Below the pieces are notes generated by a model. That model saw only the letters and a program-made list of their open reading frames with translations. It did no database searches and was not told the DNA's origin. A program made the position numbers and the translations under genes. Below, one piece after another: positions 1-64,000 of a stretch of DNA of 64,000 nt. Position 1 is the stretch's first letter. Every line of letters begins with the position of its first letter. Source of the stretch: Aurelia coerulea (lineage: Eukaryota > Cnidaria > Scyphozoa > Semaeostomeae > Ulmaridae); contig CM076949.1 of the NCBI GenBank assembly GCA_039566865.1, positions 2,456,501 through 2,520,500 on the forward strand, read 5' to 3'.

Positions 1-82
1 GTATGAAGATCGTGTCCTATAAGATTGCTGGTCTGGTTGAGAACTTCTGAGATTAATTCCATTCTTTAAAATCCTTTTTCAG

Positions 83-3000
83 GGGAAAATGTTCTTGGTA
101 ATGGAGCATCTATCACAATTATATCGCACATTGACTCCATTTCCACAATGGTTCTTCTTTTTTACTGACTACAATTTGGGAGGAGAATATTTTGCAATTG
201 TATCATCAATAATATATATCTTATTAAAGGTAAGCAAATTGTTTCAATCTTCTCAATGATTACATGTCCTTGCTTTGTTTCTCTGAGTAATTAGTGGGGT
301 ACACGATTCGTTTGGGCATAATAAAATCTAGCCTACGCATAGACCCATTATCCCAAAGGAGGAAAGGGTCGACGAAACAAAGAGCAAAAGCTTGCTACTG
401 AGGTTTCTAGATTTCTGGAAACTTAATTTATACAGCTTTTGTTTCAACCATAGAAATATTTCTATGGTTTCAACGCGTTTCACAAATAATTTGAAAAGGG
501 GATTAGAATGGTTAATTGGGCGGTCGTAGCAAGCCTTTGCTCATTGTTTCGTAGACCCTTTCCTCCTTTGGGATAATGGGTCTACGCGTAGGCTAAATAA
601 AATCACGCTCCTTAATTTTTTGCCCAGGAAAGATTTTGCAAACTATATCCCAAGTTTGACGATATAAAAATATATACAACGATTTATATATCCCTTTGTT
701 ATTTCTTGCTCCCAGATTTTCTCGTTTAATTTTCCTTAACTAAAACTGATTTCTCTCCAGGCGCAAATGGCCTTCAAGAAAATCAAAGAGCTTGTTGCTG
801 CTATCAAAACATACAGAAAAGAAACGGTAAGGCAATGACCACTGTTTGTCAATTATCATATTTTCCTTTCTGGAATGTCGAGGGATATTATTGCCAGATT
901 CTCAGCTCATATTTGAATTATTCCCAATATGGTTGCATTGCTGCATCGTGTTCAACCCGACTTTCAAGTCTTATGTTACGTGGAGATTTTAATGGACGAT
1001 GTAAGCAGGTTGTCTGAGAGCACGTAGATAAAAGGAGAAAAGTTGTAAAAGTTCCAGTCCATCGCAGCTTCAATATATTTTATTGCTGTATTGATTGCAA
1101 TAGTTTCAATTCATTTTCTACAGAGATACGGACAGAAGCCATCGCCAGCCCAAATCTTAGAAGCTGGTAATGCATGTCCTATTTGCCAAGAAGAGCTTGC
1201 AAATCCCGTGGCACTTCGAACATGTAAGGTAAGAAAGAACTTATTAAATTTTGTTGTCCTTTAGGTCCGTTGCTGTAAAGTTGCTACATAAATTCTCGAC
1301 ATCTCGATTTGTTTTAAAATGCTGGCATTTATTGTTTGGGACTGTGATGTCATGAAATTTCCGAATCCTAAAACAGAAGAGCGACGGATCTGTGCTTGCC
1401 ACCTCATCATAGACCTTAGATTTACGATTATTTCCCATGAATCCTTTCAACAAAAAAAAGAACGCCTTTATTTTGAAAGTAATCAAGAAATGAAATATTT
1501 CCACAGTAGACTTACAGTAAAGTAACTTATATTCCTTTCAAGCCATTCAATTCAAGACGATACTATGGGGAGTGAGAGGTACATCAATCCCATTGGCCAT
1601 TCAAAAACAACTAGAAGCATAAGATCCAAATCACTAAATCGATGTAAAAGGGTGGGTGTAGAATTCTGTGATCTATTTCTTTTAATTGAATCGCTCGAAA
1701 GAGACCTTGGCTACTTATCTATAATTCTACCGTTGGACTTTTCAGAAATCAGAAGATTTTCGAAATTACAACGTATTTTATATTTCAACTCGTTTGGGTT
1801 GTAAAGCCGTCAAATTTATTAGGATGGTTTCAAGCTTTTCAGAAAAAGTTTTCTTGACATCTTAGAAAAGAAGAAAAACATTCTAATTCTGAAAATATTA
1901 AAGATTTCAGAAAAGTCCAATGGTAGAATTATAGTAACATAGCTAAAGTTTCTTTGCAGCCATTCAGTTCAAAGAGACAGGTCATCGAATTTCACACCAA
2001 CCTTTTTAAAGATTTGGAATGTATGCTATAACTAGACTACAAGTCTATCTCTCGTTAGATGTCAGGCAAGAGAAGCCATAATGCCAAATTACTAATGGAT
2101 GACTGTTCAAAAAGACTATTGTCAAAACAACTTTTAAGGGGGTTGAAAGCAGAGTCCCGATAAAGGTCGAGCCTTCCTCTGGGCCAATTTCGTTATCTAA
2201 ACCTTCCTCATTTAAGTAAAAATAACCAGATTTTTCGAACTCATTGCGTTGTCTATAATCTTAAAATTTATAAATGAGTTGCTGTTGCCAAAATGACCCA
2301 AACGTCCAATATGACATTAACAAGAGAATATTTCCTCCTCGTCGAGCCATGAATTTTTCTGGACTGTGGTTGAAAGAAGCCAAGAGCTTATCGACAAAAA
2401 GTGCATTTAAAAAAGTTCTTTTTGTTGGCAAGGAATATGTTTTAGTCAGGATATCTTTGGCTGAATCTTTGCCTGTGAGCAATCTTTTAACCCTTCGAGT
2501 TGCTTTTATCTTTGCGCCGCCTACTAATACACGTCACGTGGTGACTCATTAAAAATTCCCTACACATGAAATGTTAGAGTTATCAAAGTGGTCTTTTTAC
2601 CGGTTGTTTCAAAATTTACGCATGGACATTGACAGCTCCATTCAAGAGCCGTTGATCTTAAGCTGCCTCAGAAATTTTGCGTGTTTGCTTGAAATACCTG
2701 ACGAATACGCAGCCGTTTTGCACACGCGATGTCACAAATTGCAAATGAAGATCTCGTTTGTGGGTTTGCAAATGTTTAAAGGCATTGAGTCGTGTTAGAA
2801 TGTCTGCGTATACCCAAATGTAAGGAATCTGCTGACTCATGGTTTTTAATGGCGCATCTGATTGGCTAAACATCTTTGAAATGAAACTGATCACATGAAG
2901 CGAAATTTGTTGCAACAATACTTTTTGTTTGCTAGGAGAACAAGGACAGATTTTGTATGCTTTTGTTGACACCTGAATTCAAAGCGATTAGCGACTGCAG

Positions 3001-3837
3001 ACAAAGAAAGTTCTCTCAACCATAAATTCAAAGCAAACAAAGCGGCAAAAGTTTCTCTGAAACCCAAGTAGCTAGCGTGCTCGTCGTGCATTCCAGAAAT
3101 TGTTTTTGAGAGCAAACATGAGAATTTATCGAAAGAAGAAGGATATATCTACACATCTACCTCGGACATTTTATAAAATAAGAGAATTGAATCGCCTCCC
3201 AATCGGCTTTTAAACCAAACAAATTAAATGTCCGAGGCAGATGTGGAGATGTATCCTTCTTCTTTCGATCTATGCTCGTATTTGCTCTTAGAAACGATTT
3301 CTGGGATGCACAACGAACGAGCTAGCTACCTGGGTTTCAGAGAAACTTTTGCGGCTTTGCTTGTTTTGAATTACTGGTTGAGAGAATTTCTTTTGTCTGC
3401 GATCGCTAATCGCTTTGAATTGCGGAGTCAATCAAAACCAACTTGCGCTATTGTCTTACCAAATCTGTCCTTGTTTGCTAGGAGCGATTCTTGATTTTTA
3501 TCTTGATTCTTGATTTTTATCTTGATTCTTGATTTAATGATGGGTCACAAACATGAAATATGGCAGAGCAGGTCTACCTGTCGTGACTGAATGCCTTTAA
3601 ACTTGTTTTGATTCATCTGCTATTTAAGAGTGAGAAATCAGAAAGCTAGGTTATAACTGGTGCCATTCGAAAGCTTTTTAACGTGATTTGTACTTTCTTT
3701 TCTAGCATATATTTTGCGAAGACTGTATAGCAGTATGGTTCGATCGAGAGAGAACATGCCCAATGTGCCGAGCCAGAGTTGCTGAGGATCCCTCTTGGAA
3801 AGATGGTAGCACTTCCCTTTCAATGCCGCTTTTTTGA
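83..3837 (+). CDS. RNFT: RNFT1/RNFT2-like RING and transmembrane E3 ubiquitin ligase, C-terminal exons (5' part outside window)
   Basis: Four coding exons join in phase 0: 83-229, 761-826, 1124-1228 and 3706-3837 (TGA at 3835-3837), giving 149 C-terminal residues. The first exon ends in a hydrophobic stretch (SSIIYILLK), fitting the last membrane helix. Exons 3 and 4 together carry a C3HC4 RING: CPIC, then C and H split exactly by the intron (TCK|HIFCEDC), then CPMC. The tail after the RING (SWKDGSTSL) matches the WKDGATS tail typical of RNFT proteins. The family consists of ER-membrane E3 ligases with a C-terminal cytosolic RING; RNFT1 is linked to ER-associated degradation. All splice sites are GT-AG. 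The last intron (1229-3705) is inflated by two repeat elements. Assignment to RNFT1 versus RNFT2 cannot be made from this portion. Confidence 0.9.
329..595. mobile_element. Palindromic MITE with perfect 9-bp target-site duplication
   Basis: The element reads TAGCCTACGC...GCGTAGGCTA with long inverted arms (about 100 bp each, including the CCCATTATCCCAAAGGAGG motif and its complement). It is flanked on both sides by AATAAAATC (320-328 and 596-604). A 9-bp duplication is typical of Mutator-like elements. There is no coding capacity. It sits in an RNFT intron. A diverged right end of the same family lies at about 33762-33786. Confidence 0.85.
1640..2022. repeat. Foldback element, family A (copy 1)
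   Basis: Inverted arms carry ATAATTCTACCGTTGGACTT on the left and its complement near 1915-1935. The outer ends resemble AAAGGTTGGTGT...CACACCAACCTTT. The same palindromic element recurs at 5391, 11331, 14885, 21431, 23536 and 46132. Open frames inside it are not genes. Confidence 0.7.
2939..3475. mobile_element. Foldback element, family B (copy 1), 9-bp TSD
   Basis: The ends are AACAAGGACAG and CTGTCCTTGTT, with arms of roughly 190 bp or more that are near complements of each other. Perfect 9-bp duplications TGCTAGGAG lie at 2930-2938 and 3476-3484. Open frames on both arms (for example residues YWLREF) recur in all copies (20185, 43412, 46712) only because the repeat does. It is probably a non-autonomous Mutator-like element. 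Confidence 0.85.
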
Positions 3838-4424
3838 GAACACAGGACGCACTTATGTGGTTGGACATGTGACTGGACAGGTAAGTAGCAATCAAGTCTC
3901 CGGCAGTGATCACATGTTGATAATTTGGGCACTACTATTACTTGGACTCAAGAACTTGAGTGGTACAATCTGGATTTTAAATATTTGATAAAGTGCAATT
4001 TGTGATAAACGATAAAGTGTAGTTCTGTTGTTTACAGAATGGTGTGCCTTGCCTGCGAGGAAATGGTTGGGGCAAATGTGCCTGCATTCAAATAACTCTG
4101 AATACTGTAAAGGTGCCAGGAACTAAGTAACATTGTATTTGAGGGGGATTCCAGAGAAAAAACAAATGACAAGTCCTGTGTAAATTTACATTTCCAGTTA
4201 TTTGAAACAATCCATGTTTGATGAATCCAATATTCGCAAATAGATGATGATTATTGATAAGACTAGATGTGATTTCAAGTACGTTTTGAGACGAGCTCGT
4301 CTCAAAAAACACATGTGAGTTTATGTAGGACAAATTATGCATCGCATAATCAAGTTATCAATCATAAGATTTGCCAAATAAGGAGAGGGACACATGGGTG
4401 GAGGGTTCTTGGCCAAATTTTGGG
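3838..4424. other. Downstream flank of RNFT, no gene seen
   Basis: AT-rich 3' flank. The only distinct structure is the 24-bp perfect palindrome at 4284-4307. No convincing coding exon on either strand. Confidence 0.5.
4284..4307. repeat. Perfect 24-bp palindrome
   Basis: TTTTGAGACGAG is followed directly by its exact reverse complement CTCGTCTCAAAA, with no spacer. Confidence 0.95.
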
Positions 4425-4740
4425 TAGGGGTCTGCCGCGAGTATCTTCAAAAGGGTACCGTTGGCTAGACTAATTTTTACGAAAATGGTACCCTTGGCTA
4501 GACCAATTTGACCATTGTTTTAACCAATTTTTACGAAAATGGTACCCTTGGCTAGACCAATTTTGACCATTTTTTCGACCAATATTGTCAAATTTGTGCC
4601 AAATATGATGTCATGACCGTTCGCTAGACCAATATTGTCAAAAATGATACCCTTGGCTAGACCGTTGCCTGCCAAAATTGCAAAAAAGGATACCCTTGGC
4701 TAGACTAGAAGTCCGAAAAAGTATACCCTTGCTTGCGGCA
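4425..4740. repeat. Degenerate tandem repeat with core ACCCTTGGCTAGACCAA
   Basis: The core motif (A/G)TACCCTTGGCTAGAC appears about seven times, with spacers rich in AATTTT/GACCA. The flanks carry related GC-rich words (TCTGCCGCGAG and TTGCGGCACATC) in inverted orientation. A poly-C run follows at about 4770. Non-coding minisatellite. Confidence 0.85.
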
Positions 4741-4889
4741 CATCTCCAGGTACCTTTACTATGGAAGAACCCCCCCCCCCCTTCCCCCCGTGGAGGGACA
4801 GAGCAATACTGTAAGTAACTGTAGTATGAAATTTTTTGCTGTAAATAGCACTCAAGATGTTTGATTTATTTTAAGTCTATCTGAAATTA

Positions 4890-5118
4890 GATGCCACGTG
4901 AGATTTGCGATAACGCAAAATTACTCATGCAAAACACTTGAATAGTTTTTATTCGCGGGCAGTTTCACGTCACGTGATATTTGCAATAACGCAAAATTAA
5001 TGATGGAAAACATTTGAATTGTTTTTATTCGCGGGCATTTTTACGTCGCATGTGATTTGCGATAACGCAAAATTACTCATCAAAAGGACGTCAATTGTTT
5101 TTTCGCGGACATTTTCAC
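4890..5118. repeat. 76-bp tandem repeat, three copies
   Basis: GATTTGCGATAACGCAAAATT plus an ATTCGCGGGCA block recurs at intervals of 76 bp (anchors 4903, 4979, 5055). Two units contain CACGTG at their junction. A single dispersed copy lies at about 8786-8870. Confidence 0.85.
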
Positions 5119-5390
5119 GTGATACCTAATTTTGAGACAAACTTCAGATAATTTACGACTTTGATTTTGAATTGATAACTGTATTGCGTTTAACTCAGTC
5201 GTCTTTTTCTATTCATATGCCTTGATAACCAAACAAAAGCTGCGATGTTTGAGAGACTGTGAAATTTGACAATGCATTTAAATGCTCTTTGGCTACCGAC
5301 ATGCATTGCAATCGTTTGTTTTGTTTTTCATAGATTTCATGAATTTCATTAGATTCAAATTCAATCTTCAACACATGTAAGGAGATAGCA

Positions 5391-5932
5391 GCATGTATAG
5401 GTTCCAAATCTTTGAAAAGGCTGGTGTAAAATTCAGTGACCTATTTCTTTGAACTGAATGACTTCAAAGAAACTTTAGCTATTTCTCCATAATTCTACCG
5501 TTTGACTTTTCTAAAATTTTCAATATTTTCGGAATTAGAGCGTTTTTCCTCTTTTTCAAGAATTGAAGAAAAATTTTCACAAAAACTTGAAACTATCATA
5601 ATTTCTAAACTGTTTTGACGAAACATGAAATAATTTCGAAGAAAACAACAGTTTATGAATGCCTACAATATGGTAGCAAAATGGTAGCAAGCAAAAGTCT
5701 GTCACTCATCTGGTTTATGATTAAGAAATTTGATGACGTCACATCCTCAAATGAGTTGAAATGTAAGATACGCTGTAATTGCGAAAAATATTTAAAATTT
5801 TGAAAAGTCCAACGGTAGAATTATAGAGAAGTATCTAAAATTTCTTTCAAGCCATTCAATCAGAAGAAATAGGTCATAGAATTTTGCAACCACTTCTTCA
5901 CGCCGAGTTAAAGATTTGGAACCTATGCTATA
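5391..5932. repeat. Foldback element, family A (copy 2, near full length)
   Basis: The left end, GGTTCCAAATCTTTGAAAAG, is matched by AAAGATTTGGAACC on the right. The inner arms around TAATTCTACCGTTTGACTTT and the complement near 5810 also pair. The centre is AT-rich and has no conserved ORF. Confidence 0.8.
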
Positions 5933-5958
5933 TATGGCCACGTCTGGAGCTGCAGTGA

Positions 5959-6190
5959 TTTAAAGACACACTGTCGTGGCTGTGATTGGCTAGTTTTGAA
6001 ATCACCTGGCCTCTGAATAATTACCAAGCCTTTATGCCGATGGATCATACTTTGTTTCGAGAATAAAGGGAGTCAAATCGTTATCACCTTCATGAATTTC
6101 AGTGCACAGCGTAATTACTGAAGCTTGCCTAATTCTATTCTTTGTATTGTCATATCCATCCAATCAGCGCCACGACAATGTGCCTTTAAA
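5959..6190. repeat. Short MITE with ~30-bp inverted ends
   Basis: The left end TTTAAAGACACACTGTCGTG is complemented by CACGACAATGTGCCTTTAAA on the right, with few mismatches. About 230 bp, no coding capacity. Confidence 0.75.
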
Positions 6191-6595
6191 CGACATCATA
6201 AAATTATGTTCATGCAGCGTGAAATTAGCCACTATTACAAATAAGGCCGCATTGCATGATGGTTGCCGAAGAGCCTTTAATCGGGACTTGCAGTATGTCT
6301 CACTTTAGATCGAAAAGAACTTCTCACTTTTATCGAGGAGAATGCTCCAGAGGACGAATCTTCGTTGAAGGATTGAACATAGCAAGTTGACACTCGATTC
6401 AGATTTCTCTTGTGCAATGGACCACTAAGAAATAGGTTATCGAATCAAATTCAAGAATCACGCACTTATTTGGAAAATTTAGCTAATCCCAGCCCTTTCT
6501 ATTGGAAAACTAAAAAGTCTGTTGTGTCATTGACCAAAAAATTTCACATTTTCTAACAAGTAATGGAATTAAATTTTGACTAACAACAATCTTAA

Positions 6596-7560
6596 TTGTA
6601 GAGATTACTTCAAGGAAAGCATCCATAAATCATGTCAAGAATAACCGTCACATTTTGCACGTACAGACGCTTGCGACAAATATCTAGTGATATACGAACT
6701 TGTAAAATAAACGAAATTTGGGCCATCGATATTAAATTAATTGTAGAGATTACTTCAAGGAAAGCATCCATAAATCATGTCAAGAATAACCGTCACATTT
6801 TGCACGTACAGACGCTTGTGACAAATATCTAGTGATATACGAACTTGTAAAATAAACGAAATTTGGGCCATCGATATTAAATTAATTGTAGAGATTTCTT
6901 CAAGGAAAGCAACTTAACTGCTCTCATAAATCATGTCAAGAACGACCGTCACATTTTGCACGTACAGACGCTTGCGACAAATTTCTAGTGATATACGAAC
7001 TTGTGAAATAAACGAAATTTGGGCCATCGATATTAAATTAATTGTAGAGATTTCTTCAAGGAAAGCAACTTAACTGCTTTCATAAATCATGTCAAGAACG
7101 ACTGTCACATTTTCCACGTACAGACGCTTGCGACAAATATCTAGTGATATACGAACTTGTGAAATAAACGAAATTTGGGCCATCGATATTAAATTAATTG
7201 TAGAGATTTCTTCAAGGAAAGCAACTTAACTGCTTTCATAAATCATGTCAAGAATGACCGTCACATTTTGCACGTACAGACGCTTGCGACAAATATCTAG
7301 TGATATACGAACTTGTGAAATAAACGAAATTTGGGCCATCGATATTAAATTAATTGTAGAGATTACTTCAAGGAAAGTAAGTTAACTAGTTCTATAAATT
7401 AATTTGAGAAAGACCGTCCAATTTGGTAAGTACAGACGTCCAGGGACATAGATATACGTAGTTATAGTGACATTAATAATAGAATTGCACATCAATAATA
7501 GAATTGAAAATGATTAAAACTAGACCACTGAGTTAATTAATTGTAGAGATAACTTCACAA
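6596..7560. repeat. Tandem array with 145-bp then 156-bp units
   Basis: Anchor TTGTAGAGAT occurs at 6596, 6741, 6886, 7042, 7198 and 7354, giving periods 145, 145, 156, 156, 156. The longer units differ by an 11-bp insert (AACTTAACTGC). The last unit decays, with a further diverged anchor near 7540. Units are nearly identical, so the expansion is recent. Confidence 0.95.
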
Positions 7561-9180
7561 GGAAACTCTGGGGGTTTATCTACCAGCGGATCACCATGAA
7601 AGTCAAATAAATCAAATGACATCCAGGACTTGAATTCGATTAAATTCTGCTGGGGGTGGTCTTATGAACTATGAGCATTCATTATAATAGTAGTGCCTGG
7701 AAGTTGCAATTTTGTATTTGAATTGAGATTAATTTCATATTTAGTTGAAGTGAATCTTGCAATCGTACTAAGCTGTCTTGAATTTGGAAGGAGTTATGAT
7801 TTTTGGAATCTTGCAAACTCAGAGCATTGCAGACAGTCTTATCATAAACAATACCTGAAACTGCACAAAACTTTAAAGTTTCATTTCTGCGTTGAGACTT
7901 TTGTGTAGATTCATTCGTTTATAAACAATCGGCTACAGTAAATGAAGACACTGCAGATTAAGAACCTCTGGACCAATTTTTGACAAAGTTTTACTGAGTT
8001 CTTTTCACGTAGATTGCGCGCATGGCAAACTTTTCAACATTGGAGCCGCACCCACTTAACTATATTAATAACTAGTTAGATTCTACGAGGGGTGGTCAAC
8101 CTATCTCTTTAACTAACTTATCTAAAGTCAGTCAATGTTGAAATCTGAAAAATTTTCCACAAAAAGTAAACAATTGATGGTTTTGCAAGTACACTACTGT
8201 TTCCAAGTTGTTTACCAGTCAAATTTTAAAAGGTTAGAATAATGAGGGTTGTGAAACGCGTAGTTGAATCTTAACTCTATTTTTGGCTCCAGTGTGTGTG
8301 TCTGAAAAAGGTCCGAATCTTTCTTTGCCCTGTTGTTTGTAAACATGCAAACAACATTTATCCCAGATTTAATTCGTCAAAATCAATTATTTCTTTCTCA
8401 AGTTTAGCGGAATCGTACAGAAACTTTTCATCTCACAAACCTTATCAAAATTTGTCTAACATCTGGACTCATTGCATAAGTCTCAGCGTCGCTCATTGAA
8501 TTGGATGATAGAAAATAAAAAACCAGATTAAATGAATATTGATTTCTTCATAACCCCAAATTATCGTAGATGCTGTTTTTAGCTACAGTCAGAGAGATGA
8601 GTGTTGCTGCTAAGCTAAAGTCGCCTTCAATGGAAAATCAAGCGCCTTGTATAAGGACAAGAATCGCCTCAAAGGCAATATTTTGGTCCTTATGTCAAAC
8701 GAGAATTATACGCAAAAATCTAAAGTCATTGCCCCTAGTTTGCTTAGTTCGTGCACGAATCTATTGGTGCATCTGTGACAAATGAGATGTCATGTGAGAT
8801 TTACGATAACGCAAAATTACTTATGCAGAACCCTGCAGAACGTTTCAATTGTTGCTATTCGCGGGCATCCAATTTGAGACAAGCAGTCACGAAGATAACC
8901 TCTGTGCAGAATGATATGCATGAAGATGGTTTGGTTCAGTGTGATCTCGTGCCTTCCCCCAGTCAATGGCGCCATTGTTTGCTGGGATTCTGCATCTTTC
9001 TGTAGCTGTGTAAGAGGGGGATCCTTCTACCTAAAAACGTTGAAGTGGGAATACAAGGAATCAAGTCGTAAGTCTATCTAAAATCCAAGAGCAAACATTC
9101 TACTATTCTTCTTAAAAATGCTATTTCCTTAAACACCTTGCTGTTTCATATATAAGGTGATATATTGCCTGAAGGCCAGC
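7561..9180. other. Gene-free stretch
   Basis: No exon with recognisable protein similarity was found. It contains one dispersed copy of the 76-bp repeat (8786-8870). Short open frames show no family signature. Confidence 0.4.
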
Positions 9181-9269
9181 ATTCATGCATTCTGCACCAA
9201 AGGCAATGGTCCACCCCGTTTCCTACATGATTCGCATGCTTTTCTTCTCGGAGAAAAAGTTCAAAGTCA

Positions 9270-9510
9270 GGCTCATATTTGTAATCTGCATATTTGAAAT
9301 GGTCCCTGTACCAATGTTCAAGAAATTTGACGCAATATCAATTTTTGGAAATTTGTGCCATTTGGTGAAAATGATTCAAAATTTATGTTCACATTCGTAA
9401 TTAGCACATCTGAAAATAGTCCCAATACCAATGTGCCATTTTGGCGACAAAATTTTCAAATTTATATTCATGATCATAATCAGCACATCTGAAGTAGGCT
9501 CTGATGCGAC
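9270..9510. repeat. Degenerate ~100-bp tandem repeat
   Basis: Words of the type GTAATCTGCATATTTGAAAT, GTAATTAGCACATCTGAAAA and ATAATCAGCACATCTGAAGT recur about every 100-113 bp, each followed by a (G)TCCC..ACCAATGT-like block. Non-coding; it directly precedes the LINE fragment. Confidence 0.65.
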
Positions 9511-9521
9511 CAATAAACTAA

Positions 9522-10098
9522 ATGAACTCCAAGTCCAACAAAATAGAAAAATTAATGCATCAAGTGCACTTCAGCAAAGATAAATTACCCGAAGTATTTC
9601 AAAATTACTTCAAAACCAACGAGAACTCTCATAGATACGAGACCAGAAAAAAATCAGATTATAAAATAGTGAAATCTAATAAAAAGTGGCGTGACTACAC
9701 CATACAAAACATTGGTGCTCGCATGTGGAATAACCTTCCTCCTTCCTTAAAGTCAATCTCAAAACAAAAACACTTCTGTAAAAAACTTAAAGAAAACATC
9801 ATCTTAGCTTACCAAAATGAACTATAAAAGATCTGCATGATTAATAAGACTTACAAACCAATAACATTCCTTACTAACAAAAATATATCTTACTGTTGAA
9901 TTTTCCTAGCTTTTGTACTATGACGTATTTTTTCTTTTTCGTATATCCTTTTGAATTTTAATTTACGGCCCAAGCTAGATAAGCTCCGCTTTTCTTGGGT
10001 CGTGTAGAATACATTTATTTTTTATCTTACATTGTATTAGGTTGTTGTATTCTGCGAATAAAATTGAATTGAATTGAAAATTGAATTGAATTGAAAAT
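9522..10098 (+). mobile_element. 5'-truncated non-LTR retrotransposon (LINE): reverse-transcriptase C-terminus plus 3' UTR
   Basis: An open frame at 9522-9827 encodes about 100 residues with the hallmark C-terminal pattern of CR1/L2/jockey-type ORF2 proteins: a YETR motif, then MWNNLPPSLKSI, then a helix with FCKKLKENI. The reverse-transcriptase core and endonuclease are absent, so this is a dead 5'-truncated copy. The 3' UTR holds a stem-loop (9965-10003) and ends in a TTGAA-type microsatellite (about 10056-10098), the kind of 3' tail these clades use instead of poly-A. Clade assignment is tentative. Confidence 0.8.
9965..10003 (+). other. LINE 3'-end stem-loop
   Basis: ACGGCCCAAG (9965-9974) pairs with CTTGGGTCGT (9994-10003) through ten base pairs including one G-U wobble, with a 19-nt loop. 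Such 3' hairpins serve as reverse-transcriptase recognition elements in several LINE clades; a role here is inferred. Confidence 0.7.
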
Positions 10099-10435
10099 AC
10101 TTAATCTTGCCTAACAGTCAAAATTTTCAGATTTTTGATTGTCATTGAATTCTCCAATGATACTGTGCATTTCTTTCTGTCATTTATTATCAAACTAGAA
10201 GCTTTATATGCACAAAGAAATTGATCTGGCAAGTATAAATGCTTTTCTTGCAGTATGATTCAAAACTAGGTAGCCCTAAAAAGAGCTAAATTTGATAATT
10301 GTAAACCAATTACAAGATCAGCTATGTCTGGGAAAACAATTCGGTCCTTGATCTACTTGGCAAAAAAAGAAAATTGAAGATCGGTCAAGTTATCAAATTT
10401 TGGTGATTTTTCAAACGGTGCAAATTTTCTTCTTA
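10094..10435. repeat. Truncated copy of the GTGTCCCAAAA element (family C)
   Basis: Sequence from AAAATACTTAATCTTGCC to GGTGATTTTTCAAACGG is co-linear with 61127-61450 inside the intact element at 60938-61476. Both terminal inverted repeats are missing. Its left edge coincides with the LINE microsatellite tail. Confidence 0.8.
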
Positions 10436-11106
10436 CCCACCTGGCATAACCTATCAACTATTTATTATCCATGATTCTCAAAGAATTCTAGCTATATCTT
10501 AGCAAACACGGCTTATGTAATGATCGAAGCTCAAATGCACAAAAAGGACCCGAAAGGACATCTTAAAGACAGCATCAGAAACATTGATCATTCAGTTTCC
10601 ATTGACAAAGGCGTGCCTAATCTTGAAATTCCTGGGAGATGATGAAATTATCTCTTCTAATAAAACATATCTCTGAATTGCTGACCTTTCAAATAGATAT
10701 CAGCATGTCAAGAAGGTTTTAAGTACATTGGATCTTGTGGCAACTCCCTAAAAGCCACTGCACAATCCTGCTTATCATATGGATCTGAACTCCCATGACA
10801 TCAATCTGAAAAGGCATTTGCCGCTGACAAAGACTCTAACCTCAATCTTAAACTTGTATATTCACATCAATGCTTGAGAACTTCAATTCTGAGTTATTTA
10901 TCTATTTCTGGCATTCGGTTTTGCTTTGATTTCATGTTTCAATGACCTTAAATGGCCCAGAGATGTTCGATGTCTCAAATTAGATGCTATTTATAGCTTA
11001 TCTCTTCTTTACTGGAACGCTTCATTTGGTGAGATCAGTGTCTAACGAAAAAGAGAAAGAACGTGCTGCTGCTGAGGAGCTTCATGTTTATTGTCCCGTT
11101 CTTGAC
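10436..11106. other. Gene-free stretch
   Basis: AT-rich sequence with no recognisable exon, RNA gene or repeat structure visible by eye. Confidence 0.4.
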
Positions 11107-11203
11107 CTCGTTCCCAGGGTGCTCTGACGTCATACGCTGGTCACGAAGCCGAATGAACAACGAACTCACTCTGGAGAGCAACGAACTCACCCTGGGGACG
11201 AGA
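11107..11203. repeat. Short inverted repeat (CTCGTTCCCAGGGTG family)
   Basis: CTCGTTCCCAGGGTG (11107-11121) and its near-exact complement CACCCTGGGGACGAG (11189-11203) bracket about 67 bp. Likely a very small MITE. Confidence 0.7.
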
Positions 11204-11330
11204 CTGGCTTCAACCTGGAGTTTGAGACTCTCTTTTAGCCAAGCTCGAGGCCAAGCTGATAAGTGGTTGCTGATCTATGGAACACAAAAGTCACAATGTG
11301 ATTGCTTCAAAAACAGAAACAGCACCTTCT

Positions 11331-11825
11331 TTAGCATGGGTTCCAAATGTTTAAAAAGGCTGGGGTAAAATTCAGTGACCTATTTCTTTTAACTGAATGA
11401 CGCCAAAGAAACTTTAGCTATTTCTCTATAATTCTACCGTTGGATTTTTCTGAAATTTTCGATATTTTCAGAATTAGAGTGTTTTTTCTCTTTTTCAAGA
11501 ATTGAAGAAAAATTTTCAAAAAAACTTAAAACCATCGTAATTTCTAAACAGTTTGACTCAACATGAAATAATTTCGAAGAAAACCATAGTTTATGAATGC
11601 CTACAAAATGGTATCAAGCAAAAGTCTGTCACTCATCTGGTTTATGATTTAGAAATTTCGTAACGTCACATCCTCAAATGAGTTGAAATGTAAGATAAGC
11701 TGTAATTTCGAAAAATATTCAAAATTTTGATAAGTCCAACGGTAAAATTATAGATAAGTATCTAAAGTTTCTTTCAAGCCATTCAATCAGAAGAAATAGG
11801 TCATTGAATTTTACACCCACCTTTG
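11331..11825. repeat. Foldback element, family A (copy 3)
   Basis: The left arm runs from about GGGTTCCAAATG through ATAATTCTACCGTTGGATTT; the right arm is complementary up to the ACACCCACCTTT word. Very similar to copies at 5391 and 14885. Confidence 0.8.
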
Positions 11826-12240
11826 GATACCCCTGTTCATGAAGCCAAACCCCCTTTACGGACAGAGTTGCCAGCTTTTACATCCGGATACAATCACATG
11901 TGAGATACTTGTCCAGGCTACTCCCATAAAAAGAGCGTGATTTCACATTGTTATTGAATCTAAACCGGGCTTAACTTATTACAGAAAAGGTCTGGAATTT
12001 AAAGCCGGTACAAAGATATAATACAATGCACTGCTTTACTGAGATTCGATCTGATGAACCGGAGATTCCACAAGAGATAAGGATTCATCAGAAATTTAAC
12101 CAAGAAGCCAAACCAGGAAAACTTCAGATTGGGTTTGACCTCGTAGAGTGCAGGAGGCGACAGAGGAGGGACAGAGTTTTCAGCTTGGGCAAGCTTCTCT
12201 ATTTGGTGGATATTTCTATTTACTTGTGCAAAGAAGGAGG

Positions 12241-12313
12241 ATGTCTTCAAGAGTGTTTCTAGCAGCAGTTTTGCTCGTGCTGGTAGTTGAATCACAGGGA
12301 GCTTTTTTAAATC
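12241..12313 (+). CDS. Possible first coding exon of a secreted protein (signal peptide)
   Basis: ATG at 12241 follows a purine-rich AAGAAGGAGG and opens a frame with a classical signal peptide: MSSR, an uninterrupted hydrophobic core (VFLAAVLLVLVV), then ESQGA as a plausible cleavage site. The exon ends at a good donor (GTGAGT, 12314) in phase 1. A signal peptide followed at once by an intron is a common design for small secreted animal proteins. No downstream exon of this gene could be recognised, because the next kilobase is repeat-derived, so the mature product is unknown. It may be a real gene with distant exons or a relic. Confidence 0.45.
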
Positions 12314-12424
12314 GTGAGTTTTACATTCTTTACAAGTATTTTTAAAAGTATTGATTCAAGTATTGATTGGTTCCCAGAATGTTCCAACTCAAACAGTTTT
12401 TACTGACCGTGTCTCTGGTTTGCA

Positions 12425-12545
12425 GGTGGACGCAAATTTGAGCTTTCAAGATTGATATTTCTGCTCTCAACGCACCAATACCAACGAACGATGTATCTAT
12501 GTTCAAGTTAACTATCGAGGACCATTTTGAGAATGACTAGCCATT
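12425..12545. repeat. Fragment of the large palindromic element seen at 52364
   Basis: GGTGGACGCAAATTTGAGCTTTCAAGATT through AACTATCGAGGACCATTTTGA (abridged) resembles the right arm at about 53140-53245. Only one arm is present. Confidence 0.6.
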
Positions 12546-13676
12546 TATTAAAGCTAAATTCACATCGCTGGAGTCAACCAAATCTGTATACTTTTGTTGG
12601 GACAGCCGGTAGAATATGAAACTGATAAGGAAAGTGTGAATTTATTTGACGTTTCTGTCCGTTCAGCTGCTGCAGTGTGGGTCTCCTTACCCACTTAGAC
12701 GAAATTTGATTTCGGGCAGTCGCAAACTGCAGCATGCCTGCAAAGGACCCTGGGTCACCATGGCTCTTTAAGATCCATTGCAATGATCATAAAATTCCGT
12801 CTAACAGACCTTACATGTTTGCTTCATATCTTTCAATAACTTTTAAATACGGGCTAGAGTGATTTTAGATTACCAGCCAATGTTTGATTAATCATTCCAA
12901 TTTTACCACAAGACAACACAACGAACACTTTTCTCCAAGATCCAGAAATCTAAGCGCCCCTGAAGCGCCCCTGGCGGCATCTGAATATCCCTACCAAAGG
13001 GATTTATTTCATAAGTAAGCACTCAGGGTTCCAATTGGAATAGAAGCGGCTTCTGTGCTTTGTTAGATAGTCGGTTATCGTTGCTTGTTGGCTGCAGGAG
13101 AGATGTGCTTGATCACACCTCTTGTGGTATAGTTGTGTAAATCGTCTTGTGAATCGTCTCGTATTATGTTGTAATCGTTTTCGTATTTCGTATTATGTTG
13201 TAATCGTATTGTCAATGCAATTTGTGTTGTATAGAAGTTTCTTGTAAATTTGGAAAAAATTGTATTAGCTTTACTTCGTTGTTGTTAGCTTATCTTGTAG
13301 TTTTGTAAATTTTTCACTGATATATATAAAAAAAGAAAAAGAAATCTATTATTCAGGATACCAATGGAAATATCAAAGTTGACTCTAGTGCTCTAAAGTC
13401 TCTAACAGACAATAAATATCTTTCATAAGCAGAAACTTTACCTATCTGGTCAGCAAGGGAGTATCCAAATCCTTTCGGCTGTCAGATGATATCTTTCAAC
13501 AGATTTTATTCTAAAGACGTTTTAGAGATTTAACAAACTTCAAAGGTCGCCACCCCTAAAGGGGACGCTCAAGTGAGATCCCTTCCCAACGCGTAACAAA
13601 CAGACATGTGATACCATCCATATATGAGGATTCCATAAAATGGGATGGTGATGCAGCACTTTTGTAACTTCATTTA
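12546..13676. other. Gene-free stretch, possible old retroposon tail
   Basis: No coding exon recognised. The segment 13030-13350 (CTTCTGTGCTTTGTTAG... to a TATATATAAAAAAAGAAAAAG tail) has the look of a LINE or SINE 3' end with an A-rich tail, but no flanking duplication was confirmed. Confidence 0.35.
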
Positions 13677-14320
13677 CAGCTAGAGTATAGCATCGCCCAT
13701 TATGGCCGGACGCCCATTATGGCCGTTTAATAAGAGCAATTAAATTTCAGGAGACTGGGAACAAGTAAACAAATTGGAATTGCACGGGAAATCATTACTG
13801 ACGTCAGTTTTAACATAATTTGACCTTCACTGAAGTTTCAGTTGAGTCGAAGCCCTACGAGATAATTCAGGGGCATGTCAATCGATTTTGTAAGTTCAAC
13901 AGGCCGTTACGATACATCGCTTTCTATTCGTGAAACCAGCACTCCTAAAATACCCGTTATCCCAAACTTAATGCAAAGTCATATTGAAATTTTTGCGTTT
14001 AATGTGCTCATCGATGAATAAATAATTGTAATTAAAGATGTGTTTCTTAGTTTAACTCTTCTCTGCAGAGTGGCGTAACTCGTTTGAACTGCGGCCACAA
14101 TGGGCGACGCCTAGCGAAAAGTTCGTTTTTACCCCCATCTTCAAAACCTTCAAAAATCCCAATGTAAAGTTGATTGATTTGATTCAAACTTTCACACATT
14201 TTTCTCAAATAGTTGGCGATATCACCAGTTCATTCGGTTTTTTCATAAAAACTTCCTTGAGGATCTAATTCGAATATTAGCGACGACATGGGCATAATGG
14301 GCGACACCACTCTAGCTAGT
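13677..14320. mobile_element. TIR element with CGCCCATTATGGCC ends
   Basis: The left end (AGCTAGAGT..ATCGCCCATTATGGCC) and the right end (GGCATAATGGGCGACACCACTCTAGCT) are inverted and imperfect over about 30 bp. A second CGCCCATTATGGCC lies just inside the left end and an internal ACAATGGGCGACGCCTAG lies at about 14098. No transposase frame, so non-autonomous. Confidence 0.7.
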
Positions 14321-14439
14321 TGAGGTAGAATGCAGACGACACAAAGTATAACTCTGCTTGCACTATGTACTTGTCGCAGAAAGACAAGATCTTAGCAACA
14401 AACAACAAAAATGACAAGAACTCATTGCAAAGTAACCAA

Positions 14440-14835
14440 CACACATATTTTTTTCACAAGAAACTAAGAATTTGACACTGTACTAAAATTTTCTTAAATT
14501 ATCAGATTTTGAGAAATCGAAGTTTCCAAAGCATTTCTTAGAACTTTCATCGTATTGATGTTTACATCTTGTCGACGTTCTGTGACATCGTAAACATTTC
14601 ACAACAAAGTTTTATGAAGTACTTCCACACTACTAGGCATTACTTAAAAAGTGACAACTGGCTAATGAAAAACAACAAAATTAACATAAGGTGAAAATAT
14701 GCCATGAATTTCCTTGGAGGAAAGGAAGAGTTTCTTGAATAATTTTTCCCAGTACTGAAGTTTCTCAATGTTTAGTGATCTGAGGGCTGAGTCTCTTCTT
14801 AAAAGTTTCCCATAAAAAGTACATGCATTAGCCTA
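14440..14835. repeat. Dispersed repeat of the ACACATATTTTTTTCAC...AAGAAACTAAGAATTT type
   Basis: Related sequence occurs at 23335-23935, 44455-44835 and in part at 27235-27310. The ends resemble CAACACGTATTTTTTTATAA in inverted orientation at 44455. No coding capacity. Confidence 0.5.
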
Positions 14836-14884
14836 TCATTAAGACTCTGTAGCAAAACTGGATACTCGAAAAGGATATTTGTCA

Positions 14885-15390
14885 GCATAGATTTCAAATC
14901 TTTAAAAAGGCTGGTGAAAAATTGAGAGACCTATTTCAAAGAAACTTTAGCTATTTCTCTATAATCCTACCGTTGGAATTTTTGGAAATCTTCAATATTT
15001 TCAGAATTAGACTGATTTTCTTCTTTTTCAAGAATTCAAGAAAATGTTCAAAAAAACTTAAAACCATCATGATTTCTAAACTGTTTGACGTAACATGACG
15101 TAATTTCGAAGAACACCGTAGTTTATGAATGCCTACAATATGGTATCAAGCAAAAGTCCGTCACTCATCTGGTTTATGATTTAGAAATTTCATGACGTCA
15201 CATCCTCAAATGAGTTAAAATGTAAGATACGCTGTAATTTCGAAAAATATTCAAAACTTCTGAAAAGCCCAACGGTAGAATTATAGATAAGTATCTAAAG
15301 TTTCTTCAAGTTATTCAAACAGCAGAGATAGGTCATTGAATTTTACACCAACCTTTTTATGCCGAGAAAAAGATTTGGAACCTATGCTAT
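14885..15390. repeat. Foldback element, family A (copy 4)
   Basis: The left end is GCATAGATTTCAAATCTTTA; the right end is AAAGATTTGGAACCTATGCT. The inner arms pair around ATAATCCTACCGTTGGAATT. Confidence 0.8.
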
Positions 15391-16914
15391 ATTTGTCAAT
15401 GCTGTACTAACAAACCAAAAATTGACAGCGAAGTAATGTTGAAGACTTTACAAAGCCCAAATATGGTCTTTCAATTGAACTGCTTCTAAGTTACCACATT
15501 AGGCTTTCAGGGCTATAAGTAAGCCCAAAACGACTTCTCAAGTAGCCTATTATTGTACAGAGTCGAATCAAAATCAAATTAGGCAGATTTTGTCTGCACC
15601 CTCTATTCTGGAATGATTTAGAAATAAATCTTCGTCAGATTTTGACTCAGTGAAGATTCGGTGAAGATATATTTAGCATACTTAAAGACCTATCGTATCC
15701 GATAGAACTCATCAAGAAATGCTATTCTACCAAAAAAAATTGTCCAAAATCATTTTCCAAACTCGTTTTAAAATGCATTTTGTCGAGCTTGGACTGTGGA
15801 CACTACCGGGCACCAACGGCCTGGGAACTAGTGACGACTACTCAGGATGACAAACAATCGAACGAATTGATCGCTGTCATAAACCAGTTGTTATGAGGCG
15901 TTCATATCGAAGCTTAGACGAAGTCAAAGTTCCAATAAAATGCACCAAAAAGAGTTTGTTTGAGTCAGACCTCCTCACAGTCGTCTGTTGTAGGTTTCTC
16001 GGCATGGATTGTTGGAATTGGTATGACGCCAACTTCATCTCTCGACCGCACAAGGTGTCCTTTCCTCATTGGCGAGCGACATTTCTCGTCCAGCAGAGAT
16101 GACGTAATTCTCCTGGGTAGCATTACCTTTTGAATGGAACAATTAGGATATTTGAAAAGCATAAAGAATCCGCTTTCCAATGTTGTCAAATGTTAATAGG
16201 GTGTTCGTACTAAAATGTGGAGTCATTGTGATTTTAGTGTCAGCAGGTCAATTTCGTTGACTGTTGTGATTCATTTACAGTTAGGCTTATGATCATGGAA
16301 GTTCTTTCAAAGGGGTTTTTACAGAGAGTTCCCAAGGAGAAAAGTGTTTGAAAATACCAATAAAGATTTTAATAGAAATTATGTGATGTCCTATCGCTTG
16401 AAGAAAGTGTTATTATGGAGGATGAAGCGGAAGGTTAGGAATTGGAAGCAGAACATCTGTGCAGGTACGTAAACAAGATCAGTGAAAAATTAGGCCCGTT
16501 CTCAGTGGCGCCCCTTGGTGAATCTTGTTACTTGGCTTGACATTTTTTTATGTTCCTTCTAAACAGAGTTCAGAGTGGTATTAGGTAAGGTTAGTTGTGA
16601 GTTTCTAGTCATTTCAGTATGATTTTAAAAACCACATTCCATCAACTAAGACTCTAAAATATACGCCTCGGACCTTCCTTGCGCCTCGGAGGAACTCTGA
16701 GCAACGGGAATCTTGGCATTATTAGCATTACCCTCCCTTGGTGTTTTTTGCTTATAACATTTCTGTTTCTCAGCATGAGTTTTCGAGTTTTTACTATTTG
16801 TTATCATTTTATCTTCTGCCTTATCAAAATTTTCGAGAATATAAACAATGCGTTCTGCTCACATGAAAATTTCAGATCGACCTGAAAAATCTGACAGACC
16901 TCAGAAACTGAGTT
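15391..16914. other. Gene-free stretch
   Basis: No recognisable exon. A short frame at 15893-16102 (with KSLFESDLL and CCRFLGMDCWNW) shows no family I can name. Confidence 0.4.
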
Positions 16915-17207
16915 TCAGGTCAACCTGAGTTTCATTTCGCCTGCGTCGTGTAAGCGTTCCAAGGGCCTCGAGAGCAGACCGAAATGAGCGTTAAACTGAC
17001 CAGCAACCAGCAACTCAGACCAGTTAAATCTTCTCAAGTAATCCTCGGGTTTAAAGTGTTTTGAGCACAAGCAAGATGCTGTCGAAGCTTCCCATTTGGC
17101 ACGTTTTTGTTTCACGAACGCTATCCATTCGCGTAGTCTCTCCTTTGCAGTTGTATTTTCTTTGCCATGAAACGGAATAGCATGCAATGTTATACCATTC
17201 TCTAAAT
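16915..17207 (-). CDS. THAP-domain exon (partial gene or transposon relic)
   Basis: The minus-strand frame reads ITLHAIPFHGKENT, then RLREWIAFVKQKRAKW, then CLCSKHFKPEDYLRRF. This matches the second half of a THAP zinc finger (C2CH): the P of the first segment, the invariant W in REW, and the closing C-x2-H pair in CSKH followed by F. The first Cys pair must lie in an upstream exon: an acceptor (CTTCAG) sits just before 17207 on the minus strand. No matching N-terminal exon was found nearby. The frame runs on to a stop at 16915, but the true 3' exon end is unknown. THAP domains bind DNA in host regulators and in P-element-type transposases, and either origin is possible. Confidence 0.7.
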
Positions 17208-18510
17208 CTGAAGTCAGTGCAAAAATATCAACATTTCCCTTTAGTTTCTGCTTGGAAATTTAGGGGAAACGGACAAGTTTATCTGGGAAATTGAAGGGAA
17301 ACAGACATTTCCATTTCCTTCTTGGGAAATTATGGGGAAAGTGTCTGTTTCCCCAAAATTGCCCGAAATTTTGTCATTTTTTGCAGTGAGTATTTCCACA
17401 ATTAGCAGCCACGTATCTGTTTACCATATTTGCGTTGTTTCTTGCCTTCCTCCCTTCTGCAACCACCACTGGCACTAAAATTGACTGCGAAATCACTTAG
17501 GCTACACCACTGAGACCTGAGTGTGTATACCTGAGTCGACGTCACATCCGCTATCGCCCCAGACTCCAGACTGGTCAAAATAGCCCGGCAGTGTCCACAA
17601 AAAATTGTCCAAAAACGCGACTTTAGTGGGGCATAACTCCGGAACCACGCATCGGAAAACAATTCGGTTTTCGGTTTTCAACTCAGCTCAACGCCTTCTT
17701 TAATCTGTTATAAAAGATTCTACCGACAAAGAAATTGTGAATCAGTCACTCGAAAGTGACAAAGTGATAAGGATAGCTACAGCTTCTAAGAGGGTTTTAG
17801 CAAAGCTTAAAACATCATGAGAAATGAACAGAAGAAGGCGGCAAGAGATGGTTGGCAAAGTGAAGCTAAAATGAGCCAAAATTTACTAACAATCACAAAC
17901 AGAATATCCCAAGTAGAGTGCCTTGTATGAGGCTTAGTTGGATCGACAATTTACTACTTTGAAAGATAAGCTGCTAATGACATTCGTTCTGACAATTTAT
18001 CACGTAGCTGAGATTTTTTGGATTGGCAAAGGCTAGAGTTTGTGGTCATGTGACTTCCATGTAAATGTCTGAGAAGAAAACTCTTCCTGGTTTCATAAAT
18101 TAATGAATTGGGATCATCCAAGCTTCTCCTATTCAATTTAAAATTGCATCAAGAAAAAAGCGCCCAACAAATCTTGCCATCACTAACAGACAATCTTCTT
18201 GATAAATATTCTATCAATTTTGGACAAGATTTCATCGCAACGTCGTCTCTACGTACAGGTCTGAGAAGGAAACTCTTCCTGGGTTCGTGAATAAATCAAT
18301 GAACTACCATCAAAGATATCCCATTAAACTTAAAATTGGATTGGAACTCAAAATTGCATTGGAAGAAAGAAGCACCTTTGTTTGATATTATTGGAAAAGA
18401 AAAACACCTTCTGTATATCCAAAAGAGAAGAAAATGTACAACCAGTGCATTAATTTGAAATTACTCAATGAGAAACCCCTTTCAAATTTTATGTATGGCA
18501 CATTAAAGTT
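17208..18510. other. Gene-free stretch with GGGAAA-rich inverted words
   Basis: 17250-17370 contains repeated GGGAAA(T/C) and TTTCCC words that can pair (for example GGGGAAACGGACA with TGTCTGTTTCCCC). Similar words form the cluster at 63200-63535. Nothing else recognised. Confidence 0.4.
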
Positions 18511-18697
18511 CCATAATTAAAGGGAGTACCTCCATAATTAAAGGGAGTACAAAGACCAGCATGCTTTGCATGAAGTCATCGACTTGCTCTCCACAGCTAC
18601 CAGAATAACTGACTGTACGAAATTCACCAAAACAAAAACAAACAATTGCAAAGGCTGCATGGTCTTTGTAATCCCTTTAAGTATGGTAACAGTTTAT
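18511..18697. repeat. Small MITE (CCATAATTAAAGGGAGTAC)
   Basis: CCATAATTAAAGGGAGTAC occurs twice in tandem near 18510-18551, followed by AAAGACCAGCATGC. The right end GCATGGTCTTTGTAATCCCT with TTAAGTATGG is the inverted counterpart. Confidence 0.65.
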
Positions 18698-18845
18698 AGT
18701 TGGATTAAATATATCTTATTACTGACAAAGTGATGTGCCATGGATCTTCAATAATTCAAGGATTCAAAATAGTCTCTTCGAGCGATCCGAACATAATTAC
18801 ATATAACAAGCTGATGGCGTCCTTTCGCAACAAACAATATATAAA

Positions 18846-19441
18846 CCGGGTGCGCCAAAATAAACTATGCACGTTTGGCAGGCCACAATAAATCATACAC
18901 TGGACCGATTTTGAAGATTTATGACTTAATCTTTAGCAGAAAGCCTGAATTAGATTTCAAGACTTTTTGCAAATTTTTCCGTTTTAAGTTTTTAGAGCTA
19001 GAAGCGAGTTTCTTAAAATGTTCGTTTTCGAGAACATTGAAAACGATCAAAAAACGTCGATCGAATTTTAAAAGATTCAACATGAATCAATAAAGAGAAA
19101 ACGTTTTCCGGGGGATTTAGTACGAACTCTCGTACAGCAGATTACAATTAATCGATTTCTACATCGAAAATTACCACGAACAAGTTCTCTCTTTGTCCAG
19201 TGATGTTGATTCTTTAGAAAACTTGATCGATGATTTGTGATCGTTTTCAATGTTTTCGAAAACTAACATTTTAGGAAACTCGCTTCTAGCTCTAAAAACT
19301 GAAAATGCAAAAATTTTCAAAAACACTAAGTATCTAATTCAGGCTTTTTGCTAAAGATTAATTCATAAATCTTCAAAATCGGCCCAGTGTAAGATCTATT
19401 GTGGCCTGCCAAACGTGCATAGTTTATTTTGGCGCACCCGG
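18846..19441. mobile_element. Palindromic element with CCGGGTGCGCCAAAATAAAC ends
   Basis: Arms of more than 230 bp are inverted: CCGGGTGCGCCAAAATAAAC on the left, GTTTATTTTGGCGCACCCGG on the right, and the TTGGCAGGCCACAAT and GAAGCGAGTTTC words also pair. About 596 bp, no coding capacity. Confidence 0.85.
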
Positions 19442-20184
19442 TACAAAACTATTTACAAACGACAAATCCTGTATCCATATGGCAATAAATCGTTCTCCTC
19501 CAATTCTCACTCAACGTAATACTGATCTCCATCCAATCCTCAACTCTAAACTAAATCAATTTATTCATCAATCGAGTCTCAAATCTCACTATAATTCCAC
19601 TCTCAACTCACAACTCTCAATCTCAACTACTTTCCTCTTCGTTCCAGTCTCGTGTTCTTAATCTACTCTAATTATGCTAATTATGCGATATACTAATAAT
19701 CCATCAATAACGTCAATAAAAATCCATTCAATTCACAACGTCATGGTCTAGTGTTTACTTTCCCCACTTATTAGAGAGAGGGGCTTAAAAGAGAGGGGGC
19801 GAAATAGAGCTTTTACGCTAACTGCGGTGTCTGCAACCATGACCGTGAGACCGTCCCCTTTCCATGACTCTGACGAAACCTTGTCTTTCTTCCAGGCACT
19901 CGTCGCCTACAAATTTCCTGCAGATATCTACGACATGTCTTCCGCAACTACTGGTTTTCACCAAAATGCAACAAAGATGGAACCTTCAAAAATCCACAAT
20001 GCTTCCAACAAGGCAGTCACTATTGTTGCTGTGTGAATGCAAACCCAACAAAAATCGTCAAAACAATGTTTTGGATCGGCGACTGTATGAGACATCACCC
20101 CTTGAAGCATAAACTACCAGTTTGCCTTGGGGTATGTATCAATAATTAGACAGAGTAATTTCTTCCTACAATGCTACCTAGCCA
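19442..20184. other. Gene-free stretch
   Basis: Contains a T/C-rich section with repeated CTCAA words (about 19495-19640) and one short unassigned frame at 19827-20036. No family signature. Confidence 0.35.
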
Positions 20185-20445
20185 ACAGGGATAGATTTTG
20201 TAACACAACAGCATTAGCTGCTTTTAATCGACACCGGAATTCAAAACGATTAGCGATCGCAAACAAAGGAAATTCTCTCAACCAGTAATTCAAAACAAAC
20301 AAAGCCACAAAGTTGCCGTGAAACCAGTGCGGCAAACTGTTGCCTTGTGCACGCGAAAGGTTGTTCTTAAGAGAAGCCATGAGTTTATAATGAAAGTAGA
20401 AGGCTATATCTAGAGATCTGCCTCGCAAATCTTGTTTAGTTGATT
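20185..20445. repeat. Single arm of foldback family B (copy 2)
   Basis: AACAGGGATAGATTTTGTAA and the following GCGATTAGCGATCGC and GGAAATTCTCTCAACC words match the left arm of copies 1 and 4. The right arm is absent. Confidence 0.75.
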
Positions 20446-21430
20446 CAAGGGCTAAGCAGTAATTGTTTAATTTAAGCCATAAATATAGGAATATGTAGGC
20501 ATGACCATGGCTACATGAATATATGCCTTGCTCAGCTTCTGAGTGTTTCAAAGACCCATTTGGTCAAATTGTAAAGGCCCAAGTGTTCGAAGCAGGCATC
20601 ATAAGAACACAATGCAAAAACTTTCCTTTTATCCTTTAACCAAAGCTCTGACAACTTTGTTTGTTTTTTGCCAGCCAAAGATGGTGAAAAGGGTTAGCAA
20701 GGTTTAAAGAGGAGCTCATTGAAAGTCAGAAGTTAATAACCAGAAACAGTTTGCCAAGATTCATTGACAACTTGCTGTCAATGCCACGAATGGCATACAT
20801 GCAGACTGTACAAAGGACAATTCATCTCAATATGTTATCTATATCTCTATGTATAAATCTTGCTTGAGTGATAAAATTGTGTAGACTATATTATAGATAA
20901 ATTTTGTAGACTATTTTGTAAAGTATTTTGTAGACGTATTTTGCAGACCATTTTTAAACAACATTGCGCAACTAGATTTGTTCATTGAGCAATTCAATTC
21001 ACGAGAAATTTTCATGATTTCAAAATAAAAAGAGAGAGGAAATATAATAAGTCTATTGCAAAATATGGTGCTTACACGAGTAGCTAGGACACAACAGATG
21101 TCCGTCTGAGCTGTTCCGGCTGCAAAGTCAGAGGACCGTTGCGTCATTTAACAACTTCCACAAAACAACAACACCACCGAAGCCAAGACAAAAGTGACTA
21201 CATACGGAGCAGCAAAGGCAGCAGGCATTCGGTGCTAAATTCATACCATACATACTTCTTGGCAATGATTTTAGCATGGGCCTCTTACAATAGACGATTG
21301 GCTGGAAGATGGAAGACGGGAATTTTTACAGTGATCATTTGTGTTTCGTGGAATTTCGATCGATTTGATTCGTCGATCTTTAATAATATTAAAAGTTAAG
21401 AGGATAATAATAAGAGGAAGGATAATAGAT
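20446..21430. other. Gene-free stretch
   Basis: AT-rich, with TTTTGTAGACTAT-like words repeated at 20877-20950. No exon recognised. Confidence 0.4.
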
Positions 21431-21956
21431 CATAGGGTTCAAATCTTTAAAAGGTCGGTGCAAAATTCTATAACAGTTTCTTTTGAAATAAATGACTTGG
21501 AGGGAACTTAGGGGTTTTTGCTGTAAATCTGCCGTGGAAATTTATTGATATTTTGATTAGTTTTAAAATGGTGGCATTTATTAAATTTTGAGGCTATGAA
21601 GTCATCAAATTTCTAAATCCGAAACCCTAAACCAGAAAAGCTACAGAAATCTGCTTGCCACCATGTTGTAGACCTTCATAAACTATGGTTCCCTTGAAGG
21701 TCATATAATTTTCCCTCTATTGGTTTAGGATTTACGATGATTTAAATTTGTTTCAAAATTTTCCATGAAAATTTTCAAAAATAATTAAACTGGCGCTACT
21801 TTGAAAAAAATCAAGATGTCAAAAACTTTCCACGACAGATTTAAGGCAAACTACCATAAGTTTCTTTCAAGCTATTTTATTAAAAGCACACTGTCATAGA
21901 ATTTTACACCCACCTTTTTAAAGATTTGAAAGATTTGAGCCCTACGCTGGATAACT
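21431..21956. repeat. Foldback element, family A (copy 5, divergent subfamily)
   Basis: The left end CATAGGGTTCAAATCTTTAA is matched by a right end with AAAGATTTGAGCCCTA. The inner words (TAAATCTGCCGTGGAAATTT and CCACGACAGATTTAAGGC) pair. Closest to copy 7 at 46132. Confidence 0.75.
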
Positions 21957-22087
21957 GTAAAAGATCCTTGACGCAACCTTTAGTGCAATCGTCAATTCAA
22001 ATGCTACCGATGCGATATGGAAAAAAAGGCATATCAGTTTTACGGCAAATACAGCATCAGATACATTTAAGCTAATGTATAGTGATT

Positions 22088-22093
22088 TTTATT
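22088..22093 (-). terminator. Candidate poly-A signal for ARL6IP4
   Basis: TTTATT on the plus strand gives AATAAA on the minus strand, about 350 nt after the ARL6IP4 stop codon. Not tested against any transcript. Confidence 0.35.
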
Positions 22094-22443
22094 CAGGGGT
22101 AAATAAGTTTGTAAGTGATAACCAACTATGTCTTAGAGTTAATTATGTATTTCGAACCTTCAGTAGTATTTCAAATTATTACGAAAACGAGTTGGAAGTG
22201 ACTTCTTTCTCTAGTTCCTTTAATATATTAGCCCATTAGTTCTCTTTTGGAATCGTATCTTTTTGAATAATACCATAGTTATTGTTTTTGTTTGTCAGAT
22301 ACCTACGCATTAGCCCAATTGACCATTTATAGTTCTACAAATGTCAGTTTTAGCAGCAAAACTATGTTTACAAAAACACCAAAGTAAATTAGACTTACGT
22401 ATGTCCATTGCAGTTCAAATCTGTGAAGAATGCAATTAGTTTT

Positions 22444-25400
22444 TCATCTGAGGCCAACCATCTTCTGAAAGGTTTCACCGTCACCCTTTGTAGCTTGCTA
22501 AAACAGAAAAAAGATAATTAACATCAATTTCTATGAAGTATTAATACATTGGGCATTCAATAAAATTTTCAATGAAAACAGAACAATGGTTCAGCGCATT
22601 GTATCAAACATATCTGTTGGAAAATGCTCTTATTAGAATCCTCAAAAAGGGAAGTTTCCAACTAGAACGAAGATTGGTTCTTTCTGAGATCGGTTTGCAC
22701 CACGATTTGTTCTGATAGATGGAAAACATGAAACTCGGATCGTAAGCCTGGTTTACACTTTAATGTCTAGATTCTTAACAAATCTACCTAGGAAAAGGAA
22801 AGAACTTGATTGGTAAAGATGATACTATGATCGTGAAAGAACAAAGCGACTGCTCGTGCAACTGATCATAACTAATTTCTATGATGTCATTTCATTTCCT
22901 TTCATTTCAGCAAGAATTCAAGCTATTTATTAACAAGCAACATATCTACGGCAGCTAAAAACATTTGAAATACAAACATTTGAAATACAAACTGTTACTA
23001 CTACTTTCTACCGATTTAATAATAGGTTTGTAGCTAAGGACACATAGAAGGAACTCTAATGAGCATTTGGGCTAGGTGCCCATTGCCTCTGTCTAGCTAA
23101 CATTCAGCGATATGAAATTGATACGAATACATGTTTTTTTTCAACACTAACACTAACGAAAAAATCTATGGAAAAGAAAAGGAAAAAACATAAACAAAAA
23201 TAAGATAAAACCGTTTGTCTCCATAATCACGGTTGTGTTGGAGTTTAGTTGATTTCAGGTGTTTCATATGGAAGATTGATGGGAGAAATCACTGTTTCCA
23301 AGAGGTTTCTCGAGCTCTCGGATTTTAAACATAAATTAACACGCATATTTTTTATAACTAAGAATTTGGGCCAGTATTGAATCTTAAAATTATCTGATTT
23401 TGAGTACTAGGAGTTTCTTACGAGTTTCTTAAAGATTCCATAACAGTCTCTGTGTTTACTTCCTGTGCTCTAGTGAACATTTAAAAGCAAAATTATTTTA
23501 AGCCTTTCCAATGTTTAGACATCACTAACGACTGGCTCAAATCTTTAAAATGGTGGGTGTAAATTCTATTACATTTTTCTTGGAATTAAATGGCTTGAAA
23601 GGAACTCAGCGTACTTTCCTGTGAATCTGCCATGGAAATCTTTTGATATTTTAGTTAGTTTCAGAATGTCGGTATTTCAAATAAAAAAATGTAATACAAT
23701 TTTACACCCATTTTTTTAAAGATTTGAACTCTACGCTGACATTACTCAAGTTGTCAAGTATTTTGCAAGGATTATGATACAGGAAACGAGTGACAATGAA
23801 GTAGAAGATGACGAGGATTTCGTTGACTAAATTGAATAGTTCAGTAACTTATATTTTCCCAATACTGGTATTTCTTAATGTTAGCGATCTGATGGCTGAG
23901 TTTCTTACAAACAGTTCTGAAAAAAACACGTGCACATCATCAATCTTTTAAATTGGCCTTGTATACGATTTATCATGGCCTATCTAGACTTGCCCCAAGT
24001 CTATTTCGTCAAAAAGAATTGAAGGGAAAATCGAAGAGCGATAGACTTATTACAGTTGACGAAATAGACGTGGGGCAAGTCTATGGCCCCCCTGAGACTG
24101 AAATCAAAATCTGAAACTAAATCTGCGTGAACGATTGATCCCACCTTGTTTATTTGTTTGTGCCTTGCATAAGAAACAGCTTCTTCTAGAATTTCTCCAT
24201 CACCTTTTACCAACCTTTAAAAGAAGTATCCTGTCACATCAACACATGATACAACATTAACGTAAGGGGGAGGCAAAGCGTTAAAAATGATATCAAAGAA
24301 AAAGATCTTGACAGGAAATCTGTTCAATGGGAAATTACCAATTTTAGAATGTTCTGTGGAGTTTTACAGTCCAGTCCATCATCCAAGGCAAATTTGATGA
24401 AATGAAAAGTGCAGTTTTTGATTGACGTTTTTCTGGAAATGCTTGAATGGCCTGTCATCAAGTACCGTTAACATAGAAAAGGAGCACAAGTTTTAAATTC
24501 AGAAAAGGTCGACTTTCTTGATCTCATATTTCTCATATTGTACAGATCAATGGCGGACATTTGGGGGGGGAGGGTGACGGGGGTCACCTCTCCCCCAATG
24601 TTGCGAGAACAAAGATCTTTTGTTTGAAAACAATATAAAAAACAATGCTTCTTAACTGAAACAATGGCTTTGCCCTAAATATATGGCAAAATGTCCTCCA
24701 CTGCTGCAGATTAGAAGTATTGATAAATAATCAGTTTATACCTGTGTCTTCCAGTTTCTGGATCAAGCACTCTTCTTACAATTGATTGCTGTTTGTCGTA
24801 TTCTTCTTTAGTCATCGGCACAAATGACCTAATTAGAGCGAGGCATGATAGCATATTTGCAATAGCAAGACAAAAATCAAAGTGATGTAGAGTAAGCAAA
24901 GTTATCAAACATAATTTTTGTTTTTGTTTTTTATTCATATTGAAATATTACAATAAATCTTACATTCTACTATACGTTCCTGATTACTATACTACACTAC
25001 AGGGACGATACCATGGGGAGCGAAAGACTATGACTACCCCATGGCCATCATGAAAAGACACGCAACGTTAAACTAAATACAACTACACTACGAACGATTT
25101 AAAAACTACTGGATACTATACTAGATTCCATCCCACATCAGATGTCAGGTCAAGGTTGCGATCAATGCGAGCGCAACTCGTTCTAGTTATTTAAGGTATA
25201 TCAAATGCCTGTCATCTGATGTGAAACAGAATTTACAAAGAAAAGGAAACATTTACGCAAAGAGACTTGGTGGCTGTTTTGTGCATGACTGAGGTTTGGA
25301 AGATCTTATTCAAACCGACCAGTTTCGTGAATGAAATGTAAAGTTAGTTCGAGTATATCTCTGTTCAAGTCATAAGAAAGGTCTTGATCACCATATAATA

Positions 25401-28400
25401 AAAGTTGCACCAAAGCATCATTTGAAAGATTGGTGATATGTACAGATGGTCGTAATATTTCAACAATTCCAGCGAGAAGATCTCGGCGTTGAGCATCATT
25501 AAGGCACCTGAGGCACAAAGAGCACACATTTTTGATAGGCCATAAAAATTGTACACAAGGCTGATTTGAATTGAAAGATTCTTGATGTTGTACAAACAAA
25601 GTGTCCCAAAAGGATTGCTCGATGTTTGATTCAATATTGAAAAATAACGATAATGAGAACAGGCTCGTGGGAAGATAACACTGTATGTTCCTAACATTTT
25701 GAAATAATTATAAAGACAAGAATCTTGCAAATCCATAGAAGATTCATTGAGTTGCAAGCTTTCAAAGATTAAAAATCTGCGACAGCTGAAACCAGAGACT
25801 TGCATTCCAAAAACACTCCAAGATCGAGGCATAGAAATATTATCCAATGTCATACTTCTCGTTAATATCAGAGCAAACCGAATAGAATGTTGAAAGCAAT
25901 ATAATTCCTATAACCATGATAAAAATAAAATTTGCTTAAAAATGCATGTATCCAAAAATCATCAATTGATGAGAGATTGAATCATCTTCAAGGTTTGCTC
26001 AACAAAATTCTTCAAAGCATCCATATGCTTGAAAATTAGCTTATAAAAATTCTTTTCAAATTCCATTTGGTTTGCTCTAAAGATAAACGAGAAACAAAAG
26101 AAAAGATAGCCCATACTAATTTTATCACAACTGCCATTTAGATGCCTCTGGTTTTAGCTTTCGCATAAAGTTGAGCTTCAAAAGCTCGTAGCTCCGTGAA
26201 TATGCAGCGGATTTTGAAGATTCTGGTGTCTAAAATTAATTAAAAATATCAAGAATCAGATCATAGAGTCCCTTCATTATATCCTTATTCTAATATTTGA
26301 TCAAACATCAAGCAATTTGTTTGGGACACCCTGTTTTCTATGGGAATTTATGGGATTTACTGCATATTTTAAAATTAAGAAACTAAGGGGATAATCACCA
26401 GTAAAGATTTGATGCTAAGGAAATGGAAAATAAATACAGCTATACCAACCTTTTTGGTTTTGCAACTTCTGCATGAATTGTTGGGCCAACAGTACTCTCT
26501 GTTGCTTTGACTGCAAATGAAATGAAAATGGTTTGTATATTCAGAGAATAAGTAAAATGGTGCTCATTGTTATTCTTATTGAGGTTCATAAAGCTGCGAT
26601 TTCTGACAAATGTTTGAATATGATTTGAATGAGCATGAAAAATCACTCATGAAGAATAAAGGTACCATGATAATGGACGAGCATGACAGTTGACAATTAT
26701 ACAATGCAATGTAGGAATTTTCGCTCCTGTGACTGAAATGAAGCCTCTTCTGGTAGAATGGAGTAGGATGCACATCTCTGCCCATAGTATTCCCCTCCTT
26801 TCTTTTTGCTGAAAGACACCACAGAAATAAGTGCCTCGTCCTCAAAGGGGTCCATTGAGGATTTTAAAAGTTAATGTGTCATGAAATTTCTTGAAATGGT
26901 TTCTTCTCTCTTTGCAATCGTTAGGATGGAAATAGATATCAAAATAATAGCAACACAGGTCTCAAAATTATTCAGTTGCAGATATCTTAGAGGCCACTAA
27001 ACTATCTGCCTACGAAATATTTATCAATTTTGTTGATCGTCGAAGGAATGGTTGTCTCTCGAAACGATCAATAATGATTAAAACAACTTCATCTTCAACC
27101 GAGCAATAAAAAGCTAAAAAGCTGGTTCTCTGACATCTGAGAGCATCGGAGAGAGCGTTTCCAATTTTCTAGTGTTAGAAAATGGAAACACAACACACCG
27201 TTCTGCCTCCACCAACCCTTTGCCAGCAAACTTTTCTCTGCGTGTTTTTATATTTTAAGAAACTGGCTTGTAAGAAACTAGTACTACGATAACCAACAAT
27301 TTAGGAAACTCCAGGACTACGATGAAGAACAATTAAGAAATTCTAAAATTTAATTTTTAGAATAAGAGTCGGTAGGTTACGGTTCGCGCGGCATTGCGTT
27401 TATAAATATCAAGTTTTGACTGCAAAAAATGTGTAACTTTTTTTAATTGTGATGACAATATCAATGCAAAATTCAAGCCTTTGTCGATAAGAAGGCCCAA
27501 CTTCGAATCATAGCGCCATTTTAGACCCCACAAAAATGAGAAACTCATTGAGAAACTTTTACAACAAAAACATCGATATTTTTTATGCGAAATTGAGAAT
27601 CTTTTATTTCTACAGTAGGTGCTGATACAAGTTTCTTATGAAAAGACGTGGATTCAATCCATTAAGCATTTTTATGGCATGTGGAAAAGAAAACTCAGAA
27701 AAACTGAGGGGAATTTCACTCTTTCGAAAAAGCGTACAGGTTTCTTCAAAGCAGTCTCAGTTCATTGTTTCAAAACACAAAGATTTCGGGCAAAAGTAAG
27801 CATGAGATTTTTTTATTTGCTTCCCTGTGTTTTCATAATGAGCTGCACAGGCTTCTGTGTCTAAGCAGCTTCATTAAAAAATGCAGCACAGTGTAATTAT
27901 CAAAACTTAGGAAACAATCAGAGAACAGAAAAACAAATACTTCATATTGCTGATGCTTCATTATCACAACAAATTCTCTCCATGACCAAAAATTTACAAT
28001 AATTCTTCGCTTTGTATTAGCTTTGATGGAAACACCATTTTTACCCAAATCAATTTTCTGATAAATGTGAGGACTACAGTTTATTTTACCTGGTTTATCT
28101 TTTCCAATATCAAGTTCTTCCTCTATTCTCTTGGTATCCTTCTTATGCTTTTTGTCTTTTGCTTTATGTTTCTTTGAATTTTTCTCCTTCTTTCTCCCCT
28201 TTTCTTTTTTATGTTTCTTCTCCCTTTCTTTCTTCTTCTTCTTTTTGTCTTTTTTCCTTTTCCTGCCTTCTTCTTCCTCCCCTTCAGAGCTCAATGAAGA
28301 GTACCTTTTTCTCTTCTTTTTATGTCTCAAAGCCTCTTTCTTACGTTTCGGAGATGGTGAGTTTGATGATGAATCATTTTCTGATGAACTGAAAGTATCA

Positions 28401-28459
28401 TCTTCTGAATCTTCAGAAACTGATGTATCTCTTTTCCTTTTCAATTTAGTTTTCCCCAT
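22444..28459 (-). CDS. ARL6IP4: ADP-ribosylation-like factor 6-interacting protein 4 (SRp25-type nuclear protein)
   Basis: Five exons on the minus strand: 28459-28090, 26510-26450, 24828-24742, 24214-24145, 22497-22444 (stop). Phases agree and total 642 nt (213 aa). Start chosen: ATG at 28459 ([10 protein letters not shown]). Residues 1-123 are Ser/Glu-rich then extremely Lys-rich, with [16 protein letters not shown] tracts, as in the basic N-terminus of the mammalian protein. Exons 3-5 give the conserved C-terminal core: [20 protein letters not shown], then [18 protein letters not shown], then ARHKQINK, then [11 protein letters not shown]. The protein is a nuclear-speckle factor implicated in splicing. 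Intron 2 contains a LINE fragment and intron 4 a family A repeat. It faces away from SBDS. Confidence 0.93.
23536..23742. repeat. Short foldback, family A (copy 6, internally deleted)
   Basis: Left CTCAAATCTTTAAAATGG and right ATTTTTTTAAAGATTTGA ends remain, with about 160 bp between. It lies in ARL6IP4 intron 4. Confidence 0.65.
23987..24084. repeat. Short hairpin repeat (AGACTTGCCCCAAGTCTATT)
   Basis: AGACTTGCCCCAAGTCTATTTCGTCAA (abridged) on the left is mirrored by TTGACGAAATAGACGTGGGG and CAAGTCT on the right. The left word is itself partly palindromic. It lies in ARL6IP4 intron 4. Confidence 0.75.
25306..25513 (-). mobile_element. LINE ORF2 C-terminal fragment inside ARL6IP4 intron 2
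   Basis: The minus-strand frame ends [13 protein letters not shown], then [12 protein letters not shown], then HETGRF plus one residue and a stop. This pattern (LLLYG, NxxIL, final TGRF) is typical of the extreme C-terminus of non-LTR retrotransposon polyproteins in invertebrates. Upstream sequence is lost. It lies beside a GTGTCCCAAAA terminus (25597), so the intron holds nested debris. Confidence 0.55.
25597..26333. mobile_element. Region bounded by inverted GTGTCCCAAA termini (family C related)
   Basis: GTGTCCCAAAAGGATTGCTC on the left and TTTGTTTGGGACACCCTGTT on the right are inverted. Flanking words (TTTGATTCAATATTGAAAAA) resemble 54225-54250. Internal sequence is AT-rich and non-coding. 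Confidence 0.5.
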
Positions 28460-29428
28460 TTTCAAGAAAGCAGTTCATTGTGGTTGCTCTGATTAAATCA
28501 TGTGAGAACATTGATCTTGCAAACTTCTGGCCTGTTAACCAAAGATACAGTATAAGAGTCTATCAAGCAAAGTGGGCATAAATGAATTTCAAAAATAGGG
28601 AGAAATCAGACAATCTAATCCCATGTTCATTGATTTGCGTTGCGCAGCAGCATTGCAAATGTTAAAATGCCTTCACTCAAATGCTGTCAGCGCACAACAT
28701 GTTTGTGACACGGTGGCGTTTTGGCCAATGAGAGTTGCTTATTTCTGTTAAAACAATAGAATGATGTTCGTTTTTAAACTTGAAGTTCAGTGTTTGCAGC
28801 AATGTTTGACCGAACACATTGGTACGAAAAAGGCGAGAAAATATAGCTGCGCAACTCAGCAAAGGAATTTCAGCAAAAGGCCTATTAAAGTCTTTCAAAT
28901 TGCACGTGGTATTAAAAAAGGATACTGGTAAAACTTTGCAGAGTTTTCAAATATGGTTTGCCCGACATTTCACCGTTATATTTTAGTTTAAACTCGGTCA
29001 TGGCAGCAGTTAGTTAAAACAGGTCCGCCAGAGTGCATGCATGTGCAGAACATGTGCAAAAAAGCACATTTTGTGGATGGTCGGTCGGTTCAGTGAAAGA
29101 AACATGCCGTGCATTGTACTCATTAACATATTCCTGTTCAAGTTTTTTGCATATTTGTTATCAATTCAAATGAGGGAAAAGTTTATTTGTGCAACTTGCA
29201 ACTTACCGACTTCTTCACCTCGCCTTCTTCGCCTTGTGAAACGGAAGAATTTGTTTGAAAGATTCGCGCCATAATCACATAGCCTCGTTACCATTGTATT
29301 ATCTCCTGAAAGAGTCCAACCCATAATGGTACATCCAAAAATTGCACCACCACAGTCCAACTCCAAAGTAAAGATTTTAGGCAATGAAGAGGAAAGAAGG
29401 AAAGAACAAGAACACTTCCACATAAAAG
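28460..29428. promoter_or_regulatory. Bidirectional promoter region, ARL6IP4 / SBDS
   Basis: The 969 bp between the two divergent start codons must hold both 5' UTRs and promoters. No clear TATA box is visible. A short purine-rich leader (GAAGAGGAAAGAAGGAAAGAA) lies just upstream of the SBDS ATG. Head-to-head pairing of ribosome-biogenesis and splicing genes is typical of shared promoters; co-regulation here is inferred. Confidence 0.6.
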
Positions 29429-32400
29429 ATGTCAATCTTCACGCCAACAAATCAAATACGCTTAACCAATGTGGCATTAGTTCGCCACAAAAAAGCAGGG
29501 AAGAGATTTGAAATAGCATGCTACAAAAACAAAGTTGTATCGTGGAGACAAGGAGCGTAAGTATATGGAGGAGGAGGGTGGGGGGGATGATGTCTATTTT
29601 GTTTTTGGAAAAATACAAACCTACCCGGCGCCCTTTGCCAAGTGGAAATTGATGTTACAGTGGATTAATTCCACTAAAATTTTCTATGAAGTCTTGAGTC
29701 ATTTGGCTAAATCAAACATTGGCATTGCAAATGGAAGACAAAACGAAAAAACAAAACAAACAAAAAGTATAAAAACAGCAAGGGCCAGACTGCTTTTTAT
29801 GTTGCGCTGTATGACAAAGAAAGACCAATAGATTTCAATGTTTTTAGAACAATAGCCATGTGCGCATCTTCCATGTGCATTTTGCAAGGGCACGCTTTTC
29901 ACAAAAATCCCATTTTTTCTGAAAAACTTGTGAAAATCCTTGAAAATGATTTTGAATGAACCTCCTATTTTCTATAGAATGAACCTTGTCTCCTTTTCTA
30001 AACATTGGTACTCCCCTTGCAAAAAACAAATTATACAGGAAGCAGGCAGCACCAAAAAATGAACAATATTTGACAACTCTACAAAAATCAATGCAATATT
30101 CTTGAAAAACAAATTTTGGGCAGGCAGCACTAAAGATGACTATGTTTGGGCAAAATGCAAGACTCTCTATAGAATGACAGGCCGCAAATTTTGCCTTGCA
30201 TGACCAATTTCTCTGCCATGCATTTTAAATTTCAGCTGCACTTCTTGCCACTAAATTTTCATGAAACAGCAAATGGAAATCGTAGGCCTATTTAGCAATG
30301 CAAATACAGCCGTGCAAGGGATTTGAATGAATCAGAGATCCTCGCTGTATTCTGCAAACTTTCCAATCTGCATAGAATAGTCAGGATTTGATCTCCTCCT
30401 TGCCATTTCTGACTATGGATAGGCTTCATTCAATTTGCATAGCACTTGAGTGTTCTCAGGATTCTTGAATAGTTTTCTTTGACAGAGTAGAGCAGATGAC
30501 AATATTCAACCCTAAAATTGAAATGTTCATACAGTAGATCTATCTTCTATACAGAGAAAAAGACTTGGATGAAGTACTGCAAACAAACCAAATATTTACA
30601 AATGTCTCTAAAGGACAATTGGCAAAGAAAGAGGACCTGAACAAAGCATACGGAACAGATGATCCAACCAAAGTTTGCATTGAGGTGCATGAAATTATTC
30701 ATAACTTTCAAGTTTTCTGATTTTTCGGTTCATGATCTGATTGAGATGAATTTAGAACTGGTGAAAGAAGTAGGATGAATTGTTCACCAACAGAATGAAA
30801 ATAGAAATATGAACCTCTGTCGACGACTCAAGAATTTTGGATGTTGCTTTAAAACAAAACCGATAACCTTGTGGAGGAGGCAAATCTCGCTGGATGCACC
30901 CCAGAGATACATCTCAAAGCTCAATTGATTTGAATTCAGCAATATAAGGTTGACTCCATCTGATCGTGAAGCTTAGATTTCAAGTTTCTGATTGTTGAAT
31001 TATCTTTGGTAACTTTTGTTCATATGTCATTCAAAGTTATTGATGATTTTCTTGATTTTTGTTCTTTCATGTTGTACTGTACTGTATGTTGTTTATGAGA
31101 AAGCCCATTATCCAAAGAAGAAAGGGTCTTTGAAACAAGAAGCAAAATCTTGCTACAGCAGTATCCATATGTCTGGAAAAGCAAGTAGACCAGGCTATGA
31201 ATGAGGTACGGGTCACTTCTAAGCGGAGAAATTTAAATGGGTATTTTGAGGTACCTATGACCCTAGGCATCTTGGAACGTGATGGTGATCAGCGATCTGC
31301 TGGGGTTTAGGGGGTGAAATCGGGGGTTAAAGTTTGACCACTCTGAGCAAAAGCCTCTGCGGAGGAGAAACAGGGCTATTCCACTTAATAACACACGGGC
31401 TGGCTTGGATCTGACCAAATTAAGCCAAAAACCACCAGATACTGAAGTTAGATGTTAATAGATGATTGACAGCTCATCAAAAAGTGGTCACGTGACACGA
31501 AATCACCCTTTTCCTTATATGGTAACTATCAATAAATGGCCAAATCTGCTATAAAAGGAGGAAACTATAACTAGCGTCAATTTTATGCTTTATTTGAACT
31601 ATTTGCACCATTGTCAGCATGCATAATACCACGTGATAATTATGAAAGGAAAGCATACCTAATACTCTGTGTCAATGTCTTGGTCACTTTCCTCGTCATC
31701 CTAAGAAAAACGTCATCTTCCGCTTCCACCAGCAATTCTTCAATATCTTCTGGGAATGCACTCTCAATCCACTTGATTTCAAATGATCTTTCTCATCCAT
31801 GCTGAGATATGTCTGGTAGCGTGATCTGTCTTTGGTCGGAGAGGTTCCAGATTCTTGTGATAACATTTGCTCGTAAAATATGTAGTCGCAAAGATGACTG
31901 GCATGGAGGAAGCAACGATATACCTACAACTTTGTTTTGATTGAGGTACTTTCTGTCGAAAAGCTTCTTCCGAGCGGCATCCACATCGTTCTGACGACAT
32001 CCATATAAAAGGCAAACATATTCTTTAAGTTCTTCGATTATTTTTTCTTTGATACTCCATGAAGACCCAAGGGCGTTAAAAGTGTTTATAAATTTTTCAT
32101 TTTTGATACCCTAAACCACTCTCCAACATGCTAATTTGCCCTTTCGAGAAAAGGAAGAGATGTAATCGTTGCCCGTAAATGCATGGAATCCAATCAAACA
32201 TTCTTTTTGACACTCAGGCATCGCAATATCGCTGAGTTTGACCCCTTTTCTATGCCACCCTGTTCCAAAATCTAAGTAAACATTTGTCTGCCTTCGAACT
32301 TTCGACAAAAGTATGACCAAGATGTCTATATCGGCTGATGGTGACCTGATGACGACCATCTTGTTTGGTTCCCTCTCCAAAGCATGGAGGCAATGCAAAA

Positions 32401-35186
32401 GTAATTTCGTATCGGCTTCTTCTTGGTTGCTAGTCAGCATTTCTTCATTTGCCACATTTGACAACGTTATTTTCGAGCAATGGTTCGCAGTAGAAAAGTA
32501 CAGCTCTGTGCAACGAAGAATATTGAGGGCTTTTTGACGGTATGTAGATATCGTTTCTAACATTAAATTGATCAGTCGCCGCTTGTTTTCTCCATTTTTT
32601 AGAAAATCAGCATTTTTAGAAAATTAGCATGCTGGAGAGTGGTTATCGAAAATGAAAAATTTATAAACACTTTTAACGCCCTTGGGTCTTCATGGAGTAT
32701 CGAAGAAAAAATAATCGAAGAACTTGAAGAATATGTTTGCCTTTTATATGGATGTCGTCAGAACGATGTGGATACCGCTCGGAAGAAGCTTTTCGACAGA
32801 AAGTACCTCAATCAAAACAAAGTTGTAGGTATATCGTTGCGTCCTCCATGCCAGTCATCTTTGTGACTACATATTTTACGAGCAAATGTTATCACAAGAA
32901 TCTGGAACCTCTCCGACCAAAGACAGATCACGCTACCAGACATATCTCAGCATGGATGGGAAAGATCATTTGAAATCAAGTGGATTGAGAGTGCATTCCC
33001 AGAAGATATTGAAGAATTGCTGGTGGAAGCGGAAGATGACGTTTTTCTTAGGATGACGAGGAAAGTGACCAAGACATTGACACAGAGTATTAGGTATGCT
33101 TTCCTTTCATAATTATCACGTGGTATTATGCATGCTGACAATGGTGCAAATAGTTCAAATAAAGCATAAAATTGACGCTAGTTATAGTTTCCTCCTTTTA
33201 TAGCAGATTTGGCCATTTATTGATAGTTACCATATAAGGAAAAGGGTGATTTCGTGTCACGTGACCACTTTTTGATGAGCTGTCAATCATCTATTAACAT
33301 CTAACTTCAGTATCTGGTGGTTTTTGGCTTAATTTGGTCAGATCCAAGCCAGCCCGTGTGTTATTAAGTGGAATAGCCCTGTTTCTCCTCCGCAGAGGCA
33401 TTTGCTCAGAGTGGTCAAACTTTAACCCCCGATTTCACCCCCTAAACCCCAGCAGATCGCTGATCACCATCACGTTCCAAGATGCCTAGGGTCATAGGTA
33501 CCTCAAAATACCCATTTAGATTTCTCCGCTTAGAAGTGACCCGTACCTCATTCATAGCCTGGTCTAAAGTGTGCAATGGTAAAATAGAACAAAGAAATAA
33601 CTCAGACATAGCATTGTTTGTTAGCAAGATAAAGATCTCATTCTTAGGCTACCCTTTGTTGATATTGTGTGCAACTTCCATTTGAATGGGGTATTTTTAG
33701 ATTTTTCTGCTCTCTGCAAATGCAAGCTTTTAACCTTGCACAAACCCTTTAAATTTGCTTTTGGATAATGGGTCTACTTGTAGGCTATGTTGTATGAGGA
33801 TTTACAGTGTGCTGGAGTTAGGATTCATCACCATAGATTCGAGATATGTCCTTAATAGAGAAGTGCTAAACTTGGTTATTTACAATGATATTACCAATCA
33901 AATCAAACTTTACTTTCACACTTGGCTGTTTGTCACACTTTCTTCCTTCTTCTGGCAGATTTTGAAGAAAGGAGAATTGCAAGTTTCAGAGAAAGAGAGA
34001 GGGCAACAACTGGAGTCAATGTTTCGAGACATAGCAACCATTGTTGCTGAGAAATGTGTAAACCCAGATACAAAAAGACCTTATCCTGTTGGTGTTATCG
34101 AAAGAGCAATGAAGGAAATTCATTATTCTGTAAAACCAACGAGAGGGGCAAAACAACAGGTGATAATTCAGTTCATTGTGCATTAAGATTATACTTATCC
34201 TTTTTCACGCATTTCGAATTACCTATATTTACAATGCTCAGAAAAATAGGGAAGAAAAATCATAAAAAATACTTCAAACTTTCGGATATCAATCAAACTT
34301 TGGTGCATTCCTATACCTTATGTATCCTCCGCATTACAAGTTCTCAAAAACAGTATCCAGTACAAATGAATGTTTGAATATAAGACTTAAACATATTTCA
34401 TTGCAAGACCTTCCTCGTCTTGGTAAAGATGTATGAGTTGATTGTCCGGTGGTTTTTTAAAGGGGGCTCCGTCTCCAAATTTCGATCGAAACGGTGATTT
34501 TGTTGAAGTTTTTGATGGGCAATATCACACAGACGTTTACCTGTTTTTTTCAAAAATGAAAGCATCATTTTGAAGATAAATCTTTGTATTTTACAGAGGA
34601 AAAACCTAAACATTCATATCTCTTACGATTGCTTGGATAGAAGCGGATTTTTAGTGAGCACTTTTTGGTGGCTTGGGTGAAGCCACCAAACAAACTGCAG
34701 AAAACAATGGAGAACAATGGACATGTGCGGTGTTTATAGATAAGTTTACAGTTTGGTGACGGAGCCCCTTTAGGGATATAGTTAAATCTCGTTTTACAGC
34801 AGTTGGCGGTGTTTTCTCGTAGGCACTTGAAGTAATAAAACAGCTAAAAGAATCAATACCAATTGCTCGAGCACAGATGAGGATAAAACTATGTGTACCA
34901 AAAGAATATGGCAAAAAAGTCAGAGATAGATTGGTGCAAAATATTCATACCGTTGAAGCGGAAGAATGGGACACTGGAGCATTGGAAATGGTGAGTATAT
35001 ACAATATTTGTTTAATTTGTTTGAAAATGCAACGTTGGAAGGTAGCATGAACTGAAGGGAACGACATAGTTATTGAAGTGGGTAGACATAGTTATTACTC
35101 CCCGTGGTCTTGTCCTTGTAGTAGAGTAGAGTAGTTTGTAAGTATAGTAATTAAGTAAATATGTATTGTAAATTTTTAGCAGAATG

Positions 35187-35220
<34 letters not shown>

Positions 35221-35976
35221 AACGAGATTATTAGATGGCACACAGGGTATGAGGTTGCTTGAAAAATGATTTGTCAAAGGCAAATACTTTATAGTACTTT
35301 CTACGCTTAAGCACAGTGTCCGTTGGACATCTCTAGGAGCTTCTCAACAATAGCCCTCATCAGAGAAAACTTTATTTAAAGGCCACTTTCAAGAAATGCA
35401 TTGACCGAACCGAAATAGCCATGGCAGCTATACAGAATGAGAGCAATACAACCTCGCCCCCAGGGCCTTTTGTCATATTGGGACAGAGAAGAAAAGGCCT
35501 TTTCGTCTCCGTCCCAATATGACAAAAGGAAGTCCCTTGAGGACGAAGTTGAAAGCAGTAGACCTTATTTGCTTTCCAGGAAAGACGTTTGATCGAGCCA
35601 CCAAATCTAGTTGTAGATCTTGTTGAAGAAAAAGTAAACAAAAAGCCTTCGTTTTCACTCTCTTCACTCCCTGATCAACAAATTCAGCAATAAGTTCAAT
35701 AAAAAATTGCTGCGTAGTATAGTATCGACATTTTTTTTATCTCCCACTAAATTTTGGTAGCGCTGACGACTGAAGTTTACTTTGGTCCTACTGACGACGT
35801 TTACTTTGATTTCTGTTTTTTCAATTTTTCTCTAATCATTATCCTAGATGTGTTTGATCGACCCTGGATCATATCGAAGCATCGATGAAGTACTACAAAA
35901 GGAAACAAAAGGAAAAGGAACACTTGAGATGATGAACCTGAAAGATGTCGAGGAAGGCGAAGAAACTATAGAATGA
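29429..35976 (+). CDS. SBDS: Ribosome maturation protein SBDS
   Basis: Exons 29429-29556, 30555-30684, 33959-34159, 34823-34990 and 35848-35976 join in phase to 756 nt (251 aa; human 250). With elongation factor-like GTPase 1, SBDS evicts eIF6 from nascent 60S subunits. The N-terminus [16 protein letters not shown] is almost invariant, followed by [20 protein letters not shown] and [17 protein letters not shown] (FYSH domain I, residues ~1-95). Domain II holds [20 protein letters not shown] and [14 protein letters not shown]; domain III ends [19 protein letters not shown]. Introns after codons 86 and 153 match human c.258 and c.459. Intron 2 carries a 2.4-kb foldback, intron 3 a family E MITE and intron 4 a small retroposon. 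Confidence 0.98.
31187..33565. mobile_element. Giant foldback: two ~0.95-kb inverted arms flanking a 483-bp core
   Basis: Left arm 31187-32137 and right arm 32621-33565 are near-identical inverted copies; examples are AGACCAGGCTATGAATGAGG on the left and CCTCATTCATAGCCTGGTCT on the right. The core (32138-32620) and left arm together encode a damaged protein read on the minus strand. The right arm repeats the protein's 3' part on the plus strand. It lies wholly within SBDS intron 2. No target-site duplication could be fixed. Confidence 0.9.
31650..32563 (-). pseudogene. Transposon-associated 'EEADT..LLLH' family protein, broken
   Basis: The core encodes [18 protein letters not shown], then a segment with [13 protein letters not shown], then [20 protein letters not shown]. 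The left arm continues with [27 protein letters not shown] and [11 protein letters not shown]. This order (EEADT, D-D-L hydrophobic strand, HAFTG-D, then F.LG..W, CLLYG and PPC) is a widespread invertebrate family of unknown function, plentiful in repeat-rich genomes. An in-frame TAG lies between the core and the left-arm part (near 32110). The equivalent right-arm junction has no stop. The end is also disrupted, so this copy is inactive. Confidence 0.7.
34462..34775. repeat. MITE family E (AAAGGGGCTCCGTC ends), copy 1
   Basis: TTAAAGGGGGCTCCGTCTCC on the left; GGTGACGGAGCCCCTTTA on the right. The middle includes CTTGGGTGAAGCCACCAAAC. Related copies lie at 51545-51760 (degenerate) and 59110-59425; a single end occurs near 41430. 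It lies in SBDS intron 3. Confidence 0.75.
35065..35215 (+). mobile_element. Short retroposon with poly-A tail and 10-bp TSD
   Basis: About 125 bp of unique sequence ends in an uninterrupted A-tract of about 27 nt (35191-35217). AAGGGAACGA is found immediately before (35055-35064) and immediately after (35216-35225). The duplication plus poly-A is the signature of LINE-mediated insertion. The body has no obvious tRNA boxes. It lies in SBDS intron 4. Confidence 0.8.
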
Positions 35977-36857
35977 ATATTTTGCTATACAGCGAAACCC
36001 GCGATTGAAACCTTTCATGCCACCAATACAAAAACGCAAACGATTTGATGACAAATGTTGAATATGAGAGACAAAACGGTTTCGCTGGATTTTCGGTAAT
36101 CAGTTACGTCTTAAAAGTTCAGCACGTAAATTTTGCTTCTTATGCAGCTGGTTTTATTTTGATTTACGACATAAAAAGTTGCACGACCCAATGATATTCA
36201 CTGTGACAGACATTCAAGAATCAGTAGTTATTACGAAGAACTGAACTTTAAGGTATACTTCTGAAAAATTAAAAGGTTATTCAAACGCATTGTCATTTAT
36301 TTTTGTTGCAACTTAAAGAAATAAGTTCAGAATCACATTACTCCTAAAGAATTCGGTAGATGTTTTAGCGTTTTGCGACGTTGTTGGAAGAATTATTATT
36401 TATAAGAACACGTGTTATCAGTATATCGTTAAGTGGTATCAACCATATTACAGAATTGCCGGTTTTCGTTTTTGTAGTCACGTTCTTTATTACAAGTCTA
36501 TGTGTCAAAAGTATCAAACGTGTTTAAAATTGCAAATTAGGAACCCATCGGAAACAATTTTTAAGACATTCGGTATTCAGGTTAAGTCCAGGTTTTCAGT
36601 AGTGATAGAAAAACAAGATTTAATTTCAATTAGTTGCTCCCCACAACACTATATCTACAATACGTCAAAATACAAATTGTCTAAAAACCCATTACAAAAT
36701 CCTAAAATCTAAGAATGCTTTAAATACACTTATACAAAATATCAGAGTGATGATAATTATGGTAATAAAACGTAAAACTAGTTCTATGATACAGTTGCTG
36801 CTGTAATAATAATGTAAGCCAATGTTTAGTTTATTGTAGGAAAGGGACGCGATTAGC
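35977..36857. other. Convergent intergenic space SBDS / MZT2
   Basis: 3' flanks of both genes. A possible AATAAA for MZT2 lies at 36835-36830 (minus). No coding exon recognised. Confidence 0.5.
36830..36835 (-). terminator. Candidate poly-A signal for MZT2
   Basis: TTTATT on the plus strand reads AATAAA on the minus strand, beginning about 22 nt past the MZT2 stop codon. Such a short 3' UTR would be unusual, so a later signal may be used. Confidence 0.4.
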
Positions 36858-37280
36858 TTAGTACATTGACTGAGCTCTTGTGACAGTGGATTCATTTATC
36901 AACGCAGAAAGACTCGACTTTGTTTTTGTTTTCACATTGTCACTTCCATGTCTTTGGACAGATGGGTCATCGCCAGGGCGTAATTCATCTTTTCGTGACG
37001 TCGATGGTTTATGCGAAGTCATCTTTTTTATAACATCAGCTATCGTATTTGGGTTCACATTCAAACGCAGAAGATCTAGAACAATTTTGAAGAGATCTGG
37101 ACTCATTTTCACCCCACTCAGCTCACACAAATCGAATAATTCATCATCTATTGTTTTGTTTCTTGTATAACTTGATGTTTTTGTCGATTCAATAGTAACT
37201 TTGAAGAGATCAGGATTCGATCTTGATTTCCTTTTCAAGTCCGAAGCCGTTTCTTTATTCACGAGTCTTGCAGCCGCCAT
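36858..37280 (-). CDS. MZT2: Mitotic-spindle organizing protein 2 (MOZART2)
   Basis: An intact single-exon frame of 140 aa starts at ATG 37280 (MAAARLVN). Residues about 45-88 form the conserved helical core: DDELFDLCELSGVKMSPDLF, then KIVLDLLRLNVNPNTIADVI, then KKM. This aligns with the human core (ELYELA..GGIDPDVFKILVDLLKLNV). The remainder is a low-complexity, Ser/Thr/Lys-rich tail, as in vertebrate MZT2, which is also variable there. The family binds the N-termini of gamma-tubulin complex proteins and helps recruit or activate gamma-tubulin ring complexes at centrosomes. It is convergent with SBDS and divergent from ESS2. Confidence 0.93.
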   Translation of the reverse strand: MAAARLVNKETASDLKRKSRSNPDLFKVTIESTKTSSYTRNKTIDDELFDLCELSGVKMSPDLFKIVLDLLRLNVNPNTIADVIKKMTSHKPSTSRKDELRPGDDPSVQRHGSDNVKTKTKSSLSALINESTVTRAQSMY

Positions 37281-37816
37281 TTTTCCTTGTTTACGAAAAG
37301 GACCTGTTTTACGACCCTCGATTTGAAAAAGAGGCGTTCGGTAAATGGTAGTTAATTTCGTGCAATTTCAAAACGTTTGGTGAAGAAGATTGAAGAATAT
37401 TATTGAAGAGTTCGTTTTGTCATATCCTTGTAAAATAGTGTTGTTTTAAAGCAACAAAGAGGCGAAAGATTCAAAGACCAGCCTTGCAAATTAGGGGCAC
37501 ATTTCTGCACATCTGAATTGGTATTGACCCTCTCGCAGACTCATCCGGAGGAAGCAAATTCCGTGTTGTTAACTTTTAGGCCCTCCTCTGCCTGGCCTAG
37601 CCTATCCACCAATAATAACAGACCAAACAACGCTATAGCAAGCTCTTGAATATAATTTGTAACTGCCTGTTAACTGGCAAACCACAACACCAATTGTATT
37701 ATCTTTGAAAGTTTCCAGAAACCATCAAACAACGAGGAGATAAACCAAGCCAAAAAAGGGTTGCTTGCATTTTTCCTGTTATTTCCATAGTACAGTTACA
37801 CAGCCTGGTGACAAGT
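37281..37816. promoter_or_regulatory. Bidirectional promoter region, MZT2 / ESS2
   Basis: 536 bp separate the two divergent ATGs. No canonical TATA box was seen at a convincing distance from either start. The compact head-to-head arrangement implies a shared promoter. Confidence 0.6.
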
Positions 37817-40800
37817 ATGGACAAGGACAATAGAAACAGTTCAAAAGGAAAAGAGATGCAAGTACTCCAGGAATCAAAACTGCAACTAGTACCAACATTT
37901 AAAGATGCAAAGTCCAGGGTTTTGAGAAAGCAAAATGTTTTAGAAGAAGATGCATACATAGAGGTATGCAATCGATCCAGCTGATGCTATCTAGCACTGG
38001 ACACCAGTGTAATATGGATGTTTTTCTATGTGCTATCAAACTTCTTCACCTTTTATGGGGCTAACTATTGATTAGAAATTACCTGGATATATATAAAATG
38101 CCAGAATTATAGTTAATTGCAGTTAATTATGATTAATTAATCAAATTATGCAAATATCCAAAAATGCACAAACATCATAATCATGAAGGAAATGCCTTAG
38201 ATAGAAGGGACATCAAGTGGAATTTTAACCTCCTGTCATTTTAATTTGATACACAATATAAAGTTGGAAAATCTGGGCAAAAAACAAACCAATTTATCTT
38301 TGAAGAGACAGGGCAGAAACTGTGTAAAATGACATCATCAGGCAATCTGATATTGGAAAGTGTTTGTGTATTTAAGCTTTTTGAATTGTTGCCTAATTTA
38401 AGGACCTGTTGCAGGAAGCTAGGGCTCAAGGTTACACATTTTCACACTTGCTGCTCTGTCCTTTGAAGACCGTTCTTCAATAGACCTTTTAGCTATTCTG
38501 AAAAGAATCAGAATCGAACAACATTTTACTACATTTTGTAGAATTTTCGAATGAGGACAATAGTGATAGAAGCTCTAATGCCACTCGATCGAACATAGCG
38601 TATAAAAATAACGCTCGATCCAGGCTCTTTTGTAGAATAGCTAAAAGGCCTATTAGAAACGGTGGATCATAAAATGTTGTAACATAGAAAATTTCAAAAT
38701 ATGAGCTGACTGACATCTGTTGTGATACTCTATCAAAGTTGCTATGGCTTTTGAAAATTTTGTCATTTCTTAAAAATTGAATGAACTTGATCTTTTTCTC
38801 CAACAGGCTGTTGATAAGATAATAGAGAGAGATTTCTTCCCAGATCTTCCAAAGTTGCAGCTACAAGCAGAATATCTAGATGCACTGAGTTCAAATGATA
38901 TTGACAAACTAAGATCAGTTGAATTGAAACTGGACAGAGGTTTATCTGTCAGAAGATTCAATGGTAAGTTCAAAACTAGGAACAAAATAGAAGATTCTAC
39001 ACAATTAAAAATCCACTCATTTTTTTTTAATTCTTGAGTGCCATCTTTGATAATCTTTTAAAGAGTCTAATTTAATTCTGCAGCTAGGATACATTTTTCC
39101 ATATAAATTGTGAGAACATTATCATGAAATGTTTGTCTTGTTTGCGAACCAAAGCCAAAACTCTAGTGACATTTCTACTTTGATTAGTGTCAACACAATG
39201 CAGTACCTAGGCTTAGTGCACATTAATTTACAAGAATTCTTTACATTATTATGATCAGACTTCTTGAGTGATACAGTATGAAAGATTGCAATTTTGTAAA
39301 GAAGAATTCTTGGGCAGGGAAACCATCTTAATGTGTGGAAGGCCTGTACTGTAGAAGTAGAACATTTTATCACTGGTATAGTTCCACCTCTCTCTTGTTC
39401 AGCTCCAACTGTTATCAGTGAATGAAGTGGCCCAAAAACCAGTGTCAACTTTCGGAAAGAATTGCATCATAGCTCCAATCTATGATTGTTTATTTCTTTT
39501 GATTAGTTGATTTTTATTTATTCCAGATTCGACGCCAAGTACCTTTGAAACACCTTCTACACATAGAGCAGAAACACCCAGCAGTGCCAATACAAGCATT
39601 CCAAACACCAGACAAAACGAGGCATTATCGTCCACTGTTCCCAATGTATCACTTGATAATTTCCTTGCTAAAAACACAAGTGAAGACAACGCTTCATTCG
39701 AGAAAATAATGGAGGAATCAAAACATCGAATAAAAGAAAAATTTGCTTGGTTATTCCAGGCTGAAGATGAACAGGGCAAGAAACAAGATCAAAATCTTGC
39801 TTTGCCAAGTTGCGAAGAACAAGTTTTAAATGCAATTGATGATAAGCCATACAATCTCGATTCATGGACGTACAAATCACGAAATGCGTTAATGTACGTG
39901 CCTAATGGCGTAGAGTTGAGCGCTAAAGAGTTGATTGAGGGCAAGGGAAGGAAAGAGAGGGTAATAAAACATGAGAATACGAGATTTGACGGTGATCCGT
40001 TCAATTCCGTTTCATGTAGAGCTGCTTTGAATGAAGCTGCAAGTGAACATGCAAATATCAAGAAACAAGTGGGTAAGATCGGTGCTGATGGCAATGTGGA
40101 GGCTGCAACTCCGAAAGTGAAGGGATATGGTTTTGTAGCGACACCGTCTCCTGCACCAGGTATGGAATTTGGAGTTTTTTATATACGATCCGAATTAGTT
40201 CCAGCAGTGGCCTTGTTTACCAAGCAGATGATTGATCAAAATGATTATCCCTGAGCATTTTTCGCTGCTGCCTGACACTTTCGAACGAAATAAACTCATA
40301 TCGGTAAATACAATCAATTTTCGCGAATTTTTTTCAAGATTAAAACTATTTACCATTTGCTATAAATGCCGACAAAAATTCGTATAGCTTTTTTCGTCGA
40401 ATTCGAGAACTTAACTCGCCGCGAAAGTTCTTGAATCATTCTTAGGTGTCATCTAGATTTCCTCACGTGAACAACCGACTCTCTCTTTAATTCCATTAGT
40501 GTACATATTGTTGTTTCCGATACGAACTTACATTATGTAATGACTTTTCCTAGCCAGCAAAAACGTAGATTTTCTGCTAATAATTCTAAGCAAGTCCGAG
40601 TTCTCTCCAATATACAGTAAAAACCCGCACATAAGAACCTTCATCTGTTAAGAACCTACAGCCTGAAATAATATATTTTGTACCCAATCAATAAGAACCA
40701 TTTCAGGCTGATATCTAAAGTAGGTTCTTAATAAAGGGTCTTATTCATTCATTGGGAAATAAATGCAACATTTTTGCCAATCAACCTCTTTCGTGAACTG

Positions 40801-42779
40801 CAAAACATTTCTTACAGAACTGTGATAGGCAGGGCCTGCAGGGGTAAACTGGGTAAGATTGGGTTGAAATGGATAGGGCCAAGAGTGCAAATAGGTTTGG
40901 CTACGATTTAGAAACACATACTTTCCTATATTAAGAACCTACACCCTGATTGCTAGATGTGCCTCATTGCATAAGAACCTAAACAGGCTGAGTTCAAAAT
41001 CTTAGGTTCTTATGTGCGGGTTTTTACTGTATAAATTCTTTAGTAATTAGTTAACCATCCAGTCATGTTTAACTGTGATCTTTTTCTTGACAGGCGTTGA
41101 CGCATCACCTTTCATGACTTGGGGTGAAATCGAGGGAACTCCAATGCGACTCGATGCGACACCAGGGCCAGCTAAAGGCCCAACATTCAAAATCCCCGAG
41201 CAGCCTCGAAGAGAACAACTTGGGCATCAGCTGGTTGAAAAAATGAGCAAACAACATCGTGATAAACGGAGAGATGCTATTGCCAGAGCAGCAGCATCTT
41301 TGGGGTAAGTTTCTCGTTCGAGTTGCTAAAGGGAGTGAAGGCTTTTCTTCTTAGCGTCATTGTCAGGACCACAGTAGAATGCTTGCAGTTTTTCGCCACA
41401 GCGACTACTGAATGCAGCTATGTTGATTCCCTTTAAAGGGGCTGGGTCACGTAAAGTAAACAAACTTCTTTCGAAACGCCGATTTTGCAGTTTTTTGACA
41501 GGCCATATCACAGAGATTTTCCACTATTTTTCTCAAAATGAAAGTGCTATTTTGAAGATGAACTCTTGAACTTCAGAGAGAAATAAACGAAACAACCATA
41601 TGTTGTAAGATTGCAAAGATATTGATGGATTTTAGAAGTACCTTTATTGTGGATTCACCACATCCACCAAAATCTGTGGAGAACACAATGGGCGCGTGCC
41701 GGCGCGTGCGGACAACAATATAGATCATAAAGATAACAGATTTTTTTACGGTTAACTTAAATTTTGCAGCACTTTTTGCAAATTACATCTTTAGGAGGTT
41801 AAATATCGCATTTTTGTGACAACTCTCTTACTGGGTATGTAACTGTACAGTACATTTCTTGTCAAACTGCTTCAAAACAGAGCTCAGTGGAAGTAGGGAA
41901 TCTACAAATGGGACAAAGAAAATGCCTACGCACGCTGTTATTCCTCTAGCTAAACAATATGCACGCACCTATCGAAATCATCAAAACAATAGAATAATTT
42001 CAGACCTGCATATGCAGCTGTTGAGATAGCGATCTATCTCCGTCAACTAACTTTAAAATGGCCCCTCTGAGGAGAAGGCGGGTTCGTTAACCACTGAGAC
42101 ACAGAGCCACTTAGCGTTGATGTGTCATAAAACTCTCAGGCAATTTTGACAAAACCCAGAATCCAGAAAAGTTGTAAAACTTCCTCCGACCAAAGAGTTC
42201 ATACCTGAAAGGTTAATTCCAGACCTGCATATGCAGCTATTGAGATAGCGATCTACCTCCGTCAACTAACTTTAAAATGGCCCGTCTGAGGAGAAGGCGG
42301 GTTCGTTAACCACTGAGACACAGAGCCACTTAGCGTTGATGTGTTATAAAACCCTCAGACAATTTTGACAAAACCCAGAATCCAGGAAATTTGTAAAACT
42401 TCCTCCGACCAAAGAGTTCATACCTGAAAGGATAATTTCAGACCTGCTTATGCAGCTGTTGAGATAGCGATCTATCTCCTTCAACTAACTTTAAAATCCC
42501 CTTTCTTTTCACAGAAAATCTCCTGGTAGATTGTCAACTGACCGTATCACACAGCTATCTCCGGCTGCTCAGCGACTGGTCAAATCAAGTTCAAAACTCA
42601 CAGCGGATTCAGCACTCAGAAGCAGTTATTCTCCATCACCTCACAGAAAATCAACACCGTTGACTCCTTCTTCGCAAAAGAACACTCCAAACACGAGATC
42701 AAATCGAACGAGGACTCCAGGATCTAATAGAACTGAAGTATCATTGACGGACAATTTATTGCAGCTTCCAAAAACGTAA
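37817..42779 (+). CDS. ESS2: Splicing factor ESS-2 / DGCR14 homolog
   Basis: Exons 37817-37963, 38807-38963, 39527-40159, 41094-41304 and 42515-42779 (TAA) total 1413 nt, 470 aa (human 476). ESS2 is a nuclear protein of late spliceosomal complexes. Motifs in family order: LEEDAYIEAVDKIIERDFFP, then DLPKLQLQAEYLDA (~45-70); FETP; SLDNFLAKNTSEDNASFEKI; WLFQAE; WTYKSRNALMYVPNGV; NTRFDGDPF; GYGFVATPSPAPG (end of exon 3); MTWGEIEGTPMRLD; TPGP..FKIPEQPRRE; LSPAAQRLV; LRSSYSPSP; and a terminal SLTDNLLQLP. An N-rich or coiled alternative was not needed, because all motifs are intact. Introns hold a family F MITE (1), a pogo-like MITE (3) and a 219-bp tandem repeat (4). Confidence 0.97.
38481..38652. 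repeat. MITE family F (TAGACCTTTTAGCTATTCTG), copy 1
   Basis: The left end TAGACCTTTTAGCTATTCTG and right end AGAATAGCTAAAAGGCCTA are inverted; about 172 bp. Copies at 57531 and 60014. In ESS2 intron 1. Confidence 0.85.
40615..41029. mobile_element. Pogo-like MITE, TA target duplication (copy 1)
   Basis: CAGTAAAAACCCGCACATAA at the left, its exact complement at the right, both bordered by TA (40613-40614, 41030-41031). Internal AAGAACCTA words repeat in both directions. CAGT-initiated ends with TA duplication are typical of Tigger/pogo elements. In ESS2 intron 3. Confidence 0.85.
42001..42497. repeat. 219-bp tandem repeat, 2.3 copies, abutting the last ESS2 exon
   Basis: CAGACCTGCATATGCAGCTG-type starts occur at 42001, 42220 and 42439 (period 219). 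The third copy stops 17 bp before the acceptor-adjacent exon start at 42515. On the minus strand the unit contains GTCTCAGTGGTTAACG, which resembles a tRNA-derived SINE A box; no good B box was seen. Confidence 0.85.
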
Positions 42780-43411
42780 CATATTTTTGATACTAAATGT
42801 AGCTGTTTTATTGCTGGGAATAACGGGCGACTAGTTATGACTCTGGCCAGGGATCATAAATTTTCTGGTGGATAAAAGACGATACTTTTGGTGACAATGA
42901 CTGATAATCATTTCCAAATAATGGGCCACTGTTATGTTAGGCCCTTGCATTCTTTCTGTCAAAAATGTTTTCTTTTATTCCCCGAATCTAGCACAATTTC
43001 TGCAGAATTTGTAGTCAAATTTTTGAGAATAACATCTTGAATATCACAGACAAGAAATATTTGTGCAGCTACCAAAAAGAAAGACATTAGTGACAAGGAA
43101 AATCGCAGTTGCTTATCAAAACTGTCTGCGTCATGTTCCTCCGACAACTTGTTCGTAAATATCGAAGCAAAATTAGAGAAAATAAAACTTCAGTAAGATG
43201 AATCTCATTGTATAAATGTAAAGTGGACAATTTTAAAATCATATCGGTATGAAAAATAAACACATTATGTGTCTGTTAACTAATACCTAGTATACACATT
43301 AATTTTTATTGGCCCTCTTCCTTTCTACTGTTTATACATATAGGTTGCTTGAAAGGGGCTATAAACCTATAATCGGCTGAAGTAACAAGGGCATATTTCG
43401 TAATCAATAGC
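42780..43411. other. 3' flank of ESS2
   Basis: Candidate AATAAA signals at 43181-43186 and 43255-43260, 400-480 nt past the stop. No exon recognised. Confidence 0.45.
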
Positions 43412-43951
43412 ATCAGCGACTGCAGACAAAGGAAATTCTCTCAACCAGTAATTCAAAAAAAAGACGGCGCCGCAAAGTTGCCCTGAAACCATTAGGGCAA
43501 ACTCTTGCCTTGTGCACGCGAAATATGGTTTTTTAAGAGAAGTTGTACGCTTATAAAGAAAGAAGAAGGGTAAATCTAAAGTTCGTCGTGGAGGATTTTG
43601 TTTATTTGATTCAAAAGCCGAGCAGAAGGCATTTTGATTCTCGTGTATTTAGGGCTCAAATGAAACGATTACTACTCAGCTCCTGAATCAAATAAACAAA
43701 ATCCGCCAGGCAGAACTTTAGATTTACCCTTCTTCTTTCGTTATGGGCACACAACGTCTCTCAAAAACCACCTTTCACGAGCACAAGGCAAGAGTTTGCC
43801 CTACTGGTTTCAGGGCAACTTTTGCGGCTATGTTTGTTTTGAATTACTGGTTGAGAGAATTTCCTTTATCTGCAGTCGCTAATCGCTTTGAATTGAGGTG
43901 TCAATCAAAAGCAACTGATGCTATTGCGTTACAAAATCTGTCCTTGTTCCG
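43412..43951. repeat. Foldback element, family B (copy 3)
   Basis: GCGACTGCAGACAAAGGAAA on the left pairs with CCTTTATCTGCAGTCGC on the right. The outermost left end is missing, while the right end retains ATCTGTCCTTGTT. Confidence 0.8.
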
Positions 43952-44454
43952 TTTTGGTCTATTATTGGGATTATTTTAACTCTAAAAGAATTGGTTTTCA
44001 ATGCTTCTAATTCTTCTGGTTTTTCCATGGCATTCCACTGATTCTTCGTTCTTCACGAAACTGTAGCGTTCTAGAAATTGTGTTATATTTGTGAATTGCA
44101 ACGTATGAACATTCTGCAAATAAACGTTAATATGGCTTGAAACGGAAGCAGGAAACAAAGTTCAAATTTCGTAAAATTGCCATCCTTGACGAGTTTTCCA
44201 ACGTTACGAAAACGAAACTTTGTAGGTAGCACGGTTTACGATTTTGAATTTTGATGACGTCAAATCTAAAACTTGACACGCTATCTCCTCCGTAGCAGCA
44301 AGTAATTTCTTTGTAGAGGCATAAGGCTGCGGCAATCGAGCGCAACTGAGGCGTGTAACCGCCCATGGCGGGAGTCAAGCGCAACTGAGGCGTGTAACCG
44401 CCCACGATTTGGCAATGAATGAAAGCTTATCAAAAACGCACGGCAAAATTCTCC
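43952..44454. other. Gene-free stretch with a short direct repeat
   Basis: GCGCAACTGAGGCGTGTAAC occurs twice (about 44340 and 44380) in tandem. No gene seen. Confidence 0.45.
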
Positions 44455-44835
44455 AACACGTATTTTTTTATAAGAAACTGCCCATAAGAAACTCAACTCT
44501 CAGATTGCCACAAAATTAAGAAACTCCAGTACTAGGAAAATATAACTTAAGAATCTATTTGTTTTGACAAAGGGAATCCTTAACATATTTTTACTTCATT
44601 TTCACTCGTTTCCTATTTCATATTACTGGGAAGGTATTTGAGTAAAGTCTAAACATTGGAAAGGCTTGAAAAAAACTTTGTTTTGAAATGTTCAGGGTGG
44701 CACAGGTAGTGAACATGAAGATGTTTATGGAACTTTTAAGACACTCGTAAGAGACTCCGAGTACTCAAAATCTGATAATCTTAATTAAGAAAACTTCCAG
44801 TTCTGGCCGTAATTCTTAGTTTCTTATCAAAAATG
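44455..44835. repeat. Dispersed repeat with CAACACGTATTTTTTTATAA end
   Basis: Near-inverted ends (TTTATAAGAAACTGCCCATA and ATTCTTAGTTTCTTATCAAA) bound about 380 bp. Related to 14440-14835 and 23335-23935. Confidence 0.55.
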
Positions 44836-46131
44836 CATGCATGCTATTGAAGACTGGCAAGCTACACCCCATTTTCTTTGGTGTGTGGCTTTACCATTTC
44901 CTTCTGAAAAAAGTTCTCGAACAAATACATTGACAAGTGGTGCTTTAGCCAATACAGTGCTTTTTGTTGCCAACATAACACTGTAAAAATGCAGTCCTGA
45001 TTGCGAGTGAATAAATGATGACGGAATGAAATATATTCTACGAAAATTCAAAACGGCGAGCTACATACAAAACTCTATGAATTTAGAATTAAAACTGGCG
45101 AATCACGGTTATTTTCAATCAAGCGGAATTAGTTCACGTCTACCAACCTTCGGTGAAAGACGACAAAAAATGTCAAACAAAAGGCACCCTAAGACTGAAG
45201 CACTCCCAAATACATTTCTCTGCATGTGCTGAACGGTCCATAAAGGCTGGTTTCTAGTTAGTGGCATTTTTCAAGCGGGCACAATGTTAACGATACAGGC
45301 AGCCTGCGCGCAGCAGTCTTCTTTGCAATTTTACACAATAAAGACTGCATGCAGGCTCCAATAAAGGCTCATTTCCAGTCAGTGGAATTTTTCGAGCAGG
45401 CAAAATTTGAGACGAACGAATGGTTACTCGAGACGTAACTTTCTGCTCAACTTCAGAGCATATTTTCTCTCGCAAACAAAAAAAAGTCCCATCCGTTCGG
45501 AGAATTCCACTGACTGGATATCAGCCATTGAATATGATCCATATCGTCGGATATCAAACAACAAGGGGCCTCAGACTGAGCCTTGAGGTACATCCTAATC
45601 TATTTCTCTACATATGATAAGGGATCAATTAACGCTGATTCAAAGCCTCAAATATTAACAAGGATCCTCGGACTGAGCCTTCTGAGCTGTTTAAAAAATT
45701 CTACCACGTGCACCAAAAAAACTACCTACATTCGAGAGGATGTAATAAATTATACACTGTGTTTGTTTGAAGATTAAGAATTGAACCATTTCATAGAGCA
45801 CTTCCTTGCTCCTGTCAAATTTTCAAGAAATCGCTCGTAACTTAAGACTTACGAATATTCGACAAGCACTCAACAAGTATAGTTCAGGCTCTTTTCAATT
45901 GAGACATTGTCACCTAGGGTTCTTTGCGAGCACGCTGAAATTTCTGGCTCGTCTGAAAATCGAATTTGGCCTAAGTGGAAATTATGGATCCGCACTGCAG
46001 TAGTTGGACTGATCGAAACATCTTGATCGAAACCTCACACGATTAGATACTTTTTGCTGTACCCAGTATAGATTTATTGTAACTCAGCTAGCTGGATGTA
46101 GGCCTTGATAGCCACGAATGACCAAACCCAA
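44836..46131. other. Gene-free stretch with TTCCAGTCAGTGGAATT inverted words
   Basis: GGCT(C/G)..TTTC(C/T)AGT(C/T)AGTGG occurs at about 45248 and 45366, and inverted (CCACTGACTGGATATCAGCC) at about 45507. Short frames here match no family I know. Confidence 0.4.
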
Positions 46132-46611
46132 CGCATGGGCTCAAATCTTTAAAAACGTCGGTGTAAAATTCCATTACACTTTTCTTTGCATCAAATGGCT
46201 TGAAAGGAACTTGGATTTTTTGCTATAAATATACCATGGAAATTTATTAATATCTTGATTAGTTTCAAAATGGCGGCATTTATTAAATTTGAGGTTATGG
46301 CATCATCAAATTTCTAAATTCTAAACCAGAAAAGCTACAGAATTCTGCATGCCACCATATTGTAGACCTACATAAACTATGGTATTCTTGAAGGCTATAT
46401 AATTTTCCCTCTGTTGGCTTAGGATATACGATGATTTAAAAATTTTCATAATTTTCTATGAATTTCTTCAATAATAATTATATTGCCACCATGTTGAAAA
46501 AGATCAAGATAGCTTCCACGGCAGATTTACAGCAAAGTCAATTCAAAGAAAAATGTCATACAATTTTACCCCCACCTTTTTAAAGATTTGAAAGATTTGA
46601 GCCTTATCCTA
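46132..46611. repeat. Foldback element, family A (copy 7)
   Basis: The left end GGGCTCAAATCTTTAAAAAC is matched by the right end TTTTTAAAGATTTG plus GAGCC. The inner words TAAATATACCATGGAAATTT and CCACGGCAGATTTACAGC pair. Confidence 0.75.
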
Positions 46612-46711
46612 TGACTTGCAGCATTTTAAAATGGATCCTTTCCAGTTCCATGGATCATTGCATGACTTGCGACATGAAAGACATATTAACAACTGTAAAG
46701 GATTAGCCGAT

Positions 46712-47275
46712 AACAAGGACAGATTTTGTAACACAATAGCATGAGATACTTTAGTTGACACCTCAATTCAAAGCGATTAGTGGCTGCAGACAAAGGAAAT
46801 TCTCTCAATCATAAACCCAGGTAGCTAGCGCGCTCGTTGTGCATTCTAGAATTTGTTTTTAAGAGCAAACATGAGCATATATCGAAAGAAGAAGAATATA
46901 TCTACATATCTACCAAGGGCATTTGATTTCTTTGGTTCAGAAGCTGAGCAGTAAGTGTTTTAATCACACCCAAAAAAATAAGAGAATTGAATCGCCTCCA
47001 GACCGGCTTTTGAACCAAACAAATTCAATGCCCGAAACAGATATGTAGATATATCCTTCTTCTTTCGATCTATGCTCATGTTTGCTCTTGAAAACAATTT
47101 CTGGAATGCACAACGGGCGAGCTAGCTACCTGGGTTTCAGAGGAACTTTTGCGGCTTTGCTTGTTTTGAATTACTGCTTGAGAAAATTTCCTTTGTCTGC
47201 AATCGCTAATCGCTTTGAATTGCGGTGTCAATCAAAACCAACTCGTGCTATTGTCTTACCAAATCTGTCCTTGTT
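46712..47275. mobile_element. Foldback element, family B (copy 4), 9-bp TSD
   Basis: Ends AACAAGGACAG / CTGTCCTTGTT, flanked by perfect TTAGCCGAT at 46703-46711 and 47276-47284. It begins 57 nt past the distal syntaxin stop codon, so that isoform's 3' UTR would run into it. Confidence 0.88.
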
Positions 47276-47332
47276 TTAGCCGATATATTAATGAGATAAC
47301 AGGGTGTAAAATATGATACCACTATTGCGTCT

Positions 47333-47416
47333 CTATGATTGCGAAACAGCCACGTAAATTGCCACAGCGATGATGATTAGTAAGACTGTACAGCAGATGA
47401 TGATGATTATCTTTTT
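47333..47416 (-). CDS. STX1: Syntaxin terminal exon, distal alternative (TM anchor type 2)
   Basis: After the acceptor TTTTTCAG the exon encodes 27 residues: [24 protein letters not shown], ending SQS and TAG. It is a bare transmembrane anchor with a three-residue tail. It is phase 0, like the proximal exon at 51304. The KK-x-III-CC opening is the conserved juxtamembrane/TM start of syntaxins, so this is a true terminal exon rather than chance sequence. Confidence 0.85.
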   Translation of the reverse strand, partial: KKIIIIICCTVLLIIIAVAIYVAVSQS

Positions 47417-50400
47417 CTGAAAAAAGAACATTTTATTTTATTAGATCATGAGTGGTAGGAGACTGCTGTGTTAGCCTAAAAAATCACTTCATAAAGAAAC
47501 ATATTTATTCAAACTTACTATACTTTGGTTGTCTCTTCTTGTCATGTCCTAATATAGCACTAAATGCGCATGCGTAGGATCAATGCAATATGCCGGCGCC
47601 CGCAGGAGGTCGCAAATATTAGGCCGAACACAATAAACAAGAAAAGAGTAAGTTTGAATAAATATGTTTCTTGGCGATTGCAATGTTTAGGCTAACACAG
47701 CAGTCTCCTACCACTCATGATTAGATTCACTAAGACAGGATGAATAAAAAACAACTTATGCCTTTTGCACGATTGTATTGGGTGATAGAAAAAGCAAAAA
47801 CGTTATTTTCTACAGGGTGGGTCAGGAAAATGTATGCACTGTTTGAACAATTTAGCAGTATTATTTCAATCCCATCGAAGTTTTTTGCAGGCAAATAAAT
47901 TTCAAGAAATCGTAAATATACCAATAGGTAGGCACCCGAAAAGTGGCAACTTACTTCTGGCTCACCCAGTAGTTCTTGTACGATTTTTCGAACAATGTAT
48001 ACAGTAAAAACCCACGTATAAGAACCTACAATTTTGCAAGTCAGCCTAACTAGGTTCTTATGTTTTGGGTATTTAATGGGAAATGAGGCTGTTCAGGTTC
48101 TTAAATTGGCTCTTATCTTATTCATGGCTTTCAGGAATTTCTTTTCTTCAGATTCAAACTTCAGGCCTATTATTTACTGTCAGTTCACATCAGCTGAGTT
48201 TATGAGATATATTCCCCAACAGAAATTTGTGGCAGAATCAGAAAATGTTTATTTAATCCAGAGAAAATCTTTCAAAAACTTCTCATTGGGTAATATTATC
48301 ATTTTTTATTCTTCCACAAACTTCTGTTGTGAATAAAACCCCATGCTCTCTAAAAATAAGAACCTATTTCAAATTCCAGGCTGAATGGGTTCTTATATAA
48401 TTGGGGTTTAATTGCAAAAATGTAGGTTCTTAATCCACTAGGTTCTTATACGCGGGTGTTTACTGTACATATTTCACCAGGTATCAATTCATCAGATTGC
48501 TTCCAACGGATTAGGTAACATGTAAGGTGATAGGTTAGGTAACTTTTTAGGTAACACGTATCTCATGTATTTTCGGACTCACCAGGTATCGATTCATCAG
48601 ATTGCTTCCAACGGATTAGGTAACAGGTAAGGTAACAGGTTAGGTAGCTTTTTAGGTAACACGTCAATTTAGATAGCAAATTTAGTTGTTTTAAAATCAG
48701 TTCTAGTTTTCTCACGTTACAAGCAAGAGTAAGTTTACCCACAAGGCTAGGCAGTTTAACAAAACATATTCTATGTCACAAGATACAAAAGTTTAGTTTC
48801 TCTCGTTTAATAGCTATTAATTATCATTGTTTAATTTCGCAGGATTACCTGTTTAGTGGTGCGTTTTATGATAGTCAATAACAGTCTCTGCTTGTGACAG
48901 AGCTGCCTCTGCTTGCAGTGGTTGAAGATAGGAAGGGCACGGAAAGCTCAATTTTGTAAATGCAACTGAAAACAATCTCAAATCTTAAAATCTCTATCAG
49001 TTTGTACTCAATCGCAAGTCGCAAATCTCAAATCTAAACTCAAATCTACACGCACGTTATTTTATACTTTTATTAAATACAATAAACAGCGAATAATAAA
49101 CTAAGATAGACTTTGTATTGCGGGCGGAGCATTGACAATGGGTTAGGACCGGCGCTCCCTGGTTAGGACCCTCCTAGCAACATTTACGTATTTTCAATAA
49201 TTTTCTTAAAGTTCAAATTTCCCTTCATTAGATCAAAAATTTAGTAGAATAATGCATCTAATGTGACTTAATTTTGTTAACAAGAATTATTCATTTCCAG
49301 TCTAAAGTTAGGAATCTGGGAAAATATCTTCCAAGGTTGTTTAGCATAGTTTCATTCAAAGGTTTTCTCTCTGGTAGAGAGCGTTTAATTACATTGTCCT
49401 GAAGGTTCAAATCTCTCCGACATAGTTCAAAGTTGTTTTAAAGGCATTGAGTCATGATAAATAGACCTGCTTTGATGTGTATCATGTGAACCATGTGAGA
49501 AAGATCAATTATCAGTCCCAACAAACTAAAAGGATATGCTGTTGCACAATGGGTGTCATGTGATCAGTTTCATTTCACAAGAACGTTAGCCAATCAGATG
49601 CGCCATCCAGAACTATGAGTCAGCAAATTTTGACAGATAGGGAATACCTTGCTGTCTTGTGCTGATTCAATTCCTTTAAGATTTTATAACTAATCATTAG
49701 TTTAATGAAAAGTTTACAATAACGTTCATTGCAATTAACTATTTTAGATTTTTTCCTTGAAACAGAGGCCTTTGAAAGTAGTACTTCAACAGACGATAAC
49801 GGTAAAGAATGCATTAGATTGATTACCAAAGTCCCTCGTATCCCTGCTGCGGTAAATCTTGCTTAAAAGTTTGACCAAAGTGAAATGATCAAGTCAAATA
49901 ACACGGGGAAACAAATGGACCCTAATTAACTAATTAATGGACTCTGGGTCCTAAGAATTATAAATATAACATTGAACTGTAAAAGGCTTTCAGTCTCAAC
50001 AGAATGTATATATGTTATATTATGGCTGAAGGAGATTTTTAAATCGAAACGTACGAAATTTTTAACAGTGTTGTTTTTATACTTTTATTTTCTGTTATAA
50101 TAAGATGGTGGTTTAGTTCATATATGTTATATTATGTTATGTTTATGTTATAAGTCTACGAAGGCGTTAGGGAATTTCTTACCATGGTCCTGTGTGTCAC
50201 GAAAAATTTCGATTAACTTGATTGGTTGGTGTAAGATGTGTAGCAAAGCATCATGGTACAAAATTCCCCCAAACGATCTTTAGCGCAGTTGGATGTTGCT
50301 ATATAACAGTTGCCCAGGGGGAATCACTGCAAAAATCTAGTACACTTTGGTAAAAAATCGTAAAAAATCTCGAAAATCTCAAAAAATCCCTAAAATCTTC

Positions 50401-53400
50401 AACAATCTTCAACATCTCAGAAATCTTCACAAAATCTTAGAAATCCCAAGAAACCCTTAAAATCTTCTATAAAAATTCCAGATTCCCACCCAACAAATAA
50501 TAAAAAATCTAAAAAAATCTTTCGATAATTCTTTCAAATCTCAAAAATTGTTTAAATTCTAAAAAATTTTGAAAAATCGTGCAAAATCTTTAACAAAACC
50601 AAACAACTTTTGAAAATCTCGAAAGAATCTCAAAAAGTCTCAAGAATTCTAGAATTTCAAAAGGTTTTATAAATCTTGAAAACTCTCTGAAAAACATGAG
50701 AGATTTTAAAAATCCTAAAATCTCGCATTTTTGGAATGATTTGCTCCTCGTCATGTAAAAAAGTTTAGAAAAGCTAAACAACTTTAGGTTTAAAATCTTG
50801 TGTCACCACGAGCTATAGGACAATCTGAACCAAAAAAGGAGATTTACGTTTGATACATCGAGATCATATTTCTTTCTGTCTCTAACTCTCCTGCGAAGGC
50901 GACATTTTAATCCCAGCGCGTGGCGGCAGATTGACGTGAACTTGAGGGCCCTGGAGGAATTATGCCACTCATCAGATTGAAACTCCTCAAAGAGATTCCT
51001 TCTCTACTCTTCCGTTCATTTAACCACGCCCGAGTGGCATAATGGCACTGTCTAGCTCACTTCAATCTGACACGAGTGGGGATTAAAATTGTTACTTGAC
51101 ATGTCAGAAACGAAATAAACTGCAAAGAACCCATGTTACATTAATCACATTTTCAATTCAGCGTTTCCTACAGCCCGTGGTATGACAAAGAATGCTGGAT
51201 AAATTGTAATGTCCTCAAAATTTTCAAACTATTACTTTCTTTTGGCGCACACAGTTGTTCTATTTTGATAACTATTAGCATATTATTGTCATTATTTTAT
51301 GATTTATTCATTATTACTTTTAGTTTTTTTCATGGGTAGTACTATTGGCAAGGTTATTGCCGCTGCAACGACGCATAGCAGGACAACACAGCAAATGATT
51401 ATGAATATTTTCTTCTGCAAAAGAAAATTTAGTATCATTAGATCAACACTCAACGCAAGGAATCTCGCAACAATCTTTCAAATAAATAAGGCCTTGTTGC
51501 CACAATTCCCAAAGTATTTGGCTGATTTGATCTGTGAGCTCCATCTCTAAAAGATTTGTGGAAACGGTTATTTGGCAGTTTTTTGAAAGGATTTTGACGT
51601 GGACTGTTCATCTTTTTCAAAATGAAAGCGTTGTTTTGGTGATAAATCTTTGTACTTCACCGCATCACACAAACTGCAAAAATCAATGGATACGTGCTGA
51701 AACAATGGTGTTTGCAGATTTGTTTATAATTTAACCACAGAGCCCCGAGGCTCTGGCACCCAGGGCAACCATTAACTTGACGTTGTTAACTCTATCAAAT
51801 GGCCTAATGTCTCTCAAGGGCTTTTCGCTAGCATTCTCTGCTACAAACATTTGAATTTCAGGCAGATTTAAATCATATAAACATACTTATTAGCATAAAT
51901 TTGATATGTGAATCAAAATTAGTCGTCTGAGGACTTTCTGCTAACAATAATATGTTACAACTTTTTGTATTTCTAGTAAATTTGTATAGGTACAAATAAT
52001 TTCATAGCACAACTACCAATTTGGATTTTAAATTCATTTGGTTAAAACTGATCATATGGTTACATAAGCAAAAATGTGAATTCATCGTAAGTCTTCTAAG
52101 AACTTCTTGCAAACAGCATTTAAAAATTGTTGTATTTCCAACGCATTTTTATAGGTCAACATACTTTTATTGTTGCGAAATTCAAATCAAATTTTAGATT
52201 TATCTGGTTAAAATTGATCATACCATTCTTTAGATGTATGATTATATTATGATATCACAGAAGGATTAGAAGTTTGACCAGATAATGTTTACAGATTTAA
52301 CAGGGCCCTTGTTGATAACAATACTTTCTAGTATTGATAAAGTATTTACCCTGTATAAACATACCGGGTGTCCCAAAAAAAAGGTAACAGATTTGATTGG
52401 GGCTAGCGATAAGAATTTAAGTTGAATCGACCCCTGATAAGTTTTGAAGTACTCTTAGATAGTTAACTTGAAGATTGATACCTTATTTGTTGATATTGGT
52501 GCATCAAGAGTTGGAATATTAATCTTGAAAGTCCAAATTTGCCTCCTACTCCAAACCAGAGCTTTTTGGGTTTGGCCTAAGCTGTGAAATCACTGTGCTG
52601 TGGAATCTCCTCAATCATAGCCAAGTACAAACAAGAAACCTCGTGCTTAGGAACACATTTTAGTGGAAATCTGACTCTGAACGTTACAATTAGATTCAAG
52701 AATTTAGCCCCGAAGGGAGCCCTTTCTTGATTCTACAAAAACTGTAAATTACACCTGCCTGAGAAAAGTTATTCATCAGTGAAATAAGTCCCTTAGGCTT
52801 TAACGCATAGACTATCTTGCAATCATCATTGCTTGAATGAAATGTTTTTTGCATCATCTCTCACGAAATTATTACGAAAAAAGGAATCGTATATGCCCAA
52901 GGGAACATAAAAAATGCTCATTCGTGCTTTGCTTGGGGTACTTTTGTAAATGCATTTTGACTGGAGAAAAATATTCCTTGGTGACTATATTCATGAATTT
53001 GTTTGTTAGTTTTCAATTTTTTACGGTCTTTTCAAACGGGTACCCAAAGGACCGATCCTTGTCCAAAAATTCCTTTGACTGAGGAGATTTCCCTAACCAG
53101 CGCGTTAGCAGTTTAGGCCAAAACCCAAAAGCTCTGGTTTGTAGATGGATGCAAATTTTGGCTTTCGAGATTTACATTTCAACTCTCGATGCGTCAATAT
53201 CAACAAACGAGGTATTAATCTTCAAGTTAACTATCGAAGAGTACTTCAAATTTATTTGGGATCGATTCGACTTATACTCTCATCGCTAGTCCCCATTATT
53301 TAAAGCAGTCATATTCTTAAAAATATCATCATTGTACAGCTAAGCAATGTTTTAAAAGCAGGGAGCTATAACTCGGCTAAATTCTCCATTCTTGAACTTT

Positions 53401-56400
53401 CAAACCACACTGTCACTCGCATAGATGCCGTCAGGAAAATACAACATAGGCATACAAATAATTGGAATTTGGATTCTTACCCTCCTAGCTTTGCTTTGAT
53501 ACTTGACGGCTTTTTTCACATCCGTGACGGCGGCTTGAACATATTCTGCTGCTTGTTCAACGTTAAATTCAATACGATTGACCATTTCGCCCTATCAAAA
53601 ATGAAAAATTAATAAATAATTGGAAACTGAACTCTTACCCTCCTAGCTTTACTTTGATACGTGACAGCTTTCTTTGTATCAGTGACGGCCGATTGAACAT
53701 ATTCTGCTGCTTGTTCAACGTTAAATTCAATTCGATTGATCATTTCGCCCTATCAAAAATTGGAAAAAAACGATTACGTTATCTGAAAATGCTTGAACGT
53801 AAACTTTTATCTCCAGGAATGAAACAATTATTAAATTTGGACAATTTTTCAATAGAGGCATTCCATTTTGGGTCATCCAGTACTACAGAATACTGCAGTA
53901 ATATGTCGTTTCTCCGCAAATAAAAATTACTGATTTCCTCTCTGAAATTAAAAAGTAAATAAAATTATTCACAAAAAATACCGAACGTCTCAATAAAAGT
54001 ACTCCTGTTTAAAAAATCAGCAAAATTGTTAGGTTTCTTTTCTGGCAAGAAAATTAAGGACCAAATTATTTTCCCAGGTATAGTTGATCTCGTAACTGGT
54101 TTTGAAATTTGCAAATTTCGCTCTCATTAGGGCTGCCTGGTTTTGAAGCATACTGCAAAGCGTATTGGTGATTACCTGATTAATTTTTTTCTTTTTGTAC
54201 AGGGTGTCCCAAACAAAATTGTTCGAGGTTTGATTAAATATTAAAAAATAAAGAAATAATGAACAGATTCTATGGTAAGATAATCATATTGCTGAGATTT
54301 TAAATTAATTTTAGACACCAGAAGCTAGCAAAACGGCTAAATATTCATGGAGTTATGAGCTTTCGAAGTTCAAGTTTGTGCGAAAGTTGAAACCAGACGC
54401 CCGTAAATTGCATATTTTGTGAAAGTAGCATCTCGCTTATTCAAACCAAATCAAATGGAATTTGAAAAGCACTTTCGATAAATCAGCTTTCTCTAACATT
54501 GAATCAAAGTAATGAATGCTTGGAGGAATCCTGTTGGGCACAATTTGCAATGGTCCCATCGCTTATTGATTAAATTTTACTAAGGAGTACTTTTTTGGGA
54601 CACTCGGTGGACATTTAAACAATTGTGCTTCTTACCTGCGATTCGACTAAAATTGCCATATCTGTAAACATTTCATGCAATTCCTGTTAAAGAGATTAAA
54701 GATAGTCATTCATTGATGCTAGTTAAATCAAAGATTTTTAAAAAAAATTACCAATAAGCTGGTGAATAACTTGTTTTCGATATTTTGAATCTGTAAACAT
54801 TTCAAGCAATTCCTGTTAAAGAGTTTAAAGACAGTCATTCAGTCATGCTAGTTAAATCAAATACTTTTGACACAAATTACCAATAAGCTGGTGAATAGCT
54901 TGTTTTCGATATTTTGAAAATTTTGAATAACATGTACATGTGGATCGAAGCTAAGAGGAGTTGGATAACAAGAACATTGGCAAAAGAATACGTCTATTGT
55001 CTTTAAGCAATCGGCGTGGTGTGATAATTTGGGTGTAGCAAAACAAACTTTCCACCCTATCAAGGGGCTTTTAGCTACCAAGAGTCAGAGACACTTTGCC
55101 AAGACAGCCTAAAAATTCAATTTACGATATATTTTATGTCCCATTCTCACTGACAAAGTTGAATCAGGGTATCTACACAAATGATTCGAAAAAGGAAAGG
55201 CCACAATACCAGCGTTGATCGTCGGATCCGAAGATGCTTGCAGCGAACAATAAATGAATAAGTTTGTAGGCAGAAACACCACAAAACACGACGAAGAAAC
55301 AACAGGGTCAGATTTTAACCAATAAATGAATTCTATTTACTGGGTTACCCAATTAGAATGCAACATTTGATTATCTGGTTTCGTTTCAGCTGGTTCAAAT
55401 TGTGAGTGTGACTGTGGTTTTTAGATCTGGTGGATACTGCATTGCAAATGGAAAAATATTTCATACTTACCCGTATGCTGTTTTCTAATTTCATGATATC
55501 ATTATGTCTAGCCTCGATATCACGCAGAGACTGCTTTGCTTGCTGCGTCTCCACAATGATCTGAAATAAAATTTTAATGGTTAAACAATTCATTAATTTT
55601 CCTGAGACAGCAGACTGATTACATAGTTGTAGTGTTCACCATTGAGAGACTGATAGACAATCAAACTACAATTTGAGCTTCGCAAACAATTCAATAAAGG
55701 TAAAAATGTAAAAAAGTGTTGTTGTTGTTGGTGTTGCTGCAATAACTGGGACCAGTCCAACAGGTACTCTTGGCGTTATACATTTTCAAAAAAGGAACTA
55801 ATTTCTGGCCAACCCGGTGCATAATTTGAAACAGAGTTCGGGTTATGCTAAAAACTATATTTTGTTATCATCGCAAAAAGGCGCATATTTTGATAAAATA
55901 TCATGAGATAATGAACTTACTCCTTGCGTAAATATTGCAGGATTTCCAGTTTCGATCATCTCTTCCAATTCTTCACTGGTTGTCGACCTTCCAGCTAAAA
56001 AGAAGATTGTTTTATGCCACGTTTTAAATTTTTCTTTGGTTGGTCTGCAGTTAGAATTAGGGAACAAGCATGCAGAGGGAGACATGTTCAAGAAATCAAG
56101 ATCTGCTGCTTTGTTTTCGTTGAGCCTGCGTTTATGCTTCCAAAAATTTTGCGACATTCATAACAAAATCATGGAAATCATTGCCATGAGAGCACAACAG
56201 TATAAAATTGATCCTTTCAGCAAACAGCGAGTCAAATAACATGTTACACATTTAAACCCAAAGTTATTCATACCTATGCCAAATATGCAGTATTTTGAAT
56301 CGTTAAATTTGCGGACCAATTCACGAGATATTTTATTCCTTCGAATGCATCTTGTTGTGCTTCTACGGTAAAAGTGGTCCTCAAATAGAGCGATGCAAAA

Positions 56401-59400
56401 TACTCAGAATTTGGTGCAGGCATGATATGAACGATTTCGACTTTAACTGTAATTTTGAAAATTACATTAATTCTCAGCAATCCTCGATCCTCCTGGTGCT
56501 GTTTTGAGTTGTTTGTCTCCATTTTTCTACCAGTATTACTGGTTTTACCGGTTTCTCTAGTTATTTTTCTCCCCTTTTGCACACAGCTTTATCTTTATAT
56601 GGCTATTTTGCCCTTTTTGGACTTTTCCCAATTCTCACTAGCGTGTATCTCATTTAGTATTTAATCGTAACTCCACCCAGTCAACTTGCTGAGGATGGAC
56701 CTAGGAAGTTTCGAAGCGTACTAATTTAATATGGCTTAGCCACTTGATTTATGTCATCTGATTTATGTCACTTTAATTATAACATGGACTTGTCAACTTT
56801 CTAACTTATTGATTATGAAATATGAGTCAATCAACATGATGTTTTTTGTCGTCGTACTCGCCCTAAAATTTTGAAGATGATATGAAAGTTCAAGACGCAA
56901 TATCATGAATTGTTTGCGAAATTGAAAATAATCATCAAAAAAGGTAAGAGGTTGCTGCAAGGTAGTTTTCGTCTGTACCACAGTTCAGCATTTGAGTTTA
57001 GCATCTCATTAATCATTCCTATCTTCATTAAAGTAGCAGTTGGACGTGATGCTGCGCATGACATTTTCATTGCATTCCTATGGACAGTGCTTAGGCTAAG
57101 CATCGACTCGTCAATGGAGATTTTGAATAGGATCATCGCATATTTCAATCTATCTCCATCGGCATTTCTGTTGACAATCTCACGAATTGACTTGAAATAT
57201 ATTGTTCATCTATATCGAGTTCATGCAATTTTCAAAGTTATTTTGCTGATCACAAATTCCTGAAAGTCGTAAACAGTGATTGCTGGAGCAACTTTGAAGC
57301 TGCAAAGAGATAAACTACAAGTCGAAGTGGGCAAGAAACTCACCAAAGAATATAGTTTTTGAGTCAGATTTATGATGCTTGATGAAATGAAAGGTGAATA
57401 GAACCTTCTCGAACATGCATTCATTGCTAGATTAATTTCGTCGGAATTACAACGAACAGAGAGGTAATGTAAACATATGCAAGCAGAATCTGTTACCCGC
57501 GTCTTGCGTCTAACTGCCCCTTTAAACCAATAGACCTTTAGCAATTCAGAAAAGAATCAGAATCGAACGATATTTTGCTACATTTTGTAGAATTTTCGAA
57601 TGTGCACAATAGTGATAGAAGCTCTATCGACACTCGATCGAGCGTCGCATGTAAAAATGTATAAAAATAATGCTCGATCCAGGCTCTTTTGTAGAATAGC
57701 TAAAAGGTCAATGCCTCTGTCTCTTCGATACGGTCAAACTTACTAATTTCCAGTTGCCGCTGAATACGATTTTTGCATCGTTCTCTGTAATCAGTTTGAA
57801 TAGCATTATATTCGTGCATCACTTCCACAAATTCTCTTGACAATGTTGAATGCTAGAGACAAAAATAAGGAAGGTTTGGTGTACTTTGAAGAGTCATTGC
57901 TAGAGCATTTGAATATGCTGCACCTCATACCTGGAGCTCGTTGCTTCTCCATATCAGACATTCTAAGGACATTACTGTTTTCAAAAGGCAGTGAAAACCT
58001 ATTTTTTTAAGTTTCTATCTCTGGTGTAAAATACTGTAACTTTTTAGATTTTCGTTGTGATTTTAACAGTTATTTTAACTTGATGCATGCGCCGCAGAAT
58101 ATTGTAAAATATAGAGGCGCATTTTAAAATCAATTATTCATAATTATCTGCCGGGTGTCCCAAAATGATGTATTATTATTTGATTGCTTATATGTCCATA
58201 ACCGATTGATCGATTTTCAAAAAAATTATTTCATCCGATTGCCGAAAGGCTAAATTGTATTCGATGATGTTAGTTGTGGTTTAGGCCGATGTCTTCATGT
58301 TCAAAAGAAGATCGATAAACCTACTCAAATTCAAGCCTTACATGGCATGAAAAAGAAGCGGCCTACTTTCCCAGTCAATATTTTAGATATGATGCAAAAG
58401 GCTGAACTTATATGTCGTTCAAAGAATATATATCGTTCGGCCAATACGAATTCAGTCATACTGAGTTCAGGGAATACGAATAGAAGTTCAGCCTTTTGTA
58501 TCACATCTAAAATCTTGACTGGAAAAATAGGCCGTTTCTTTCTCATGCCATCTAAGGCTTGAATTTGAGCAGGTTTATCCATCTTCTTTTCGACATGAAA
58601 ACGCCGTGGTAAAACCACAACCAACATCTTAAAATACAATTTAGGCTTTCGGCAATCGGATAAAATAAAGTTTTTGAATATCGGTTATTTGGTTATGGAA
58701 ATATAAGCAATCGAACGATAATACATCATTTGGGGACACCCGGTATATATTGCTAATCAAAATCCTGTGCGTATGGAATGAAAAGCAAACAAAAAAGAAC
58801 TTCGGTTAGAAATGACTATCATCATATAAAAAGTCGACTTAAGGGTCCCAAAGGATCATGGTAATCATTAGTCTTTAAGCAAAGAATAGAAAGTTCAGGA
58901 TTTACTTTTCATCTTATTATTGAAAGCAATTTGGAAATGTTTCGGTGGTACTAAACAAATCCTTCTAGACGGTGTGATGTACAGTTTTACTCTTCAATTT
59001 CTGTTTTCTTATGCTTTAAAGGGGCTCCGTCGCCAAACAATAAACAAATCCTTCTAGACGGTGTGATGCAAAGTTTTACTCTTCAATTTCTGTTTTCTTA
59101 TGCTTTAAAGGGGCTCCGTCGCCAAACAATAAACAAATCCGTAAACTCGCACGTGTCACCAATTATCCATTGTTAATCCATTGTTTTCTGCAGTTTGTTT
59201 GTTGGCTTCACCCAAGCCACCAAAAAGTGACCGTTAAAAATCCACTTATATCCGAGCAATCGTAGAAGAGATGAATGTTTGGTTTCTTCCTCAGTGAAGT
59301 ACAAGGATTAATGCCCAAACAGCAACTTTCATTTTGATAAAAATACGAAAATCCTATGTGATATCACCTTTCAAAAGCTGCAAAAATCATCGTTTTGTTT

Positions 59401-62400
59401 ACATTTTGACGACGGAGCCCCAAGATGCTATCAAACGCTTAAGATCTATTTTCAACACAAGTTGACTTATGCTGGATTATTTTCCTATCAAAGCTTGATA
59501 ATGTATACAGCCATGCAGTTGTGCTTGATTCCCACAGCTTTGTTCTTTTGTGGGGGAAAATATTATTTACTACTACTACAGAGATAGCGTTCGTTATCTC
59601 CTCAGCAGGACTGTAGAAATTATTCCTCCGCAGGTACATATTAGTTGCAGTGCTCCTCCATAGAAGCACACCAGTAGTGCCTAATTACCTAGCCTCACTA
59701 CATAAGGACCCTCTAGTTACGCTCATCTAATTGAGTTGAATTGTTGTTGTTGTTGTCGCTCCACTGAGGGCCTTATGGACATAGAGCTGTAAAACCGGAC
59801 AAAAATGTCAATCTGCGACAAGTTTTTGTCGCAAACTCATGTGCTGATTAGAGTATGGCTTAAAAAAGGCGCTTTTTGCATTGATAGCTAGAATGAACAT
59901 TTATCGAAGTTCTGATAGCAAACTTTATGGTACAGGAGTTCTGGAAAACCGTTTTTGTGGCGTTTTAAGATCAGTGGTTTTGAGGAAAAAGTAGCAGATT
60001 GATTTAGGCCCAGTAGATCTTTTAGCTAAGATTCGAAAAAAGAATCAGAATCGAACGATAGCTTGATACATTTGTAAAATGTTCCAATGTAAACAATAGT
60101 GATAGAAGCTCCAACGCCACATAATCGAACCTTGTGTAGAATAGCGAAAATGTCTATTAGTAGAATCAGTGAGGAGATATTCCGTTTCGACAAGCGTAGG
60201 GGAATGAGTCTCTCTGTTGACCGAAGCTCCATCATCAAGTCAAAGAGCACAGGGAAACGAGAGACTCATCGTCATAAGTCTACTAATTACCCATGATACC
60301 GCATATTAATGTATTAAGAACAGTTCAGTTCCAGAGGATCACGTTTTTGAAAAATGATATAATCTTTCACAGTTCAGGGTAATAAATTACAAAAAGTTCT
60401 TGATTACCATTGCATTTCTAAGCAACCAAATATGATACAAACCTGACTTCTTTTAATTCTTATTTCAGCATAATTACCACCACTTGCAGTCTCTTGTTCT
60501 TTCACGTGTCTTTCCATACCTACAGGATACAATCAACATTATAACCATAAACGAGTAAATAAATAAAGTAAAATATAAGCACTTTGATGAGAATTGAAAC
60601 AAGCACAAAATATTTCAATATTGAAATATTGAAGTATTTCAATTCGCATCAAAAGTGCTTATATCTTACTTTATTCATTTACTCGTTTATGGTAAAAAAT
60701 TTACAGTATAGTTTTACAGTATCTATCAGTAAAGATTGTTTGTGTGTATTTTTTTCGTAGCTGTACATTGACTGATAGAATAAAAAAACTCGCTTAAAAA
60801 CATACTTTTGAGACTGCTTTGAACTCGATTTGAACTTCTTTTGATATCTGCCATGAGCTGTTCAAGTTGTTCTTTTGTCCCTGTGGCAAAATATGGAAAG
60901 GTCACTTCTGATGCATATAGATAAAGTTTGAAATGTACCGGGTGTCCCAAAAAAGTACTCCGGTTTAAAAAATCACCAAAAATCAATTATCAAACCTTTA
61001 ATAAAATTTTCCTTTTCACTTGTTTTGTCAAGGACCCAAAAATATTTCTAGATTGTAAAAGTTTTGCTTTTGATACAACAAGATAGAAAAATTCCAGGTT
61101 GAAAAACCTTATTTTGAGCTATAGTTTTTAAGCAAAATACTCAATCGTGCCTAAGAGTCAAAATTTCCAGATTTTATTACATCATTTAAGTCTCTAAGGA
61201 TAGTGTGCATTTCTTTCTTTCATTCATGACCAAATTAGAAGCTTTCCATGCACAAAAATTTGATCTGGCAATCACCAGTGATTTTTTGCAGTATCATTCA
61301 AAACCAGGTAACTCCAAAAAGTGCTAAATTTGCTAATTTTTAAACCAATTATAAAATTTTCTATATCTGGGAAAATAATTTGGTCCTTGATCTACTTGAC
61401 AAAAAAAGAAAATTTAAGATGTAAGCAAATGTTGGTGATTTTTCAAACGGGAGTACTTTTTTTTTGGGACACCTGGTATAAATATATGAGTCTAAAGGCT
61501 AATGGGCTGCTAAAAATATACCTGCAAGAAATTAAGAATCTCAATCTAAGAAGGGAGCTGCTGGAGCATTTTCTTATTGATTTTGCAAACTTATAAAGCA
61601 TCCATTTATTATAATATCAACAGTAGTAATGAGGTTACCTTTATAATAAGATCTACAAGGATCTAAATTCATTTCTGAGATCCTGCCTTAAGACAATTGC
61701 CATCACATTGCGTTGTATGGTTCTAATGAGATCCAATAAAACCATTTACAGTAGATACAGAATACTGAACTGAAATTTTATTGCTTAACATCCAGCATAC
61801 AGTCGAAGGTACAGCCCTTGCCCACATCAACATGACAAGATTCGTCAAGAATTCTTAAGCATCCCTACAAAATTTCAAGAATTCTTCAATTCTGACAAGA
61901 CTTCTTGAGTCATATGAATAATTGTGAAATTTTTTAAACAAGGATTCTTAAGAAAGTAAAATTTTTCTTCTGGAGAATTTTTAGCCAGGAAAACCATGAT
62001 GCTAATGCATGCAAGGCCTAGACTGCAGCAAAGTCTGGGAGGGACCCAAAATGCTTTCAGCTGACATAAGCAAGTCCATACTATGATTTAAATAACCCAT
62101 GTCTAAACAAACACAGCCAAAGAAAGAAACCACACGCCAGGTGGGTGTCTTTGTTTCTTATTGTTTAAACACCACTCCATTTAACCAAGTGTATTTCATT
62201 CAAGAACAGAAAAACAACAAGCAATGCAAAAAAATGTTTATAAACAATCATCACTTGTATGTATCGACATTTGTTATCAATTGAATTACACAAGAGAATA
62301 ATAGACCTCTCTTTGCAAATGAAATTTGATTCACTAAGCCTGGGAACTGCATTTGACTGCACTACAGACTTCTTGCCTTAGATTTCCTCTTGACAAAAAA

Positions 62401-64000
62401 TTGAGCATTGTTTATATCTCTGCAGAATTGTTATCTACATTTGGAGAATTCTCAAGAATTTCTTGAGGATTCTTTATGTTTAATGTAGACAAGCCCTGTA
62501 CTGTAACTAGTGGGTCACAAAAACGTATACACACTTTGAAACATCGCATTACAAAAAATAAATACAATTCCATTGCCTAACTGAGCATTTAACATAATTT
62601 TGAGACTTGATTCCTAATTGGAAATGAATTATCTTAATTTCAATGAAGAATTCTTGAAAACTAGCTTCAATTGGCTTTTGTAAAACTATAAGTGATTGGT
62701 TCAATTTGATCACTGTTTCAACGATCAAAATGGTAAAATAATGTTTCTCTTAGCTCGCGCATTGCTTTCTAATGATGCGGAACCCTTGAAATGTTATAAT
62801 ATGCTTCCCCATAATGCTGGGCATCACAAAGTCTAAATCTACATAAGTGTGAACAGGCCATTTTCTGCTGCTTTGGGGAAAATACAGTATATATCAAGAA
62901 ATAGAACATTTGGCTAATTTCAAATTTCAGAAGGAAGTAAATGTACCAAAATTATGAGAATAATCTTGAAATCAATTTAAAGCCCCAGAAAGATAATGGA
63001 ATTAGAATTTTACAAATTAGTTGCATTGTAATCCTTGTTGTGCAATTTTCAAACAGTTAATCCATTTTTCTGGCTCGTGCGGTTCATAGGCTTTCCAGGT
63101 TTGATGCACATGCTCCACTGGAGGACAGATAACTAAGTTCTACTCAATAGATTTTGTAGAAGGATAACATTAGGTGTCCATATTTTAAGTCTGTGCACTT
63201 CCCAAACCAAAAAACTGGGAAATACCTAGGAATTCCTAGGATTTTCTGGGTAATTTCTGGGCAAAATTCCCTTGCTTCCTAGGATAAAAAAGGTGGGGAA
63301 AAGGGCAAAATTCCTAGGAAAGCCGGCAAACAGTGGAAATGCAATGGAATTTTTTTGGAACATTTCCCAGCTTTCCTAGCTCTTTGGGTACTGATTCCCA
63401 GCTTCCCCAGCTTCTTAGGAAACAGAATTCCCAGCTTGAAATTTGTTTTGATGAAAAAGCTAGGGAAACTGGGGAAATCCTGGGAAATCCTGGCTTTCCC
63501 AGTTATCTCCCCAGCTTTTTTGGTACGGGTTAAGACAAGCTATAAATAAATTTTGCAAAAGACAAATAATTTATAGTGAAACCTACTTTCACTTGGTTGT
63601 GGGGCAGTGAGAATATCACTGTGCTTCTTTTTAACTTCCAGGACATTTTCTTTGATTGTGCTAATGTTCTGTTGAATTTCTTCAATCTAAAAATGAAAAA
63701 ACACATAAATTGTATTTGGTAGGTGAAATACTAAAAATTTGCAAGAAGATGGAGGCAAAGAAACAAGACTTTAAATCAGTACACCAAGGCCTTTTGAACT
63801 TATGTTCTCTTCAGAGTGTGACTAACATTTGAAAGTGAAATCCATTGTAACGATTGCAAATCTTATTAACTCTTACATGATGCAGTCGCAAACCTGCGAC
63901 AAGATTAATTCTTCAGGCCTACAAACTTTCAGGTGGTTACTTTGTTAAAAGTACAACAATAATTTCTTTGTTACAAACCTGTGTGAAGAAGTCATCTAAA
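47333..64000 (-). CDS. STX1: Syntaxin-1-like Qa-SNARE with alternative C-terminal exons (5' end outside window)
   Basis: Minus-strand exons in order: 64000-63979 (DDFFTQ), 63686-63587, 60880-60806, 60519-60443, 57852-57744, 55994-55921, 55560-55471, 54683-54636, then 53749-53639 or 53591-53481, then 51414-51304 or 47416-47333. All phases fit. About 271 or 262 residues are visible; human STX1A has 288, so only about 30 N-terminal residues are missing. The Habc part reads [23 protein letters not shown], then [15 protein letters not shown] and [20 protein letters not shown]. The SNARE motif follows: [29 protein letters not shown] (ionic-layer Gln last), then the alternative half-helix and KK-I-IIICC anchor. 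The family sits at the plasma membrane and drives vesicle fusion with SNAP-25 and synaptobrevin. STX1 rather than STX2/3 is the best fit, not proven. Confidence 0.95.
47442..47726. repeat. Inverted repeat just upstream of the distal syntaxin exon
   Basis: GATCATGAGTGGTAGGAGAC and ATATTTATTCAAACTTACT on the left are mirrored by AAGTTTGAATAAATATG and GTCTCCTACCACTCATGATT on the right (arms of about 80 bp). It starts about 25 nt from the exon's acceptor, inside the branch-point zone. Confidence 0.8.
48002..48465. mobile_element. Pogo-like MITE, TA target duplication (copy 2)
   Basis: CAGTAAAAACCCACGTATAA on the left and TTATACGCGGGTGTTTACTG on the right, each bordered by TA. Homologous to 40615-41029. 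The open frame at 48034-48336 is repeat sequence. Confidence 0.85.
48475..48685. repeat. 105-bp tandem duplication
   Basis: CACCAGGTATC(A/G)ATTCATCAG starts at 48475 and 48580. Each unit ends in a run of TTAGGTAAC-type words. In a syntaxin intron. Confidence 0.85.
48686..51303. other. Syntaxin intron interior, no gene recognised
   Basis: The main structure is a low-complexity zone at about 50330-50760, built from imperfect AAATCTC/AAAATCTT words with frequent AAAAA. Short frames in it are compositional. No RNA gene recognised. Confidence 0.45.
51304..51414 (-). CDS. STX1: Syntaxin terminal exon, proximal alternative (TM anchor type 1)
   Basis: Acceptor CTTTTGCAG, then [20 protein letters not shown], a short TLPIVLPM stretch and a charged tail KKTKSNNE before TAA: 36 residues. 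The first ten residues match the canonical syntaxin-1 anchor (KKIMIIICCV) better than the distal exon does. The charged luminal or extracellular tail is longer than usual for the family. Confidence 0.88.
   Translation of the reverse strand, partial: KKIFIIICCVVLLCVVAAAITLPIVLPMKKTKSNNE
51545..51760. repeat. MITE family E, degenerate copy
   Basis: GGCAGTTTTTTGAAAGG, CAAAATGAAAGCGTTGTTTT, and the right end ACAGAGCCCCGAGG parallel 34510-34770. The left end is worn. Confidence 0.5.
52364..53296. mobile_element. Large palindromic element with CCGGGTGTCCCAAAA left end
   Basis: The left end CCGGGTGTCCCAAAA follows TA (52362-52363). Arms of about 200 bp pair: GATTGGGGCTAGCGATAAG with the complement near 53280, and CAGAGCTTTTTGGGTTTGGCC with GGCCAAAACCCAAAAGCTC. 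The right terminal GGGACACCCGG is lost. It separates the SNARE exons from the proximal terminal exon. Confidence 0.75.
53481..53591 (-). CDS. STX1: Syntaxin SNARE C-half exon, version A (downstream copy)
   Basis: 111 nt, phase 0 on both sides, 37 residues from [10 protein letters not shown] to YQSKARR. It starts immediately after the ionic-layer Gln and ends at the polybasic juxtamembrane segment. The core-layer residues are V at +1 and V at +7. Donor GTAAGA; acceptor TTTTTGATAG. Confidence 0.93.
53639..53749 (-). CDS. STX1: Syntaxin SNARE C-half exon, version B (upstream copy)
   Basis: 111 nt, phase 0, 37 residues from [10 protein letters not shown] to YQSKARR. It differs from version A at residues 4 (I/V), 20 (S/A), 25 (T/V) and 30 (T/K). 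I at +1 and T at +7 are the states in vertebrate STX1A. Exon starts are 158 bp apart and the 47-nt intron between versions has homologous edges, so the pair arose by tandem duplication. Confidence 0.93.
53995..54607. mobile_element. Family C element debris (GTGTCCCAAA ends)
   Basis: 53995-54190 resembles 60950-61320 but is rearranged. At 54198-54199 TA is followed by CAGGGTGTCCCAAA, and 54590-54607 reads GTACTTTTTTGGGACACTCG in inverted orientation. Likely two nested copies. Confidence 0.6.
54660..54905 (-). repeat. ~128-bp tandem duplication carrying an exon fragment of syntaxin
   Basis: The acceptor and first ~23 nt of exon 54683-54636 (GAATTGC(A/T)TGAAATGTTTAC) recur upstream at about 54812-54790, with the same CTCTTTAACAG acceptor, and flanking sequence (CCAATAAGCTGGTGAATA) is duplicated again to about 54905. 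The extra exon fragment lacks its 3' half and donor, so it is a decoy or pseudo-exon. Confidence 0.8.
55995..57743. other. Syntaxin intron interior with family F copy
   Basis: Holds the MITE at 57531-57710. Overlapping open frames on both strands at 56900-57260 show no recognisable domain. Confidence 0.4.
57531..57710. repeat. MITE family F, copy 2
   Basis: TAGACCTTTAGCAATTCAGA at the left and AGAATAGCTAAAAGGTCA at the right. The interior (GATAGAAGCTCTATCGACAC, GCTCGATCCAGGCTCTTTTG) matches copy 1. Confidence 0.85.
58151..58743. mobile_element. Palindromic family C relative, CCGGGTGTCCCAAAATGATG ends
   Basis: The left end CCGGGTGTCCCAAAATGATG and right end CATCATTTGGGGACACCCGG are inverted. 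Inner arms (CTTACATGGCATGAAAAAG with TCTCATGCCATCTAAGGC; AAAAGGCTGAACTTATATG with AGAAGTTCAGCCTTTTG) also pair over some 270 bp each. Non-coding. Confidence 0.85.
58953..59141. repeat. 89-bp tandem duplication containing the family E end
   Basis: AAACAAATCCTTCTAGACGG begins at 58953 and 59042, with a third partial start at 59131. Each unit ends TTTAAAGGGGCTCCGTCGCC, so the MITE's terminal repeat has been duplicated along with its flank. Confidence 0.85.
59110..59425. repeat. MITE family E, copy 3
   Basis: Left AAAGGGGCTCCGTCGCCAAA; right TTTTGACGACGGAGCCCC; interior GGCTTCACCCAAGCCACCAA shared with copy 1 in the other orientation. Confidence 0.75.
60014..60156. repeat. MITE family F, copy 3 (shortened)
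   Basis: TAGATCTTTTAGCTAAGATT at the left, GTAGAATAGCGAAAATGTCTA at the right (abridged), interior AACAATAGTGATAGAAGCTC shared. Confidence 0.75.
60545..60692. repeat. 148-bp near-perfect hairpin beside a syntaxin exon
   Basis: CCATAAACGAGTAAATAAAT on the left pairs with ATTCATTTACTCGTTTATGG on the right, and pairing continues inward through TATAAGCACTTTGATG / CATCAAAAGTGCTTATA. Its near end is only about 25 nt from the acceptor of exon 60519-60443. Confidence 0.9.
60938..61476. mobile_element. Intact mariner-like MITE (family C reference copy), TA flanks
   Basis: CCGGGTGTCCCAAAAAAGTA on the left and TACTTTTTTTTTGGGACACC plus TGG on the right, bordered by TA (60936-60937 and 61477-61478). 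539 bp and no transposase, so it depends on another element for movement. Truncated relatives at 10094 and 53995. Confidence 0.85.
61479..63199. other. Syntaxin intron interior
   Basis: Contains AAGAATTCTT-rich segments and CATGCAAGGCCTAGACTGCA, similar to 39290-39360 in ESS2 intron 2 (GGAAGGCCTGTACTGTAG), suggesting an old dispersed repeat. No gene seen. Confidence 0.4.
63200..63535. repeat. Cluster of CCTAGGAA / GGGAAA words with a 16-bp palindrome
   Basis: CCTAGGAATTCCTAGG (63225-63240) is a perfect palindrome. The rest alternates GGGAAA and TTTCCCAG words that can pair into several stems. It lies 52 bp from the end of exon 63686-63587. Confidence 0.7.

What the first reader, a model, noticed from the sequence alone, without database searches (positions are those of the whole stretch)
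53481..53749. Duplicated SNARE half-helix exons starting at the ionic layer
Two tandem 111-nt, phase-0 exons each encode syntaxin core layers +1 to +8. The splice junction falls right after the zero-layer Gln (VESQ|GEM), so choosing one exon swaps exactly the membrane-proximal half of the helix. Of the four differences, residue 4 is layer +1 (I or V) and residue 25 is layer +7 (T or V); residue 30 (T or K) alters the basic C-terminal segment. Transmembrane-exon choice is known for syntaxins; I know of no described exon pair for the C-terminal SNARE half. Layer numbering follows rat syntaxin-1A spacing (0 = Q226).
Basis: partly seen in the sequence, partly recalled or inferred. Interest (0 to 1): 0.92.

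Follow-up and report, generated by a model that had tools for sequence, protein, structure and literature searches.

The report
Jellyfish syntaxin with swappable zipper-end exons
A jellyfish-like animal's gene for syntaxin, the protein that helps vesicles fuse with the cell membrane, carries two near-identical copies of the exon for the last half of its zipper helix, so cells may be able to choose between two zipper ends; a similar choice is already known in the vertebrate syntaxin-3 gene.

Summary
On the minus strand, exons A (53749-53639) and B (53591-53481) are tandem 111-nt, phase-0 exons with intact splice sites. They encode the syntaxin-1 SNARE helix from just after the zero-layer Gln to beyond layer +8, and differ at 12 bases and four residues (4, 20, 25, 30). 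Ka/Ks is about 0.17, and exon A has only two matches in the 574-Mb assembly (A and B), which argues against a decayed copy or an assembly artefact. The gene is a cnidarian syntaxin-1.

The novelty claim fails. Vertebrate STX3A/3B swap the same half-helix plus the transmembrane exon. Of 267 syntaxins retrieved, 12 carry a second copy of this exon, and a brittle star and a ribbon worm have annotated isoforms that differ there.

The sharpest new point is exon B's Val at layer +7. Rat T251I at that layer (fly T254I) adds 5 kBT to C-terminal zippering and raises release. B is therefore plausibly a stronger-zippering, release-promoting isoform. No RNA evidence was available: expression, mutual exclusivity and function are inferred. 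Verdict: a real feature, and a new variant of a known kind.

The parts
53639..53749 (-). Exon A: SNARE layers +1 to +8, [37 protein letters not shown] (I at +1, T at +7, T at residue 30)
53481..53591 (-). Exon B: tandem copy, [37 protein letters not shown] (V at +1, V at +7, K at residue 30)
53592..53638 (-). 47-nt GT...AG intron between A and B; the other within-gene gaps counted are 286 nt or longer
54636..54683 (-). Upstream constant exon [16 protein letters not shown], ends with the zero-layer Gln
51304..51414 (-). Terminal exon TM1: [40 protein letters not shown], transmembrane segment
47333..47416 (-). Terminal exon TM2: [31 protein letters not shown]; most like the Rhopilema tail
55471..55560 (-). 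Constant exon [30 protein letters not shown], start of the SNARE helix
55921..55994 (-). Constant exon, linker
57744..57852 (-). Constant exon, Habc domain
60443..60519 (-). Constant exon, Habc domain
60806..60880 (-). Constant exon, Habc domain
63587..63686 (-). Constant exon, Habc domain
63979..64000 (-). End of constant exon 2, cut by the window edge; it and exon 1 (start codon at L007:1372) continue outside the window

Best explanation
The gene is the syntaxin-1 orthologue of a medusozoan cnidarian. A tandem duplication of a 158-nt unit (exon plus short intron) made two interchangeable exons for the membrane-proximal half of the SNARE helix. Each mature mRNA most likely takes A or B, not both: the exons are in frame with either neighbour, joint inclusion would insert 37 residues and throw the layer register off, and the 47-nt intron leaves little room for a spliceosome to join A to B. 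Downstream, one of two terminal exons supplies the transmembrane segment, so up to four proteins are possible. Isoform A has the usual Thr at layer +7. Isoform B has Val at +7 and +1. By analogy with syntaxin T251I, the more hydrophobic +7 layer of B should add C-terminal zippering energy and favour fusion, giving a cell a release-strength setting by splicing. Shown: exon anatomy, open frames, splice sites, uniqueness, purifying selection. Inferred: expression of both, mutual exclusivity, steric block, effect on fusion.
For: Gene model with GT/AG sites and continuous frame for all four combinations; Pfam Syntaxin and SNARE domains; start codon and exon 2 found beyond the window. Ka 0.061, Ks 0.371, ratio 0.165; neutral simulations reach the observed result in 0.11%, 0.17% and 0.57% of 20,000 trials at three transition biases. 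Two matches only in the 574-Mb assembly. The A-B intron is 47 nt, the next shortest gap 286 nt. Annotated isoform pairs elsewhere swap this exon: Amphiura X6 and X5 differ at 5 residues, all in it; Lineus X2 and X8 are identical up to the zero layer and differ in it and in the transmembrane tail. STX3A/3B do the same in vertebrates, with tissue-specific use. Rat T251I (+7) adds 5 kBT of C-terminal zippering and the fly mutant shows more spontaneous and evoked release (passages of PMC4744192; PMC8377282); exon residue 25 is residue 254 in a 291-aa Glossina syntaxin.
Against: No transcript from this species was examined. Thr-to-Val is milder than Thr-to-Ile, and B also carries V at +1 whose effect is unknown. 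Having at least 2 of 4 changes on the 8 layer sites has probability 0.20 by chance, so the layer focus is not significant. Medusozoans P0004 and P0264 also have V, and P0005 I, at residue 25 with no second form seen, so non-Thr at +7 may be ordinary variation in this group. No enriched splicing-factor motif among six tried in the A/B region.
Confidence: 0.6

Rival explanations
1. Both exons are used, but nearly neutrally: a recent duplication whose two protein forms do much the same, kept by purifying selection on basic function, with choice set by splice-site proximity.
For: Only 4 of 37 residues differ, conservative ones mostly; both exons have the same GTAAGA donor and the same GATAG acceptor end; layer enrichment of the changes is not significant, P = 0.20; relatives carry V or I at residue 25 without a second form seen.
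Against: Residue 25 differs at all three codon positions, ACA against GTG, at a site that is Thr in 44 of 53 distinct first-slot forms and in all 14 proteins that the pattern dropped, and where a single change measurably shifts zippering energy.
Confidence: 0.25
2. One copy is effectively dead: never or hardly spliced in, and too young to have decayed.
For: No RNA evidence. A neighbouring 129-nt tandem duplication has made a truncated, apparently dead copy of the preceding exon, so this locus produces useless copies.
Against: Ka/Ks 0.165 at Ks 0.37, no stop, no frameshift, both splice sites intact in both copies; neutral simulations rarely give this, 0.1-0.6%.
Confidence: 0.12
3. Assembly duplication or collapsed alleles.
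For: Tandem repeats are a common assembly problem in general (general knowledge).
Against: Copies differ at 12 of 111 nt and the adjoining intron pieces differ more; the assembly has just these two matches.
Confidence: 0.03

Closest known systems
Vertebrate STX3 exons 9A/9B (syntaxin 3A/3B)
   Same: [quoted passage not shown] exons 1-8 are shared; the transmembrane exon also alternates; use is tissue-specific (retina against gut and other tissues) (passages).
   Different: Vertebrate paralogue STX3, not syntaxin-1; half-SNARE and transmembrane exons are named in matched sets (9A-10A, 9B-10B), whereas here the order is A, B, TM1, TM2; forms are much more diverged (recalled). The exact exon 8/9 boundary of STX3 was not read from sequence here.
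Amphiura filiformis syntaxin X5/X6 and Lineus longissimus syntaxin X2/X8 (annotated isoforms)
   Same: Isoforms identical up to the zero-layer Gln that differ in this exon; Lineus also differs in the transmembrane tail.
   Different: Other phyla; all keep Thr at layer +7.
Tandem second copies of this exon in predicted syntaxins of Anopheles, Lutzomyia, Spodoptera, Pinctada, Oppiella and six teleosts
   Same: Same 37-residue exon unit, two copies one after the other in one predicted protein.
   Different: Copies share only 10-27 of 37 residues in the 9 of these 12 proteins compared, against 33 of 37 here; gene predictions, genomes not inspected.
C. elegans unc-64 exons 8a/8b
   Same: Syntaxin-1 orthologue with alternative C-terminal membrane anchors, regulated by UNC-75/CELF (passages of PMC4946901).
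   Different: Only the membrane anchor alternates in what I read; the SNARE half does not.
SNAP-25 exon 5a/5b
   Same: Ancient tandem exon duplication in a SNARE gene with mutually exclusive splicing and few residue changes, 9 (passages of PMC2581893; abstract).
   Different: Other SNARE; the exon covers the end of the first SNARE motif and the linker.
Drosophila syx3-69 (T254I; rat T251I)
   Same: Same residue as exon residue 25; hydrophobic beta-branched residue in place of Thr at layer +7.
   Different: A laboratory mutation, Ile rather than Val, temperature-sensitive paralysis; not a splice form.

Membership tests
Syntaxin-1 (Qa-SNARE, plasma membrane) | Habc domain plus Qa SNARE motif with zero-layer Gln and C-terminal anchor | tested here: met
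   Pfam Syntaxin 140 bits, SNARE 63.7 bits; zero-layer Gln aligned to rat Q226; two transmembrane exons
Syntaxin-1 (Qa-SNARE, plasma membrane) | Closer to syntaxin-1 than to other syntaxins | tested here: met
   Among the best 120 hits, those with a family name are called syntaxin, syntaxin-1A or syntaxin-1B; closest named Rhopilema syntaxin-1A-like, 89% over 87%; PDB best hits are syntaxin-1A. No gene tree against STX2/3/4 was built.
Mutually exclusive tandem exons | Adjacent homologous exons of equal length and phase | tested here: met
   111 nt each, phase 0, 89% identical
Mutually exclusive tandem exons | Both under coding constraint | tested here: met
   Ka/Ks 0.165, neutral simulations 0.1-0.6%
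Mutually exclusive tandem exons | Transcripts contain one or the other, seldom both | not testable with these tools
   No transcript data for this species
Mutually exclusive tandem exons | Competing intron pairing or other cis control | tested here: inconclusive
   18 inverted-repeat pairs in 51415-54683, none tested against shuffles; six motifs not enriched; 47-nt intron suggests steric block
[quoted passage not shown]
   Exons A and B start right after the zero-layer Gln; STX3 organisation
STX3A/3B-type exon 9 switch | Orthologous origin with the STX3 pair | tested here: inconclusive
   A and B fall among medusozoan and hydrozoan forms (94/92) in a 37-column tree that cannot resolve much; no STX3 sequence was included

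The most novel reading that the evidence does not exclude
The duplicated half-helix exon of syntaxin is a recurrent evolutionary device for setting fusion energy: several animal lineages independently gained a second copy, and in this jellyfish the second copy carries a hydrophobic layer +7, a natural splice-controlled counterpart of the release-enhancing syx3-69 / T251I mutation, which could let neurons and stinging or gland cells run the same fusion machine at different zippering energies.
Probability: 0.3. Interest if true: 0.8.

Novelty: new variant of a known kind. Interest (0 to 1): 0.52.

Why it matters
If both exons are used, a cnidarian makes two syntaxin-1 proteins that differ in four residues, two of them in the core layers that drive the last step of fusion. 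That is close to a natural single-layer mutagenesis experiment: rat T251I is known to change C-terminal zippering energy by 5 kBT, so the A/B pair makes a clear, measurable prediction. The same exon is alternative in vertebrate STX3, a brittle star and a ribbon worm, and carries a second copy in predicted syntaxins of insects, fish, a mite and a bivalve. This suggests that the C-terminal zipper half is a repeated target of exon duplication, a pattern that none of my ten paper searches turned up as described for syntaxin-1.

Tried and rejected
Assembly artefact: rejected. Dead copy: unlikely. Third copy of the exon in the window: none at E up to 0.1 apart from a 24-nt 83% match at 10062-10085. 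Splicing-factor motifs (six tried) in 54683-51304: no enrichment. Competing RNA pairing: inverted repeats listed, those touching the 47-nt intron are A+T-rich and imperfect (I12, I14); not pursued. Tree of the 37-residue exon to tell ancient from repeated duplication: few columns, 3 of 30 inner branches well supported; window B sits with P0004 and P0264 at 84/59, so an older medusozoan split of the two copies is not excluded. Polarity: V4 and V25 of B look derived, but S20 and T30 of A also occur in Nematostella, so I drop my first idea that T30 is derived in A. Layer focus of the four changes: not significant, P = 0.20. Convergence at +7: in the 12 two-copy proteins the less usual copy lacks Thr in 10 (six fish, three flies and mosquitoes, one moth) and keeps it in 2; but these lineages are related, and the copies compared are so diverged (16 or fewer of 37 identical in the fish, 16-23 in the insects) that site 25 is one change among many. 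Hydra X3 (P0230) differs from X1 along the whole protein, so it is not a splice pair. P0002 (Blomia) was left out of the two-copy count because it looks like two whole genes joined.

Ten paper searches, open-licence PMC only; search listings and abstract openings seen, and passages of eight papers. No whole paper was read. Lagow et al. 2007 is not held under the DOI that I tried; its content is cited through other papers. Steric block by short introns (alpha-tropomyosin) is recalled.

Full report
What is there. The minus strand of 64000-47333 holds a syntaxin gene. I read eight constant coding exons in the window (the first cut by the edge), then exon A (53749-53639), exon B (53591-53481) and two terminal exons, TM1 (51414-51304) and TM2 (47416-47333). 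All internal splice sites are GT/AG and the frame runs through in all four combinations. The start codon and the rest of exon 2 lie just outside, in L007. The protein has Pfam Syntaxin and SNARE domains. The closest named relative is Rhopilema esculentum syntaxin-1A-like, 89% identical over 87% of the query, so the window comes from a medusozoan cnidarian, probably a jellyfish. The assembly is 574 Mb; the record itself carries no name.

The exon pair. A and B are 111 nt, phase 0, and begin right after the zero-layer Gln; they differ at 12 nt and at residues 4, 20, 25 and 30. By alignment with rat syntaxin-1A these are residues 230, 246, 251 and 256. A 2015 paper on SNARE zippering names T251 as layer +7 (passages of PMC4744192); the +1 assignment of 230 is recalled. 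The duplication unit is 158 nt, with 147 nt alignable at 89%. Exon A has two matches in the whole assembly, itself and B. A PF05739 search of the same assembly gave six matches, these two and four elsewhere.

Are both alive? Ka is 0.061 and Ks 0.371, ratio 0.165. Of 20,000 neutral simulations with 12 random changes, 0.11%, 0.17% and 0.57% (transition bias 1, 2, 4) had no stop and four or fewer residue changes. Both have intact sites. That argues that both have been under selection for a good part of their history. It does not show that both are spliced.

How choice could work. Joint inclusion keeps the frame and adds 37 residues to the helix, so nonsense-mediated decay would not remove it and something else must prevent it if it is harmful. 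The A-B intron is 47 nt; the other gaps counted in the gene are 286 to 3887 nt, the last being TM1 to TM2. A very short intron can block splicing between neighbours by crowding (alpha-tropomyosin, recalled). I did not establish the shortest working intron of this species. No motif among six tried was enriched.

What the choice could do. A keeps Ile at +1 and Thr at +7; B has Val at both. Residue 25 corresponds to position 254 in a 291-aa Glossina syntaxin, the site of fly T254I. In single-molecule work T251I raised C-terminal zippering energy by 5 kBT, unlike the other layer changes there, and the fly mutant has more spontaneous and evoked release but is paralysed at 38 C. Val is smaller than Ile, so I expect a smaller shift. 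Discharge of the stinging capsule has been described as calcium-driven exocytosis, with syntaxins and other SNAREs expressed in stinging cells of Nematostella (passages of PMC12464826). A neuron/stinging-cell division of labour is thus a testable idea, nothing more.

How widespread. In 267 proteins from three searches (each lists only its best 120), 12 carry two copies of this exon in one predicted protein: four insects (two Anopheles, Lutzomyia, Spodoptera), six teleosts, the mite Oppiella and the bivalve Pinctada (P0002 left out as two joined genes; the pattern used makes this a lower bound). Nine of the 12 were compared copy to copy: 10-27 of 37 residues identical. Amphiura filiformis isoforms X6 and X5 differ at 5 residues, all in this exon; Lineus longissimus X2 and X8 are identical up to the zero layer and differ in this exon and the tail. 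Residue 25 is Thr in 44 of 53 distinct first-slot forms (253 of 267 proteins; the 14 dropped by the pattern all have Thr). The nine exceptions are five fish alternates, three medusozoan proteins (P0004 V, P0005 I, P0264 V) and a second Hydra protein. The three medusozoan cases cut both ways: they may be B-type exons, or the +7 layer may simply be loose in this group.

[quoted passage not shown] PMC11476516). The exon 8/9 boundary of STX3 was not checked in sequence.

Verdict. The kind is known; this is a new variant: syntaxin-1, in a cnidarian, from an apparently lineage-specific duplication, with a minimal four-residue difference that touches layers +1 and +7. That at least two of four changes hit layers is not significant (P = 0.20). 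I lowered the interest from 0.92 because of the STX3 precedent and the lack of RNA evidence, and kept it moderate because the pair makes a sharp, cheap biophysical prediction and points to a repeated pattern that ten open-licence paper searches did not show as described (listed in Tried and rejected).

Noticed in passing
54660-54917: A second local tandem duplication (129 nt, 91%) has made a truncated copy of the preceding exon at 54812-54789: acceptor site and 24 nt kept, no matching donor; looks dead.
   Followed up: partly
52443-53250: 178-nt inverted repeat, 81%, arms 452 nt apart, in the intron after exon B; perhaps a mobile-element remnant.
   Followed up: no
54608, 54216, 52380, 58720-58150, 61470-60940: Short repeat like GGGACACCCGGTA recurs in introns, some near ends of A+T-rich stretches; may be termini of dispersed elements (seen by eye).
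   Followed up: no
39511-40254 (+), 33734-34186 (+), 36858-37367 (-): Exon-level matches to Es2 nuclear protein, SBDS domain II and MOZART2.
   Followed up: partly
Amphiura filiformis P0014/P0020 against P0012/P0018: Isoforms also swap a stretch in the linker before the SNARE helix (NEELEEMLESDNPAIF against TEEVEEMLESGNPSIF) and use at least three different transmembrane tails.
   Followed up: no
P0230 (Hydra vulgaris X3): A second, more diverged Hydra syntaxin-1 with Ile at layer +7, differing along its whole length.
   Followed up: no
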